Assembly (NCBI RefSeq): GCF_900172325.1
Contig: NZ_FWFR01000001.1
Span: 310,001 to 374,000, forward strand
From: Oceanibacterium hippocampi
Lineage (GTDB): Bacteria; Pseudomonadota; Alphaproteobacteria; Sneathiellales; Sneathiellaceae
Reading direction: 5' to 3'
Length of the DNA stretch: 64,000 nt
A model generated the notes under the pieces. It had not been told where the DNA came from, ran no database searches, and saw nothing but the letters and a program-made list of their open reading frames with translations. Made by a program: the position numbers and the translations under genes. Shown here one piece after another: positions 1 through 64,000 of the stretch (position 1 is its first letter; each line of letters opens with the position of its first letter).

Positions 1-912
1 CTTGATGGCGCTCGCATCCTCGATGCGGATCATCATGTGGGTCAGGATATTCTCGAAGATCGACGGCGGCGCGAAGAAGTAGGTCGGCCCGATCTCCTTC
101 AGGTCGGTCATCACCGTGTCGGCGCTTTCCGGGCAATTCACCGTGTAGCCGGCGGTGTAGGCCTGGACGAAGGAGAACAGGTGATCGCCGACCCAGGCCA
201 TGGGCAGATAGGAGAGGATGTCCTCACGCTCGGTCAGGCCCTCGAAACCGACCGAGGCGCGGCCGACCTCGATCAGGCTGCCGCATTTCAGCACCACGCC
301 CTTCGGACGACCGGTCGTGCCGGAGGTATAGGCGATCACCGCGATGTCGTCGCCGCTGCCCTTCGCGACCTCGCCCGGGTAAAAGTCCGGATGCGCCTTG
401 TCATGGGCCCGGCCGCGTTCCTGCAGGTCGCGGAACTTGTGAAGGAATTCCTGTTCGTAATGACGCATGCCGCGGTCGTCCTCGTAGACGATCTGGCGGA
501 GCGACGGCACGGACTCGCGGACATCGAGCAGCTTGTCGGTCTGCTCCTGGTCCTCGACGATGGCGCAAACGACCTCGGCATGATCGAGAACGAAGCGGAC
601 TTCCTCGGCGATGCCGTCCTGATAGATCGGCACCGGCACAGCGCCGATCGCCTGGATTGCCGTGAATGACCAGTAGAGATGCGGCCGGTTGCTGCCGACG
701 ATCGCCACCTTGTCACCACGCCTGATGCCGATGTCTGCAAGTCCGCACGCCAGATTGCGGACATTGTCCGCCACTTCGGCCCAGGTCCAGCATTGCCAGA
801 TGCCGAATTCCTTCTCACGGTACGCGGGCCGGGATCCGAACGTCCCGGCGTTATGCAACAACAGCTTGGCGAAGGTGTCTTGGCGACGCAGGGAGTCCTG
901 AACGTTGCTCAT
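1..912 (-). CDS. AMP-dependent acyl-CoA synthetase, N-terminal part (cut by window edge)
   Basis: This is the first 304 codons of an AMP-forming acyl-CoA ligase; the 3' end lies outside the window. The start is the ATG at 912-910, preceded about ten bases upstream by a GGGAAGG ribosome-binding site. The protein begins MSNVQDSLRRQDTFAKLLLH. It carries the adenylate-forming P-loop YTSGTTGRPKG near residue 200, then the block LSYLPMAWVGDHLFSF typical of long-chain or branched-chain acyl-CoA ligases. Enzymes of this class activate a fatty or aromatic acid with ATP and CoA through an acyl-AMP intermediate. Such genes often sit beside livFGHMK-type transporters, but that side is not visible here. 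The substrate cannot be told from this fragment. Confidence 0.9.
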   Translation of the reverse strand, partial: MSNVQDSLRRQDTFAKLLLHNAGTFGSRPAYREKEFGIWQCWTWAEVADNVRNLACGLADIGIRRGDKVAIVGSNRPHLYWSFTAIQAIGAVPVPIYQDGIAEEVRFVLDHAEVVCAIVEDQEQTDKLLDVRESVPSLRQIVYEDDRGMRHYEQEFLHKFRDLQERGRAHDKAHPDFYPGEVAKGSGDDIAVIAYTSGTTGRPKGVVLKCGSLIEVGRASVGFEGLTEREDILSYLPMAWVGDHLFSFVQAYTAGYTVNCPESADTVMTDLKEIGPTYFFAPPSIFENILTHMMIRIEDASAIK

Positions 913-1596
913 AGACGCGAGATTCCTTCCCTCGAACGTCCGCAGCATTCCACGCGCGCCACCAGGACACGCAAGACCTGCTGCGACCAAACGCACTGAA
1001 TGTTCTGTGGTTGCGGAACCCTGATGCAACCTCCCTAAGTACCGTCATCGTTACTTTTTTATGGGTGACGGCTCGTTTTGCGATAGTCGAACCATACTAT
1101 GACCGTCAAGGAAATAATACCGGATGCATCAGCAGCCAATGGCCGTTCATCGATCCGCCCGCGGCCGCCCCGGTTGCCGTCGCGACACCCCGGTCCCCGT
1201 TGCCTTCGGCGCCCCCCGCACGGGGTCCCTGAAGATGGCGATTCCAGGGCCAAACCGCGGCACAACCTGCGCCGATCGGTCGCGGCCATAATACGCGCCG
1301 GGCCTGCGCCGCCACACCTGCACGGACGGCCGATCGGCAGTGTCTTTGACCTCGAATGCTCCAGGGCGACTGTCGCGACGGGCACGGTTTTTTGCCGGGA
1401 AACGGACTTTTCGAGTTCCTTGGCCGGTTGTTTCGCAGATACGATAAGATCGTTGTTCGAAATCGTCGCAGGCTGGTGGGGGCCGGCGCATTCTGGAATT
1501 CCCGGTGCGCATCTGTTATGCCAGCGATCGCATCGCCGTAACCCCGCAATACGCTCGCCCGGGCGGCCTCAATCCTGCGGCGCCGGGGAACGCCAC
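913..1596. other. Intergenic region between acyl-CoA synthetase and acnA
   Basis: These 684 bases separate two divergent genes. The part at 1040-1130 is visibly more AT-rich than its surroundings and is where a promoter for the minus-strand ligase gene would be expected; a TTGACG hexamer reads on the minus strand at 1109-1104, with a poor TATCGC 18 bases further on. An open frame runs upstream in phase with acnA from 1099, but its product is Arg/Pro-rich and unlike any aconitase. I find no convincing small gene or RNA. Confidence 0.5.
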
Positions 1597-4314
<2,718 letters not shown>

Positions 4315-4392
4315 GCGGCCGCGTTCGCAAAGACGCGGCGGCTTCGGGTCGCCCATGTCACGCCGGTCCGGGTCGCCCGGGCCGGCGGGGCG

Positions 4393-4420
4393 GCGCGGCC
4401 CGTTGGCCGCGCGTCTCTTT
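4393..4420 (+). terminator. Rho-independent terminator after acnA
   Basis: A perfect 8-bp stem GCGCGGCC/GGCCGCGC with a CGTT loop is followed by GTCTCTTT. It lies between the acnA stop and the next gene on the same strand. The U tract is interrupted, so termination may be partial. Confidence 0.65.
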
Positions 4421-4471
4421 CACTCACACGTGATTCGCCCGTGATGGCGCACGGCGCGTAGGCTGTCGCTC

Positions 4472-5218
4472 ATGATCCGGCATCTCTCCCTTCTCTGCAT
4501 GACCGTCGCGCTTGTCGCGGGCGCCGCGCTTGCCCGGCCGGCCCTGGCGGCCGATGTCGTGCTGAAGCCGGTCACCGTTCTCGAACTCTTCACCAGCCAG
4601 GGCTGCTCGTCCTGCCCGCCTGCCGACGCGCTGCTGAATGACCTGGCCACCCGCGACGGCGTGCTCGGCCTGTCGTTCCACGTCGATTACTGGGATTATA
4701 TCGGCTGGAAGGACACCTTCGCGCTGGCCGAGACAACCGCCCGGCAGCGCGCCTACGGCGCCGCGCTCGGCGCCTCCTATGTCTATACGCCGCAGGTCGT
4801 CGTTGGCGGCCGCGCCCACGAGGTCGGCTCGAACCGGGCCGGAATCGAGCGGCTGATCGCCAGCGACAGCGACCGTACCCAGAGCCTCGGCATCACCGCT
4901 CGGATCGAGGACGGGGTGCTGGTCCTATCGCTGCCGCCGCACGAGGGCGGAGCCTGGCTGTGGCAGGTCGATATCGACCGCAACCACGAGGTCGCCATCC
5001 AGCGCGGCGAGAATAGCGGGCGCACGGTCCGCTATCACAACGTGGTCCGCAACCTGAACCGCATCGCGGCCTGGGACGGCAGCGCGCGGGAATATCGCCT
5101 CGACCTCGACGCGATCCGCCGCAAGGGTCGGGACGGCTGTGCCATCCTGGTGCAGCAGGACGGCTACGGCCCGATCATCGGCGCGCTGGAAATTGCCTTC
5201 GACGCCAGCGGCTCCTGA
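4472..5218 (+). CDS. Exported DUF1223 thioredoxin-fold protein
   Basis: The 248-residue product starts with a signal peptide (about residues 1-27, ending LARPALAAD), so it should be exported. The mature part opens with LFTSQGCSSCPPAD, a thioredoxin-fold CxxC site characteristic of DUF1223, followed by the family block SFHVDYWDYIGWKD. A conserved VYTPQVVVGG segment lies near residue 110. DUF1223 genes commonly sit next to acnA in alphaproteobacteria, as here, but the biochemical role is not established. The CxxC pair suggests a periplasmic oxidoreductase or redox sensor; that is inference. Confidence 0.88.
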   Translation: MIRHLSLLCMTVALVAGAALARPALAADVVLKPVTVLELFTSQGCSSCPPADALLNDLATRDGVLGLSFHVDYWDYIGWKDTFALAETTARQRAYGAALGASYVYTPQVVVGGRAHEVGSNRAGIERLIASDSDRTQSLGITARIEDGVLVLSLPPHEGGAWLWQVDIDRNHEVAIQRGENSGRTVRYHNVVRNLNRIAAWDGSAREYRLDLDAIRRKGRDGCAILVQQDGYGPIIGALEIAFDASGS

Positions 5219-5315
5219 TCCGGCCCTCGACCCCTTCCCCGCACGACCTTCTTGCTCCCCCGCGTCTCGGGCCGCTATAGCTCTGGAAACCAACCGCGAA
5301 ATGCCGGAGCCATCG

Positions 5316-6122
5316 ATGTCCGAGAAGAAAGCCCCGCCTGTGCCGATTCCGTCCGCGACGGTTCTCCTGCTTCGTGACGGGCCGGCGGGGCTCGAGGTCT
5401 TCATGGTGGTTCGCCACCGGGAGATCGATTTCGCCTCGGGCGCACTGGTCTTCCCGGGCGGCAAGGTCGATCCGGAGGACTGCGACGGGCGGCTCACCGA
5501 CCGCTGCCCGGGCTGCGAGGGACTGGACGCAACGGCGCGGGCGGTCCGGGTCGCGGCGATCCGCGAGGCGTTCGAGGAATGCGGCGTTCTGCTGGCGCGG
5601 AAGCGCGGCGCAGCGGCGCTGGTCGGCGGCGACATGCTGACGGCGCTGGAGGCAAGGTATCGCGCGGCGCTGGTCGCCAACACGACCGACATGGCGACGG
5701 TCGCGGCGGCCGAGGACCTGGAGCTCGCGACCGACCTGCTCGCCCCCTTCGCCCACTGGATCACGCCGAAGCCGCTGCCGAAGCGGTTCGACACGATGTT
5801 CTTCCTGGCCCGGGCGCCGGAGGATCAACTCGCCGTCCACGATGGCAGCGAGTCGGTCGATTCCGTCTGGGCGCGGCCGCTCGACGTGCTCGCCGACTGG
5901 GAGGCGAAGCGGCGCACCTTGGTCTTCGCGACACGGATGAATGTCGCCAAGCTCGGCCGCGCGGCGAGCGTCGACGCGGCCTTCGAACAGGCCGCCTCGG
6001 CACCGCTCGTCACCGTCGAGCCGACCATGGAAATGCGCGAGGACGGCGAGCGCTGGCTCACCATCCCGGCGGCTGCGGACTACGGCCTGACCGAGGAACG
6101 GGCATCGCGCGCGATCGGCTGA
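5316..6122 (+). CDS. Nudix hydrolase, NUDT19-like
   Basis: This 268-residue Nudix protein should hydrolyse a nucleoside diphosphate linked to another moiety. The split Nudix box is clear: GALVFPGGKVD, then an insertion of about 40 residues with a CPGC pair, then AAIREAFEECGVLLA, which supplies the metal-binding REXXEE core. A long insertion at this place is typical of the NUDT19/RP2p group, where animal members cleave CoA and its derivatives; the bacterial substrate is unknown. The ATG at 5316 is preferred because CCGGAG lies about six bases upstream; an in-frame ATG at 5301 is the alternative. The gene converges on htpG with only 18 bases between stops. Confidence 0.88.
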   Translation: MSEKKAPPVPIPSATVLLLRDGPAGLEVFMVVRHREIDFASGALVFPGGKVDPEDCDGRLTDRCPGCEGLDATARAVRVAAIREAFEECGVLLARKRGAAALVGGDMLTALEARYRAALVANTTDMATVAAAEDLELATDLLAPFAHWITPKPLPKRFDTMFFLARAPEDQLAVHDGSESVDSVWARPLDVLADWEAKRRTLVFATRMNVAKLGRAASVDAAFEQAASAPLVTVEPTMEMREDGERWLTIPAAADYGLTEERASRAIG

Positions 6123-6140
6123 TCGCCCGGCGGCCCGCGC

Positions 6141-8021
6141 TCAGGCGGCGCCGAAGCTCCGCGTCATGACATCGGCGAGGCGGCGGGCGAAGGCCGCCGG
6201 ATCGGCAACCGGTTCGCCCTCGACGATCAGCGCCTGGTCAAGCAGCAGCGCGGCCGCCTCCTCCATCTCGGTCGAGGCGCCGGCCTTCGCCGCGCGTTCG
6301 GCCAGGCCGCGGATCAACGCATGCTTCGCGTTGAGTTCGAGGATCCGGGGGGCGCGCTGCTCGATCTGGTTGTGCGCCTTCAGCACGCGGGCCAGGTGCA
6401 TGTCGAGATCGTGCTCGTCGGCGACCAGGCATACCGGGCTCTCGGTGAGCCGCTTGGATACGCGGACATCCTTCACCGCCTCGCCGAGGGTCTGCTTGAT
6501 CAGCGCGATGAGGGTGCCGATATCCTTCTCGGCCGGGGCCTCGGCCTTGTCGTCCGACTTGTCGGCGTCGCCGCCCTTTACGGCGCCGAGATCGATATCG
6601 CCGCGGGTGATCGAGCGGAACGGCTTGCTGTCGAACTCCGAAATGCGCCCCATCCAGAAATCGTCGACCGGATCGTGCAGCAGCAGCACTTCGACGCCCT
6701 TGGCGCGGAAGCCTTCAAGTTGCGGACTCTTGCGAAGCGTGGCCAGCGAATCGCCGCTGATGGTGTAGATCGCCTCCTGCCCCTCGGGCATCCGCGCGAC
6801 ATAATCCTTCAGCGAGACCAGTCCGTCGCCGGCCGTCGAATGGAAGCGGGCGAGCTCGAGCAGCTTGTCCTGGTTCGCCGCGTCCTCGTAGAGACCTTCT
6901 TTCAGCACCGGGCCGAAATTGCCCCAGAAGGTGGCATATTCCTCGGTCGCCTTGTCCGCCTTCTTCTGCAGCTCGCCGAGCACGCGCTTCACCAGCGCCT
7001 GGCGGATCCGGACCAGCACCGGATTGTTCTGCAGCATCTCGCGGCTGACATTGAGCGGCAGGTCCTCCGAATCGACGATGCCGCGGACGAATCGCAGATA
7101 GCCGGGCAGCAATTCCTCGCAATCATCGGTGATGAAAACCCGGTTCACATAGAGCTTGAGATGCGACTTCCGTTCCGGGTTGAACAGGTCGAACGGGCGC
7201 TGTGAAGGCACGTAGAGAAGCGTCGTGTAGGCGATCCGGCCTTCGACCCGGTTATGCAGGACGAGCCACGGATCGTCGAAGGCGTGGCTCACATGATGGT
7301 AGAACTCGGTATATTGCTCGGCGGTGATTTCCGATTTCGGCCGGGTCCAGAGCGCGCTCGCCTTGTTCAGCGTCTCCGCCTTGCCGTCCTCGCCCGCGAT
7401 ACGGATCGGCAGCCCGACATGGTCGGAATAGGTGCGCACGATGCCGGAGAGTCGGGGCTTCTCCAGGAACTCCTTCGCGTCCTTGTTCAGGTGCAGGACG
7501 ATCCGCGTGCCACGGGCCGGCGCGGTATCGACCTCCTCGATCGTGAACTCGCCCTGGCCGGCGCTCTTCCAGCGCCAACCCTCGGACTCGCCGGCCTTGC
7601 GGCTTTCGACGGTCACCTCGTCGGCGACCATGAAGGCGGAATAGAAGCCGACGCCGAACTGTCCGATCAGGTTGACGTCCTTCTTCTCGTCGCCGGAGGC
7701 TTCCGACATGAAGGCGGAGGTGCCGGAACGGGCGATCGTGCCGAGGTTGCCGATCAGCTCGTCACGGCTCATGCCGATGCCGTTATCCTCGATTGTCAGC
7801 GTCTTCTGCTTCGCGTCGACGCTCAACCGGACCTGGAGTTCCGGATCGTCGGCCAGCAGTTTCGGCTCGGTCAGGGCCGCGTAGCGCAAGCGGTCGCAGG
7901 CATCGGAGGCATTGGAGATCAATTCCCGAAGAAACACTTCCTTCTCGCTGTAGAGCGAGTTGGCGACGATTTTCAGGAGTTTGCTGACTTCAGCCTGAAA
8001 GCTGTGCGTCTGGATTGTCAT
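6141..8021 (-). CDS. htpG: Chaperone protein HtpG (Hsp90)
   Basis: The 626-residue product is a full-length bacterial Hsp90, an ATP-dependent cytoplasmic chaperone. The N-terminal GHKL ATPase domain shows FLRELISNASDACDRLRY (ATP-pocket Glu and Asn), the lid-region IEDNGIGM and GQFGVGFYSAFMVAD. The middle domain has VFITDDCEELLPGYLRFV and LPLNVSREMLQ. The C-terminal dimerisation domain is complete. A heat-shock-type promoter lies just upstream at 8057-8089, so the gene is probably under RpoH control as a single-gene unit. Confidence 0.98.
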   Translation of the reverse strand: MTIQTHSFQAEVSKLLKIVANSLYSEKEVFLRELISNASDACDRLRYAALTEPKLLADDPELQVRLSVDAKQKTLTIEDNGIGMSRDELIGNLGTIARSGTSAFMSEASGDEKKDVNLIGQFGVGFYSAFMVADEVTVESRKAGESEGWRWKSAGQGEFTIEEVDTAPARGTRIVLHLNKDAKEFLEKPRLSGIVRTYSDHVGLPIRIAGEDGKAETLNKASALWTRPKSEITAEQYTEFYHHVSHAFDDPWLVLHNRVEGRIAYTTLLYVPSQRPFDLFNPERKSHLKLYVNRVFITDDCEELLPGYLRFVRGIVDSEDLPLNVSREMLQNNPVLVRIRQALVKRVLGELQKKADKATEEYATFWGNFGPVLKEGLYEDAANQDKLLELARFHSTAGDGLVSLKDYVARMPEGQEAIYTISGDSLATLRKSPQLEGFRAKGVEVLLLHDPVDDFWMGRISEFDSKPFRSITRGDIDLGAVKGGDADKSDDKAEAPAEKDIGTLIALIKQTLGEAVKDVRVSKRLTESPVCLVADEHDLDMHLARVLKAHNQIEQRAPRILELNAKHALIRGLAERAAKAGASTEMEEAAALLLDQALIVEGEPVADPAAFARRLADVMTRSFGAA

Positions 8022-8056
8022 CGCGTGCTCTCGATATTCAGGAATGAGGATTGGCG

Positions 8057-8089
8057 CACATATAGGCAGTGACGGGGGCAGGCTTCAAG
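8057..8089 (-). promoter_or_regulatory. Putative RpoH (sigma-32) promoter of htpG
   Basis: On the minus strand CTTGAA (8089-8084) is followed after 17 bases by CCTATATGTG (8066-8057). The second element matches the alphaproteobacterial heat-shock -10 pattern CYTATNTNNG at every defined position. Transcription would start near 8049 and give a short leader of about 28 bases before the htpG ATG. The spacing is perhaps one base longer than the published alphaproteobacterial consensus as I remember it. Confidence 0.6.
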
Positions 8090-8102
8090 TCCGTGCCGGC
8101 GC

Positions 8103-9176
8103 TCAGTTGCCGGTTGCCCCGGCGGTTCCAGACGCCTCCACCGGCTCGGTCAGATCCGCCATGCGGCGCTGCAGCCGGTCGGCGCGATAACCGGGAAGCC
8201 GATAGGCCCAGCCGTCCAGGCGATCGGCCATGGCTGCGGCCTCCTGTCTTACCTCGTCGCTGGCGTCATCCCCGGCGCTGACATCGACAGTGATCCAGGC
8301 TGACGATTCCTTTCCGTCGGCTTCCGGCTTTATCCGTACGCTCGCGGCCAGCCCGTCGAAGGTCCTGAGATGCGCCTCGCCAGCATCGCTGAAATCCAGG
8401 TCCTCGGCGGGCGCGACATCGACATAGGTGATGAATTCCAGCACCTCCAGCATCGTCTTCAGGTCGGATTCGGCCTTCGCCTTGCGGCCCTCGGGGATGT
8501 CCTCGAGGGTCACCGGCGCGCCTTCCGCGCCACGGCTCAGATGCACCTCGGTACTATCAGGCCACGAATACCGCGCCTCGGCGATCCGCTCGCCCTTGAT
8601 CTGAACAGTATTCTTGTCGAGCCAGTCGATCGCCTTCCGCTTCACGTCGAAGCGGCCGCTGACCAGCCAGGCGCGGGCCTCGCCGGGAACCCTGACGTAG
8701 ATCTCCGCCGGTCGGGTGCCGGCCTCGGGCCGCTTGGTCTTGCCGAGCAACAGCGACGCCATGACCTTGCCGTCGCCGTCTTTCGCCGCGATCTCGACCG
8801 CGTCCGAGCCGTCCGCGCCGACGTCGCTGACGCCGATCTTGCCGTAGCGTTCGGGCAGCTCGGTCTTGGCCTCGATGAACTCCAGCGAGGCAAGCGCCAC
8901 CAGAGCCTTCTTCACCTGGTCGGCCGGCACGGGATAGCCGCCCTTCTCGACGAGTCCCCAGGTGCCGCCCGCGCCTCGGGCGATGGTGAAGCTGCCATCG
9001 GCGCTCTTGACCGAAAGGCTCGCGACCAGGTCCAGGTCGTCGCGCAATTCCGGGAACATGGTGCCGGCCCGACGATCCAGGTCGCCGGCGATTTCCGGCC
9101 GCATCGCCACCCAAATCGCCGCGCCGGTCGCGACGATGGTAATGAGCAGGAGGACGATCCAGCTATTGCGACGCAT
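8103..9176 (-). CDS. DUF4340 domain protein of a Gld-type ABC cassette
   Basis: The 357-residue product has one N-terminal membrane anchor (about residues 5-25, WIVLLLITIVATGAAIWVAM) and a long extracytoplasmic part. Segments such as GTWGLVEKGGYPVPADQVKKAL and the VSGRFDVKRKAIDWLDK region are typical of DUF4340, which usually follows gldG-type genes. The start ATG at 9176 overlaps the end of the gldG-like gene by 14 bases, so translation is probably coupled. It is the last gene of the minus-strand run 12803-8103. No enzymatic residues are recognisable; a structural or accessory role for the ABC complex is inference. Confidence 0.82.
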   Translation of the reverse strand: MRRNSWIVLLLITIVATGAAIWVAMRPEIAGDLDRRAGTMFPELRDDLDLVASLSVKSADGSFTIARGAGGTWGLVEKGGYPVPADQVKKALVALASLEFIEAKTELPERYGKIGVSDVGADGSDAVEIAAKDGDGKVMASLLLGKTKRPEAGTRPAEIYVRVPGEARAWLVSGRFDVKRKAIDWLDKNTVQIKGERIAEARYSWPDSTEVHLSRGAEGAPVTLEDIPEGRKAKAESDLKTMLEVLEFITYVDVAPAEDLDFSDAGEAHLRTFDGLAASVRIKPEADGKESSAWITVDVSAGDDASDEVRQEAAAMADRLDGWAYRLPGYRADRLQRRMADLTEPVEASGTAGATGN

Positions 9177-11097
9177 GGCGGATCCCCTTGCCGGCATGAC
9201 GCCGACTGATGCGGAAGAGGCCGATGAAGATGGCGATGAGCGCCACCAGCAGAGGCATGAGCCCGATATTGAGAACCTGGATACGGGTTTCCAGCGCGTC
9301 GATGTCGCCGCGCAGGTCGCGCTGTACCTGGCGGAGCGCGCGCCGCGTCTCCAGCAGCTCCTGGCGGAAGCTCTCGATCGCCTCGGCCTGGCCCTTCGGC
9401 AGGATGTCGCCGGTGCCGCCGACCTTGCTTTCAAGCTCGGCAATCCGGTTCTCGGTCTCCTGCAGACGCAGCTGCAGGCGGTTTTCCTCCTCGCGATAGC
9501 GACCCTCGGCCTCGCGGCGGATATCCTCCACGACCTCGAAGGGCCGGCTCGAGAAACCGCGGCTGCGCAGGCCGATCAGTTCGTCGGAGCCGCTCAGATG
9601 CTCCAGCGCATTGATCACGAAGCTCGCATTCGCTGCCGTCGGGATCGCCAGCTGCTCACCCATGAAATTCTGTCGCCGGACCCAGAAACGGTCGGCCAGC
9701 ATGTCGCTGTCGGCGACCACGAGGACATTGACCGGTCCGTTGCTCCGGGCCAGCGGGGCCGGCATGGGCGTCGCCTCGGCCGGTGCCTCGTCGGCCTTCG
9801 GGCCTGCGTCCTCGGCCGCCGGCTCGGGCGCCGGGGGGCCGTCGGGAAAGGCACTCGGCACCTCGCCGCGCAGCAGCGCCGCCAGGACCCTGGCGCCGCC
9901 TTCCGGCTTGTAGCCGATCAGCAGCTTGTCCGGCTCCGGACGGCCGGCGATCCGCTCGGTCTCCATCAGGGTCGCTTGCGGCGAGGAGGTGATCAGCGGC
10001 GTCCATTCCATCGGCGCGTCGTCGCGCCGTTCCAGCGCGCCGGGGCTGGCCATGTTGATGGTGCCGAGGCCGGCGGTAAGCGGGATGTCCTGGTTCAGGC
10101 GCTGTTCGCCGAGGCCGAGCCAGGCGACGTAGTCGACCACCGAGTTGTTGTAACCGACACGGGTCGCGCTGCCGATATCGGCGACGAACCTGTCCGTCAC
10201 CATCGAGATGCCCCATGGCTCCGTGAAGGGGCCGAGGTCGGAGCCCCGATCCGGGCTCGGCATCATGCCACCGCCGCCGCCGAGTTCGGTTTCCGAGAAG
10301 GGGTCGACGAAGATCATCGCGCGGCCGCCGCCAAGGACGAACTGGTCGATCGCGTAGAGCGTCGTCGGAGAGAACTTCTTCGGATGCGCCACGAGCAGCA
10401 GGGTCACGTCATCCGGAACCCGGGCGAGCGCCGTCGGGTCGAGGAAACGGACGTCATAGAAGTCCCGCATCTCGTCGAGCAGGGCATAGGGCTGCGAGCG
10501 CCCCTGCATTGCCCCCTGGATTCCGCCCGGGCCGTATTCCATCGGCAGTGCGGTCAGGATTCCGACGATCTGCCGTGCCGGGTGACCGAGGCGATAGATC
10601 GCGCGCGTCAGTTCGTATTCGAGGAACGGTTCGCGGTCGCTCCGGAAGAACGGGATGACGACCTCGTCGTCCGTGCTGTTCCGTCCGACGAGCCCGAAAT
10701 AGAGCTGATCGCCGGATTCGCTCACCGGCACGCCACGCACGCCGGACGCGACGGCCAGATCCTCGGCGGTCGAGAAGGGTTCCGGATCGATCACCTCGAG
10801 CTGCACCTTGCCGTCGCTGACGCTCGCGATCTCCTCGAGCAGGTCGCGGACGCGCTGGCCGTAGACGCGGATGTCGGGAACCGTGGTCGCCAGTTTCTCC
10901 GAATAGAACAGGCGCAGACGGATCGGCTCATCCAGCCCGGCGACCACCTTGCGGGTCCCGTCCGACAGCGTGTAGAGGCCGCGTTCGGTGAGATCGATGC
11001 GGGCGCCGCGGAACAGGCCGTCGGCCAGGATATTGATCGCGAACAGCAGGACGACGAGAAGTGCCAGGCCGCTCAGCGCATAGGCTTTCCGGTTCAT
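9163..11097 (-). CDS. GldG-like ABC-associated membrane protein
   Basis: This 644-residue protein begins with a transmembrane segment (about 9-28) and then the GldG family opening IDLTERGLYTLSDGTRKVVAGL. The extracytoplasmic domain, related to the IFT52/GldG fold, spans most of the chain and includes VDPFSETELGGGGGMM. A Pro/Ala/Glu-rich stretch (about 410-440) interrupts it. Residues of roughly 530-610 form a charged coiled coil, and a final transmembrane helix (LMPLLVALIAIFIGLF) precedes a basic tail. GldG works with GldA and GldF in gliding Bacteroidetes; the function in non-gliding proteobacteria is unknown. It starts three bases after the permease stop. Confidence 0.85.
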   Translation of the reverse strand: MNRKAYALSGLALLVVLLFAINILADGLFRGARIDLTERGLYTLSDGTRKVVAGLDEPIRLRLFYSEKLATTVPDIRVYGQRVRDLLEEIASVSDGKVQLEVIDPEPFSTAEDLAVASGVRGVPVSESGDQLYFGLVGRNSTDDEVVIPFFRSDREPFLEYELTRAIYRLGHPARQIVGILTALPMEYGPGGIQGAMQGRSQPYALLDEMRDFYDVRFLDPTALARVPDDVTLLLVAHPKKFSPTTLYAIDQFVLGGGRAMIFVDPFSETELGGGGGMMPSPDRGSDLGPFTEPWGISMVTDRFVADIGSATRVGYNNSVVDYVAWLGLGEQRLNQDIPLTAGLGTINMASPGALERRDDAPMEWTPLITSSPQATLMETERIAGRPEPDKLLIGYKPEGGARVLAALLRGEVPSAFPDGPPAPEPAAEDAGPKADEAPAEATPMPAPLARSNGPVNVLVVADSDMLADRFWVRRQNFMGEQLAIPTAANASFVINALEHLSGSDELIGLRSRGFSSRPFEVVEDIRREAEGRYREEENRLQLRLQETENRIAELESKVGGTGDILPKGQAEAIESFRQELLETRRALRQVQRDLRGDIDALETRIQVLNIGLMPLLVALIAIFIGLFRISRRHAGKGIRHASQ

Positions 11098-11100
11098 CGC

Positions 11101-11832
11101 TCACCCCTTCCTGAGCTCGACCACGATGCCATTGGCGATCAGCCAGAGGACGATCATGGAGGCGAAATAGACGAGGTCGCGGAGGTCGATGACACCCTTC
11201 ACGATGCCCTGGAAATGGCTGACGAAACTCAGCGAGGCGACGGTCGAGACCAGCGCCTCCGGCGCCCAGCCGGTGAACAGGTCGAGGACGATCGGCACAC
11301 CGGCGACGATGAACAGGAAGCAGGTGACGACGCTGAGCACGAAGGCGATCACCTGGTTCGAGGTCATCCCGGAGAAGCAGGCGCCGATGGCGAGGAATCC
11401 GCCTGCCATCAGGAAGGATCCGAGGTATCCGGCGACGATGACGCCGTTGTCCGGGCTGCCGAGCCAGTTCACCGTGAGCCAGATCGGCAGGGTGAGCAGA
11501 AGCGCGATGCCGATGAAGATCCAGCCGGCGAGAAACTTGCCGATCACCGCGGCGTAGGCCGGCAATGGCAAGGTCAGCAGCAGTTCGGTCGTGCCCGCCT
11601 TGTGCTCCTCCGACCAGAGCCGCATGGCGATGGCCGGGACGAGGAACAGGTAGAGCCAGGGATGGAAATTGAAGAAGGCGAGAAGGTCGGCCTGTCCGCG
11701 CTGGAAGAAATTGCCGAGATAGAAGGTGAAGATGCCGGTCAGCAGCAGGAAGACGACGATGAAGACATAGGCGACCGGAGTCGCGAAATAGCCGGCGAGC
11801 TCGCGCCGGACGATACTCCAGATAGCGCTCAT
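11101..11832 (-). CDS. ABC-2 type permease, GldF-like
   Basis: The 243-residue product is an ABC transporter membrane subunit with about six hydrophobic helices. It opens MSAIWSIVRRELAGYFATPVAYVFIV, the usual start of GldF/NosY-type permeases, and contains the conserved MRLWSEEHKAGTTELLLTLP block near residues 70-90 that contacts the ATPase. Its ATG overlaps the stop of the ATPase gene by one base, so the two subunits are co-translated. The transported substrate, if there is one, is unknown. Confidence 0.9.
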   Translation of the reverse strand: MSAIWSIVRRELAGYFATPVAYVFIVVFLLLTGIFTFYLGNFFQRGQADLLAFFNFHPWLYLFLVPAIAMRLWSEEHKAGTTELLLTLPLPAYAAVIGKFLAGWIFIGIALLLTLPIWLTVNWLGSPDNGVIVAGYLGSFLMAGGFLAIGACFSGMTSNQVIAFVLSVVTCFLFIVAGVPIVLDLFTGWAPEALVSTVASLSFVSHFQGIVKGVIDLRDLVYFASMIVLWLIANGIVVELRKG

Positions 11833-12803
11833 TACGCCGCCTCTCCGCTTTGCCGGTGTCCGGTGAGCTTGCGGAACACGTCGTCGAGACGGCCCGGCAA
11901 CACGTAGAGTTCGCGGACCGACCAGCCGCGTTCGCGGACGAGACCCGACACTGCACCGGCGATCGAAACCGATTCGGTCGGGATCACCGTGTACCGGTCG
12001 TAGCCGTCGGCGAGCTCGTCGCGGGTTACCCGCTCGACCCCGGGAAGATCCTTCAGATCCTCGGTCGCGGCCCCCGCCTGGGCACGCGGCACTGTCAGCA
12101 CCACGGCGTTGTGATAGCCCGAACGGGCCTTCAGTTCGTCCGGCGTGCCGTCGGCGATGATGCGGCCGCGGTCGATGATCACCGCGCGGCTGCAGACCGC
12201 CTCGACCTCTTCGAGAATATGGGTGGAAATGACGATCGCCCGGTCGCGGGCCATCGCCCGGATCAGTTTCCGCACCTCGTGCTTCTGATTGGGGTCGAGG
12301 CCGTCGGTCGGCTCGTCGAGGATCAGCACACGCGGCTCGTGGACGATCGCCTGGGCGAGGCCGACGCGACGCTTGTAGCCCTTCGACAGGGTGCCGATCG
12401 GCTGACGCAGCACGTCACCGAGACCGACCTGGTCGATCACCGCGTCGAGCCGCTCGCGGCGCCGCTGACCGTCGATCCGGCGCACCTCGGCGATGAAGCC
12501 CAGGAAACCCGCGACGGTCATGTCGGGATAGAGCGGCGCTCCTTCGGGCAGGTAGCCGAGCACCTGGCGGGCCTGCAATGGCGCCGCGGCGACATCAAAC
12601 CCGGCGATCGTGATCGAACCGGCGCTCGGCGCGAGAAAGCCGGTGATCATCCGCATGGTGGTGGTCTTGCCGGCGCCATTCGGGCCGAGAAAGCCCAGCA
12701 CTTCGCCGCCAGGAACGGTCAGGTCGATGCCGTCAACCGCGGCAAACGGCCCGAAATGTTTGGAAAGACCGTGAATCTCGATCAGTGCGGGTGATGAACG
12801 CAA
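11832..12803 (-). CDS. ABC transporter ATP-binding protein, GldA-like
   Basis: This is the ATPase of the cassette. The Walker A motif GPNGAGKTTTM, signature LSKGYKRRVGLAQAI, Walker B VLILDEPTDGLDP and the H-loop IVISTHILEEVE are all present, followed by a C-terminal extension of about 90 residues. No ATG is available near the front. I chose the TTG at 12803 (323 residues) because AGAAGGGGG lies four bases upstream and the product then begins just before the first beta strand. The frame is open back to a TTG at 12857, so an 18-residue longer form is possible. It is the first gene of the four-gene operon. Confidence 0.9.
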   Translation of the reverse strand: MRSSPALIEIHGLSKHFGPFAAVDGIDLTVPGGEVLGFLGPNGAGKTTTMRMITGFLAPSAGSITIAGFDVAAAPLQARQVLGYLPEGAPLYPDMTVAGFLGFIAEVRRIDGQRRRERLDAVIDQVGLGDVLRQPIGTLSKGYKRRVGLAQAIVHEPRVLILDEPTDGLDPNQKHEVRKLIRAMARDRAIVISTHILEEVEAVCSRAVIIDRGRIIADGTPDELKARSGYHNAVVLTVPRAQAGAATEDLKDLPGVERVTRDELADGYDRYTVIPTESVSIAGAVSGLVRERGWSVRELYVLPGRLDDVFRKLTGHRQSGEAA

Positions 12804-12943
12804 CGTGCCCCCTTCTCCGTCGTTGGCCAACGGAATTGGCGTCGGCTTGCCAACCAACTTACGCGGTCAGCTAAGCGCTGGGGCAGGTGATTTCAAGACT
12901 TGCGGAACAGGCAAATTGCCCGATCCCGGGGAACCGTCGGGCT

Positions 12944-13213
12944 TCAGGCCTTGAGGTCGAGCCGGCGCCGGATCGCGGCGCCGATCCCGAAGACCTTCCG
13001 CCGCACGTGCGGGATCGTTTTCGGAGCCCCGGAACTCGGGCAGAACACCACGGATCCGTCGGGTCGGCCAACGAAGGTACCCTGCAGATCGGGATATTCT
13101 TTCCGCAGGCGGGCGATTTCCGCGCGCGGCACGAGTCGCGCCATCTCGTCCGACGAGAGAACTTCGACTTCCTGGTCGACGGAGAGCTCGAGGGGAACGG
13201 GTTGCCTGTTCAT
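12944..13213 (-). CDS. Hypothetical protein, 89 residues
   Basis: I do not recognise this protein. From the ATG at 13213 it encodes 89 residues with acidic and basic patches, one cysteine, no signal peptide and no membrane segment. The middle part reads like a folded domain: SSDEMARLVPRAEIARLRKEYPD, then VGRPDGSVVFCPSSG. The composition fits coding sequence better than the overlapping frames. A TTG at 13231 is an alternative start. It lies alone between the ABC operon and the amidohydrolase gene, with no good ribosome-binding site. Confidence 0.5.
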   Translation of the reverse strand: MNRQPVPLELSVDQEVEVLSSDEMARLVPRAEIARLRKEYPDLQGTFVGRPDGSVVFCPSSGAPKTIPHVRRKVFGIGAAIRRRLDLKA

Positions 13214-13281
13214 GCCTCGAGATTGCGGCAATCTTGGTTAAAATTCTCCTAAACCGCGCTGCATTCCGGAACCGTCGCGGA

Positions 13282-14520
13282 TCAGAAACTGGACGCCGCG
13301 GCCGACTGGAAACCCCCGAGGCCGTTGGCCATTCTCGGAGCGCCGCTGGCCGGCCTCCCGGACTTGTAGACCGCGCGATGATTGGCGCGGTCGGCGACCC
13401 GGGAAATATCGATCGAGGGATCGCCGTCGACCAGCAGGAGGTCCGCATGGGCGCCCTCGGCAAGCCGGCCCTGCTGCTCCAGCCCGACGAGATCGGCCGC
13501 GACCGCCGTCGCGGCGCGGAGCGCATCGATCGGCGACATGCCCTCCTCGACCATGTAGCGGAGTTCCTGGGCGTTCTCGCCGTGGAGGTTGTAGGGCGTT
13601 CCTGCGTCGGTGCCCATGGCGATCCGACCGCCGGCCTCGTAAAAGCGGCGGAACGAGGCCTTGTGGGCCTGGTAGACCCGTTCGCATTTCCGCACCGCCC
13701 ATTCGGGGATGCCACGGTCCTTGTTGCGCAGGATATTGGCGACCGCCGACAGGGTCGGCACGAGGTAGGTGCCGCGCTCGATCATTTCCTTCAGGCAGTC
13801 GTCGTCCATGAAGATACCGTGCTCGATCGAGGTGACGCCGCCGCGCACCGCGTTCAGGATGCCTTCGGCGCCCTGGGCGTGGCTGACCGTACGGCGCCGG
13901 AATCGATTTGCCTCGGCGATGCCGGCGGCCATCTCCTCGGCAGAGTAATGGGCGTCCTCCGGATCGACACCAGGCGTCATGACACCGCCGGTGGCCATGA
14001 TCTTGATCTGGTCGACGCCGGCGTGAATCTGCTCGCGCACCGCGCGGATCACGTCGTCCTTGCCGTCGGCGACCCGCCCGGTGCGGTTGCCGTGACCGCC
14101 GGTCATGCAGATGACACGGCCCGAGGCGCTGACCACCGGGCCTTCGAAGGTCCCGGCCTTGATCGCGTCCCGAACCCGAAGCTCGACGTAGTTCCGGCCG
14201 CCGCAATCGCGAACCGCGACGACGCCGCCGCGCAGCGTCTTCTGCGCCCGTTCTAGTGCCTTCAGCGCCATTCCGGCATCGTCCAGCTTGTCCTGTGCGC
14301 CGCCGGGGTCGCCCTCGGCCCCGAGGCAGAGGTGAACATGGCAATCGACCAGCCCGGGCATCAGCGTCGCGCCGGCGCAATCCACGGTTTCCCCGGCAAA
14401 GCCGCTGAAAGTTCCGGCCGCGGCGATCTTCGCGATCCGTCCGTTCTCCACGAGCACGGCCTGACCGTCCTGCATGGTCTTGCCGTCGAAAAGGCGACCA
14501 CCGGTGAAAAGCAGGGTCAT
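13282..14520 (-). CDS. Metal-dependent amidohydrolase (COG1228 family)
   Basis: The 412-residue product belongs to the amidohydrolase superfamily. Metal ligands are visible: MPGLVDCHVHLCLG (HxH, about residues 60-62), a lysine in IKIMATGGVMTPG, histidines in TVSHAQG and SIEHG, and the aspartate in MGTDAGTP. This arrangement matches the group related to imidazolonepropionase that includes Xaa-Arg and Xaa-Pro dipeptidases. It is not HutI itself: the HutI signature after the HxH motif is absent. The substrate is likely a small cyclic amide or a dipeptide. A GST gene lies 60 bases upstream on the same strand. Confidence 0.87.
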   Translation of the reverse strand: MTLLFTGGRLFDGKTMQDGQAVLVENGRIAKIAAAGTFSGFAGETVDCAGATLMPGLVDCHVHLCLGAEGDPGGAQDKLDDAGMALKALERAQKTLRGGVVAVRDCGGRNYVELRVRDAIKAGTFEGPVVSASGRVICMTGGHGNRTGRVADGKDDVIRAVREQIHAGVDQIKIMATGGVMTPGVDPEDAHYSAEEMAAGIAEANRFRRRTVSHAQGAEGILNAVRGGVTSIEHGIFMDDDCLKEMIERGTYLVPTLSAVANILRNKDRGIPEWAVRKCERVYQAHKASFRRFYEAGGRIAMGTDAGTPYNLHGENAQELRYMVEEGMSPIDALRAATAVAADLVGLEQQGRLAEGAHADLLLVDGDPSIDISRVADRANHRAVYKSGRPASGAPRMANGLGGFQSAAASSF

Positions 14521-14580
14521 GTCGCTGTTTCTCCCTTCAGTGCGATGCCGCCCATCGCCCGACCGGGCGGCGGAACACGA

Positions 14581-15276
14581 TCACGCCGCGTAGCGCAGGG
14601 CGCTGGCAACAGCGTCGGCGCGGCGGCTGAGGACACGGTCCCGCCACGCGGCAATCGGATCATCGGCTTCGACGATCGTCTGCTCGGACACGGCGGCCGC
14701 CCAGCAGAAGCCGGAGACCGCCGCATAGTCGGCGTAGCCCGGCGCGGCACCATGCAGGAAGTCCTGGCCGCCAAGCAGGCTGCGGAACGGCTGCAACGAC
14801 TTGCCGAGGCGCTTGCGATGGTCGTCCGGGTCGGCGCCGAACTGTTCGAGCGTCATGCCAAAGCGCTTTTCCCGGGTTTCGCGGAAATAGGCCTGATCCC
14901 CGGGCGCGAGATGATGCCAGAGATCGAGGACGATCAGCCGCATCACGCCAGGCAGGATCGTCTGGTCCGCCCACATCGTTGCGAAACGAGCGAGGCCCAG
15001 GCCGGACTCGCCGCCGAACAATGACGGCCGGTCGGGATAGGCGGTTTCGAGATATTCGGCGATCGCCCAGCTGTCGCTTACGGTCTCAGCGCCGTCGACG
15101 AGGACCGGGACGAGCTTCTGGCCGGAGAAAGCGATCTTGTCCTTCTCCGTGAAACGCACCGGCTCGCAGTCGAAGGGCAACCCCTTGTGACTGAGCGACA
15201 GTCTTACCCGCCAGCAATAGGGGCTGAAGAGCCGGGCGTCGTCGACCGCGGCCAGTTCGTACAGTTTGATGGCCAT
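14581..15276 (-). CDS. Glutathione S-transferase family protein
   Basis: This 231-residue protein has an N-terminal thioredoxin-like GST domain (LYELAAVDDARLFSPYCWRV, with the SPYCWR motif in the glutathione-site region) and the conserved KLVPVLVDGAETVSDSWAIAEYL block at about 53-75, which supplies the cis-proline and the Asp-Ser that holds glutathione. The C-terminal all-helical domain follows. It probably conjugates or reduces small electrophiles in the cytoplasm; the substrate cannot be predicted. Confidence 0.88.
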   Translation of the reverse strand: MAIKLYELAAVDDARLFSPYCWRVRLSLSHKGLPFDCEPVRFTEKDKIAFSGQKLVPVLVDGAETVSDSWAIAEYLETAYPDRPSLFGGESGLGLARFATMWADQTILPGVMRLIVLDLWHHLAPGDQAYFRETREKRFGMTLEQFGADPDDHRKRLGKSLQPFRSLLGGQDFLHGAAPGYADYAAVSGFCWAAAVSEQTIVEADDPIAAWRDRVLSRRADAVASALRYAA

Positions 15277-15449
15277 TTGCCTCCCCGATCATCGTTCGAC
15301 ACGGCCGAACTGCGCGGCATGCGCTGCGGCCGGTCTGAGCGGCCGATAATCGGGCCGGCGTCCGGATCGGGCAAGGCTGAATTCTCGAAGACAGCTTGCT
15401 ACCCGGTGCAGGGCGGCGCAGGGCGCACCGCGCGCAGGGCTTTGCAAAG

Positions 15450-15932
15450 TCAGGGGAGAATATCGAGACCTTCCGCGAGCGGCCCGCGCGCGCCGTGGCG
15501 CACGGTCATCCGGACACGCTGACCGGCACTCAGCTGCTCGCCGCCCGCGCCCTCGATGACCCGGGCGTGAATGAAGATGTCGCGGCCGCCGCCATCCGGA
15601 ATGACAAAGCCGAAGCCCTTCTGGTTGTTGAAGAACTTGACGGTGCCTTCGATCTGGCTGACCTCCCCGACAACGGGCGCTGCTTCCGCGTCCACGTCGT
15701 GGATGGCGGTAATCTGCAAGCCGCGCGGCCCTTCGACAACATCACAAACGACACGACAGCCTTCCGGCAACTCCGTCCGTCCCACGGCTTCGAGTACGGA
15801 CGCATGCAGAAAGGCATCACGGTTCTGACCATCCGGAACTGCGAATCCGAAGCCCTTTGCGACGTTGAACCACTTAATAGTGGCCACTACGCTCGAATTA
15901 CCGCCCGGCGAGACTTCGCCGTGCTCCTGCAT
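15450..15932 (-). CDS. Double cold-shock-domain protein
   Basis: The 160-residue product contains two complete cold-shock domains, at about 14-80 and 93-160. Each has the RNA-binding motifs: KGFGFAV with DAFLHAS in the first, KGFGFVI with DIFIHAR in the second. Fused double CspA domains are typical of alphaproteobacteria and bind single-stranded RNA or DNA. I chose the ATG at 15932, just after GGGGGGTCAGG; the frame continues to a TTG at 15947 that adds only five residues. The region upstream is an unusually AT-rich leader with a candidate promoter. Confidence 0.92.
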   Translation of the reverse strand: MQEHGEVSPGGNSSVVATIKWFNVAKGFGFAVPDGQNRDAFLHASVLEAVGRTELPEGCRVVCDVVEGPRGLQITAIHDVDAEAAPVVGEVSQIEGTVKFFNNQKGFGFVIPDGGGRDIFIHARVIEGAGGEQLSAGQRVRMTVRHGARGPLAEGLDILP

Positions 15933-16295
15933 CCTGACCCCCCACAACCCTTAATATTAAAGCTACCAACCTAACGCAGCGCGCTAGCCGCTGCAGGTCA
16001 CGTTTCCACTTGATGACCATTTTTCTCTTAATAACCTTAACTTTTTAAATGTCCAGTCGTCTTGCGACATGTAAGTTTACACTGAGCACAAGTTGGGGCT
16101 TCTTCGATGGATCGAATATTTCAATAAAATCATGATAAATCATGTACTTGCATTGCGTGGCCCGGGCTGCTCCCGCAGCGCGGATCATTGACCGCGGAAT
16201 CGCTGCCGGCAAGTGTTATCGGCCCTTGCGCCCGGCAATGATTCGCAGCGTTCTACTTATACGCGAGAAACCACACGAATAGGCCGCAAAACCTT
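15933..16295. other. AT-rich leader and promoter region of the cold-shock gene
   Basis: These 363 bases contain no convincing gene. Positions 15950-16140 are far more AT-rich than the rest of the window and include a TTAATATTAA palindrome (15951-15960). On the minus strand a hairpin can form around GCAGCG...CGCTGC near 15976-15994. Both genes flanking the region are on the minus strand, so it serves the cold-shock gene. Confidence 0.55.
16028..16055 (-). promoter_or_regulatory. Candidate sigma-70-type promoter of the cold-shock gene
   Basis: On the minus strand TGGACA (16055-16050) and TATTAA (16033-16028) are separated by 16 bases. Five of six and four of six positions match the vegetative consensus. 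The transcript would start near 16021 and carry an AT-rich leader of about 90 bases, as is usual for cspA-type genes. Confidence 0.4.
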
Positions 16296-17111
16296 TCAGG
16301 CCAGCCGTGGATAGCCGCCCGCCGCCGCCTGCCGGGCCAATCCGTCGATCCGCCGGTAGGTTCTCTTGTCACAGGGAACGAAGCCTTCGAGCAACAGCGC
16401 CGCGCGGACCGGCGCGAGGGCCGGATCGACCCCGATCGACCCGAGTATGCGGCGAATCGTGCGACGTTCCGCCGGGCTCCTTTGCCTGGCCGTAATGATC
16501 GGCAGGGTCGGGCCCGAGGCGGTGCGGCCGAGCACCCGGATACCGACAACGGCGCGGGGACGATAGCGGGCAAGCAACGCGAAGCTGACGCAATCGACCG
16601 CAGCGATATCCGCACGGCCGGTGGCGACCGCCGCGAGGCTTTCGACATGCGCCCCGGTCATCACCAGCCCGCCGAAGAACCGCCCGTCACGCGCGTGCGG
16701 TGCGACGGCATGACGGAACAGGTTCATCCCGGTGTTCGAATCGTGGCCGTTCAAGGCCGCGACCCGGCCCCGGAAGTCAGCAAGAACGTGACCGTTCGCA
16801 TCGGCCCGGACCACGAGGAAGGAACAATGACGTCCCGCGTCTTCGCATCCGGGCGCCTGGTATACCGGGCGGGCGAGCGGTATGGCGTCTCCCGCGATGC
16901 CGTTCATCAGTGGATACCCGCAGGTCTGCGCGAGCAGCAGGTCAGGCGAACGCCAGACCGCCGGCGGCGCAACGTCACGGACGAGGCTTGTCGGGACATT
17001 CCCGAGGCCGGCCTCGCGGAGTCGGCCGGCAATCGCCGACCAGAGCGCATCGGTCGCCGATCTGACCTCCTCGAAATCATACATCGGCAGCGCGGCGATC
17101 AGTTCGCTCAT
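16296..17111 (-). CDS. PhnD/SsuA-type binding protein without signal peptide
   Basis: The 271-residue product has the type 2 periplasmic-binding-protein fold of the PhnD family. It opens AALPMYDFEEVRSATDALW, continues with LLLAQTCGYPLM, and has the conserved RVAALNGHDSNTGMNLFRH and ADIAAVDCVSFALLARY blocks that line the ligand site. No signal peptide or lipobox is present and no transporter genes are adjacent, so it is probably cytoplasmic. Its ATG overlaps the stop of hutF (ATGA), so it is the second gene of a hutF operon. A ligand-sensing or scavenging role tied to histidine breakdown is inference. Confidence 0.8.
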   Translation of the reverse strand: MSELIAALPMYDFEEVRSATDALWSAIAGRLREAGLGNVPTSLVRDVAPPAVWRSPDLLLAQTCGYPLMNGIAGDAIPLARPVYQAPGCEDAGRHCSFLVVRADANGHVLADFRGRVAALNGHDSNTGMNLFRHAVAPHARDGRFFGGLVMTGAHVESLAAVATGRADIAAVDCVSFALLARYRPRAVVGIRVLGRTASGPTLPIITARQRSPAERRTIRRILGSIGVDPALAPVRAALLLEGFVPCDKRTYRRIDGLARQAAAGGYPRLA

Positions 17112-18508
17112 GACTGGAGCTCCGGCAGGATACGGCGCAGTACGGTCGCGTAGGCCGCGTGAGCGGCCGGTTCATCCGGATGGACACCGTCGCGGACCCG
17201 CCACCGGCCGCCGACCAGGACATCGCGGACCGGTGGTGCGCTGGCGGCAAAGATCGCCGCGTCGAGCAGGCCGTCACCGGTCCGGCCAAGCAATGCCGGC
17301 TGTTCGGCGTCAAGCACGAGGAGGTCCGCCCGCGCGCCCGGTCCGATGCGACCTACCGGGCGCCCTGTGGCCAGGGCACCGTTCGCCGCCGCCTCGCCGA
17401 ACATCCAGCGGCCGACGGATCCGGTACCGTCCGCGGCACCCATGAGCAGGTTGCGCCGGCCATGCACGAGACGCTGGCCGTATTCGAGAAGACGCAGTTC
17501 CTCGAACGGCGACAGGCCGACATGACTGTCGCTGCCGATCGCCATGCGCCCGCCGGCCGCCATGAAATCGACGGCGCGGAACAGGCCGTCGCCGAGATTG
17601 GCCTCGGTCGTCGGACACAGTCCGGCGATCGCGCCGGACCGCGCCAGCCCGTCCGTCTCGTCGCCGTCCATATGCGTGGCGTGGACCAGGCACCAGCGGG
17701 CGTCGATGTCGTGATTGTCGAGCAGCCAGGCAACTGGCCGGCGACCCAGATGACGCTGGATCTCCTCGACTTCAGCCGGTTGCTCGGCAACGTGAATATG
17801 GCGGGGAGCCGCAGCGTCGAATGCATCGAGCATCGCGAGGGCATCGCGCAACGCCGCCGGCGGCAGCGCCCTGAGCGAATGCGGCGCCATGCCCGCGCGC
17901 CCCGCGTTCGCCTTCAGGCTGTCGCCGGTCGCGGCGATGATCTCCATCGCCAGTTCGCCGTCGCAGCGAAAGCGGACCTGGCGGGCCTCCAGCGGACCGC
18001 CATCGGCGCCGGCTCGGAGATAGAGCACCGGCAGCAAGGTCAGCCCGATGCCCGCGCGCGCGGCGGCGGCGGCGATGCGTTGCGCCATTTCCGCCGGATC
18101 GGCATAGCGGCTGCCATCCGGCGCGCGATGCAGGTAATGAAACTCGGCGACGGCGGTATAGCCGGCCTTCAGCATGCGGATGTAAAGCAGGGTCGCGATG
18201 GCCTCGAGATCTTCCGGCCCGAGGGCGGCGACGAAGCCGTACATCATCTGCCGCCAGCTCCAGAAGCTGTCGTCCGGCCGCGCGCGATACTCGGCAAGGC
18301 CGGCCATCGCCCATTGGAAGGCGTGACTGTGGCAGTTGGGAATCCCGGGCACGACAGGCCCGCGCAGGTGCTCCGCCCCATCGGGGGCGGCGCCGGAACG
18401 GACATCCGAAAAATGCCCGTCGGCGCTGACTTCCAGGCGCACGTCCCGGGCCCAGCCGCCGTCAAGCAGCGCCTCGTCCGCGAACAATACGCGCGCCGTA
18501 CCGGTCAT
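17108..18508 (-). CDS. hutF: Formimidoylglutamate deiminase
   Basis: HutF deaminates N-formimidoyl-L-glutamate to N-formyl-L-glutamate and ammonia in the five-step histidine pathway. The 466-residue amidohydrolase shows metal-site motifs [14 protein letters not shown] (HxH), [20 protein letters not shown] and [20 protein letters not shown]. The ATG at 18508 begins a normal-length HutF; the open frame upstream to 18730 is antisense to hutU sequence and is not part of it. It diverges from hutU across a 106-base gap holding a HutC-type operator, and is coupled to the PhnD-like gene downstream. Confidence 0.95.
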
Positions 18509-18561
18509 GTCGCCCGCTCGCCCTGCCGCCGCCGAATCCACGGTCGCAAGCTTGCCCGAAG

Positions 18562-18573
18562 TTGTATATACAA
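18562..18573. promoter_or_regulatory. Putative HutC operator
   Basis: A perfect 12-bp palindrome TTGTATATACAA sits in the gap between the divergent hutF and hutU starts. GntR-family HutC repressors bind closely similar TTGTATNTACAA-type sites and are released by urocanate. Its place would let one repressor control both directions. No hutC gene is present in the window. Confidence 0.72.
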
Positions 18574-18614
18574 GTCCAGATCGATCACCGGTGGAAACTG
18601 GGGGGAGACAGGGC

Positions 18615-20287
<1,673 letters not shown>

Positions 20288-20291
<4 letters not shown>

Positions 20292-21094
20292 CGCCGGGCC
20301 GCCCAGTCGAGCAGCCAGCCCAGCATGTCACGCAGCACCGCCTGCAGGGCGGTCGCCTTTTCCTCGTCGAAGCTGAAGGGCGGCGCCTCGTCCATGTAGG
20401 TCGCCTGCGCGAGTTCGAGCTGGATCGCGTGGATACCGTCGCCCGGCGCACCGTAATGCCGTGTGATGTACCCGCCCTTGAAGCGACCGTCGACGACATG
20501 GCTGTAACCGCTCGTCCCGGCAATCCCCGCCAGCCCCTCGACGATCTCGCCGAAAGCCGTCGTTCCGCCCCCGAAACCAAGATTGAGATCGGGCAACCGG
20601 CCATCGAAGAAGCGCGGCACGACCGAGCGGATCGAATGGGCGTCGAACAGCAGCGCAACACCGTGGGTCTCGCGGATCCGTCGAAGCTCGGCCCCGAGCG
20701 CGTCGTGATAGGGCCGCCAGTAGGCGCTGATCCGCCGGGCGGTCTCGGCCGCGTCCGGCGGCGCATCACGGTAGATCGGCGCCTCGTCGAACGTCGTCGT
20801 CGGGCAAAGCTCGGTGACACTCCGCCCCGGATAGAGCGAGGCTCCCGACGGGTCGCGGTTGAGATCGACGACATAACGGGCGTAGCGGGGCGTCAGCATC
20901 CCGGCCCCCAGTTCCCGGGCGAAGGCGTAGAGCCGGTCGATATGCCAGTCCGCGTCGATCGCGGCGCGGCCCTCGGCGGTCATCGTCCGGGCGAGATCGT
21001 CCGGTACGGCCGACGCCGTATGGGGCATGGAAACGAGAAGCGGCACCCTGGCCGCTTCCAGCGTGTAGACATCCTGATTCAAGTCGCGCACCAC
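20288..21094 (-). CDS. hutG: N-formylglutamate deformylase
   Basis: HutG hydrolyses N-formylglutamate to glutamate and formate, the last step of the HutF branch. The 268-residue protein shows [11 protein letters not shown] near the start, [26 protein letters not shown] and the C-terminal [14 protein letters not shown] block, all typical of the FGase family with its zinc site. The start is one of two tandem GTG codons at 21094 and 21091; no ATG is near. It lies 23 bases after the DddP-like gene on the same strand and probably shares its transcript. Confidence 0.93.
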
Positions 21095-21117
21095 CCTGGA
21101 TCAATTCCCCGGCAGGG

Positions 21118-22305
21118 TCAGAGAAAGCGCTCCTCGAACGGATAGCCCGACAGCACTTCCACACCGGTCTCGGTGATCAGGAGCTGTTCCTCGAGCTTGA
21201 CCCCGTCGGGTCCACCGACCTCGCCGACATAGCTTTCGACGCAGACCGTCATACCCGGTTCAAGGACGCCTTCATACCCCGCCATCGCCACATCCTCGGG
21301 ATAGACGACGGATGGAAACTCGTCGCAGAGCCCGACCCCGTGCGCGATCACCGAATAGCGCTGCGCCCGGTAGGGATCGGGAAGCTGAAAGCCGAGTTCG
21401 GTGAACTCGGTATGGGTCATGCCGGGCTTCAGGACCTCGATATTGCGGGTGACCTGTTCGTGCGCGATCGCATAGATCCTCCGCTGGCGATCGTTCGGCA
21501 TCCCGTCACCGGCCCGCCAGCTCCGCGAGATATCGGCGCAATAGCCCTCCGGACCGATCAGATCGGTATCGAAACAAACCAGGTCGCCCGTTTCGATGAC
21601 CCGGTGACCGCACTCCTGAAACCACGGGTTGGTCCGCTGGCCGGAGGCAAGCAGCCTGGTCTCGATCCACTCCCCGCCACGGGAGATATTGACCTGGTGC
21701 AGGATCGACCAGACCTCGTTCTCGGTCATGCCGGGCTGAAGCGCCGCCTGCATCGCCGCCATGCCGGCCTCGGCACTGGCAATCGCGAGCCGCATCGCCT
21801 TCACCTCTTCCGGACCCTTGATCCGGCGCGCCGCCTCGGACACCGCCTGGCCGTCGGCGAGCCGGATCCCGTGCCGGGTCAGCGCCTCCACCCCGATCGG
21901 CTCCAGCCGGTCGACGGCGAGCCGGCCGCCGGGCGCCCATTGCCGCCAGAGATCGACGATCTCGCCGGCCCAGAGGGTCGCCCGTTCATCGACCACCGGT
22001 CCGGCGGCGAAATAGGTCCAGGCCCGCGCCGGGCGGACCTCGGCGATCACCTCGATGCCGTCGGAGAGATGGGCGCAGCCGTGGAAGTCGAACAACGTGA
22101 TCGGGCCTTCGAGCGGCACGAAAACGTAACGCACCGGGTTGTGCAGGACCCAGACCTGCATGTTCGAGCTGCCGGTCGCGTAACGGATATTGATCGGGTC
22201 GTAGAACAGTGCGGCGGCGACGTCCCGGGCCTTCATCTCCGCCCGCAGGCGGTCCAGTCGCCATGCGCGCAACGCAACCTGATCGATCGCTACCGCCTCG
22301 AACAT
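21118..22305 (-). CDS. M24-fold metalloenzyme, candidate DddP-type DMSP lyase
   Basis: The 395-residue product has the pita-bread fold of the M24/creatinase family. Closest in motif pattern is DddP, which cleaves dimethylsulfoniopropionate to dimethyl sulfide and acrylate. Predicted metal ligands are D246, D248, D258, H322, E357 and E372; spacings from D246 onward (2, 12, 76, 111, 126) equal those I recall for the iron ligands of Roseobacter DddP. Y317 and D328 occupy the positions of its Y366 and proposed base D377; ordinary M24 peptidases differ there. The N-terminal part has YDPINIRYATGSSNMQVW and FDFHGCAHLS, also DddP-like. It lacks about 50 N-terminal residues of classical DddP. An unspecified M24 peptidase remains possible. 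Confidence 0.65.
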   Translation of the reverse strand: MFEAVAIDQVALRAWRLDRLRAEMKARDVAAALFYDPINIRYATGSSNMQVWVLHNPVRYVFVPLEGPITLFDFHGCAHLSDGIEVIAEVRPARAWTYFAAGPVVDERATLWAGEIVDLWRQWAPGGRLAVDRLEPIGVEALTRHGIRLADGQAVSEAARRIKGPEEVKAMRLAIASAEAGMAAMQAALQPGMTENEVWSILHQVNISRGGEWIETRLLASGQRTNPWFQECGHRVIETGDLVCFDTDLIGPEGYCADISRSWRAGDGMPNDRQRRIYAIAHEQVTRNIEVLKPGMTHTEFTELGFQLPDPYRAQRYSVIAHGVGLCDEFPSVVYPEDVAMAGYEGVLEPGMTVCVESYVGEVGGPDGVKLEEQLLITETGVEVLSGYPFEERFL

Positions 22306-22432
22306 CGCGCACCTCCCGAAAAGGCCCTGTCGGCAGGTTCAGTCTATGAGCGTGCCCCGATGTGCTCGCTCCGTTCGCGACATCGCCTGAACCGCCCGCG
22401 ACCCCGGCAGCGCCGACAATGGCGAGACGGCT

Positions 22433-22984
22433 TCAGAAGGACGATCCCGGCTCGGTCAGGAATTCCGCCTCGGCCGGCGTCGACGTCCGCCCGAGGACGG
22501 CGTTCCGGTGCGGAAAACGGCCGAACCGCGCGATTATGTCGCGGTGACGGATGGCCGATTCGAGGGATTTCTGGTCCTCGCCGCGCGCCATGAAGAGGGC
22601 AACGCAACGCGCCTGATCGTCCAGACGTTCGCTGTGCATGAAGGGCATGTAGAGGAACCGGCGCTCGGTCGCCGTTTCCAGCCGCTCGTCATCGCCGCCT
22701 CCGAGCGCGGCATCGGCGATCGCCCGCGCCTTCTCGTCCTGCGCGAAAGTTGCCGGATCGCCGCGCAGCAGGTTGCGGGAGAACTGGTCGAGGACGATCA
22801 CGAGGGCCAGGGCCCCGCGCGGTGTCGCCTGCCAGTGATCGAGGTCGCCCCGTGCCGCCGCCTCGAAAACCGACCGGAAGCGTTCTTCGATGGCGGCATC
22901 GAACGTGTCGTCGCGCACGAACCAGAGTGGCTCGTGCGCCGGATCGAACCAGAAATCCAGCACTGTGTCCGGTGTTGCCTGCAA
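22433..22984 (-). CDS. DUF924 family protein
   Basis: The 183-residue protein is a DUF924 member, an all-helical family with a TPR-like fold and no settled function. Typical blocks are VLDFWFDPAHEPLWFVRD at the front, LALVIVLDQFSRNLLRGD, and FLYMPFMHSERLDDQ. The start must be the TTG at 22984, which has GGGAGAGGA three bases upstream; no ATG exists before the first conserved block. It diverges from the YihY gene. Confidence 0.87.
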   Translation of the reverse strand: MQATPDTVLDFWFDPAHEPLWFVRDDTFDAAIEERFRSVFEAAARGDLDHWQATPRGALALVIVLDQFSRNLLRGDPATFAQDEKARAIADAALGGGDDERLETATERRFLYMPFMHSERLDDQARCVALFMARGEDQKSLESAIRHRDIIARFGRFPHRNAVLGRTSTPAEAEFLTEPGSSF

Positions 22985-23065
22985 CTGTCCTCTCCCTCGC
23001 CGGCTTGGCCGATCGTTCGTGCCGCTATAGGGTAACGTTATCAAGCCGGAAGGGATGGCGCCAAG

Positions 23066-23995
23066 ATGGCGGATACCGCAAAGCAGCCGGAGACCAGCCG
23101 GAAGGATCGCCCGCTGCCGCCAAAGCTCGGGGCGCTCCTCGATTTCACCGCCGAGGCGGGACGGATAACGCTGCGCAATTTCTCCGGGGACCGCTGCCTG
23201 GTGATGGCGGCGTCGCTGAGCTACACGAGCCTTCTCGCGATGGTGCCGCTGATCGCCATCAGCTTCGCGATCATTACCGCCTTTCCGGTCTTTTCCGAGA
23301 TCAAGGGCGATCTCGAAAACATGATCTTCGCCAACCTCGTGCCCCATGCAGGCGATGCGATCCAGGGCCAGATCACGGAATTCGCGGCAAATACCCGGAA
23401 ACTCACCGCGGTCGGCGTCGTCGGCCTGGCAGTGACCGCCCTGCTTCTGCTGAACGCGATCGAGACCGCGTTCAATACGATCTGGAAGGTCGGCACCCGG
23501 CGCTCGCTGCTGCAGCGGCTGCTGGTCTTCTGGGCGATCATCACCCTCGGGCCCTTGCTGGTCGGGGCGAGCTTCTCGATGTCGAGCTACATCTTCACGC
23601 TGACCCAGCGCTTCGGCTCGGACTATTTCTCCGGCATTGGCGGCCTGCTCACGCGGCTCATGCCCTTTGCCCTGGAAACGCTGGCGCTGTCGCTGCTCTT
23701 CATCGCCGCGCCGAACCGCCGGGTCCGGGTCATCGACGGCCTCATCGGAGGCGCCATCGCCGCGCTCTTCTTCGAACTCGGCAAGAAGGGGTTCGCGGTC
23801 TTCCTCGTCTATGCACCGACCTACCAGGTCATCTACGGTGCGCTCGCAACGATCCCGATCTTCCTGGTCTGGATGTACCTGTCCTGGGCATTCGTGCTGT
23901 TCGGCGCCGAAGTCGCCCACGGGCTGGACAGCGCGCGGCGGAAACAACCGCCAGCCGAGCGCTTGCGCGAAACCGACCAGGCCGCCGCCGACTAG
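23066..23995 (+). CDS. YihY/BrkB family inner-membrane protein
   Basis: The 309-residue product has the six-helix YihY/BrkB domain after a cytoplasmic N-terminus. The family block ASLSYTSLLAMVPLIAI lies near residue 50, followed by FNTIWKV around 138 and the C-terminal APTYQVIYGALATIPIFLVWMYLSW. Some homologues were once called ribonuclease BN, an assignment later withdrawn. The transport or envelope function is unknown. GGAAGGG precedes the ATG. Confidence 0.92.
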   Translation: MADTAKQPETSRKDRPLPPKLGALLDFTAEAGRITLRNFSGDRCLVMAASLSYTSLLAMVPLIAISFAIITAFPVFSEIKGDLENMIFANLVPHAGDAIQGQITEFAANTRKLTAVGVVGLAVTALLLLNAIETAFNTIWKVGTRRSLLQRLLVFWAIITLGPLLVGASFSMSSYIFTLTQRFGSDYFSGIGGLLTRLMPFALETLALSLLFIAAPNRRVRVIDGLIGGAIAALFFELGKKGFAVFLVYAPTYQVIYGALATIPIFLVWMYLSWAFVLFGAEVAHGLDSARRKQPPAERLRETDQAAAD

Positions 23996-24018
23996 CCGTC
24001 GGCATCGACCGGGACCGT

Positions 24019-25371
24019 TCAGCCGGAATAGGGCAGCGCCGCCCTGTCCTCGCCGCCGGCGGGCAGCAGTTCGGCGGTAACCGGCTCACGGTCCTGCCAG
24101 TGGAAGCTGTCGAAGGCACCGCAGGACGGGCAGACCGGGCGCCATTCGCCACTGTGACGGTCGCAGTTGCCGCAGACCCAGCTCGGCTCGACGGCAACTT
24201 CAGCCCCCTTCGCAAGCCATTCGCGTGCCGCTTCCGCGTCGCCATTCTGGCGTTCGTCGAGGCTCGCCATCAGTCGGTGGAACCTGCTGTCGGACTGCTC
24301 TTCGTCGAGCGCCTCCAGCGCCGCCCGGGCAGCGGTCCAGTCGCCCGCCGCGATCGCCGCCTCGGCGATCGCGAGCCGGCTCTCCGCATGGTCCGGGTTG
24401 CCGGCGGTCAGCCCGCTCTGCAGCTGCTTCAGCCGCTCCTCGGCGGAAGCCGCCGGATAGAGCGCCATGAAGGCCTCCGCATAGGCCGGATGCGGCGCCG
24501 CGGTCCATGCCTCGGCGAGCAGCGAGGCGGCCTTGCGTTCCTTGCCCGACGCCTTGTGAAGGCGGGCGAGCAGGACTGTCGCCGGGACCAGAGACGGCGC
24601 CAGCTTGTGGGCGCTGCCGGCTAGCTTGACGGCATGCTTGCGGTCGCCGTCGGTTTCCGCCTTCTCCGCCTGGCACAGCAGCAGCACGGCATTCCGGCGG
24701 CTTGCCTCCTCCGAGGTCACGAGCTTCGCCCGCTCGGCCCGGGCCAGGGTTTCCTCAGCCGCCGCCCAGTCGCCCGATACCGTCTGGACCCGGAACAGGG
24801 ATTTCAGGACCCAAGGGGTATTGGGCTGCAGGCGATAGGCGCGGCGCACCAGCTTGACCGCCTCGTCCTGGTCGCCCTTGCGACGGGCAAGGCCGAACAG
24901 TCCACGGACCCCGAGGAACTCGGTCTCAGGATTGTCCAGCATCTTCTCGTAATAGACCTTCGCGGCGCGGTCGTCGTTGTTGAGCTCCGCCGCCTGGGCC
25001 GCAAGCAACAGCGCCAGGGGCTCGTCGGCCAGCATCTTCTCGGTGGCAACGGCGCTCCGCCGGGCGCCTTCCGCATCGCCCGCGGCGATCGCGACCAGAC
25101 CCGTCGTGAAGGCCGAGAAACCCTTGCGGCGGCGTTTCTCGCTCCGCCGGGCGAGGAAGCTGCCCGGCCGGGTGCGAAACCAGCGCCAGACGAGATAAAG
25201 CATCGCAACGACAACGACGATCGCGATCGCGAGCAGCCCGGCCACGGCGACATAGGTGTCGATCCGGTAGCCCTGCCAGTCGATCACCACATGGCCGGGA
25301 TTCTCGGCGAACCAGGCGGCGCCCAGGCTGAGCAGGACGACGGCGACGAAGATCAACAGCAGTCGGAGCAT
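24019..25371 (-). CDS. hemY: HemY-type TPR membrane protein with C-terminal zinc ribbon
   Basis: This 450-residue protein of the proteobacterial HemY family (unrelated to Bacillus protoporphyrinogen oxidase HemY) has two N-terminal membrane helices (about 1-20 and 40-65) followed by TPR-like helices to residue 390. The end carries a rubredoxin-like zinc ribbon: CGNCDRHSGEW then CPSCGAFDSFHW. It follows the hemC-hemD-mitofilin genes with ten bases between stop and start, so it is the last gene of the haem operon. A role in organising late haem synthesis at the membrane has been proposed for the family but is not proven. Confidence 0.88.
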   Translation of the reverse strand: MLRLLLIFVAVVLLSLGAAWFAENPGHVVIDWQGYRIDTYVAVAGLLAIAIVVVVAMLYLVWRWFRTRPGSFLARRSEKRRRKGFSAFTTGLVAIAAGDAEGARRSAVATEKMLADEPLALLLAAQAAELNNDDRAAKVYYEKMLDNPETEFLGVRGLFGLARRKGDQDEAVKLVRRAYRLQPNTPWVLKSLFRVQTVSGDWAAAEETLARAERAKLVTSEEASRRNAVLLLCQAEKAETDGDRKHAVKLAGSAHKLAPSLVPATVLLARLHKASGKERKAASLLAEAWTAAPHPAYAEAFMALYPAASAEERLKQLQSGLTAGNPDHAESRLAIAEAAIAAGDWTAARAALEALDEEQSDSRFHRLMASLDERQNGDAEAAREWLAKGAEVAVEPSWVCGNCDRHSGEWRPVCPSCGAFDSFHWQDREPVTAELLPAGGEDRAALPYSG

Positions 25372-25381
25372 GGCCGCGATC

Positions 25382-28033
25382 CTATTCGCCGTCTTTCGGG
25401 CCGGACAGCCCGGCGATAACCCGCTGATGCAACTGTTCGATCGCGGTGTCGAGGGCGAGGCGCGCCCGCGCCTGCCCGAGCCAGTCGGCGGCGGCCGTCG
25501 CGGCCGCGCCGGTCAGCCCGTCGAGTTCGGCAACCGCACCGGCAAGATCGCCGCGGGCGAGCAGGACCTCGGCACGCGCGACGACCGCATCGGCCTCGAC
25601 CCCCTCGACCTCGCCGACCCGGCGGATCGTGATGACCGAGGCGATCCGGGCCATGGCATGACCGAGCCAGTCGCCGTCTTCCAGTTCACGGGCAGCCTGG
25701 ACGATCTGCCGGGCCTCTTCATCGAAGCTGGCACGAAGCTCCGCCAGCGTCGGCAAGCCAGCCGCCGCATGGGGCACGAGCTCGGCCAGTGTCGGCTGCA
25801 GTGCCTCGCCGGCAAGGCCGCTGGCCACCGCGAGTTCCTGATCGAACGGGCTCGAACCCTGTGTCGCCGCGCTCAACTGGTTGATCGCGAGGGCAAGCGC
25901 CATCCGTTCGTCGAGCCCGGCGCGGGCCTCGCGAGCCGCCTCCAGCCGCTCGATCCGGGACTGCGCGTCCGCCGTCGCCTTCTCGCCTGCCGCTTCCCGC
26001 TCTGCCGTCTGCTGTTCGAGCGCCGACAGCTTCTCGCGCAGGGCGCCGATATCACTGGCCTGCGACGACAGGTCGCCGGAGAGCGTCGCGTTACGATCGA
26101 CACGGGCACCGAGCGCGGCGATCTCGTTCTCGATCCCGTTGGCGCCCTGGCGAAGTTCGGCGATCTCCGCGGCCAGGGCATCGGTGTCGGCATCGGCACC
26201 CGTGCCGGCATCGATTCGGCCAGCGAGTTCGTCGATCCGCTGACGCAGTTCGCCAATCACCGCCGCGTCGGCGCCGCCGCCGCTGGTCGCGGCCCGGTCG
26301 AGCGTCTCGCGCAGTCCGGCCATGTTCGCTTCAAGGTCGTCGATGCGGGCCGCGTCACCCGCGAGCGTCCGCAGCCGGCCGTCGATGTCGTCCAGCCGCC
26401 CCTGAAGAGCGCCGAACGTCGCCGCGAGGTCATCGACCCGGCTCGCCAGGGCGGCAACCTGCTCGCCACCGGCCCCCGATGCCGCCCCTTCGTTCTGTTC
26501 CAGCGTATCGAGACGGCCGGCAAGCTGATCGAGCCGAGGCCCGATCTGCCCGGCGCGACTGTCGCCGCGCGCGACCTGGTTCTCGAGCGAGACGATCCGA
26601 TCCATCAGCGCCGGATCGGCCGCGACCGCGCCGCCGGTGGATTCGACGCCAAGCAGGCGCAGCTTTTCCGGTGAAAGCTCGGCTTTCAGCTTCGGCAGCA
26701 GAAGCGGCCAGACGGCCATGCCCGAGGCGAAAACCAGCAGGATCGCGATCACCGCGACGACCAGGCTCCAGCGGACGCCGCCGCGTTTCCGCCTCGGCGA
26801 CGCCGTGCCGGCCGCATTGCCGCTGCCGCCGTTGCCGCCACCCGTTCCACCGCCCGATGGCGAGCCGGAACCCGGGCGCGACGTCGATGCCGGAGTCGGC
26901 GTTCGTGCCGGTGTCGGGGGTGTCGAAGGGGTCGATCCGCCGGTCGAAGCGGCGGTGGACCGTGGCGGCAACGGGGCGCCGTTCCCGGTCGTCGATTTCG
27001 CGGCCGCGGCCGGCGTTGTCGTTGACGCGGCTTTCGTTGTCCCCGCCCCGTTACCGCTCGGCTTGGGGCTCGCGGGCTTGCCGGACCCTGCGACCGGATC
27101 GTCCTTGGCCTTCTGGCCGCCAGTGGACTGCGCCGCCGCCGCCGGTGCGACTGCGGCTTCCTTGTCCGGGTCCGTCTCGCTCTGGTTCGTCATCATCTCG
27201 GCAGCCCCGTCTACGGGTCTCGTGTCGATCGCTGTCAACGCCACGATGAACTCTTCTTCCGGCGCCTGCTTGGCCGGCCGCCGGCCGGTATCGGAACCCG
27301 ATGCCTCACCATTCCTGGCCGCGTCGATTCGCGCCACCAGCGCGAGCAAAGCCTCCTCGTTCGGTTGCTCGGCGACATGGACCTCTCGCCACAGTAGCGG
27401 CATTGCGGCCTTTCCGACAGCCTCGCTGAGGCAGAAAAGTTCGAGGTCGGCGAGCGTGTCGTCAAGCGCCGCGCCCTCGACGAGCGCCAGGAACGCCGCC
27501 GCGGTCCGCGGCGAGAACAGGATCACGCCATCGATCTCGCGGTCGACAAGCGCCTTCTCCAGGCGCGGCGAAACCGAGGTCACCGGCTCGGCGCTGTAGA
27601 GCACCTCGCGCCGGCAACTGAAACCCGCCGCTTCGAGGCGGCCCTTCAGGTCACCCGTGGTGACGCTGCCCGCGACATGGACGAGCGGCCCGCCCGAAGG
27701 ATCGCATTCGGCAACCACCTTCTCGACCAGTGCGTCGAGATCGCCCGAGGCGCTCGCCACGGTCTCGAAACCGGCGCTGCGTGCCGCCTGGGCGGTCCCG
27801 TCGCCGACCGCGTAGACTTTCAGGTCGCGACGGTCGCAGGTCACGGCCAGCGCCCGCGCGGCGTTGCGGCTGGTCACCAGCACCGCCTGCACGCCGGGGC
27901 CGATCTCCAGTCGCCTGGAATCGTCGAGATGGATGGTCAGCATCGGCTCGACGAGGGACTGGACGTTGAGTTTGCGCAGGGCCGAAGCCAGATGGCTGGC
28001 GTCCGGTTCCGGCCTGGTGATCAGAAGTCTCAC
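25382..28033 (-). CDS. hemD: Uroporphyrinogen-III synthase fused to a mitofilin-like membrane protein
   Basis: One uninterrupted 883-codon frame holds two proteins usually encoded separately. Residues 1 to about 242 are uroporphyrinogen-III synthase, which closes hydroxymethylbilane to uroporphyrinogen III (start RLLITRPEPDASHLASAL; blocks VLVTSRNAARAL and GVILFSPRTAAAF). A Pro/Ala/Ser/Thr-rich linker (about 245-415) leads to a membrane helix (421-446), a long coiled coil (about 470-705) and a C-terminal helical domain of the COG4223/mitofilin (HemX-like) type. The start is GTG at 28033, 19 bases after hemC. An ATG pair at residues 280-281 (27196-27191) could start a separate 603-residue mitofilin protein, but no clear ribosome-binding site precedes it and hemD has no stop of its own. 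Confidence 0.85.
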   Translation of the reverse strand: MRLLITRPEPDASHLASALRKLNVQSLVEPMLTIHLDDSRRLEIGPGVQAVLVTSRNAARALAVTCDRRDLKVYAVGDGTAQAARSAGFETVASASGDLDALVEKVVAECDPSGGPLVHVAGSVTTGDLKGRLEAAGFSCRREVLYSAEPVTSVSPRLEKALVDREIDGVILFSPRTAAAFLALVEGAALDDTLADLELFCLSEAVGKAAMPLLWREVHVAEQPNEEALLALVARIDAARNGEASGSDTGRRPAKQAPEEEFIVALTAIDTRPVDGAAEMMTNQSETDPDKEAAVAPAAAAQSTGGQKAKDDPVAGSGKPASPKPSGNGAGTTKAASTTTPAAAAKSTTGNGAPLPPRSTAASTGGSTPSTPPTPARTPTPASTSRPGSGSPSGGGTGGGNGGSGNAAGTASPRRKRGGVRWSLVVAVIAILLVFASGMAVWPLLLPKLKAELSPEKLRLLGVESTGGAVAADPALMDRIVSLENQVARGDSRAGQIGPRLDQLAGRLDTLEQNEGAASGAGGEQVAALASRVDDLAATFGALQGRLDDIDGRLRTLAGDAARIDDLEANMAGLRETLDRAATSGGGADAAVIGELRQRIDELAGRIDAGTGADADTDALAAEIAELRQGANGIENEIAALGARVDRNATLSGDLSSQASDIGALREKLSALEQQTAEREAAGEKATADAQSRIERLEAAREARAGLDERMALALAINQLSAATQGSSPFDQELAVASGLAGEALQPTLAELVPHAAAGLPTLAELRASFDEEARQIVQAARELEDGDWLGHAMARIASVITIRRVGEVEGVEADAVVARAEVLLARGDLAGAVAELDGLTGAAATAAADWLGQARARLALDTAIEQLHQRVIAGLSGPKDGE

Positions 28034-28052
28034 GTGACGTCACCCGCTCCGA

Positions 28053-28982
28053 TTAGTCGCCGTTCGCCGAGAAGAAATGGGGACCGGCGCGTCCCTTGAG
28101 CTCAAGGCCGATTTCGCGGCCGAGAGCGGCAGCATCCGAAAGCGTCGCTTCCCCTTCAGCATCCAGCCGCTCGCTTCCGTCGGGAGTCATGACGGCAGCG
28201 CGCAACCGGATCGTTGGCCCGGCGATCTCCGCCAAGCCCGCTATCGGTGTATGACACGATCCGTCCAATTCCGCCAGCATGGCGCGCTCGCAGGCGACCC
28301 GCTGCCCGGTCGGAACGTGGTGCAGCGGGGCCAGCAGCGCCGCCACCCGCTCGTCGTCCCGGCGCCGTTCGATCCCGATCGCACCCTGGGCCACCGCCGG
28401 CAGCATTTCCTCCGGTTCCAGCACCGCGGACGCGACCGACGACATGCCGAGCCGGTTCAGGCCGGCAATGGCGAGAAAGGTCGCCTCCGCCACCCCCTCG
28501 GACATCTTGCGCAGCCGTGACTGGACGTTGCCGCGAAGCAGCACGGGGCGAAGTTCCGGATAGCGATGCAGAAGCTGCGCCGTGCGCCGAAGGCTCGCGG
28601 TGCCGATTCGGCTGCCCGCCGGCAGTGCGGCAAGCGTCGTCGCATGCGGCGAAACCAGCGCGTCGCGCGGATCCTCGCGCGGCAGCAGGCAATCGATCAC
28701 CAGACGGTCCGGCAGCGCCGTTTCCATATCCTTCATCGAATGAACCGCGATGTCGATCGCACCGGAAAACAGCGCGTCCTCCAGTTCCTTGATGAACAGG
28801 CCCTTGCCGCCGGCGTCGCGCAGGGCGCGATCCTGGATCCGGTCGCCCGACGTCTTGATCACGACGATCTCGACCGTTTCCGGATCGAGCGCCGGGCCGT
28901 GCGCGTCGAGCAGGCGGCGGCGCGTCTCGTTCGCCTGGGCAAGCGCCAGCGGGCTGCCGCGGGTGCCGATCTTCAGGAGCAT
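28053..28982 (-). CDS. hemC: Hydroxymethylbilane synthase (porphobilinogen deaminase)
   Basis: HemC joins four porphobilinogen units into hydroxymethylbilane. The 309-residue product has the start LKIGTRGSPLALAQA, the catalytic aspartate in VHSMKDMET (D85), SRIGTASLRRTAQL and the dipyrromethane-attachment cysteine in LDGSCHTPIAG (C243). The ATG at 28982 with GGAAGG about ten bases upstream gives the normal family length. It heads the hemC-hemD/mitofilin-hemY operon and diverges from tsaD. Confidence 0.97.
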   Translation of the reverse strand: MLLKIGTRGSPLALAQANETRRRLLDAHGPALDPETVEIVVIKTSGDRIQDRALRDAGGKGLFIKELEDALFSGAIDIAVHSMKDMETALPDRLVIDCLLPREDPRDALVSPHATTLAALPAGSRIGTASLRRTAQLLHRYPELRPVLLRGNVQSRLRKMSEGVAEATFLAIAGLNRLGMSSVASAVLEPEEMLPAVAQGAIGIERRRDDERVAALLAPLHHVPTGQRVACERAMLAELDGSCHTPIAGLAEIAGPTIRLRAAVMTPDGSERLDAEGEATLSDAAALGREIGLELKGRAGPHFFSANGD

Positions 28983-29104
28983 CGTTCGAGAACCTTCCGG
29001 TGTCGGTGAAGGCGGGGACGCCAGTGCGTTCGGTTGCGGGAACCCGGCCTTGATGCTACAGCCTCGGCGAAAGTTCAATTCCCTTGTGAACACGACGCGG
29101 CGCC

Positions 29105-30175
29105 ATGCTGATCCTCGGCATCGAAACCAGCTGTGACGAAACCGCCGCCGCGATTGTCGATTCGGCGCGGCCGGCCGGCGCGCGCGTGCTCGCCGACGTC
29201 GTGCTGTCGCAGCTCGACGAGCATCGCCCCTACGGTGGCGTGGTGCCGGAGATCGCCGCCCGCGCCCATATCGATCATCTCGACAGGCTGATCGCGCAGG
29301 CAATGGACGAGGCCGGGCTCACCTTCGCCGATCTCGACGCGGTCGCCGCGACCGCCGGGCCGGGCCTGATCGGTGGCGTTATCGTCGGCCTGATGACGGC
29401 CAAGGCGATCGCGGCGGCGGCCGGCAAGCCGCTCGTCGCCGTGAACCACCTTGAGGGCCACGCGCTGACCGCCCGGCTGACCGGCGACATTGCCTTCCCC
29501 TATCTCCTCCTGCTCGTGTCCGGCGGCCATTCGCAGATTCTCGTGGTCGAGGGCGTCGGCCGTTATCGCCGCCTCGGCACGACCATCGACGATGCCATCG
29601 GCGAGGCCTTCGACAAGTCCGCCAAGATGCTGGGCCTCGGCTATCCGGGCGGCCCCGCGCTCGAGGCGATGGCACGGCAGGGCGACCCGGGCCGCTACGA
29701 TCTGCCGCGGCCGATGCTTGGACGGGACGGCGCGGATTTCTCGTTCTCCGGCCTCAAGACGGCGGTCCGCCAGACCATCGAGCGGCTGGGGGAGGCCCTC
29801 GACGAGCAGGCCAGGCGCGACATCTGCGCGGCCTTCCAGGTAGCGGTCGGCGATGTTGTTGCCGATCGTCTCGGCAACGCCATCCGGACGGTCGCGCGCC
29901 CGGCCGACGGGCGAAGGCCGACACTGGTCGTCGCCGGCGGCGTGGCCGCGAACGGTTACCTGCGCCAGCGCCTAGCCGATCTCGCCGGGGCGGAGGATTA
30001 TGAGCTTGCCATCCCGCCGCAGCGGCTCTGTACCGACAACGGCGCGATGATCGCCTGGGCCGGGGCCGAACGCCTCGCCGCCGGGCTTACCGATCCGCTG
30101 GACTATCCTGCCCGCGCCCGCTGGCCGCTCGACCCGGAGGCCGAGCCGCGGCCCTTCGCGGGCGTCAAAGCATAA
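29105..30175 (+). CDS. tsaD: tRNA N6-adenosine threonylcarbamoyltransferase
   Basis: TsaD, with TsaB and TsaE, transfers the threonylcarbamoyl group to A37 of ANN-decoding tRNAs. The 356-residue ASKHA-fold protein opens [16 protein letters not shown], and carries the metal-site histidines in NHLEGH (about residues 115-119), [14 protein letters not shown] and [13 protein letters not shown]. The gene diverges from hemC, a common alphaproteobacterial arrangement, and is followed on the same strand by rpiA and gpsA. Confidence 0.97.
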
Positions 30176-30198
30176 CCCGTGACACGAGGACCGGACCG

Positions 30199-30879
30199 AT
30201 GACCCCCGACCAGCAGAAGCGAGCCGCCGCGGCGCGCAGTCTCGACTACATGGAGGACGGCATGGTCGTCGGCCTCGGCACCGGATCGACGGCCGCGCAC
30301 CTGGTCGATCTGCTCGGCGAGAAGGTCCGTGCCGGCTTCCGCGTCACCTGCCTTGCAACCTCGGAAGCGACGGCGCGCCAGGCCCGCGACAACGGCATCC
30401 GGATCGTCGGCCTGGACGCGGTGACCCGGATCGACCTCACCATCGACGGCGCCGACGAACTCGACGGCAGTCTCCGGCTCATCAAGGGTGGCGGCGGCGC
30501 CCTGCTGCGCGAAAAGATCGTCGCCAGCCAGTCCGAGCGGATGATCGTCATCGCCGACGCCAGCAAGAAGGTCACGCGGCTCGGCGCCTTTCCGCTGCCG
30601 GTCGAGGTGATCGGCTTCGCGGCCCCCGCCCTGCTCCGCCGGCTTGCCGCGCTTGGCTGCACGCCGCGCATCCGCGAGGACGGCAATGGCGCGCCCTTCC
30701 ACACCGACGAGGGGAACCTGATCATCGACTGCCCGTTCGGTGCGATCGACGATCCGGAGGCGCTCGCCGCCGAACTCGACCGGATCACCGGGATCGTCGA
30801 GCACGGCCTGTTCATCGGCCTCGCCTCGCTCGCCCTGCTCGGCGGCCCGAACGGCGTCGAAACCGTCGCGCTTCCCTGA
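30199..30879 (+). CDS. rpiA: Ribose-5-phosphate isomerase A
   Basis: RpiA interconverts ribose 5-phosphate and ribulose 5-phosphate in the pentose phosphate pathway. The 226-residue product has the phosphate-binding VVGLGTGSTAAHLVDLL near residue 18, the catalytic aspartates in TIDGADELDG, and the lysine in IKGGGGALLREKIVA. It sits 23 bases after tsaD and 20 before gpsA, so the three are probably co-transcribed. Confidence 0.96.
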   Translation: MTPDQQKRAAAARSLDYMEDGMVVGLGTGSTAAHLVDLLGEKVRAGFRVTCLATSEATARQARDNGIRIVGLDAVTRIDLTIDGADELDGSLRLIKGGGGALLREKIVASQSERMIVIADASKKVTRLGAFPLPVEVIGFAAPALLRRLAALGCTPRIREDGNGAPFHTDEGNLIIDCPFGAIDDPEALAAELDRITGIVEHGLFIGLASLALLGGPNGVETVALP

Positions 30880-30899
30880 ACGGCGGGGCACACGTAGCG

Positions 30900-31910
30900 A
30901 TGCGTCATATCGCGATCATCGGCAGCGGGGCGTGGGGCACCGCGCTCGCTGCCCTCGCTGCCCGCGACGGTCGCACCGTCACGCTCTGGTCGCGCGATCC
31001 GGCACTCGCCCGGAGCATTGCCGACGAGCGCCGCAATCCGCGCTATCTTCGCGATCTCGAACTGCCCGCGAGCGTGCGGGCGACCGCGAACCTGGCCGAG
31101 GCGGCAAGCGCCGACGCGCTGCTGCTGGTCGTCCCGGCCCAGGCGCTCCGCGCGCTCGCCGGGACGCTCGGTCCGCTGCTCCCGTCCGGCCGGCCGCTGG
31201 TCATCTGCGCCAAGGGGATCGAGCGCGACAGCGGCCTGCTGATGAGCGAAGTCCTCGGGGAAACCCTGCCGGGCCAGCCGCTGGCGGTACTGTCCGGGCC
31301 GAACTTCGCCTCCGAGATCGCCCGTGACCTGCCGGCGGCGACGACGCTCGCCTGTGCCGATCCGGCGCTCGGCCGGGCGCTGGTCGAGGCGATCGGCCGG
31401 CCGACCTTTCGTCCCTACCTGAGTCCGGACCCGGTCGGCGCGCAGATCTGCGGGGCCGCCAAGAACGTCCTCGCGATCGCCTGCGGCATCGTCTCCGGCA
31501 GCACCCTCGGCGAAAATGCCCGTGCCGCGCTGATCACCCGGGGCATGGCCGAGATCGCACGCCTGAACGTCGCGAAGGGGGGCCGGGCCGAGACCCTCCT
31601 GGGCCTTTCCGGGATCGGCGACGTGGTACTGAGCTGCGGCTCGGAAAGCTCGCGAAACTTCGCCCTCGGGCGGGCGCTCGGCGGCGGCGCCAGCCTGGAG
31701 GCCGCGCTGGCCGGCGGCACGGGGATCGCCGAAGGGGTCGCGACCGCCGGTGCGATCGCCGCGCTTGCCGTCCGGACCGGCCTCGACATGCCGATCGCTA
31801 CGGCAGTCGATGCGATCGTCAATGGCGGCGCCGATATCGGCGACGTCATGCGCGCCCTGATGGCGCGTCCGTTCCGCGACGAGCATCTGGCCGGCTTCGC
31901 CGGCAGTTGA
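30900..31910 (+). CDS. gpsA: Glycerol-3-phosphate dehydrogenase [NAD(P)+]
   Basis: GpsA reduces dihydroxyacetone phosphate to sn-glycerol 3-phosphate for phospholipid synthesis. The 336-residue protein begins with the Rossmann motif IAIIGSGAWGTALAALAAR, then ICAKGIERDSGLLMSEVL, VLSGPNFASEIA, the catalytic lysine in GAAKNVLAIACGI and the C-terminal GGTGIAEGVATA. It follows rpiA closely; tsaD-gpsA pairing is common in alphaproteobacteria. Confidence 0.97.
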   Translation: MRHIAIIGSGAWGTALAALAARDGRTVTLWSRDPALARSIADERRNPRYLRDLELPASVRATANLAEAASADALLLVVPAQALRALAGTLGPLLPSGRPLVICAKGIERDSGLLMSEVLGETLPGQPLAVLSGPNFASEIARDLPAATTLACADPALGRALVEAIGRPTFRPYLSPDPVGAQICGAAKNVLAIACGIVSGSTLGENARAALITRGMAEIARLNVAKGGRAETLLGLSGIGDVVLSCGSESSRNFALGRALGGGASLEAALAGGTGIAEGVATAGAIAALAVRTGLDMPIATAVDAIVNGGADIGDVMRALMARPFRDEHLAGFAGS

Positions 31911-31999
31911 GAAGGTCGCCGGAAATCGAACGGCGGGTGCTGGCGCCGCCCGGGGCGCTGGTCTAAGGTCCGCGCTCGGCACGGAGCAGGAAGACAGAG

Positions 32000-32419
32000 A
32001 TGCAATACTGGTTGATGAAGTCGGAGCCCGGCACCTGGTCCTGGGACGATCAGGTCGCGGCGGCCGAGAAGGGTACCGGCTGGGACGGCGTCCGGAACTA
32101 CCAGGCGTCGAACAACATGAAGGCGATGGAGATCGGCGATCGCGCCTTCTTCTATCACTCGGTCAACGAGAAGCGGATCGTCGGCATCGTCGAGGTGATC
32201 GCCACCTACCATCCCGACCCGACAGACGCGAGCGGCCGTTTCGGCATGGTCGACGTGAAGGCGGTCAAGCCGTTCGCGACGCCGGTGACGCTGGCCGACA
32301 TCAAGGCCGACGAGCGACTGGCCGAACTGCCGCTGGTGCGGCAGTCGCGGCTCTCGGTGATGCCGATCCCGGAACAGGCCTGGCGGATGATCTGCGAACT
32401 GGGCGGCGTGACGCCCTGA
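32000..32419 (+). CDS. EVE domain protein (THYN1-like)
   Basis: The 139-residue product is a single EVE domain, a PUA-like fold thought to bind modified bases in nucleic acids. The family opening YWLMKSEPGTWSWDDQ and the block WDGVRNYQASNNMKAM are clear, as is IVGIVEVI. GGAAG lies ahead of the ATG. It converges on the creatininase-family gene with 18 bases between stops. The specific ligand is unknown. Confidence 0.93.
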   Translation: MQYWLMKSEPGTWSWDDQVAAAEKGTGWDGVRNYQASNNMKAMEIGDRAFFYHSVNEKRIVGIVEVIATYHPDPTDASGRFGMVDVKAVKPFATPVTLADIKADERLAELPLVRQSRLSVMPIPEQAWRMICELGGVTP

Positions 32420-32437
32420 GCGATTGCCGGACGCCGC

Positions 32438-33181
32438 TCAGGCGGCGATGAACTTCGCGTAATCGTCGGCGACGTCGCGGGCGCTTGCCTCGAGCAGTTC
32501 GGCGCCCTTTTCCGGGCTCGCCAGCGTCGGGTCGGAACCGATCCGGCCGTCCGGGAAGGTCCGCCGGTAATCCTCGGCATCGGTGAAGCGGCCGACAGGG
32601 GCAATGGTCGGGCTCATCGCCACCTGCTTGATCGCATCCGGGTAGACATGCTGGGTGACCGCGACCTCGCTCGCCGTCGCGTGCATGCCCTCGGCATGGC
32701 CGAACATCTGCTTCCGCATGCGGGCGACACTATCGCCTTCCCACCAGTTTCGCAGGATGCAGCGGAGCGGTGGCCGGTTGTCGGCCGGGGCCAGGCTGCG
32801 TTCACCGTAGACCTCGGAGAAGGCCGCCTGGACGGTGGCGATATTGCCGCCATGGCCGTTCAGGAAATAGATCCGCTCGAAGCCATGCCGGGCGAGGCTC
32901 TCGACGGTATCGACGACGACCCGGATCAGGGTCGTCGGGCGCCAGGCGATGGTTCCGGGGAAGGCCATGTGATGCTGGGCGACGCCGATCGGAATGGTCG
33001 GCGCGACGAGCGCGTTGCCAAGTTCGCCGGCGCGCGCCGCGATTGCCTCGGGACAGATCGCGTCGGTGCCGATCAGGCCGTTCGGCCCGTGCTGCTCGGT
33101 CGAGCCGATCGGCACGATGATCCCCCGGGACTGTCCGAGGTAACCTTCGACTTCTTGCCAGGTCATCAATTTCAGCAGCAT
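32438..33181 (-). CDS. Creatininase family amidohydrolase
   Basis: The 247-residue protein shows all hallmarks of the creatininase fold with its two-metal site: PIGSTEQHGPNGLIGTDA (Glu, His and Asp ligands), IYFLNGHGGNIATVQ and the C-terminal HAEGMHATASEV. Members hydrolyse cyclic or linear amides such as creatinine, formamidopyrimidines or mycofactocin precursors, so the substrate here is open. The ATG at 33181 follows AAGGGAAAG. It diverges from acs. Confidence 0.88.
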   Translation of the reverse strand: MLLKLMTWQEVEGYLGQSRGIIVPIGSTEQHGPNGLIGTDAICPEAIAARAGELGNALVAPTIPIGVAQHHMAFPGTIAWRPTTLIRVVVDTVESLARHGFERIYFLNGHGGNIATVQAAFSEVYGERSLAPADNRPPLRCILRNWWEGDSVARMRKQMFGHAEGMHATASEVAVTQHVYPDAIKQVAMSPTIAPVGRFTDAEDYRRTFPDGRIGSDPTLASPEKGAELLEASARDVADDYAKFIAA

Positions 33182-33350
33182 CGGCTTTCCCTTGCGTTCG
33201 CGGTGCGGCCAAGTGCCGCCTACGACGATCGGCGACCTTGTAGGCCCGGACGATTGATACAATAATCGGCGCCAATTCATGCAAACGAAATCGGCCGCGG
33301 CGTGATCAGCCGCCAATGCCGTTCGAAAAAGAGGGAAGGAGAGCCGCCAG

Positions 33351-35291
<1,941 letters not shown>

Positions 35292-35310
35292 GCAGACGCG
35301 CCATCCTTCT

Positions 35311-35351
35311 GGTTTCCCGCAGGAGCACATCCCGTGCCCTTGCGGGAAACC
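35311..35351. repeat. 11-bp perfect inverted repeat between acs and the cigR-like gene
   Basis: GGTTTCCCGCA (35311-35321) is repeated in reverse complement as TGCGGGAAACC (35341-35351). Inside the 19-base loop a second helix GCAC/GTGC (35325-35328 and 35334-35337) can form. No T run follows on either strand. It may be an acs mRNA end structure, an imperfect terminator or a leader element of the next gene. Confidence 0.6.
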
Positions 35352-35380
35352 GGTTCCACGTGACAGTTGAGGTTCCGAAC

Positions 35381-35842
35381 GTGAAATCCGCCAGCATGTT
35401 CATTTCCGCCGTCCTGATTCTCGCGCTGTCCGGCGCCATGCCGGCGCTTGCCAAGAACGACAAGGGCGACAAGGGCAAGGGCCCGGCGGTGAAGTCGGAA
35501 AAGACGATCGACGACGCCATCGACCGGATCGAACGGGAGGTCATCGACGAGGTGCTCGACGGTGTCTTCGGCGAGAACGACCGCACGATCATCGAGACCT
35601 GGTACCGCCAGCACCCGGCCCCGGTTTCATCGCTCCCGCCCGGTATCGCGAAACGCCTCGCGCGCGGCAAGCCGCTGCCGCCCGGGATCGCGAAGCGCGG
35701 CCTTCCCGATGGCCTTGCCGCGCAGCTCGCTCCGCTCGGTTCGCGGTACGAGCGGGTGATCGTCGGCGACGATGTCACGATCATCGAAACCGCCACCGCG
35801 GTTGTCGTCGACATTCTGCGGGACGTGCTGCGCCGCCATTGA
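35381..35842 (+). CDS. Exported CigR/RcnB-like protein
   Basis: The 153-residue product has a signal peptide (about 1-24, ending GAMPALAKN), a lysine- and glycine-rich stretch, a helical middle and a tail typical of proteins called CigR family: the motif SLPPGIAKRL is repeated as PLPPGIAKRG, followed by VIVGDDVTIIETATAVVVDIL. The GTG at 35381 is preferred because TTGAGG lies nine bases upstream and it gives a normal signal sequence; the frame is open far upstream within acs. CigR was described as an anti-virulence factor in Salmonella; that role is not implied here. Confidence 0.72.
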   Translation: MKSASMFISAVLILALSGAMPALAKNDKGDKGKGPAVKSEKTIDDAIDRIEREVIDEVLDGVFGENDRTIIETWYRQHPAPVSSLPPGIAKRLARGKPLPPGIAKRGLPDGLAAQLAPLGSRYERVIVGDDVTIIETATAVVVDILRDVLRRH

Positions 35843-35860
35843 GCCGCGCGAACGGGCCGT

Positions 35861-36349
35861 TCAGTCTTCGCACCACGTGGCGCGGCGACCGCCCCAATAG
35901 GGACGACCGAATCCGGCGGCCTGCATCACCGTCGCCACATCGCGGTCCACCGCAAGTTCGTCGCTCGACCGTTCCGTATCCGCAATGACCGTGACGGTGG
36001 CGAGAATGCGGCCCGCATATTTGCCGTAGGAGATACCGGTCAGCGAGACCTCGCGACCGTCGGCAAACGCCCTCAGGAAATCTCGCGCCTGTTTGGCGAG
36101 AATCCGCTCGCCCGGACATCTGCCGCGCAGTTCCGGGGTGTCGAGGCCGTCGATGCGGACGAGCGTGGTGAGTTGGGTGGCAAGCCAGATCCGCACGCTC
36201 ACCTCGATCGTGTCGCCATCGACGACGCGCAGCACCCGCGCCGGGATCGGACCGGGCAGGGTCTCCGCCGCCGACACGGGAATGTCGCCGATCAGCGAGG
36301 CGAGAAGCGCGAAAACGACTGCGAGAGCCGGCCGGGATTGCTTGATCAT
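35861..36349 (-). CDS. Exported thermonuclease-family protein (SNase-like)
   Basis: The 162-residue protein has a signal peptide (about 1-28) followed by a staphylococcal-nuclease OB fold. Recognisable parts are ARVLRVVDGDTIEVSV, LVRIDGLDTPELRGRC and YGKYAGRILATV, which correspond to the strands and catalytic Arg/Glu region of the family. Family members cut DNA or RNA with calcium, but many exported alphaproteobacterial forms are untested. It converges on the CigR-like gene. Confidence 0.85.
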   Translation of the reverse strand: MIKQSRPALAVVFALLASLIGDIPVSAAETLPGPIPARVLRVVDGDTIEVSVRIWLATQLTTLVRIDGLDTPELRGRCPGERILAKQARDFLRAFADGREVSLTGISYGKYAGRILATVTVIADTERSSDELAVDRDVATVMQAAGFGRPYWGGRRATWCED

Positions 36350-36467
36350 TCAGGACGCCGCACAGGCTGAAGGAAACCTGACATCATCAGATGATCAAAC
36401 AAAAGTTGTAATTCAATACTGATCACCACGAAATTTCTAACTAAACTTGATTTCCCGGACTCGACGA

Positions 36468-36698
36468 TCAGAAATCGCTGACGATGCCCTTGTGCGACCA
36501 GTCGCCATAGCGGGTTGGCTCGGGCCCCGCCGGGCCGCCGATCTCACCCTTCTTCTGGACCAGCTTGTGGGCCGGCGCCGGCGGTGATTTTTCCACGGTC
36601 GCCGGCTTGTCGGTCCTCGTCTCGTCGATGGATTCGCTTTCCGCGCCGGTGCCGGATGGCGACGCGCCGGCGGCGGCGTCCTTGGTCCTGTCAGTCAT
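36468..36698 (-). CDS. DUF1674 / succinate dehydrogenase assembly factor 4 homologue
   Basis: The 76-residue protein has a disordered, acidic N-terminus and the strictly conserved family tail: GEIGGPAGPEPTRYGDW then KGIVSDF. In mitochondria this family (SDHAF4/Sdh8) binds flavinylated SdhA and assists complex II assembly. I start at the ATG at 36698, behind GGGAGTGGACG; the frame runs on to 36755 but that extension overlaps the htpX promoter region. It diverges from htpX. Confidence 0.9.
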   Translation of the reverse strand: MTDRTKDAAAGASPSGTGAESESIDETRTDKPATVEKSPPAPAHKLVQKKGEIGGPAGPEPTRYGDWSHKGIVSDF

Positions 36699-36731
36699 CG
36701 TCCACTCCCGGCGCGAGCCGCGCCGATTTGT

Positions 36732-36761
36732 CTTGAAGGGGCTTGGCCATGCCATACATAT
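36732..36761 (+). promoter_or_regulatory. Putative RpoH-type promoter of htpX
   Basis: CTTGAA (36732-36737), identical to the -35 element before htpG, is followed after 15 bases by CATACAT or after 17 by TACATAT. The -10 element is a poorer match to CYTATNT than at htpG. Transcription would start near 36768, which supports the downstream ATG at 36803 as the htpX start. Confidence 0.42.
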
Positions 36762-36802
36762 GGCGCGGCATCAACCACCCTGAAAGTATCCGGGCAGACC
36801 GA

Positions 36803-37669
36803 ATGTTCAGTCATCTTCGCACGGGTTTGCTGCTGGCAGCGATGACCGGGCTTTTCCTGGCCGTCGGCTTCCTGCTGGGCGGCCAGACGGGCATGCTCAT
36901 CGCGCTGGTGGTCGCCATCGGCATGAACGGCTTCGCCTACTGGAACTCCGACAAGCTGGTGCTGCGCATGTACCAGGCCCGCGAAGTCGACGAGCGCACC
37001 GCGCCGACGCTCGTCCCGCTGGTCCGGACTTTGTCGCGCCAGGCGGGCCTCCCGATGCCCCGGGTCTATGTGGTCGAGATGGCGCAACCCAATGCCTTTG
37101 CCACCGGCCGCAACCCGGCGAACGCCGCGGTTGCCGTAACCAGTGGGCTGCTCCGGCTGCTGTCGCAGGAGGAAGTGGCCGGGGTGCTCGCCCATGAGCT
37201 CGCCCATATCCGCAATCGCGACACGCTCACCATGACGGTCACCGCGACGCTCGCCGGCGCGATCTCGATGCTCGCCAATTTCGCGCTTTTCTTCGGCGGC
37301 AACCGCAACAACCCGCTCGGCATCATCGGCACCATCGCGCTGATGATACTGGCCCCGCTCGGCGCGATGCTGGTACAGATGGCGATCAGCCGTGGCCGCG
37401 AGTACGAGGCCGACCGGGTCGGCGGCGAAATCTGCGGCCGGCCGGAATGGCTGGCCTCGGCGCTGACGCGCCTCGAACAGGGAGCGAGGAACATCGAGAA
37501 CCCGATAGCGGAACGTAACCCGGCTTCGGCCAATCTCTTCATCGTCCATCCGCTGAGCGGTCGGGGCGCGGACAACCTGTTCGCGACCCACCCGTCGACC
37601 ACGAACCGTGTCGCACGGCTTCGCGAGATGGCCATGCGCCTGCGTCCGTCCGGCAACCCGTGGGCGTGA
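36803..37669 (+). CDS. htpX: Zinc metalloprotease HtpX
   Basis: HtpX is an inner-membrane M48 protease that degrades damaged membrane proteins. The 288-residue product begins [18 protein letters not shown] with two membrane helices, then the zinc motif HELAH (131-135) inside [13 protein letters not shown], two more hydrophobic helices, and the third ligand in [15 protein letters not shown] chose the ATG at 36803 because alphaproteobacterial HtpX proteins start at this point. An ATG at 36749 would add 18 residues; the AAGGGG before it is better explained as part of a heat-shock -35 element. The rsmB gene starts within its last codons. Confidence 0.95.
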
Positions 37670-38979
37670 CCGCGGGCGCGCGGAGCGCCGACAATTCGAC
37701 GGGCCAGCCCGCCCGCGAGGCGGCGCTGCAACTACTGAAGGCGGTACTCGACCGCCGCCAGCCGCTCGACGAATCGCTCGAACAGGGCCTGTCGGGCCTG
37801 GAAGGCCCGGACCGGGGCTTTGCACGGGCGATCGCGACCACCGTGCTGCGCCGGCTCGGCCAGATCGACGCGCTTCTCGCCCACTGCCTCGACAGACCCT
37901 TGGCCGACAATGCCGCGCGGGCCCGGAACGCGCTCCGCATCGGCATCGCCGAACTGATGTTCATGAATGTCGCCGCCTATGCCGCGGTCAATTCAGCGGT
38001 CGAGCTGTGTGGTCGCGAGGCGGGTCAGCGCCGGCTCGTCAACGCCGTTCTCCGCCGTCTCGGACGCGAAGGCGCGGCGCTGCTGGCCGCCCAGGACGCG
38101 GCCCGGCTCAACACCCCGGAATGGCTCTGGCAATCCTGGTCCGACAGTTATGGCGAGGCGACCGCACGGGCCATCGCCGAAGCCCACCTGACACGGGCGC
38201 CGCTGGATCTCTCGGTCAAGGCCGAACCCGGGCACTGGGCCGAGCGGCTCGGCGCCACGCTGCTCGCCAATGGCAGCCTCCGCCTCGCCGAGTTCGGCCA
38301 GGTGACCGCGCTCCCGGGCTTCGAGGAGGGCGCCTGGTGGGTCCAGGACGCCGCGGCCGCGCTGCCCGTCACCCTGTTCGGCAACGTCCGGGACCAGCGT
38401 ATCCTCGACCTCTGCGCCGCGCCGGGCGGCAAGACCGCGCTGATCGCCGCGCGCGGCGCCAGGGTCACGGCGGTCGAACGGAACGCCAACCGGATCCGCC
38501 GGCTGAACGAGAATCTCGCCCGTCTCGGGCTGACCGCCGAAATCGTGCACGGCGACGCCGCCGCTGCGCCCGAAACGGGCAACGGCGATGGCTTCGACGG
38601 CGTGCTCCTCGACGCGCCCTGCTCGAGCACCGGCACCCTGCGCCGCCATCCGGATGTCGCCTGGCTGAAGCGCCCGGAAGATGTCGAGAAACTTGCCGGC
38701 GCCCAGGACCGGCTGCTCCGGGCCGCCGCCGAACGGGTGCGACCGGGCGGCCTGCTGGTCTATTGCGTCTGTTCGCTGCAACGGCGCGAGGGCGAGGACC
38801 GGGTCGCCGCCTTCCTTGCCGCCGACCCGCGCTACCGTCGCGAGCCGATCACCGCCGGCGAACTGCCCGGGATGGCGGAAACGGTAACCGCCGACGGCGA
38901 CCTCCGCAGCCTGCCCTGCCATCTCGGCGCCGAAGGCGGTATCGACGGCTTCTACGCCGCACGCCTGCGCCGCCTCTGA
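37666..38979 (+). CDS. rsmB: RsmB-type rRNA (cytosine-C5) methyltransferase
   Basis: RsmB methylates cytosine 967 of 16S rRNA with S-adenosylmethionine. The 437-residue protein has an N-terminal NusB-like RNA-binding domain (about 1-135), then the methyltransferase domain with SAM motif [39 protein letters not shown] (product-release cysteine) and [14 protein letters not shown] (catalytic cysteine). The GTG at 37666 overlaps the htpX stop by four bases (GTGA); a GTG two codons earlier is also possible. Translation is probably coupled to htpX. Confidence 0.93.
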
Positions 38980-39020
38980 CCTTGCTTGCACGCCCCGAAT
39001 CCACCTGATAGACCACGATC

Positions 39021-39686
39021 ATGCAGCAGCCAGTCCGTATCGCCCCCTCGATCCTTTCCGCCGATTTCGCCAGGCTCGGCGAGGAGGTCGCCGCCATCGA
39101 CGCGGCCGGCGCCGACTATATTCATATCGATGTCATGGACGGCCATTTCGTCCCCAACATCACGATCGGACCGGCGGTCGTGAAGGCCCTCCGCCCGCAC
39201 AGCGACAAGGTCTTCGACTGTCACCTGATGGTCGCCCCGGTCGATCCCTTCATCGCGGCCTTCGCCGAGGCGGGCGCCGATATCATCACCGTCCATGCCG
39301 AGGCCGGGCCGCACCTCCACCGCACCCTGCAGCTCATCAAGGCAAGCGGCGCGAAGGCCGGCGTGTCGCTCAACCCGGCGACCCCCGCAGGCGTCATCGA
39401 ACCGGTCGTCGAGGACCTCGACCTGATTCTCGTGATGAGCGTCAATCCGGGCTTCGGCGGACAGGCCTTCATCGAGGGCCAGCTTCGCAAGGTCGCCGAG
39501 CTTCGGCGCATGATCGACAAAAGCGGCCGCGCGATCGACCTCGAGATCGACGGCGGCATCAATCCGGAAACCGCCAGGCGGGCCTGCGACGCCGGCGCCG
39601 ACGTTCTGGTCGCCGGGACCGCCGCCTTCAAGGGCGGGCACAACAGCTACGCGACCAACATCGCGGCGCTGCGCGGCACGGACTGA
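39021..39686 (+). CDS. rpe: Ribulose-phosphate 3-epimerase
   Basis: Rpe interconverts ribulose 5-phosphate and xylulose 5-phosphate. The 221-residue TIM barrel has [16 protein letters not shown] at the start, the metal-site blocks [15 protein letters not shown] and [21 protein letters not shown], and the phosphate-binding [10 protein letters not shown]. It lies between rsmB and the heparinase-like gene, an order widely kept in alphaproteobacteria. Confidence 0.97.
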
Positions 39687-39692
39687 ACCGGG

Positions 39693-41342
39693 ATGGCGGG
39701 CTTCGCACACAGCGCTCGCAAGACCCTGCTCGGCCTTCTCGCCGCGACGCCGCTTTACGAATACAGCCTCCAGGGCCGGCGCATCGCCGAGCTCGTCCGT
39801 ACCCCGGCCTATCCGCGCGACGGTGATGCCGAGCTGGCCGACGCGATCTTCCAGGGCCGCTACCGCTTCGCCGGCAGCCGCCAAATGGCGCCGGGCAAGC
39901 CGCCGTGGAACATTCCGGAGAGCAGCGAGGAATGGCGCGCGGCCCTGCAAAGCTTCGACTGGCTGCGCCATTTCCGGGCCCGTGGCGGTACCGCGTCGGA
40001 ACGGCACGCGCGCAATCTGGTCGGTTCCTGGCTGACCCATTGCGGCCAGTACGAGCCGCTTGCCTGGCGGGCCGACATCCTCGGTCGCCGGCTGGTCGCC
40101 TGGCTCTGCCATTCGGACTTCCTGCTGGTCGCCGCCGAGCAGCCGTTCTCCGAACAGTTCCTCGACAGCATCGCCCGTCAGCTCGTCCATCTCGGGCGCG
40201 CGTGGCGGCTGGCGCCCACAGGTGCCGGCCGGCTCGACGCCCTGCTCGGCCTCGTCTATGGCGCGCTCTGCCTGCCGGACGGCGACCAGCGGCTGGAGGG
40301 CGCGCTCGCCCTGCTGATCTCCGAAATCGACGACCAGGTGCCGGCCGACGGCGGCCATGTCTCGCGCAGCCCGGCCCTTCAGCAGCAGATCCTTGGCGAC
40401 CTTGCCGGCCTCCGCCAGGCGCTGCAGGAAGCCCGCTTCGAGGTGCCGCTGGCGCTGCAGACGGCGATCGACCGGATGGCGCCGATGCTCCGCTTCTACC
40501 AGCATGGCGACGGTGGACTGGCGTGGTTCAACGGCGCGGCGGGCGAACCCGACGGCAGCACCGATCGTATCCTCGTGAGCGCCGAGGCCAATGGACGGCC
40601 ACCGCCGTCCGCGCCCCATACCGGGTTCGAGCGGCTGCAGGCCGGACGCACGCTGGCGATTGTCGATTGCGGCAGCGCCTCGGCGGCCGACAGCGGCAAC
40701 TGGCCGCATGCCGGTTGCCTGTCGTTCGAACTGTCGTCGGGCCGCGACCGGCTGGTGGTGAATTGCGGCGCCGCCGAACCGCGCACCGCGCCGCTGGCTC
40801 GCGCGCTTCGCTCGACGCCCGCCCACTCGACGCTATCGGTGGATGAATCCTCGCAATTCGATATCGGCGATATCGAGGCTCACGTTGAGTGCCGCACCCA
40901 GCGCGAGGACGCGGACGGCAATGTCTGGTTCGAGGGCCAGCATGACGGCTTCCTCGCCGCCTACGGCCTGCATCACCGGCGGAAGCTCTATCTTTCGGCG
41001 GACGGCGCCGACCTCCGCGGCGAGGATGCGCTGCTGGTCAAGGGGCCAGGTGCCCGGACGACGCCGTTCTTCCTGCGCTTCCACCTGCATCCCGATGTCG
41101 ACGCCTCGCTGGTCCAGGACGGGCGCACGGTGATCCTCCGCTCGGGCTCCGGGCAGGGCTGGCGCTTCCGCTCCGCCGGCGGCGCGGTGACGCTGGAGGA
41201 AAGCCTGCACGTGCCGCTCGACGAGAAGCGGCGGAAGGCCGAGCAGATCGTGATCTCCGCCGAAACGGTGGCCGCGGAGGAGACCCTGGTGAAGTGGAGC
41301 TTCTCCCGCGTCGACGATCCGGACGGCCGCGCCCGGTCCTGA
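39693..41342 (+). CDS. Heparinase II/III family protein
   Basis: The 549-residue product has an N-terminal all-helical (alpha/alpha toroid) region and a C-terminal beta-sandwich of the heparinase II/III superfamily. PGKPPWNIPESSEEW and FDWLRHFRARGGTASERHARNLV are typical of the alphaproteobacterial group encoded between rpe and purH; the C-terminal half contains STPAHSTLSVDESSQF with a conserved histidine. It has no obvious signal peptide. The polysaccharide substrate is unknown. It starts six bases after the rpe stop. Confidence 0.87.
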   Translation: MAGFAHSARKTLLGLLAATPLYEYSLQGRRIAELVRTPAYPRDGDAELADAIFQGRYRFAGSRQMAPGKPPWNIPESSEEWRAALQSFDWLRHFRARGGTASERHARNLVGSWLTHCGQYEPLAWRADILGRRLVAWLCHSDFLLVAAEQPFSEQFLDSIARQLVHLGRAWRLAPTGAGRLDALLGLVYGALCLPDGDQRLEGALALLISEIDDQVPADGGHVSRSPALQQQILGDLAGLRQALQEARFEVPLALQTAIDRMAPMLRFYQHGDGGLAWFNGAAGEPDGSTDRILVSAEANGRPPPSAPHTGFERLQAGRTLAIVDCGSASAADSGNWPHAGCLSFELSSGRDRLVVNCGAAEPRTAPLARALRSTPAHSTLSVDESSQFDIGDIEAHVECRTQREDADGNVWFEGQHDGFLAAYGLHHRRKLYLSADGADLRGEDALLVKGPGARTTPFFLRFHLHPDVDASLVQDGRTVILRSGSGQGWRFRSAGGAVTLEESLHVPLDEKRRKAEQIVISAETVAAEETLVKWSFSRVDDPDGRARS

Positions 41343-41435
41343 TCCGATCCGCCACCGAGGGCGGTTCCGCTCCGGCGGCGACCGTGCTATGAGGCAGGCC
41401 ATCCCGCTTCCGCCACCAATCAAGAAGACCCGACG

Positions 41436-43052
41436 ATGAGTGATCCCGTTTCCGCGCCGATCCGGCGCGCCCTGATTTCGGTGTCCGACAAGCAGGGCCT
41501 TGTCGAATTCGCCCGCTCGCTCGCCAGCATGGGCGTCGAGATCCTCTCGACCGGCGGCTCCGCCCGGGCCCTGCAGGAGGCCGGGATCCCGGTCAGGGAA
41601 GTGGCCGACCATACCGGCTTTCCCGAGATGATGGACGGACGCGTCAAGACCCTGCACCCGACCGTTCACGGCGGCATCCTGGCGCTCCGCGACAATGACG
41701 AGCATCGTCGGGCGATGAGCGAGCACAGCATCGGCGCGATCGACCTGGTGGTGGTCAATCTCTATCCGTTCGAGGCGACGGTCGCTGCCGGCGCCGATTT
41801 CGCGACCTGCATCGAGAACATCGATATCGGCGGCCCGGCGATGATCCGCTCGGCGGCCAAGAACCATGCCTTCGTCACCGTGATCGTCGACCCGTCGGAC
41901 TACGCCCCCGTGCTCGAGGAGATGGCCACCGGGAAGGGCGCCACGAGCCCGGCGCTGCGCCGCCGCCTTGCCGCCCGGGCCTACGCCCGGACCGGGGCCT
42001 ATGACGCGGCGATCAGCGGCTGGTTCGCGGCGCAAGCCGGCGACGACCTGCCCGAGCGGCTGGTGATCGCGGGCGAGCGGAGGCAATTGCTCCGCTATGG
42101 CGAGAATCCGCACCAGACAGCGGCCTTCTACGGCATCGCCGAGACCCGTCCGGGCGTCGCCACGGCCCGGCAGATCCAGGGCAAGGAACTGTCCTACAAC
42201 AACATCAACGACACCGACGCCGCCTTCGAACTGGTTTCCGAGTTCGATCCGGAAGCGCACGGTCCGGCGGTGGCGATCATCAAGCATGCCAATCCCTGCG
42301 GCGTTGCCCGCGCCGAGCCGGCGGTCGGCCGCACCTCGCTCGCCGATGTCTACCGGGCCGCGCTTTCCTGCGATCCGGTCTCGGCCTTTGGCGGCATCAT
42401 CGCGCTCAACCAGACCCTCGACGGCGAGACGGCCACGGAGATCGCGAAGATCTTCACCGAGGTTATCATCGCCCCCGACGCCGACGAGGCAGCGCGCAAG
42501 ATCCTGGCATCGAAGAAGAATCTGCGCCTGCTGCTGACCGGCAGCCTCGCCGACCCGAAGGCTGTGGGCCGCACGGTCAGAAGCGTCGCCGGCGGCCTGC
42601 TGGTCCAGGATCGCGACAACCGGATCGGCGATGACACGGCACGGCGCGTGGTCAGCAAGCGCGCGCCCGAGGCGCAGGAAGAGCGCGATCTGGATTTCGC
42701 CTTCACCGTCGCCAAGCATGTGAAGTCGAACGCCATTGTCTATGTCCGGAACGGCATGACCGTCGGTGTCGGTGCCGGCCAGATGAGCCGCGTCGATAGC
42801 GCCCGGATCGCCGCCCGCAAGGCCGCCGACGCGGCGGAGGCAGCCGGTGACGCCGAGCCCTGGACGAAGGGATCGGTGGTCGCTTCCGACGCCTTCTTCC
42901 CGTTTGCCGACGGCCTGCTGACCGCGGCGGAAGCCGGCGCCCGCGCCGTCATCCAGCCGGGCGGATCGGTCCGCGACGACGAGGTTATCGCCGCCGCCGA
43001 CGAAGCCGGTCTTGCGATGATTCTGACCGGCATGCGACATTTCCGGCACTGA
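41436..43052 (+). CDS. purH: Bifunctional AICAR transformylase / IMP cyclohydrolase
   Basis: PurH carries out the last two steps of purine synthesis. The 538-residue protein has the N-terminal MGS-like IMP cyclohydrolase domain ([38 protein letters not shown]) and the C-terminal transformylase domain ([31 protein letters not shown], and the end [15 protein letters not shown]). Length and motifs are normal. AAGAAG precedes the ATG. Confidence 0.98.
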
Positions 43053-43073
43053 GCCGAGCAGGGAGCCCGAGAC

Positions 43074-43388
43074 ATGCTGATTTCCACTACCCCCTCCTTC
43101 GAGGGCAAGCGGATCGTCGCCTATCACGGCCTGGTATCGGGCGAGGCGGTCATGGGCGCCAACTTCGTGCGCGACTTCTTCGCCCGCGTCACCGATGTGA
43201 TCGGCGGCCGGTCCGGCGCCTACCAGAAGGAACTCAAGAAGGCCCGCAACCTGGCGCTCGAGGACATGGAGGAAGAGGCGAAGGAACTCGGCGGCAACGC
43301 CGTCGTCAGTGCCGACCTGGATTACGAGGTGCTGGGCGATTCGATGCTGATGGTGATCGCCTCGGGCACCGCCGTCACCGTCGAGTAG
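43074..43388 (+). CDS. YbjQ family heavy-metal-binding-domain protein
   Basis: The 104-residue product is a UPF0145/YbjQ protein, a small beta-rich fold that forms pentamers in known structures. The block [21 protein letters not shown] and the helix [21 protein letters not shown] are characteristic. Although the Pfam name mentions heavy metals, no metal-binding cysteine pair is seen here. It starts 21 bases after purH behind GGGAG and is likely co-transcribed. Confidence 0.92.
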
Positions 43389-43415
43389 CGGCCGGCACGC
43401 GGCCGGGACAGGCGC

Positions 43416-44804
43416 TCAGCCGGCGTCGCCGGGACGCTCCTCCCTGACGAGGAGCATCAGCCCGCCGCCAATGACGAAAAAGACGAGCACGACCGCGAGT
43501 CCCGGGCGCTGCGCCCCGGCATAGGCCGTCACCGCGCCGATGGTGAGCGGCGCCAGGAACGCGGTCGCCTTGCCGGAAAGCGCGTAAAGGCCGAAGAACT
43601 CGGTCACCATGCCCGGCGGCGCGAGACGCGCCATCATCGTCCGGCTGGCCGCCTGGGCCGGGCCGAAGAAGAGCCCCATGATCACGGCGAAGACCATGAA
43701 GGCCCATTCCGCCGGCGCGGCGAAGGGGGCGCCGCCTTCGGCCGGCATCGCCGCGGGAATGCCGAACAGCACCACGCCGTCGCCGATCGAGAGGATCCCG
43801 AGGGTCGCCAGCGAAAGCCCGACGACCGAGATCAGGATTGTCGGCTTGGAGCCGAGCCGGTCGTCGAGCGAGCCGCCGACGAAGGCGCCGACCGCGGCAA
43901 AGACCGTGACGACGATCCCGAAGATCCCGAGACTGGTGCTGGTCCAGCCGAAGATTCCGGCGGCGTAGACACCGGAGAAGCCGATCACGGCAAGGATCGC
44001 ATCGTTGTAGATCATGCGTGCGATCAGGTAGGCAACGACGTTGCGATACTGGCCGAGCCGGCCGAGCGTGCCGGCCAGCGCCGCCAGTCCCTGGCGCACC
44101 GATTCCGCCTTTGTCAGGCCGCGCCGGCCGACGTCCGGCGTGAACAGGAACAGCGGGATGATGAAGATCGCGAACCAGATCGCCGACATCGGCCCGACGA
44201 TCCGGTCATGTTCATGTGTTGCCTTGTCTAGGCCGAACAGCGGGGTGTCCGGCAGGCTGAAGCCGAGCAGCACGATGAACAGCGCGATCAGCCCGCCGAT
44301 ATAGCCGAGGCCCCAGCCGAACCCGCTCAGCCGCCCGAGCTTCTCGGGCGCGACGAGGCCCGGCAGCATCGCGTTGTTGAAGACGAGCGCGAACTCGACC
44401 CCGATCGTGCCGATCACCAGCATCGCCATGATGGTCAGCAGGCCCTCGCCGACGACCATTCCGGGTGTCGCCCACCAGAGTGCGAAGGAGCCCAGGACGC
44501 AGAGCGCGACGAAGGCGGCGATCCAGGGTTTCCGGGGGCCGCCCGCATCGGCAATCGCGCCCAGAACCGGGCTCATCAGGGCAATGATGATGCCCGCGGC
44601 GGCCTGGGTATAGCCCCAGTATGCCTGGCCCAGAACCGGATCGCCGACCACCGTCGAGGTGAAATAGGGCACGAAGATGAACGTCGTGACGACCGTGAAA
44701 TAGGGCTGGTTCGCCCAGTCGAACATCGCCCATGAGAAGCGGCCGAGCGGCGATGCGCCACCCGCCCCCGCGTCCGGAAGCATCCCTGTCGCCGTTCTGC
44801 TCAC
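43416..44804 (-). CDS. MFS transporter, UMF1 type
   Basis: The 462-residue protein has twelve predicted membrane helices and the opening FSWAMFDWANQPYFTVVTTFIFVPYF, the hallmark of the UMF1 (Atg22-related) major facilitator family. The FGWGLGYIGGL and FFGPAQAASRTMMARL segments are also typical. Yeast Atg22 exports amino acids from the vacuole; bacterial substrates are unknown. The start is GTG at 44804 behind GGGGGA; an ATG at 44783 is an alternative. It is 49 bases downstream of the glutamate dehydrogenase gene on the same strand. Confidence 0.9.
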   Translation of the reverse strand: MSRTATGMLPDAGAGGASPLGRFSWAMFDWANQPYFTVVTTFIFVPYFTSTVVGDPVLGQAYWGYTQAAAGIIIALMSPVLGAIADAGGPRKPWIAAFVALCVLGSFALWWATPGMVVGEGLLTIMAMLVIGTIGVEFALVFNNAMLPGLVAPEKLGRLSGFGWGLGYIGGLIALFIVLLGFSLPDTPLFGLDKATHEHDRIVGPMSAIWFAIFIIPLFLFTPDVGRRGLTKAESVRQGLAALAGTLGRLGQYRNVVAYLIARMIYNDAILAVIGFSGVYAAGIFGWTSTSLGIFGIVVTVFAAVGAFVGGSLDDRLGSKPTILISVVGLSLATLGILSIGDGVVLFGIPAAMPAEGGAPFAAPAEWAFMVFAVIMGLFFGPAQAASRTMMARLAPPGMVTEFFGLYALSGKATAFLAPLTIGAVTAYAGAQRPGLAVVLVFFVIGGGLMLLVREERPGDAG

Positions 44805-44853
44805 CCCGTGTCCCCCGAACCCGACCCTGGCCGGAATCCCCGATTCCGGCTCC

Positions 44854-47800
44854 TCAGCTCAGGATCATGCTGCGGATCTGCCGGTTGGCCAAGGCCAGTT
44901 TCGGGATATCGACGCCACCACTCGCCTTGAAGTCGGCGATCAGCTTGATGGTGCGGTCAAGCGGACGCTGGTTGTGGTCCGCCCAGTTGCCGAGCGCGTC
45001 GAGGCCCGCATGGCCGTTGGCGAGCCTGAAGACCGAGCTGGTCAGGGCCCGCTGGTGCATGTAGAGATCGTCCACGATGGCGCTGGTGGCGAGCCGTTCC
45101 CAATGATTCTCGCCCACCACCCGCTCGGCGGCGATGCGCAGCCAGTCGAGGCCGAGACGGGCACCGACCGCGAAATAGATCTCGCCGACTTCCTCGATCG
45201 GCCGCTCCGAGATGCGGGATGCCTCGACGATGTCGAGTGCCGAGCGCAAGGGCTCGAGCGAGGCGACCCGGCGGGCCAGTTCCTCGGGCACCCCGGCGGC
45301 CTTGAAATGGCCGAGATCGGTTTCGAGCTGGGTCGCGCCGAGTTCGCTCAGAAGGTCCTCGAGTTTCCCGGTGAGGCGCTGCACGCCCGGCTGGTAAAGG
45401 GCGATCGCCTCGGCGATGCCCATTTCCGCCGGCATGTGGCCGATCGCCCAGCGGGTCGCGAAATGCAGCAGGTCCTGCGTCGCGAGCAGCATCTTGCCCT
45501 GGATCTCCGCCGGCACCTTGTTGTCCAGCCCCTCGATCGCCTCCCAGATCGGGCGCAGGTCGAAGGCCTGGCGGACCACCGCATAGGCGCGCGCAACCTG
45601 CGGCGCCTTGGCGCCCTCCTCGTCCTCGAGCCGGCGCACGAAGGCGATCCCGGCCCGGTTGACGATGCTGTTGGCGAAGACGGTGGCGACGATCTCGCGA
45701 TGGAGCCGGTGATTCTCGATCGCCTTGCGGTATTTCTTCTGCAGCGGAGCCGGGAAATAGCGCACCAGCTCGTCCGCGAGGTCCTTGTCGTCCGGCAGGT
45801 CGCTCTCGAGGAACTGGCTGTAGATGGTCATCTTCGCATAGGCGAGGAGGACCGACATTTCCGGGCGCGTCAGGCCGATGTGATCCGCCGCCCGCTCGGC
45901 CAGCACCTCATCGTCGGGCAGGAACTCGATCGCCCGGCTGAGCCGGCCTTCCCGTTCGAGGCCGCGCATGAAGCGGGCCTGCTCCTCGAGCCGCTCGACG
46001 CCCTTCAGTTCGGCGAGCGTCAGCGCCTGGGTCTGCAGATAATTGTCCCGGAGCACCAGCTCGGCGACCTCGTCCGTCATCTGGGCGAGCAGCCGGTCGC
46101 GCTGCTTGATCGTCAGCTCGCCGTCGTCGACGACCGCGTTCAGCAGGATCTTGATATTGACCTCGTGGTCGGAGCAATCGACACCGGCCGAGTTGTCGAT
46201 CGCGTCCGTGTTGAGGCGGCCGCCGGCCAGCGCATACTCGATCCGTCCGCGCTGGGTGACCGCGAGGTTGCCGCCCTCGCCCATCACCTTGGCACGAATG
46301 TCGCGCGCGTCGCGGCGCACCACGTCGTTGGCGCGATCGCCGGCATCGGCGTGCGATTCCCGGGTCGCCTTGACATAGGTGCCGATGCCGCCGAACCAGA
46401 GCAGGTCAACGGGCGCGGCGAGTACCGCGGCGATCAGCTCGTTCGGCGTGACGTGATCCGTGGAAATCCCGAGGCAGGCCTTGATCTCCGGCGTCAGCGC
46501 GACCGATTTCAGCTTGCGATCGACGATCTTGCCGCCGGGCGACAGCAGCGACGTGTCGTAGTCGGCCCAGGACGAACGCGGCAGCTCGAACAGCCGCTTG
46601 CGCTCGACGTAACTCTTTTCCGGATCCGGCGTCGGGTCGATGAAGACGTGGCGGTGGTCGAAGGCGGCGACGAGCCTGATATGGCGCGATTGCAGCATGC
46701 CGTTGCCGAACACGTCGCCCGACATGTCGCCCACACCGGCGACAGTGAAATCCTCGCTCTGGATATCCCTGCCGAGCTCGCGGAAATGCCGCTTCACCGA
46801 TTCCCAGGCACCCCGGGCCGTAATACCCATCTTCTTGTGGTCGTAGCCGGCGGCACCACCCGAGGCGAAGGCATCGCCGAGCCAGAAGCCGTACGAGATC
46901 GCCACACCGTTGGCGATGTCCGAGAAGGTCGCCGTGCCCTTGTCGGCGGCGACCACCAGATAGGGATCGTCGCCGTCATGGCGGACCACGTCGGCGGGCG
47001 GCACGACCGCGCCGCCGGACAGGTTATCGGTGATGTCGAGCAGGGCGGAGATGAAGATCTTGTAGCAGGCGATGCCTTCCTCGAGGGTCTCCTCGCGACT
47101 GCCTGCCGGGTTGAGCCGCTTCGGCACGAAGCCGCCCTTGGAGCCGACCGGAACGATGACCGCGTTCTTGGTCATCTGGGCCTTCATGAGGCCAAGCACC
47201 TCGGTCCGGAAATCCTCACGCCGGTCAGACCAGCGAAGCCCGCCGCGCGCGACCTCGCCGCCGCGAAGATGCACACCCTCGACGCGCGGGCTGTAGACGA
47301 AGATCTCCTTGAACGGACGCGGCAGGGGCAGTTCGTCGACCGACAGGCTGTCGAGCTTGAACGACAGGTAGGATTTCGGCGCGCCCGTCTCGTCCCGCTG
47401 ATGGTAGTTGGTGCGGAGCGTGACGTTGATCAGGTTGGCGAAGCGCCGCAGGATACGATCGGAATCGAGGCTCGCCACCTGGTCGAGCGCGGCCGTGATC
47501 GCGGCATTGATGCGCGCCGTCTCCTGGTCGCGCATCTCGGCATTCTCGGGATTGAAGCGGGCGTCGAACAACTCCGCCAGGAGCAGCGCGATCGCCGGAT
47601 TGTCGGCGAGCACATCCTCCATATAGTCCTGGCTGAAGGTGATGCCGACCTGGCGCAGATACTTGCAGTAGGCGCGCAGGACGACGACATGGCGCCAGTC
47701 GAGGCCCGCCTGGATAACCAGGCGATTGAAGCCGTCGCTCTCGATCTCGCCGGTCCAGACCTTGCCGAAGGCAAGCTCGAACTTGGCCTTCAGGTTCGGC

Positions 47801-49674
47801 AGGTCGAAGGGTCGCCCGGTCGGATTGACCAGCCGGAAATCGTGGATCCAGACGGTTTCGCCCCGGTCGATCTCGTAGGGATGCTCCTCGATCACTTTCA
47901 GGCCCATGTCCTCGAGCATCGGCAGGCAATCGGAAAGCGGTGCCGGGTCGTTCGACTTGTAGATCTTGAAGCGGACGACGCTGTCTTCGTCCTCGAGCTG
48001 CCGGTAGAGGTTGACGGCAACGCCGGCGCCCTCCACCAGACCCTCGATCTTCTCGATGTCGAACAGTGCAAGCTGGGCATTGAAGGCTTCGCGATAGGCA
48101 ACGGGAAACGCGTCGCCATAGGCGTTTTTCAGCTTGAGTCCCCGCTCCTCGCCCCAGCGGTCAACGAGGGCCTCGGCGAGATCGTCACGCCAGTCCCGCG
48201 CGGCGTCGACGAGCTGGGCTTCGAGCTGTTCCGGATCGACATCGGGCAGAACCCCCTTGTCGATCGCGACGATGACATGGAGCCGGGCCAGCGGCTCGTC
48301 CCCGATCTGCGTGTAGTTGGCCGAGATGCGGCCGTCGAAGGCCGCCGCAAGCAGGCCCTCGAAGCGCTTGCGCAACTCGGTATTGTAGCGCTCCCGCGGG
48401 ACGTAGATCAGCGCCGAGACGAATCGCGCGAAACGGTCCGGGCGCAGGAACAGGCTGATCTTTGGCCGTTCCTGAAGATTGACGATACCGTTGGCGATCT
48501 CGAAGAGGTTGCCCTCGTCGATCTGGAACAGCTCGTCGCGCGGATAGCTTTCGAGGACATGCAGCAGGGCCTTGCCGTCGTGGCTGTTGGCGGCGAGCCC
48601 CGAGCGTTCCAGGATCCGGCTGATCTTGCGCCGAAGGAACGGAATCTCGCGCGGCGAGCGGTTGTAGGCGGCGGACGTGAAGAGCCCGGTGAAGCGATAC
48701 TCCCCGGTGACCTTGCCCTTCTTGTCGAACTTCTTGACTCCGACATAGTCGAGATGAACCGGGCGATGCACCGTCGATCGCTTGTTCGCCTTGGTCACGA
48801 TCAGAAGTTCGGGCCGATGCAGGAATTCCTGAACTTCCGGCGACATCTCGGTCCGGCCGCGCATGATGCGCCGTTCGGGATCGCGGAGAATGCCGAGACC
48901 GGACTGGCCGACGATCTTCCAGCCCTTGTTGCCGCCCGCCTGGCTGTAGTTGTATTCGCGGAAGCCTAGGAAGGTGAAATGATTGTCCGCCATCCAGTCT
49001 AGGAGCGCCCGGCCCTCCTCGACCTCGGCCGCCTCGAGCGGTGGCGGGTTGTCCTTCAGGCTCTGCGCGACTTCACGAACCTTGTCGAGCATCGCCCGCC
49101 AGTCGGCGACCGCAAGACGCACATCGTCGAAGGCGTTGACCAGGAGCGTCTCGATCTCGGCGAGAACGTCGGCATGCGACTGCTCGTCGATCTCGACATG
49201 CATGACCGATTCCAGGATCGCGTCCTTGCCGCCCGCGCCCCGCTCGACCGGGCCGGTGCGCTTGCCGTCCTTGTCCCGTCTGACAGCCATGATCGGATGG
49301 ATCGTGAGATGCACCGCGAGGCACCGCTGGCTCAGTACGGCGGCAACCGAATCGACGAGAAAGGGCATGTCGTCGTTGACGAGCTCGATCACCGTGTGCG
49401 GCGACTTCCAGCCATGACCCTCGATGCTCGGATTGAAAATCCGGATCTTGGTCTCGCCGGGTTTCCGCTGGGCCGAGAAGCGGAAGAGCGAGAGCGCGGA
49501 GCCGTACAGGGCGTCCGTGGAGAACGCGAGGACATCGTCGACGCTCACTCGCTCGTAATAGGCGGCTAGAAAAGTGCCGAACTCGGCCGCCTGGGCCTTG
49601 TCGAGCCGCTCCGAGGCCAGTGCCGCGACCTTCTTGAGGCGCTCGATCTTCTGTTCCTTGGCTTTCACAAGCAT
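44854..49674 (-). CDS. gdhZ: NAD-specific glutamate dehydrogenase, 180-kDa type
   Basis: This 1606-residue enzyme oxidatively deaminates glutamate to 2-oxoglutarate and ammonia. The N-terminal third holds ACT-like regulatory domains (IELVNDDMPFLVDSVAAVLSQ). The catalytic core around residues 750-1150 has LRWSDRREDFRTEVLGLMKAQ, TKNAVIVPVGSKGGFV and VAADKGTATFSDIAN. The C-terminal part is a long helical domain. Large NAD-GDHs are allosterically controlled catabolic enzymes in alpha- and gammaproteobacteria. I start at the ATG at 49674; the open extension to 49842 is not conserved. It would process glutamate made by the hut pathway. Confidence 0.97.
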   Translation of the reverse strand: MLVKAKEQKIERLKKVAALASERLDKAQAAEFGTFLAAYYERVSVDDVLAFSTDALYGSALSLFRFSAQRKPGETKIRIFNPSIEGHGWKSPHTVIELVNDDMPFLVDSVAAVLSQRCLAVHLTIHPIMAVRRDKDGKRTGPVERGAGGKDAILESVMHVEIDEQSHADVLAEIETLLVNAFDDVRLAVADWRAMLDKVREVAQSLKDNPPPLEAAEVEEGRALLDWMADNHFTFLGFREYNYSQAGGNKGWKIVGQSGLGILRDPERRIMRGRTEMSPEVQEFLHRPELLIVTKANKRSTVHRPVHLDYVGVKKFDKKGKVTGEYRFTGLFTSAAYNRSPREIPFLRRKISRILERSGLAANSHDGKALLHVLESYPRDELFQIDEGNLFEIANGIVNLQERPKISLFLRPDRFARFVSALIYVPRERYNTELRKRFEGLLAAAFDGRISANYTQIGDEPLARLHVIVAIDKGVLPDVDPEQLEAQLVDAARDWRDDLAEALVDRWGEERGLKLKNAYGDAFPVAYREAFNAQLALFDIEKIEGLVEGAGVAVNLYRQLEDEDSVVRFKIYKSNDPAPLSDCLPMLEDMGLKVIEEHPYEIDRGETVWIHDFRLVNPTGRPFDLPNLKAKFELAFGKVWTGEIESDGFNRLVIQAGLDWRHVVVLRAYCKYLRQVGITFSQDYMEDVLADNPAIALLLAELFDARFNPENAEMRDQETARINAAITAALDQVASLDSDRILRRFANLINVTLRTNYHQRDETGAPKSYLSFKLDSLSVDELPLPRPFKEIFVYSPRVEGVHLRGGEVARGGLRWSDRREDFRTEVLGLMKAQMTKNAVIVPVGSKGGFVPKRLNPAGSREETLEEGIACYKIFISALLDITDNLSGGAVVPPADVVRHDGDDPYLVVAADKGTATFSDIANGVAISYGFWLGDAFASGGAAGYDHKKMGITARGAWESVKRHFRELGRDIQSEDFTVAGVGDMSGDVFGNGMLQSRHIRLVAAFDHRHVFIDPTPDPEKSYVERKRLFELPRSSWADYDTSLLSPGGKIVDRKLKSVALTPEIKACLGISTDHVTPNELIAAVLAAPVDLLWFGGIGTYVKATRESHADAGDRANDVVRRDARDIRAKVMGEGGNLAVTQRGRIEYALAGGRLNTDAIDNSAGVDCSDHEVNIKILLNAVVDDGELTIKQRDRLLAQMTDEVAELVLRDNYLQTQALTLAELKGVERLEEQARFMRGLEREGRLSRAIEFLPDDEVLAERAADHIGLTRPEMSVLLAYAKMTIYSQFLESDLPDDKDLADELVRYFPAPLQKKYRKAIENHRLHREIVATVFANSIVNRAGIAFVRRLEDEEGAKAPQVARAYAVVRQAFDLRPIWEAIEGLDNKVPAEIQGKMLLATQDLLHFATRWAIGHMPAEMGIAEAIALYQPGVQRLTGKLEDLLSELGATQLETDLGHFKAAGVPEELARRVASLEPLRSALDIVEASRISERPIEEVGEIYFAVGARLGLDWLRIAAERVVGENHWERLATSAIVDDLYMHQRALTSSVFRLANGHAGLDALGNWADHNQRPLDRTIKLIADFKASGGVDIPKLALANRQIRSMILS

Positions 49675-49977
49675 CGTTCCATCCCCGGATTCGCGCCCGG
49701 TCGGGCACGGGTTCTGCTTCGCACCTGAATGTCGGTGTGTTGTTCTGGTGAAGTCTGATGACGTACAAAAGGCAATGGCTGTCGCCGATATGCTAATGTC
49801 GCGGCGCCCCGGCCCGATCATCTCAAGGTTGCCGCGGCGCATCAGCGACCAACTTAGTAACCCGAGATTAAAGAAGCCAGTGCTAGCAATGGTAGACTTG
49901 TCGGATTAAGGAATCGTGCGCCGCTGCAGGTTATTACGAATCGGCGTTGCCGCAGTGCTGTAGTCAGGAGAGCTGGA
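49675..49977. other. Divergent intergenic region, gdhZ and diguanylate cyclase
   Basis: These 303 bases lie between two divergent starts and are less GC-rich than their neighbours, above all around 49740-49790 and 49855-49915. Promoters in both directions are expected here. I find no clear -35/-10 pair, no operator-like palindrome and no small gene. Confidence 0.45.
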
Positions 49978-51009
49978 TTGGCCAGAGCGGTCAGAGATCC
50001 TTCGGAGTCGGACGGAGACCCCGCCGATCATGCTATCGAGGCCTTGCGGGACCTCGGTATCCCGATCGACCCGGTCACCTTCACCGTCTGGTACGAATAT
50101 TATCGCGGCGACAATCTCGATCTGAAGCATGCGGTCAACAAGCTGCTCCGCAGCGATGCGGAGCCGAGCCGTGCCGATTGCCTTGAACTGCACAGCCGCT
50201 TCCTCGGCAATCACGACAACATGGACGAGACCGCAGAGCAGATCCGCGTCGCGATCGAGGCTGCGCTCTCCTCGATCGGTGACGCCGGCAAGCAGAATGC
50301 CGCGTTCGGTCTCCGTCTCGGATCGATTTCAGGCGACCTGGTGGACTGCAAGGATTCGCGCTCGGTCGGCAGTATCGTCGCGTCGCTCCTGCGCGAAACC
50401 GAGAAGACCGTGCGCCGCAGTCGAGATCTGGAAGAACAGCTCTCTTCGGCGAGCGGCGAGATCCGCCTGCTGAAGGACAATCTCGCTGACTTGCATGTCG
50501 AGGCCAGCACCGACGCGCTGACCGGCCTCGCCAACCGCAAGCATTTCGACAAGCAGTTGAAGAGCGAGATCGACGAGGCGACCACGACAGACAGCGATCT
50601 CGCGCTGCTGATGATCGACATCGATCATTTCAAGAGCTTCAACGATCGCTTCGGCCATGCGATCGGCGACGAGGTCCTGAAGGTCGTCGCCAGCACGATC
50701 CGGCGCTCGGTCAAGGGCCGCGATACCGCCGCGCGCTATGGCGGCGAGGAATTCTGCGTCATCCTGCCGCAAACCGACCTGAACGGGGCGATCATCGTTG
50801 CCGACCAGATCCGCCTCGCGGTCTCCTCCCGGCCGCTCACCCATCGCACCACCCAGCAGGATTTCGGACGAATCACGTTGTCCGCCGGCGTGGCGCGCTT
50901 CCGGACAGGGGAAAGCATGAAGGAACTCGTCGAACGTTCCGACAAGGCGCTCTACAAGGCAAAGGAAAAGGGGCGCAATCGGGTCGAGGACGAAACCGCG
51001 CTCGACTGA
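49978..51009 (+). CDS. GGDEF diguanylate cyclase
   Basis: The 343-residue protein makes cyclic di-GMP from two GTP. An N-terminal helical domain of about 130 residues (DPVTFTVWYEYYRGDNLDLK) precedes a coiled coil (about 138-175) and the GGDEF domain, with DALTGLANRKHFD, LLMIDIDHFKSFND and the active-site GGEEF at 255-259. The inhibitory RxxD site is replaced by KGRD (246-249), so product inhibition may be weak. No membrane segment is present. The start is TTG at 49978, with AGGAG eight bases upstream; no ATG is available. Confidence 0.93.
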   Translation: MARAVRDPSESDGDPADHAIEALRDLGIPIDPVTFTVWYEYYRGDNLDLKHAVNKLLRSDAEPSRADCLELHSRFLGNHDNMDETAEQIRVAIEAALSSIGDAGKQNAAFGLRLGSISGDLVDCKDSRSVGSIVASLLRETEKTVRRSRDLEEQLSSASGEIRLLKDNLADLHVEASTDALTGLANRKHFDKQLKSEIDEATTTDSDLALLMIDIDHFKSFNDRFGHAIGDEVLKVVASTIRRSVKGRDTAARYGGEEFCVILPQTDLNGAIIVADQIRLAVSSRPLTHRTTQQDFGRITLSAGVARFRTGESMKELVERSDKALYKAKEKGRNRVEDETALD

Positions 51010-51036
51010 GCGGATGGCCGGGGCCGTCCGGGCCCC

Positions 51037-51243
51037 CTAGCGGCGCATCGTCCGATAGCCGCCGGAGCGCCCTTCCAGCGGCGCCTGCGAATCATCGGAC
51101 TCGCTCTGCCGGGAGATCTCCTGCACGACACCGTACCAGCCGAACTGGCGGGCCGCATGTTTTGCCTGGGTCACCCCGAGCGTGTTGATCAGATTTCGAG
51201 CGAGAGTGGCACAGTGCCCACCGGGCTCGTTCGTCAAAGTCAC
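51037..51243 (-). CDS. Hypothetical small protein, 68 residues
   Basis: I do not recognise this protein. From the GTG at 51243, six bases after GAGG, it encodes 68 residues. The middle, LARNLINTLGVTQAKHAARQFGWYGVVQEI, looks like a compact helical domain, and the tail is polar and arginine-rich. An ATG at 51270 would add nine residues but has a poorer ribosome-binding site. It converges on the diguanylate cyclase gene and lies downstream of tRNA-Gly on the same strand. Confidence 0.55.
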   Translation of the reverse strand: MTLTNEPGGHCATLARNLINTLGVTQAKHAARQFGWYGVVQEISRQSESDDSQAPLEGRSGGYRTMRR

Positions 51244-51370
51244 TTTGTCCTCACTACAGAAACGCCGCATACGCCGCCTGATAGGGACAGACGTACGGCA
51301 TCAGACATGAACCAAAGATGAATGGATTGGCCGGAGGGCAGTCGCCTTCTCGTTGCCTGCCATGCAACGT

Positions 51371-51398
51371 AAAAGAGCCCGGCCAGAGATGGCCGGGC
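51371..51398 (-). terminator. Rho-independent terminator of tRNA-Gly
   Basis: On the minus strand an 8-bp stem GCCCGGCC/GGCCGGGC with a six-base loop is followed by TCTTTT. It starts nine bases after the encoded CCA end of the tRNA. Confidence 0.88.
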
Positions 51399-51406
51399 CC
51401 CGAAAC

Positions 51407-51481
51407 TGGAGCGGGCGATGAGATTCGAACTCACGACCCTTACCTTGGCAAGGTAATGCTCTACCCCTGAGCTACGCCCGC
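51407..51481 (-). tRNA. tRNA-Gly(GCC)
   Basis: The minus strand folds into a 75-base tRNA with all arms: acceptor GCGGGCG/CGCCCGC, D arm GCTC/GAGC, anticodon stem TTACC/GGTAA with loop TTGCCAA, and T arm GTGAG-TTCGAAT-CTCAT. The anticodon GCC (51449-51447) reads glycine GGC/GGT codons. The CCA end is encoded at 51409-51407. Confidence 0.98.
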
Positions 51482-51490
51482 ACAGCGCGC

Positions 51491-51509
51491 CCGCGATCAG
51501 TGATCGCGG
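51491..51509. repeat. 9-bp palindrome in the tRNA-Gly leader
   Basis: CCGCGATCA and TGATCGCGG flank a single G. The palindrome lies between the predicted transcription start (about 51517) and the mature 5' end of the tRNA (51481), so it would form a hairpin in the precursor leader, or serve as a protein-binding site. Confidence 0.6.
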
Positions 51510-51523
51510 CCGAAGAGAGGCGG

Positions 51524-51551
51524 ATAATACGCATCCGGTTGCCGATTGCAA
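51524..51551 (-). promoter_or_regulatory. Promoter of tRNA-Gly
   Basis: On the minus strand TTGCAA (51551-51546) and TATTAT (51529-51524) are 16 bases apart, matching the vegetative consensus at four and five of six positions. The predicted start is about 36 bases before the mature tRNA. Confidence 0.62.
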
Positions 51552-51576
51552 TAGTTCTGTTTGGGTTTTTCCCCGC

Positions 51577-51693
51577 CCTCCGGAGGCCGCGCTCCGAGCG
51601 CGAAGATTGCCAGCAAAGCCTTGGCTTTGCTATATCTTCCCGGTCTATCGCGCCCGTCGGGCACGAATTGAGGGGCGCCCCTGCAGGCGCCCC
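51577..51693 (+). other. Run of consecutive inverted repeats upstream of the ProX-type gene
   Basis: Within 117 bases at least five self-complementary elements follow one another: CCTCCGGAGG (51577-51586); GCGCT/AGCGC (51589-51601); a 9-bp perfect stem AGCAAAGCC/GGCTTTGCT (51612-51620, 51623-51631) extended outward by GAAGAT/ATCTTC (51602-51607, 51634-51639); GCCC/GGGC (51652-51655, 51659-51662); and GGGGCGCC/GGCGCCCC (51672-51679, 51686-51693). No open frame explains them. They could form a structured leader or an RNA of their own. Confidence 0.6.
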
Positions 51694-51728
51694 CGATGTT
51701 GTCGACGGCCGCCAAGGAAGAGTAGCGA

Positions 51729-52235
51729 ATGCACGCCACACCCGACGATCTCTTTCGACGCCTGGGCGAACTCGGGATCCCGGTGGAAACCCATCACCAC
51801 GCGCCGGTCTTCACCGTCGACGAGGCCCGGGCGCTCCGTGGCCAGCTCGACGGCGGTCATTGCAAGAGTCTGTTCCTGAAGGACAAGAAGGGCGCGCTCT
51901 TCCTTGTTGTCTGCCTGGAGGATGCCGGTGTCGACCTGAAGGCCCTGCGCCGGAAGATCGGCGCGGCGCAGCTCAGCTTCGGCAAGCCGGAACTGCTGAT
52001 GGAGATTCTCGGCGTGATTCCGGGCTCGGTCACGCCGTTCGCCCTGATGAACGATCGCGAGCGTCGGGTGACCGTGGTGCTGCAGTCGGAAATGCTCGCA
52101 CTTGAGCAGCTCAACTATCACCCGCTCGAGAACGACAAGACCACGCAGATCGCGTCCCGCGACCTGCTGCGATTCGTCAAGGCTTGCGGTCACGACCCGG
52201 TAATCGTGTCGATCGAACCGGACGTCGGCGACTAG
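51729..52235 (+). CDS. ProX/YbaK-type aminoacyl-tRNA deacylase
   Basis: The 168-residue product is a YbaK-domain editing protein of the free-standing ProX (PrdX, ProXp-ala) kind, which removes wrong amino acids such as alanine from tRNA-Pro. The domain blocks HAPVFTVDEARAL, GGHCKSLFLKDKKGALFLVV (with the conserved lysine), LMEILGVIPGSVTPFALMND and FHPLENDKT-like YHPLENDKTTQI are in order. The leader is the hairpin-rich region 51577-51693. Confidence 0.9.
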   Translation: MHATPDDLFRRLGELGIPVETHHHAPVFTVDEARALRGQLDGGHCKSLFLKDKKGALFLVVCLEDAGVDLKALRRKIGAAQLSFGKPELLMEILGVIPGSVTPFALMNDRERRVTVVLQSEMLALEQLNYHPLENDKTTQIASRDLLRFVKACGHDPVIVSIEPDVGD

Positions 52236-52348
52236 GACCTGGCGCCGGATCGCACTCGGCGATCACTTGGCAATCGCCGCGATGTGACCCATCTATCTGC
52301 CGGGGGGCGTCGCGGATCTGAAACCGGCACAACGCGACAGAATGGACG

Positions 52349-53257
52349 ATGGAAAATTTGATCGGACAACAGGCGTCGAACGCCACGGATCTCGTCAAGA
52401 ACGGCGACATGCAGAGCTTCATGGCCGACGTCGTTGAAGCCAGCAACGATGTCACGGTACTCGTCGATTTCTACTCGAACGCATCGCCTGCGAGCGGACA
52501 GCTTTCGGCGCTTCTCGAGAAGGTGGTGCGTCAGGCCGGCGGCGTGGTCAGGCTCGTCCGCATGGAGTTCGAGCGCAATGGCCCGCTGGTCCAGCAACTC
52601 CGTCTGCAGAGTGTCCCGGCCGTCCTCGCCTTTCGCAACGGGCAGCCGGTCGACGGCTTTCTCGGGCCGCTGCCCGAAGCGCAGCTGAAGCAGTTCATCG
52701 GCCATGTTGCCGGCGCCCAGATCGGCCCGTCCGAAGCGGAAGAGGCGCTCGCGATCGGATCGGAGGCGCTGGAGGCGGGCAATCTCGAGCAGGCGATCAT
52801 GGCCTTCTCGCAAGCCGTTCATCATGAACCCGACAATGTCGAGGCGATCGGTGGGCTCGCCCGGGCGCAGGTGCTGGCGGGCGATCTGGATGGCGCCAGG
52901 GAACTGCTCGACAGCCTCGAGACGGCGCTGGCGGAACAGACCGCGATCAAGGGCGCCCGGTCGGCGCTCACCCTCGCCGAACAGGCCGCCAATGCACCTG
53001 ACACGGCGCCGCTGCTCGCGACCCTCGAACAGAATCCCGCCGATCATGGGACCCGCTTCGAGCTTGCCAAGGCACTCATCGCCGGTGGCCGTACCGAAGA
53101 AGGCGCCGAGGAGCTGCTTGAGATCATGCGCCGCGACCGGGCATGGAACGACGAGGCCGCGCGGAAGGAACTGCTGACGCTGTTCGAGGCGATCGGGCTC
53201 ACCCATCCGCTCACCATCACGCTCCGCCGGAAGCTCTCCTCACTCCTGTTCGCATGA
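52349..53257 (+). CDS. Thioredoxin-TPR protein lacking both active-site cysteines (YbbN/CnoX-like)
   Basis: The 302-residue protein has an N-terminal thioredoxin fold (about 22-115) and TPR helices (about 125-300), the architecture of YbbN/CnoX, a holdase that works with GroEL and DnaK in E. coli. VLVDFYSNASPASGQL stands where thioredoxin has FWAPWCGPCKQL: both cysteines are serine (S46, S49), and the whole protein has no cysteine. The cis-proline is kept (SVPAVLAF, P90). It cannot act as a disulfide reductase, so a purely chaperone role is likely. Its stop overlaps the start of the LON-domain gene. Confidence 0.88.
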   Translation: MENLIGQQASNATDLVKNGDMQSFMADVVEASNDVTVLVDFYSNASPASGQLSALLEKVVRQAGGVVRLVRMEFERNGPLVQQLRLQSVPAVLAFRNGQPVDGFLGPLPEAQLKQFIGHVAGAQIGPSEAEEALAIGSEALEAGNLEQAIMAFSQAVHHEPDNVEAIGGLARAQVLAGDLDGARELLDSLETALAEQTAIKGARSALTLAEQAANAPDTAPLLATLEQNPADHGTRFELAKALIAGGRTEEGAEELLEIMRRDRAWNDEAARKELLTLFEAIGLTHPLTITLRRKLSSLLFA

Positions 53258-53916
53258 GCGCCGGCGGCCAGACATCGGGCCTCGATGACCTGCCGCGGAT
53301 CCTGCCGCTGTTTCCGCTCGAAGGCGCGCTGCTGCTGCCCCGCGGCCGCCTGCCGTTGCATATCTTCGAACCCCGTTATCGCGCGATGACGCAAAGCGCG
53401 GTCGCCGCCGCGGGCATGATCGGCATGATACAGCCGCGCGCAGGTGATGCATCGGGCGCCGCACCGGCGCTCTACGGGGTCGGTTGCGCCGGCAAGATAA
53501 GCGATCTGACCGAGACTCCTGACGGTCGCTACTATTTTACCCTCGACGGTCTCTGCCGGTTCGAGATCGAGGAAGAGCTGGAGAGCAGCGAGCCGTTCCG
53601 GACCGCGCGGGTCAGCTACAAGCGCTATCTCGGCGACCTGTCCGGCGAGACCGGCGGCGAACCGATCCGCGACGCGCTCGTGCAGGCGCTGCGCGCTTAC
53701 CTGGACCTGCGCGCGATCCCGGCCGACTGGCAGGCGATCGAGCGGATGGAGCCGGCGCTCCTGGTCAACACGCTGGCGATGATCTGCCCGTTCGCGCCGA
53801 ATGAGAAACAGGCCCTGCTCGAGGCCCCTGAGGTCCGGGCCCGCGCGGAACTGATGGTCACATTGATGGAAATGGCCGTACTTGCCGCGAACCGGCAGGG
53901 CGGGGCGATCCAGTAG
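53254..53916 (+). CDS. LON substrate-binding domain protein
   Basis: The 220-residue product is a stand-alone LON N-terminal (PUA-like) domain without the AAA+ or protease parts of Lon. The family opening LPRILPLFPLEGALLLPRGR and the block LPLHIFEPRYRAMTQ are clear, as is RYYFTLDGLCRFEI. Its ATG overlaps the stop of the thioredoxin-TPR gene (ATGA), so the two are co-translated. A role in recognising damaged or unfolded proteins is inference from the domain and the partner. Confidence 0.92.
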   Translation: MSAGGQTSGLDDLPRILPLFPLEGALLLPRGRLPLHIFEPRYRAMTQSAVAAAGMIGMIQPRAGDASGAAPALYGVGCAGKISDLTETPDGRYYFTLDGLCRFEIEEELESSEPFRTARVSYKRYLGDLSGETGGEPIRDALVQALRAYLDLRAIPADWQAIERMEPALLVNTLAMICPFAPNEKQALLEAPEVRARAELMVTLMEMAVLAANRQGGAIQ

Positions 53917-53955
53917 CCCCGGGCGGCGACGGGACGACGGGAGCAAGGAACGGAC

Positions 53956-54159
53956 ATGAGTGCGAACAAGACGACGACGATCGACCGCAAGCTGCTGGAA
54001 ATCCTGGTTTGCCCGCTGACCAAGGGACCGCTCGTCTACGACGCGGAGAACCAGGAGCTGGTCAGCCGGCAGGCGCATCTCGCCTACCCGATCCGCGACG
54101 GCATCCCGATCATGCTGGTCGACGAGGCGCGTGCCCTCGACGAGACGACCGGCCAATGA
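53956..54159 (+). CDS. Trm112-like UPF0434 protein
   Basis: The 67-residue protein matches the Trm112/YcaR family: [20 protein letters not shown] at the front and [19 protein letters not shown] at the end. Eukaryotic Trm112 activates several methyltransferases; bacterial partners are mostly unknown. Only one of the zinc-type cysteines remains, which is usual in the alphaproteobacterial form. Its stop overlaps the next start. Confidence 0.94.
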
Positions 54160-54542
54160 GCGGGGAAAGCTACGACGAGGCCGGGCGTCCCGCGCCCGTC
54201 GAGATCCGGCTGCGCCAGGCCGAACGGATCCTCGATGTCGAATATGGCAACGGGCACCGTTTCAGCCTGCCGGCCGAACTGCTGCGGGTCGAAAGCCCCT
54301 CGGCCGAGGTTCAGGGCCATTCGCCGACCCAGAAGGTGCTGATCTCGGGACGCCGCCATGTCGGGATCATGGGCGTCGAGGCGGTCGGAAACTACGCCGT
54401 CCGGCTGCGCTTCGACGACCTGCACGACACCGGGATCTATTCCTGGGCCTATCTCTACCATCTAGGGATCAACCAGGAAGAGATCTGGCAGCGCTATCTC
54501 GACGCGCTCGCCGCGGCCGGCAGGACCCGCGATCCGGACTGA
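54156..54542 (+). CDS. DUF971 protein (gamma-butyrobetaine hydroxylase-like N-terminal domain)
   Basis: The 128-residue protein is a DUF971 domain. The typical order [60 protein letters not shown] and YLYHLG is intact. Homologous domains precede the oxygenase part of gamma-butyrobetaine hydroxylase, and free-standing ones have been linked to iron-sulfur handling. The ATG overlaps the Trm112-like stop (ATGA). It ends 19 bases before the convergent hydroxylase gene. Confidence 0.92.
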
Positions 54543-54561
54543 CGCCGCTCCTTTCAGGGCA

Positions 54562-55809
54562 TCATAACGGCGCGCCGGCGAGCAGGCGCGGCAGCTTGCC
54601 GACCGTCCCGCGCGCATGGCGCATGAAGAAGCGCTTGAGCGGCGGCAGCCTGTTGACGCCGGCCAGCCCGAGCGCCCGGGCCACGCGGAGCGGCGCAACA
54701 TCGTTGGAGAACAGCCGGTTGAGCGAGTCAGTCACCGCGAGCAGTACCATCGCATCGGTCCGGCGCCAGCGCTGGTAATCCTCCAGCACCTCGGGCCGGC
54801 CGATATCGAGGCCGAGCCGCCGGGCATCGACCAGGCATTCGGCAAGCGCGGCGACATCGCGCAGGCCGAGATTGAGGCCCTGGCCGGCAATCGGATGCAT
54901 GACATGGGCGGCGTCGCCAACCAGCGCCAGCCGCCTGTCGATGTAGCGGGCGGCATTCTGCAGTCCGAGCGGATAGCTCCAGCGCGGCCCGACGATTTCG
55001 AGGTCGCCCAGGTAATCGCCGAAGCGCGCCGCCATCTCGTCGAAGAAGGCCGCATCGTCGAGCGCCATGATCGCCGGCGCCAGCGCCGCCTTCTCGGTCC
55101 AGACCAGCGATGAACGGTTGCCGGACAACGGCAGGATCGCGAAAGGACCGGCCGGCAGGAAGCGTTCCTGGGCAACCCCGCCGTGCGACAGTTCGTGGCG
55201 CACGGTGCAGACGATCCCGACCTGGTCGTAGGACCAGCCGCTGACCGGGATGCCGGCTGCTTCGCGGAGCGCCGAGTTCCGCCCCTCGGCTGCAACCACG
55301 AGGCGCGCCGTCACGGTTCGCCCTTCGTCCAGCCTTGCCCGGACGCCATCATCGTCGCGCACCGTATCGACAAGTTCGGCCGGGCGGAACTGGCGGAGCG
55401 ACGGCAGTTCCTCAGCGCGGCGGAACAGTGCCTCCCGCAGCCAGCGGTTCTCGACCATATGGCCGAACGGGCCTTCGCCCAGTTCGCGATTGTCGTAATG
55501 CAGGAACAGCGGCGATTCGCCGTCGGTCACCCGAATGTCCCGGATCGGCTCGGCATCCCGGACATGACGCCAGACGCCGATCGCCTCGAGCAGGCGCCAG
55601 GTCGCGAAGGCGATGGCAGACGCGCGGCCGTCGAATTCCGGGGCGACATGACGGGCTTCCGGATCGCGATCGACCAGCACGACCCGAAGACCCGCATCGG
55701 CAAGCGCGATAGCCAGACTCATGCCGACCAGTCCGCCGCCGGCGATCACGATGTCGGCGTCCGGCTCGGCCACCACCGCGGATGACTGGCGAGATGTTCC
55801 GTTGCTCAT
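54562..55809 (-). CDS. UbiH/UbiF/UbiL-family ubiquinone hydroxylase
   Basis: The 415-residue flavoprotein monooxygenase should hydroxylate the benzoquinone ring in ubiquinone synthesis. FAD motifs are present: ADIVIAGGGLVGMSLAIALA at the N-terminus, FDGRASAIAFATWRLLEAIG, and LVGDAAHVMHPIAGQGLNLGLRD near residue 290, which is the family signature. Which ring position it acts on cannot be decided. I start at the ATG at 55809 by alignment with the family; the frame continues to 55926 without conserved sequence, and no good ribosome-binding site is seen. Confidence 0.92.
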   Translation of the reverse strand: MSNGTSRQSSAVVAEPDADIVIAGGGLVGMSLAIALADAGLRVVLVDRDPEARHVAPEFDGRASAIAFATWRLLEAIGVWRHVRDAEPIRDIRVTDGESPLFLHYDNRELGEGPFGHMVENRWLREALFRRAEELPSLRQFRPAELVDTVRDDDGVRARLDEGRTVTARLVVAAEGRNSALREAAGIPVSGWSYDQVGIVCTVRHELSHGGVAQERFLPAGPFAILPLSGNRSSLVWTEKAALAPAIMALDDAAFFDEMAARFGDYLGDLEIVGPRWSYPLGLQNAARYIDRRLALVGDAAHVMHPIAGQGLNLGLRDVAALAECLVDARRLGLDIGRPEVLEDYQRWRRTDAMVLLAVTDSLNRLFSNDVAPLRVARALGLAGVNRLPPLKRFFMRHARGTVGKLPRLLAGAPL

Positions 55810-56468
<659 letters not shown>

Positions 56469-56487
56469 CATGCGGAGAGAATCAATC

Positions 56488-57804
56488 ATGCGCAAATCAC
56501 TGCTCGGAACGTCGGCGCTGGCCATCGCCCTGCTGACGGCCGGAACCGCTCACGCCGAGGTCTCGGAAGAAACCGCCTACATCCTCAACTCGTTCTCGTT
56601 CCTGGTGAACGGCGCCCTCGTGATGTGGATGGCGGCGGGCTTCGCGATGCTCGAATCCGGGCTCGTGCGGGCCAAGAACACGGCCACGATCTGCCTGAAG
56701 AACATCGCCCTCTACGCCCTCGCCGGCCTGATGTTCTACTTGGTCGGCTATACCCTGATGTATGGCATCGAGGAAGGCGGCTGGCTTGGCCCGATCTCGC
56801 TGTTCTGGGCGCCTGACGACAGCGCCGCGGCGGCCGGGAACTTCACCGAGGTCGGCTATTCCGCCTCGTCCGACTGGTTCTTCCAGATGGTCTTCGTCGC
56901 CACCGCCGCCTCGATCGTCTCGGGCACGCTGGCGGAGCGGATCAAGCTCTGGCCGTTCCTCGTCTTCGTGCTCGTGCTGACCGGCATCATCTACCCGATC
57001 CAGGGTTCCTGGGCCTGGGGCGCCGGCTGGCTCGACGCGATGGGCTTCTCCGACTATGCCGGCTCGACCCTGGTGCATTCGGTGGGCGGCTGGGCCGCGC
57101 TTGTCGGCGCCGTCATTCTCGGCGCGCGCAAGGGCAAGTACGGCGCGAACGGATCGGTCCATCCGATGCCCGGGTCGAATTTGCCGCTCGCCACGATCGG
57201 CACCTTCATCCTGTGGCTCGGCTGGTTCGGCTTCAACGGCGGCTCTGTGCTCTCGCTCGGCTCCGCCGCGGCGGTCATCGAGATGGCGAACGTCTTTGCC
57301 AACACCAACATGGCGGCAGCGGGCGGTGTCGTGGCGGCCATGCTGCTGACCCAGGTCCTCTACAAGAAGGTCGATCTGACGCTGGCGCTCAACGGCGCGA
57401 TCGGCGGCCTGGTCTCGATCACCGCCGGTCCGGCGGCGCCGACGATGGGCGTCGCGATCCTGATCGGTGCGATCGGCGGCCTGCTGGTCGTGCTCGCCGT
57501 CCCGCTGCTCGACAAGCTGAAGATCGACGACGTCGTCGGCGCCATCCCGGCCCATCTGGTTTGCGGTATCTGGGGCACCATGGCGGTGCCGATCAGCAAT
57601 GCCGAGACCAGCTTCGTGACCCAGTTCGTCGGCGTGGTCTCGGTCGGCGCCTTTGTCCTGGTCTGCTCGACCATCGTCTGGCTGGCGCTGAAGTACACCA
57701 TGGGTATCAGGGCATCGGAAGAGGACGAGGTCATGGGCCTCGACCGCGCCGAGCTTGGCCTCGAGGCCTATCCGGAGTTCGGCCAGGGCTCGCAGTCCTA
57801 CTGA
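56488..57804 (+). CDS. amtB: Ammonium transporter AmtB
   Basis: The 438-residue protein has a cleavable signal peptide (about 1-23, ending GTAHAEV) and eleven membrane helices. Both pore histidines are present, in STLVHSVGGWAALVGA and AIPAHLVCGIWGT, and the family signature lies in FGFNGGSVLSLGS. The C-terminal cytoplasmic tail ends GQGSQSY. It conducts ammonium/ammonia into the cell and is blocked by GlnK. GGAGAGA stands eight bases before the ATG, and a strong terminator follows. Confidence 0.98.
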   Translation: MRKSLLGTSALAIALLTAGTAHAEVSEETAYILNSFSFLVNGALVMWMAAGFAMLESGLVRAKNTATICLKNIALYALAGLMFYLVGYTLMYGIEEGGWLGPISLFWAPDDSAAAAGNFTEVGYSASSDWFFQMVFVATAASIVSGTLAERIKLWPFLVFVLVLTGIIYPIQGSWAWGAGWLDAMGFSDYAGSTLVHSVGGWAALVGAVILGARKGKYGANGSVHPMPGSNLPLATIGTFILWLGWFGFNGGSVLSLGSAAAVIEMANVFANTNMAAAGGVVAAMLLTQVLYKKVDLTLALNGAIGGLVSITAGPAAPTMGVAILIGAIGGLLVVLAVPLLDKLKIDDVVGAIPAHLVCGIWGTMAVPISNAETSFVTQFVGVVSVGAFVLVCSTIVWLALKYTMGIRASEEDEVMGLDRAELGLEAYPEFGQGSQSY

Positions 57805-57829
57805 TCCACCACTGGAAGGACGACCGAGA

Positions 57830-57860
57830 GGGCGGCCCGCGAGGGCCGCCCTTTTCGTTT
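57830..57860 (+). terminator. Rho-independent terminator of glnK-amtB
   Basis: A perfect 9-bp stem GGGCGGCCC/GGGCCGCCC with a GCGA tetraloop is followed by TTTTCGTTT. It ends the glnK-amtB unit 26 bases after the amtB stop. Confidence 0.92.
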
Positions 57861-58079
57861 CTCCGGCCCGCCGCCCGGCGCGGTCGACGCGACTCGGACC
57901 CCCACGATCTAGCGATCACTGCCCGCGACCGGGACAAGTTATGGTCCGATTCGACATTTGATTCAGGCACGGCGAACTTGTAAGACTTGCCCCGGATTCG
58001 TAGATTCGTTTGTGTTTTGTACTCATGGGCTGGTACGTGCAGCCGAATTCGTCCCGCCCCATCGCGAGATTGTCCGCCG

Positions 58080-59267
58080 ATGCTTAATCCGCGGCTCGAC
58101 CGCCTGACCGATTATCCGTTCCAGCGACTGCGGGATCTGCTCGACCCTCTGGCGCCGCCAAAGGGACTCGACCCGATCGCGATGACGATCGGCGAGCCGC
58201 GTCATCCGTTTCCCGGGTTCGTTCATGAGCTGCTCGCCGCGCACGGCGCGGAACTCGGCCGCTATCCGAACGTCCGCGGCACTGAGCCGCTGCTCGCCGC
58301 GATCGCCGGCTGGCTCGGCCGCCGCTACCGGCTGCCCGACGGCATGATCGACGCCGGGCGCATGATCGCGCCGCTGAACGGCAGCAAGGAGGGCCTGTAC
58401 ATGGCGGCGCAGGTGGTCGTGCCGCCGCCGGTCAACGGCCATGCGCCGCTGGTCGCCATGCCGAACCCGTTCTACCAGGTCTATTACGGCGCCGCGGTCA
58501 TGGCGGGCGCCGAGCCGCTGTTCCTGCCGGCCCGCGCCGAGACCGGCTTCCTGCCCGACCTCGACCGCCTGGACGAGACGACGCTGTCGCGGCTTGCCGC
58601 GCTCTATATCTGCACGCCGGGCAATCCCCAGGGCACGGTCGCCGACGCTGCCTATCTGGGCCGCCTCATCGATCTGGCCCGGGCGCACGATTTCGCGCTC
58701 ATCGTCGACGAGTGCTACGCCGAGATCTACGACCGGGAACCGCCAACCGGCATCCTCGAGGTCTGCGCGACCAGGGGCGGCGACCTCACGAACGTGCTCG
58801 CCTTCCATTCGCTGTCCAAGCGCTCCAGTCTGCCGGGCCTGCGCTCGGGCTTCGCGGTCGGCGACCCGAAGATCGTCTCGGCCTTCATCCGGCTTCGAGA
58901 CTATGGCGGCGCGCCCTCGTCGCTGCCGACCTACGCGGCCGCCGCGGCGCTCTGGAATGACGAGGCCCACGTGGTCGAGAACCGGGCCCGCTATGTCGCC
59001 AAGATCGACCTCGCCGAAAGCATCCTCGGCAACCGTTTCGGCTTCTACCGGCCGCCCGGCGGCTTCTTTCTCTGGCTCGATGTCGGCGACGGCGAGGTCG
59101 CGGCGCGGCGGCTCTGGCAAGAAGCGGCGTTGCGCGTCCTGCCGGGCGCCTATCTGAGCCGCGACGGCGCAGACGGCAACCCGGGCCAGGCCTATATCCG
59201 CGTCGCGCTGGTCGATGCCCCTCCCCTGCTTCGCGACGGCCTCGGCCGGATCGCGGACATTCTTTAG
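58080..59267 (+). CDS. dapC: Class I/II aminotransferase, probable succinyldiaminopimelate transaminase
   Basis: The 395-residue PLP enzyme has the DapC-type features [52 protein letters not shown] and the PLP lysine in [16 protein letters not shown]. DapC forms N-succinyl-LL-diaminopimelate in lysine and peptidoglycan synthesis. A different amino-acid specificity cannot be excluded. The ATG at 58080 gives family length; the 31-codon open extension upstream is not conserved. ftsK follows after 13 bases. Confidence 0.85.
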
Positions 59268-59280
59268 GCCGGAGATCACA

Positions 59281-61710
59281 ATGGCCGAACGAGCGAGCGC
59301 CTCCCGATCCCTCTCCTTCCTGCCGGAAGGGGCGCCGGAATTCATCCGTCGGCGCGCCATCGAGGGTGCCGGCCTGCTGGTTTTCACGCTCGCCATGCTG
59401 CTCGCCGTCGCGCTGCTGACCTACGACCCGGCCGACCCGAGCACCAACAACGCGACGGTGGGAACGGTTACCAACGCACTCGGACCCTGGGGCGCCAACA
59501 CCGCCGACCTGATGATGCAGTGGCTCGGGCTCGCCGCCTTCGTGCCGGTCGCGCTCGGCGTCGCCTGGAGCTGGCGCCTGGTGCGCCATCATCGGCTTTC
59601 CTGGGGCTGGCTGCATGTCGCCTTCGTGCCGATGGCGCTGATCCTCGTCTCCGGCTTCGCGGCCTCGGTTCCGGTACCGGCCGACTGGCCGCTCGGGGTC
59701 AGCTTCGGCGGCGTTCTCGGCGATAGCATCTTCACCTGGCTGGTGCCGCTCAGCGAGGCGATCGGCCTGCGCCCGCCGAACTGGGTGTTCAGTCTCGTGC
59801 TCGGTGGCGCCTCGCTGATCTTCCTGTATTTCTCGTTCGGGGTGAGCGTCGGCGAATGGCGGGCGGTCGGCCGCGGCCTGCGCTGGCTGGCAAGCCCACT
59901 GTCACGTCGCGCCGGACGTGCCGCTGGCGAGGCCGGCCAGTCGATCCGCGCCTCGCTGACCGCCGGCGCCCAGCGCTTCGGCCGCCGCAAGGAGCCTTCG
60001 CTCAAGGCCGAGCGCCGCCGCGCCGCGCCGCGGGTTACCCCGGAACGGTCCCGCGAGACCGAGCCGGCCCAGGTGCCCGAGCGGCGGGGCCCGAAGGTTG
60101 AGCCGCAGATCGAACGGCGCCCGACCACCAAACCCGGACGTCGCGCCGCCGCCGAACGCCAGCCAGACCTCGATCTCGGGCCGGCCGACGGCCTGCGCCT
60201 GCCGACCCTCGACCTGCTCGACATGCCGCCGTCGACCGGCAATCGCGGCGAGAAGCTCAGCGAGGAAGCGCTGCAGCAGAATGCCCGGCTGCTCGAGGGC
60301 GTGCTCGACGATTACGGCGTTCGCGGCGATATCGTGAAGGTCCGCCCCGGCCCGGTGGTGACGCTTTACGAGCTCGAACCGGCGCCCGGCGTGAAGACCT
60401 CGCGCGTGATCGGCCTGGCCGACGACATCGCCCGCTCGATGAGCGCGATCTCGGCCCGCATCGCGGTCATTCCGGGGCGGAACGCGATCGGCATCGAGCT
60501 GCCGAACCAGAGCCGCGAGACCGTCTATCTTCGCGAGCTGCTCGCCACCTCGACCTTCGAATCCTCGAAAACCAAGCTCACGCTGGCGCTCGGCAAGGAT
60601 ATCGGCGGCGGCCCGGTTGTCGCCGATCTCGCGCGGATGCCCCATCTGCTCGTCGCCGGCACCACAGGCTCGGGCAAGTCGGTCGCGATCAACACCATGA
60701 TCCTGTCGCTGCTCTACCGGCTCGCGCCCGAGCAGTGCCGCTTCATCATGGTCGATCCGAAGATGCTCGAGCTTTCCGTCTATGATGGCATTCCCCATCT
60801 GCTCGCCCCGGTCGTCACCGAGCCGGGCAAGGCGGTCGTGGCGCTCAAATGGACGGTCCGCGAGATGGAAGAGCGCTATCGCAAGATGGCGGAACTCGGC
60901 GTCCGCAACATCGACGGCTACAACCAGCGGGTCCTGGAGGCGGTCGCCAAGAACGAGGAACTGACGCGCACCGTGCAGACCGGCTTCGACACCGAAACCG
61001 GCGAGCCGATCTTCGAGGAGCGTCCGCTCGACCGCGAGCCACTGCCGCTGATCGTGGTCATCGTCGACGAGATGGCCGACCTGATGATGGTCGCCGGCAA
61101 GGACATCGAAGCCGCCGTGCAGCGCCTCGCGCAAATGGCGCGGGCCTCGGGCATCCATCTGATCATGGCGACCCAGCGGCCGTCGGTCGATGTCATTACC
61201 GGCACCATCAAGGCGAATTTCCCGACCCGGATCTCGTTCCAGGTGACCTCGAAGATCGACAGCCGGACGGTGCTCGGCGAACAGGGCGCGGAACAGCTGC
61301 TCGGCCAGGGCGACATGCTCTACATGCCCGGCGCCGGCCGCATCACGCGTGTCCATGGTCCGTTCGTCTCGGACGAGGAAGTCGAGAAGGTCGTCGCCTT
61401 CCTGAAGGACCAGGGCGAACCGGAATATCTCGACGAGATCACCGCCGACGAGGAAGGCGGCGGCGGCTTCTCCGCCATGGACGGCGCGCCTGGCGGCGAG
61501 AAGGTGGACAGCTTCTACGACCAGGCGGTGGCGCTGGTCTGCCGCGAACGCAAGGCTTCGACCAGCTTCGTGCAGCGCCATTTCCAGATCGGCTACAATC
61601 GCGCCGCGCGGATCATCGAGCAGATGGAACGCGACGGCGTGATCAGCCAGGCCAACCATGTCGGCAAGCGCGAAGTGCTGGCCCGGGATATCGACGACCG
61701 CGCCACCTGA
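59281..61710 (+). CDS. ftsK: DNA translocase FtsK
   Basis: FtsK anchors at the division septum and pumps chromosomal DNA toward dif. The 809-residue protein has four to five N-terminal membrane helices (about 25-200), an Arg/Pro-rich linker (about 215-310), the RecA-like motor with Walker [13 protein letters not shown] (about 460) and Walker [13 protein letters not shown] (about 592), and a C-terminal gamma winged-helix domain ([20 protein letters not shown]). GGAG lies eight bases before the ATG. The linker is short compared with E. coli FtsK. Confidence 0.98.
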
Positions 61711-61779
61711 CCACCGTCCCCGGGCGACGTGACGACTTCAGCGCTGGCCAAACCGCATCCGCATCCCTATGTGAGGCGA

Positions 61780-62445
61780 ATGATCGCATTCCCCCTCCGC
61801 GGTTCAATCCGTCATCGCCTGCTGTCCGGCCTTCGCGGCCTGGCGGCGGCGTTCCTTCTCGCCCTGTTGCCGCTCGGCGCGAGCGCGACGCCCTTGCCGC
61901 CAGCCGAGGCCGGCGCCGTGGTCGCCAGGATCGAGGCCTATCTCAACGGCATCCGGTCGATGAAGGCATCCTTCATCCAGGTCAGCCCGGACGGCAGCGT
62001 GGTGAACGGCGAGTTCTACCTGCGCCGCCCCGGCAAGGCGCGCTTCGAATACCAGCCAGACGTACCGATTCTCGTGGTCGCGGACGGCCTGTGGCTGATC
62101 TTCTACGACAAGGAGGTCGAGCAGGTGACCCGGCTGCCGCTCTTCTCGACTCCGATCAGCGTGCTGCTGCGCGACGAGGTGTCGCTCGGCGACAGCATCA
62201 GGATCGAGGCGGTCGAGCGGGTCGGCGGGCTTGTTTCGGTCCGCGTCCGTGATTCGGGATCGCCCGAGGAGGGCGCCCTCACGCTGATCTTCAGCGAGGA
62301 GCCGATGGCGCTCCGCAAGTGGATCGCGCTGGATCCGCAGGGCTACGAAACACAAGTGACGCTGGTCAATCCGGTCTATAATCTCGACTTGCCGGCCAAG
62401 CTTTTCGTCTTCCAGGATCCGGCTCCTTCCGGCCCTGGTCGATAA
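61780..62445 (+). CDS. lolA: Outer-membrane lipoprotein carrier LolA
   Basis: LolA is a periplasmic chaperone that ferries lipoproteins from LolCDE to the outer membrane. The 221-residue precursor has a signal peptide (about 1-35, ending LGASATP). The mature part has SMKASFIQVSPDGSVVNGEFYLRRPGKARFEY and VADGLWLIFYDKEVEQVTRLPL, which are typical LolA blocks. The ATG at 61780 follows GTGAGG; a GTG at 61729 in phase is less likely. The ftsK-lolA order is widespread in alphaproteobacteria. Confidence 0.93.
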   Translation: MIAFPLRGSIRHRLLSGLRGLAAAFLLALLPLGASATPLPPAEAGAVVARIEAYLNGIRSMKASFIQVSPDGSVVNGEFYLRRPGKARFEYQPDVPILVVADGLWLIFYDKEVEQVTRLPLFSTPISVLLRDEVSLGDSIRIEAVERVGGLVSVRVRDSGSPEEGALTLIFSEEPMALRKWIALDPQGYETQVTLVNPVYNLDLPAKLFVFQDPAPSGPGR

Positions 62446-62499
62446 CGCAGCCGTGCGCGGGTCACGCCGGCGATGCCGGCGAGCTGTGCGAGGTACGGG

Positions 62500-63312
62500 A
62501 TGTCCGCTGAACGAGACCGACTGCTGATCGGGGTTACCGCCTGCGTCCGGGACCTGGACCGGCGCGACTTTCATGTCCTGAGTTCGTTCTACGTCGACGC
62601 CGTCGCCCATGCCATGGAGGCGGTGCCGCTGGTCATCCCGGCGCTCGGCCCGGCGGTGGACTGGACGACCATGCTCGACCGTCTCGACGGCCTGCTGTTC
62701 ACCGGCAGCCCGTCGAACATCGAGCCGCATCACTATGCCGGCCCACCCGCCCGCGACGGCGTCATGAAGGACGCCAGGCGGGACGCGACGACCCTGCCGC
62801 TGATCCGCGAGACGATCCGGGCCGGCGTGCCGATGCTGGCGATCTGCCGGGGCTTGCAAGAACTCAACGTCGCCTATGGCGGCAGCCTGCACCAGCATGT
62901 CGAGGAGGTCCCGGGACGGACGGACCATCGTTCCCGCGACAGCGACCCGATGGAGGTCCGCTACGCGCTCCGCCACGAAATCGCCTTCACGCCGGGCGGA
63001 CAGCTCGCGGCGATTGCAGGCACCGATCATGCCCGCGTGAACAGCCTGCACGGCCAGGGCATCGACCGTCTGGGCACCGGCCTGGAGGTCGAGGCGACGG
63101 CTCCCGACGGCACGATCGAGGCGGTTCGGGTCGCCGACGCGCAGGCCTTCGCGCTCGCCGTGCAGTGGCATCCGGAATGGAAAGCCACTGAAATCCCGCT
63201 CTCTCGTGCCATCTTCGCCGCCTTCGGCGATGCCTGCCGGCAGCACGCGGAGCGGCGCAACGACAGACCGGCACAAGCGGGCGGATATGGACGAAATCGA
63301 ATCGTGGCTTAA
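62500..63312 (+). CDS. puuD: Gamma-glutamyl-gamma-aminobutyrate hydrolase family protein
   Basis: The 270-residue class I glutamine-amidotransferase-like protein releases GABA from its gamma-glutamyl conjugate in putrescine breakdown. The catalytic cysteine is in PMLAICRGLQELNVAYGG (about residue 119) and the catalytic histidine in AVQWHPEWKA near residue 222. The start ATG at 62500 follows GAGGTACGGG. Its last 26 bases overlap the start of the glutamine-synthetase-like gene, consistent with a coupled puu operon. Confidence 0.9.
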   Translation: MSAERDRLLIGVTACVRDLDRRDFHVLSSFYVDAVAHAMEAVPLVIPALGPAVDWTTMLDRLDGLLFTGSPSNIEPHHYAGPPARDGVMKDARRDATTLPLIRETIRAGVPMLAICRGLQELNVAYGGSLHQHVEEVPGRTDHRSRDSDPMEVRYALRHEIAFTPGGQLAAIAGTDHARVNSLHGQGIDRLGTGLEVEATAPDGTIEAVRVADAQAFALAVQWHPEWKATEIPLSRAIFAAFGDACRQHAERRNDRPAQAGGYGRNRIVA

Positions 63313-64000
63313 AGAACGCGGCATTACCGAGGTCGAGTGCCTCGTCCCGGACATCACCGGTATCGCGCGCGGCAAGATCCTGCCGGCCCGGAAGTTCATC
63401 CAGAGCCAGTTGGACCAGAGCCTCCGCCTGCCTGAGAACATCTTTACCCAGACGGTGACTGGCGAATTCGTGACGACCGACGTCACGGACGAGATCGAAC
63501 CGGACGTGATTCTCCGGCCCGACCCGTCAACGCTCCGCCTCGTGCCCTGGTACTCGGAGCCGACGGCGCAGGTGATCTGCGACGCCCACTACCGAAGCGG
63601 CAAACCGGTGCCCTTCGCGCCACGACAGGTGCTGCGCCGGGTGCTCGACCATTTCAAGCGCCGGAACTGGCAGCCGATCGTGTCGCCGGAGCTCGAATTC
63701 TTCCTGGTCGCGCGCAATCTCGATCCGGACCTGCCGCTGCAGCCGCCGATCGGCCGTTCGGGCCGGCCGGAGGTCGGCCGCCAGTCCTTCGGCATCGACG
63801 CGGTCAACGAGTTCGACCCGATCTTCGAGGATGTCTACGACTATTGCGAGGCGCAGGAACTCGATGTCGACACCCTGATCCACGAGGCGGGCGCGGCCCA
63901 GGTCGAGATCAATTTCAACCACGGCGAGCCGATGTCGATGGCCGACCAGGCCTTCCTGTTCAAGCGCACCGTCCGCAACGTCGCGATCAGCCACGACGTC
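63287..64000 (+). CDS. puuA: Glutamine synthetase family protein, probable gamma-glutamylputrescine synthetase (cut by window edge)
   Basis: The first 238 codons of a glutamine-synthetase-fold ligase are present. The ATG at 63287 lies inside the end of puuD. The start MDEIESWLKERGITEVECLV and the block PDITGIARGKILPARKF are typical of PuuA-type enzymes, and VSPELEFFLV and EAGAAQVEINF carry catalytic glutamates. PuuA joins glutamate to putrescine, the first step of the pathway in which PuuD acts last. The catalytic C-terminus is outside the window, so polyamine specificity rests on the neighbour and the N-terminal motifs. Confidence 0.85.
   Translation, partial: MDEIESWLKERGITEVECLVPDITGIARGKILPARKFIQSQLDQSLRLPENIFTQTVTGEFVTTDVTDEIEPDVILRPDPSTLRLVPWYSEPTAQVICDAHYRSGKPVPFAPRQVLRRVLDHFKRRNWQPIVSPELEFFLVARNLDPDLPLQPPIGRSGRPEVGRQSFGIDAVNEFDPIFEDVYDYCEAQELDVDTLIHEAGAAQVEINFNHGEPMSMADQAFLFKRTVRNVAISHDV

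Follow-up and report, generated by a model that had tools for sequence, protein, structure and literature searches.

The dddP gene is described as the most widely distributed bacterial gene for a dimethylsulfoniopropionate (DMSP) lyase, and counts of it feed estimates of the oceanic potential for dimethyl sulfide (DMS) release. In the mechanism proposed for DddP (PMC5395565, PMC4108388), DMSP is bound through its carboxylate by a movable iron and through its sulfonium by a Trp and a Tyr, and its C-alpha proton is abstracted by an Asp. In Ruegeria pomeroyi, the MttB-family protein MtgB acts with MtgC and MtgD in glycine betaine demethylation; in aerobic marine bacteria this reaction is the work of MtgB proteins (PMC12478193).

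The window analysed here (the whole 64,000-nucleotide stretch, positions 310,001 to 374,000 of contig NZ_FWFR01000001.1 of Oceanibacterium hippocampi, GCF_900172325.1) holds the only close DddP-like protein encoded in the host genome (4.83 Mb, 18 contigs). Its reading frame runs on the minus strand from an ATG at 22305 down to 21118 (395 aa); the original prediction, which proposed a DddP-type DMSP lyase, named no strand. The ligand codons, from D246 through E372, were read directly. The hutG gene starts 23 nt downstream on the same strand, a spacing that suggests that the two are probably co-transcribed; a promoter/terminator scan of the locus was uninformative. The PhnD-like gene of the locus has homologues co-localised in 32 of 100 dddP-like loci, and these flank dddP-like genes in Mesorhizobium and others. 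Elsewhere in the window, an amidohydrolase gene (13282-14520, minus strand) has as its nearest model the ‘Xaa-Pro dipeptidase’ NF051886 (277 bits, cut-off 500) and is not hutI. YbaK-like and thioredoxin/YbbN-like genes lie at 51729-53257, 30 kb from the DddP-like gene; a set of the same kind adjoins the dddP-like gene in Tistlia (L006) and at loci L013, L018 and L025.

Features of the DddP-like locus (positions are those of the window; D-type denotes the residue set that accompanies Asp at RlDddP position 377)
Feature	Position	Strand	Basis
DddP-like M24 protein, 395 aa, D-type, without N-terminal appendix	21118..22305	-	phmmer, NF043017, AF2, Foldseek
W52 and H55	22141..22152	-	RlDddP W95, H98; co-vary with D377 across the family
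Metal ligands D246 (21568-21570), D248 (21562-21564), D258 (21532-21534)	within 21532..21570	-	alignment with RlDddP D295, D297, D307
C256, D-type residue	21538..21540	-	aligns with RlDddP C305
Y317 (21355-21357), H322 (21340-21342), D328 (21322-21324)	21322..21357	-	RlDddP Y366, H371, D377
Metal ligands E357 (21235-21237), E372 (21190-21192)	21190..21237	-	RlDddP E406, E421
hutG, N-formylglutamate deformylase	20288..21094	-	TIGR02017 333.7 bits, cut-off 278.75
hutU, urocanate hydratase	18651..20291	+	TIGR01228 962.6 bits, cut-off 375; ORF opens at 18336, family match from about 18651
hutF, formimidoylglutamate deiminase	17108..18493	-	TIGR02022 555.7 bits, cut-off 413; ORF opens at 18730, match from about 18493
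PhnD-like binding protein	16296..17111	-	weak PhnD model matches; 4 nt overlap with hutF

By its active site and its predicted fold, the window protein is DddP-like. A phmmer search of the PDB placed RlDddP (4RZY, E 1.5e-105, a value which excludes a chance match) and RdDddP (4B28) at the top, both at about 45% identity, followed by prolidases at E 3.5e-19 and weaker. The expectation that six metal ligands would reproduce the DddP spacing was borne out, as all six align with those of RlDddP at a constant offset of +49, which Y317 and D328 share; that these two are the substrate-site Tyr and the proposed base Asp is likewise supported, because the deposited mutants Y366A (4S00) and D377N (4S01) depart from the wild type at exactly these columns. 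Of the 82 columns with a conservation of 95% or more among the DddPs with an N-terminal appendix (a clade described below), the protein matches 76, with inner mismatches at G45, Y60, V86 and W112 (DddP D88, A103, L129 and F155), and it keeps every Trp column conserved in that clade. An AlphaFold2 model, built from the window protein aligned with 73 relatives (five plasmid-record rows left out), has a mean pLDDT of 94.8 and a pTM of 0.92. Foldseek ranks RlDddP and RdDddP at the top for this predicted model, which superposes on them, as had been anticipated, at 1.6 A with a TM by query length of 0.94-0.95 and 43-44% identity; prolidases come next, at TM of about 0.75.

These prolidase matches, the Pfam Peptidase_M24 and Creatinase_N domains that both match the protein, and the generic PGAP name of its relatives (‘Xaa-Pro peptidase family protein’) might point to a proline-type peptidase, either an M24B prolidase or an aminopeptidase P. 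However, the window protein is far closer to DddP in both sequence and structure, it has the Asp377 column with the rest of the D-type set, and RlDddP itself is without measurable Val-Pro activity (PMC5395565). We regard a peptidase function as very improbable.

The window protein scores 419.6 bits on the NCBIfam DddP equivalog model NF043017, against a cut-off of 600, and the match covers positions 52-442 of 443. DddP-like proteins (E at or below 1e-80) were found in 78 of 385 sampled alphaproteobacterial genomes, only 12 of which hold a protein that meets the cut-off, and most of the sub-cut-off proteins likewise begin near model position 50. Reading the N-termini separates two sets. One carries an NRKIDPSRR...PDGTPNDNDRVEIGPT..LAF.EW type of motif, the counterpart of the RdDddP appendix (residues 10-50; PMC4108388); the window protein and the rest are without it. 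Thus the N-terminal 50 or so residues are indeed absent, as had been noted, but this is normal for the branch and does not make the protein an unusual member. A truncated dddP can be rejected, since the appendix-less start is common to the branch and the upstream open frame allows only about 11 more codons.

In both FastTree and IQ-TREE trees (the latter with the appendix columns left out, and both without the fungal, HWgs001 and R. nubinhibens DddP sequences), the appendix proteins fall on one side of a branch (support 1.0; SH-aLRT 99) and the window protein outside it, near a Minwuiaceae protein and Tistlia. The phylogeny check proposed with the original prediction therefore has a divided outcome: the window protein lies outside the appendix clade that holds the crystallised DddPs in both trees, but a position as sister of that clade is not rejected (dlnL 1.6, p-AU 0.47). 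A tree that nests it within the main appendix clade is worse by 48.6 log-likelihood units (p-AU 0.073), and is disfavoured though not formally rejected. Species of the sister genus carry an appendix-type DddP (genome G004, 692 bits). One DddP-like protein of the window protein’s own family (L108; G009:C1:2127554-2131720) has Cys at the Tyr366 position and Asn at the Asp377 position, with the ligands intact.

The Asp after HGVGLC had been taken as a mark of DMSP lyases. At this position (377), 157 aligned DddP-like rows, including the window protein and the two PDB sequences, have 128 Asp, 28 Gly and one Asn; two remote M24 paralogues encoded by the host are unaligned at this column. Further columns change with it: W95, H98, F142, W262 and C305 in D-type proteins versus mostly F/Y, R, V, Y and Y/F in G-type proteins, and the window protein has the whole D-type set (W52, H55, W213, C256, Y317, D328). 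Although 22 other DddP-like representatives (the G-type) are without Asp377, it is common to all 47 appendix-less D-type representatives, including Mesorhizobium proteins encoded in betaine-demethylation loci. We therefore reject this Asp as proof of a DMSP lyase; since the D-type set occurs both in no-appendix proteins and in appendix DddPs, what it denotes is a class of chemistry or substrate that extends beyond verified DddP.

What the no-appendix D-type proteins do is suggested by the company that their genes keep. Among 100 dddP-like loci gathered by similarity to the window protein, homologues of MttB occur in 39 and DMGDH-like homologues in 40. The loci with these genes are mostly from Mesorhizobium, with about 10 other lineages and a varied gene order; MttB-family and/or DMGDH-like flavoprotein genes lie beside no-appendix D-type genes in Mesorhizobium, in Minwuia (L012) and at L016, L019, L026, L032, L088, L151, L156, L157 and L158, of which L012 and L157 belong to a clade near the window protein. 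After removal of doubles, and counting loci with enough flank, a flank of 7.5 kb included MttB at 11 of the 38 no-appendix D-type loci versus 0 of the 28 appendix loci (p 0.0016), and acuI at 0 of 38 versus 6 of 28 (p 0.004), with related lineages treated as independent in both comparisons; MttB was not seen in the other 27 of the 38. The SAR116 members of the appendix clade adjoin acuI. Further no-appendix genes have as neighbours genes for Rieske oxygenases, for BCCT or glycine-betaine transporters and for a 4-hydroxyproline epimerase. The division is not clean: DMGDH-like genes also lie beside three appendix loci, and the Oceanimonas appendix locus holds Rieske and BCCT genes. A set of Rieske, ALDH, FAD-oxidoreductase and BCCT genes is next to dddP-like genes in both Oceanimonas (L029, appendix) and a Pseudomonas MPC6 plasmid (L086, no appendix). 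At L158 (5061-7519) two tandem D-type DddP-like genes lie beside MttB, DMGDH-like, PhnD-like, HTH and desaturase genes.

The nearest relatives of the window protein (L005, L140/Tistlia and Hwanghaeella) have no MttB or DMGDH-like module neighbours, and in the host the dddP-like gene is not physically adjacent to either gene. The host mttB homologue (C16:114365-115861, 55% to the Minwuia gene) lies beside hutH and hutI (C16:110-113 kb), 218 kb from the window locus with its dddP-like, hutG, hutU, hutF and PhnD-like genes; the desaturase and HTH regulator of the Mesorhizobium cluster are also beside it, and the DMGDH-like protein (57%) is encoded on contig C6. One host region (L190; G000:C16:102000-121900) brings together hutH, hutI, an FAD oxidoreductase, mttB, the desaturase and the HTH regulator: half of the betaine module and half of the hut pathway are intermingled there. 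On the other side of hutH and hutI is a gene that, judged by eye from its sequence, is putA-like.

Could the DddP-like enzyme then have a part, alongside the neighbouring hut genes, in catabolism related to histidine, for instance by converting hercynine or another methylated histidine that enters the Hut pathway? The close same-strand spacing to hutG, the host mttB beside hutHI, and the finding that hutH immediately adjoins hutG in 11 of 15 other related-genome loci (with hutG between hutH and hutU in 10 of the 15) are in keeping with such a role. We nevertheless consider it very improbable: hutF, hutG and hutU are near none of the dddP-like genes of about 85 relatives, the host hutH, hutI, hutU, hutF and hutG look ordinary, and the DddP-type base would need to act on a different carbon of hercynine. 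Moreover, a single rearrangement between hut operon and betaine module would account for both mixed loci; this would be one exchange of neighbours, for example an inversion with its ends between hutH and hutG and between mttB and the dddP-like gene. The dispersal of the host betaine module among hut genes and another contig thus suggests that the hut neighbourhood is probably a local rearrangement. The hut neighbourhood remarked on earlier is real in the host, hutG lying directly downstream, but is not common to the relatives examined, and for this reason we reject a functional hut linkage. We also reject a thiourocanate/ergothioneine route, as hutU scores as a plain urocanate hydratase and below the thiourocanate hydratase cut-offs, and a lyase standing in for a missing hutH, as hutH and hutI are elsewhere in the genome. 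At L153, a homologue of histidine/aromatic ammonia-lyases (36% to host HutH) is about 1.6 kb from a D-type gene.

We propose, with roughly even confidence, that the window protein is a DddP-like M24 enzyme of betaine or methylated-amine catabolism that works with MttB/MtgB and DMGDH-like partners. It is a ‘pita-bread’ enzyme from the DddP-like part of family M24 and would carry two metal ions, probably iron. By analogy with DddP, these would grip the carboxylate group of a small onium carboxylate whose onium head would be kept in place by Tyr317 and a conserved Trp; with Asp328 as proton acceptor, a carbon-heteroatom bond would then be broken. The presence of this Tyr and Asp, and the retention of the appendix-clade Trp columns, make elimination on an onium carboxylate the most likely chemistry, and the neighbouring betaine genes suggest that the branch in general acts on a methylated amine. 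Its normal role would most likely be one step in methylated amine or betaine catabolism, its partners being a corrinoid methyltransferase of MttB/MtgB type and a DMGDH-like flavoprotein, both encoded elsewhere in the host genome. Because the module is dispersed in the host and not beside the gene in its nearest relatives, this pathway link is made by family and not by the gene’s own operon. DMSP may be a side substrate, and is less likely to be the main one.

An alternative is that the protein works in vivo as a DMSP lyase, splitting DMSP into DMS and acrylate by beta-elimination as DddP does; it would then be a divergent DddP in which the appendix was lost or was never present. All of the active-site residues examined are those of proven DMSP lyases, so that the pocket does not exclude DMSP, and the close structural match to RlDddP and the tolerated sister placement agree with this. 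Verified DddPs also diverge widely (FgDddP has 32% identity to RdDddP; PMC4108388), DMS is made by the DddP of a gill symbiont in which the first ligand is D263 and the N-terminus hence shorter (PMC10989825), and the host has an AcuI-like protein (44%). Set against this are the score well under the NCBI cut-off, the cost of nesting within the main appendix clade, the absence of acuI beside any of the no-appendix D-type loci examined, where the family neighbours are betaine genes, and the lack of a DmdA over the cut-off in the host genome; the AcuI-like gene is unlinked to the dddP-like gene, and no acrylate genes are linked to it, although a DddP need not strictly have such genes in its host. 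We judge this function in vivo to be rather unlikely. The DMSP-lyase assignment of the original prediction thus stands for fold, metal site, Tyr and base Asp, but not for the curated cut-off or for membership of the crystallised-DddP clade; naming the window protein a DMSP lyase is premature, while such an activity is possible on the residues that it carries.

More tentatively, and with a confidence that falls short of even, we suggest for the preferred betaine reading a wider setting, in which the no-appendix D-type proteins would form an enzyme class whose DddP active site works on a nitrogen betaine or its demethylated product, with MttB-type methyltransferases and DMGDH-like flavoproteins as recurrent partners, in an undescribed aerobic catabolic pathway; this family would be the older, and the DMSP lyase DddP would have emerged from within it on acquiring the appendix and a preference for sulfonium.

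This bears on how DMSP lyases are counted. On a profile of six Roseobacter-type DddPs the window protein scores E 4.5e-111 (for 1e6 sequences), and each of the 47 no-appendix D-type representatives, like 21 of the 22 G-type ones, scores below 1e-70, the cut-off for DddP in one survey (PMC5395565); another used 1e-30 followed by key-residue checks (PMC8520302). Such E-value cut-offs would admit the no-appendix branch and even relatives without the catalytic Asp. Some of the enzymes counted under dddP may not release DMS, and surveys of the sulfur cycle may be taking no-appendix DddP-like enzymes for DddP. A sediment study named Mesorhizobium and Pseudomonas as main dddP carriers (PMC7039863); the Mesorhizobium DddP-like proteins analysed here are of the betaine-linked group, and we found no assays of rhizobial DddP-like proteins in the literature searched. 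The activity of a few members would bear both on overcounting in surveys and on the origin of DddP chemistry.

Considering the described systems together, the window protein shares with DddP (RlDddP 4RZY, RdDddP 4B28; NF043017) the fold, the six ligands and the Tyr366, Asp377, Trp95, His98, Trp262 and Cys305 columns, but differs in being without the appendix (the NRKIDPSRR...DNDRVEIGPT motif), in falling below the curated cut-off and outside the appendix clade, in having Y60/V86/W112 where the clade has A/L/F, and in a gene with no acrylate genes near it. With the no-appendix D-type proteins (Mesorhizobium, Minwuia, Rhodobiaceae, Afifellaceae and others) it shares the active-site columns, the absence of the appendix motif, the closest position in the tree and 52-63% identity; their genes, however, are often contiguous with mttB and DMGDH-like genes, whereas that of the window is among hutFUG with only the phnD-like gene near. 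The G-type proteins (Halobacillus, Alkalibacillus and many alphaproteobacteria) are of the same family, with the six ligands and Tyr366, but have Gly (once Asn) at 377 and mostly Phe/Arg/Tyr/Tyr at W95/H98/W262/C305. Creatinase, the ectoine hydrolase DoeA and prolidase (M24B) have the same pita-bread fold, and several of them act on small N-methyl or cyclic amine solutes, but they have only about 20% identity to the window protein and TM of 0.70-0.77.
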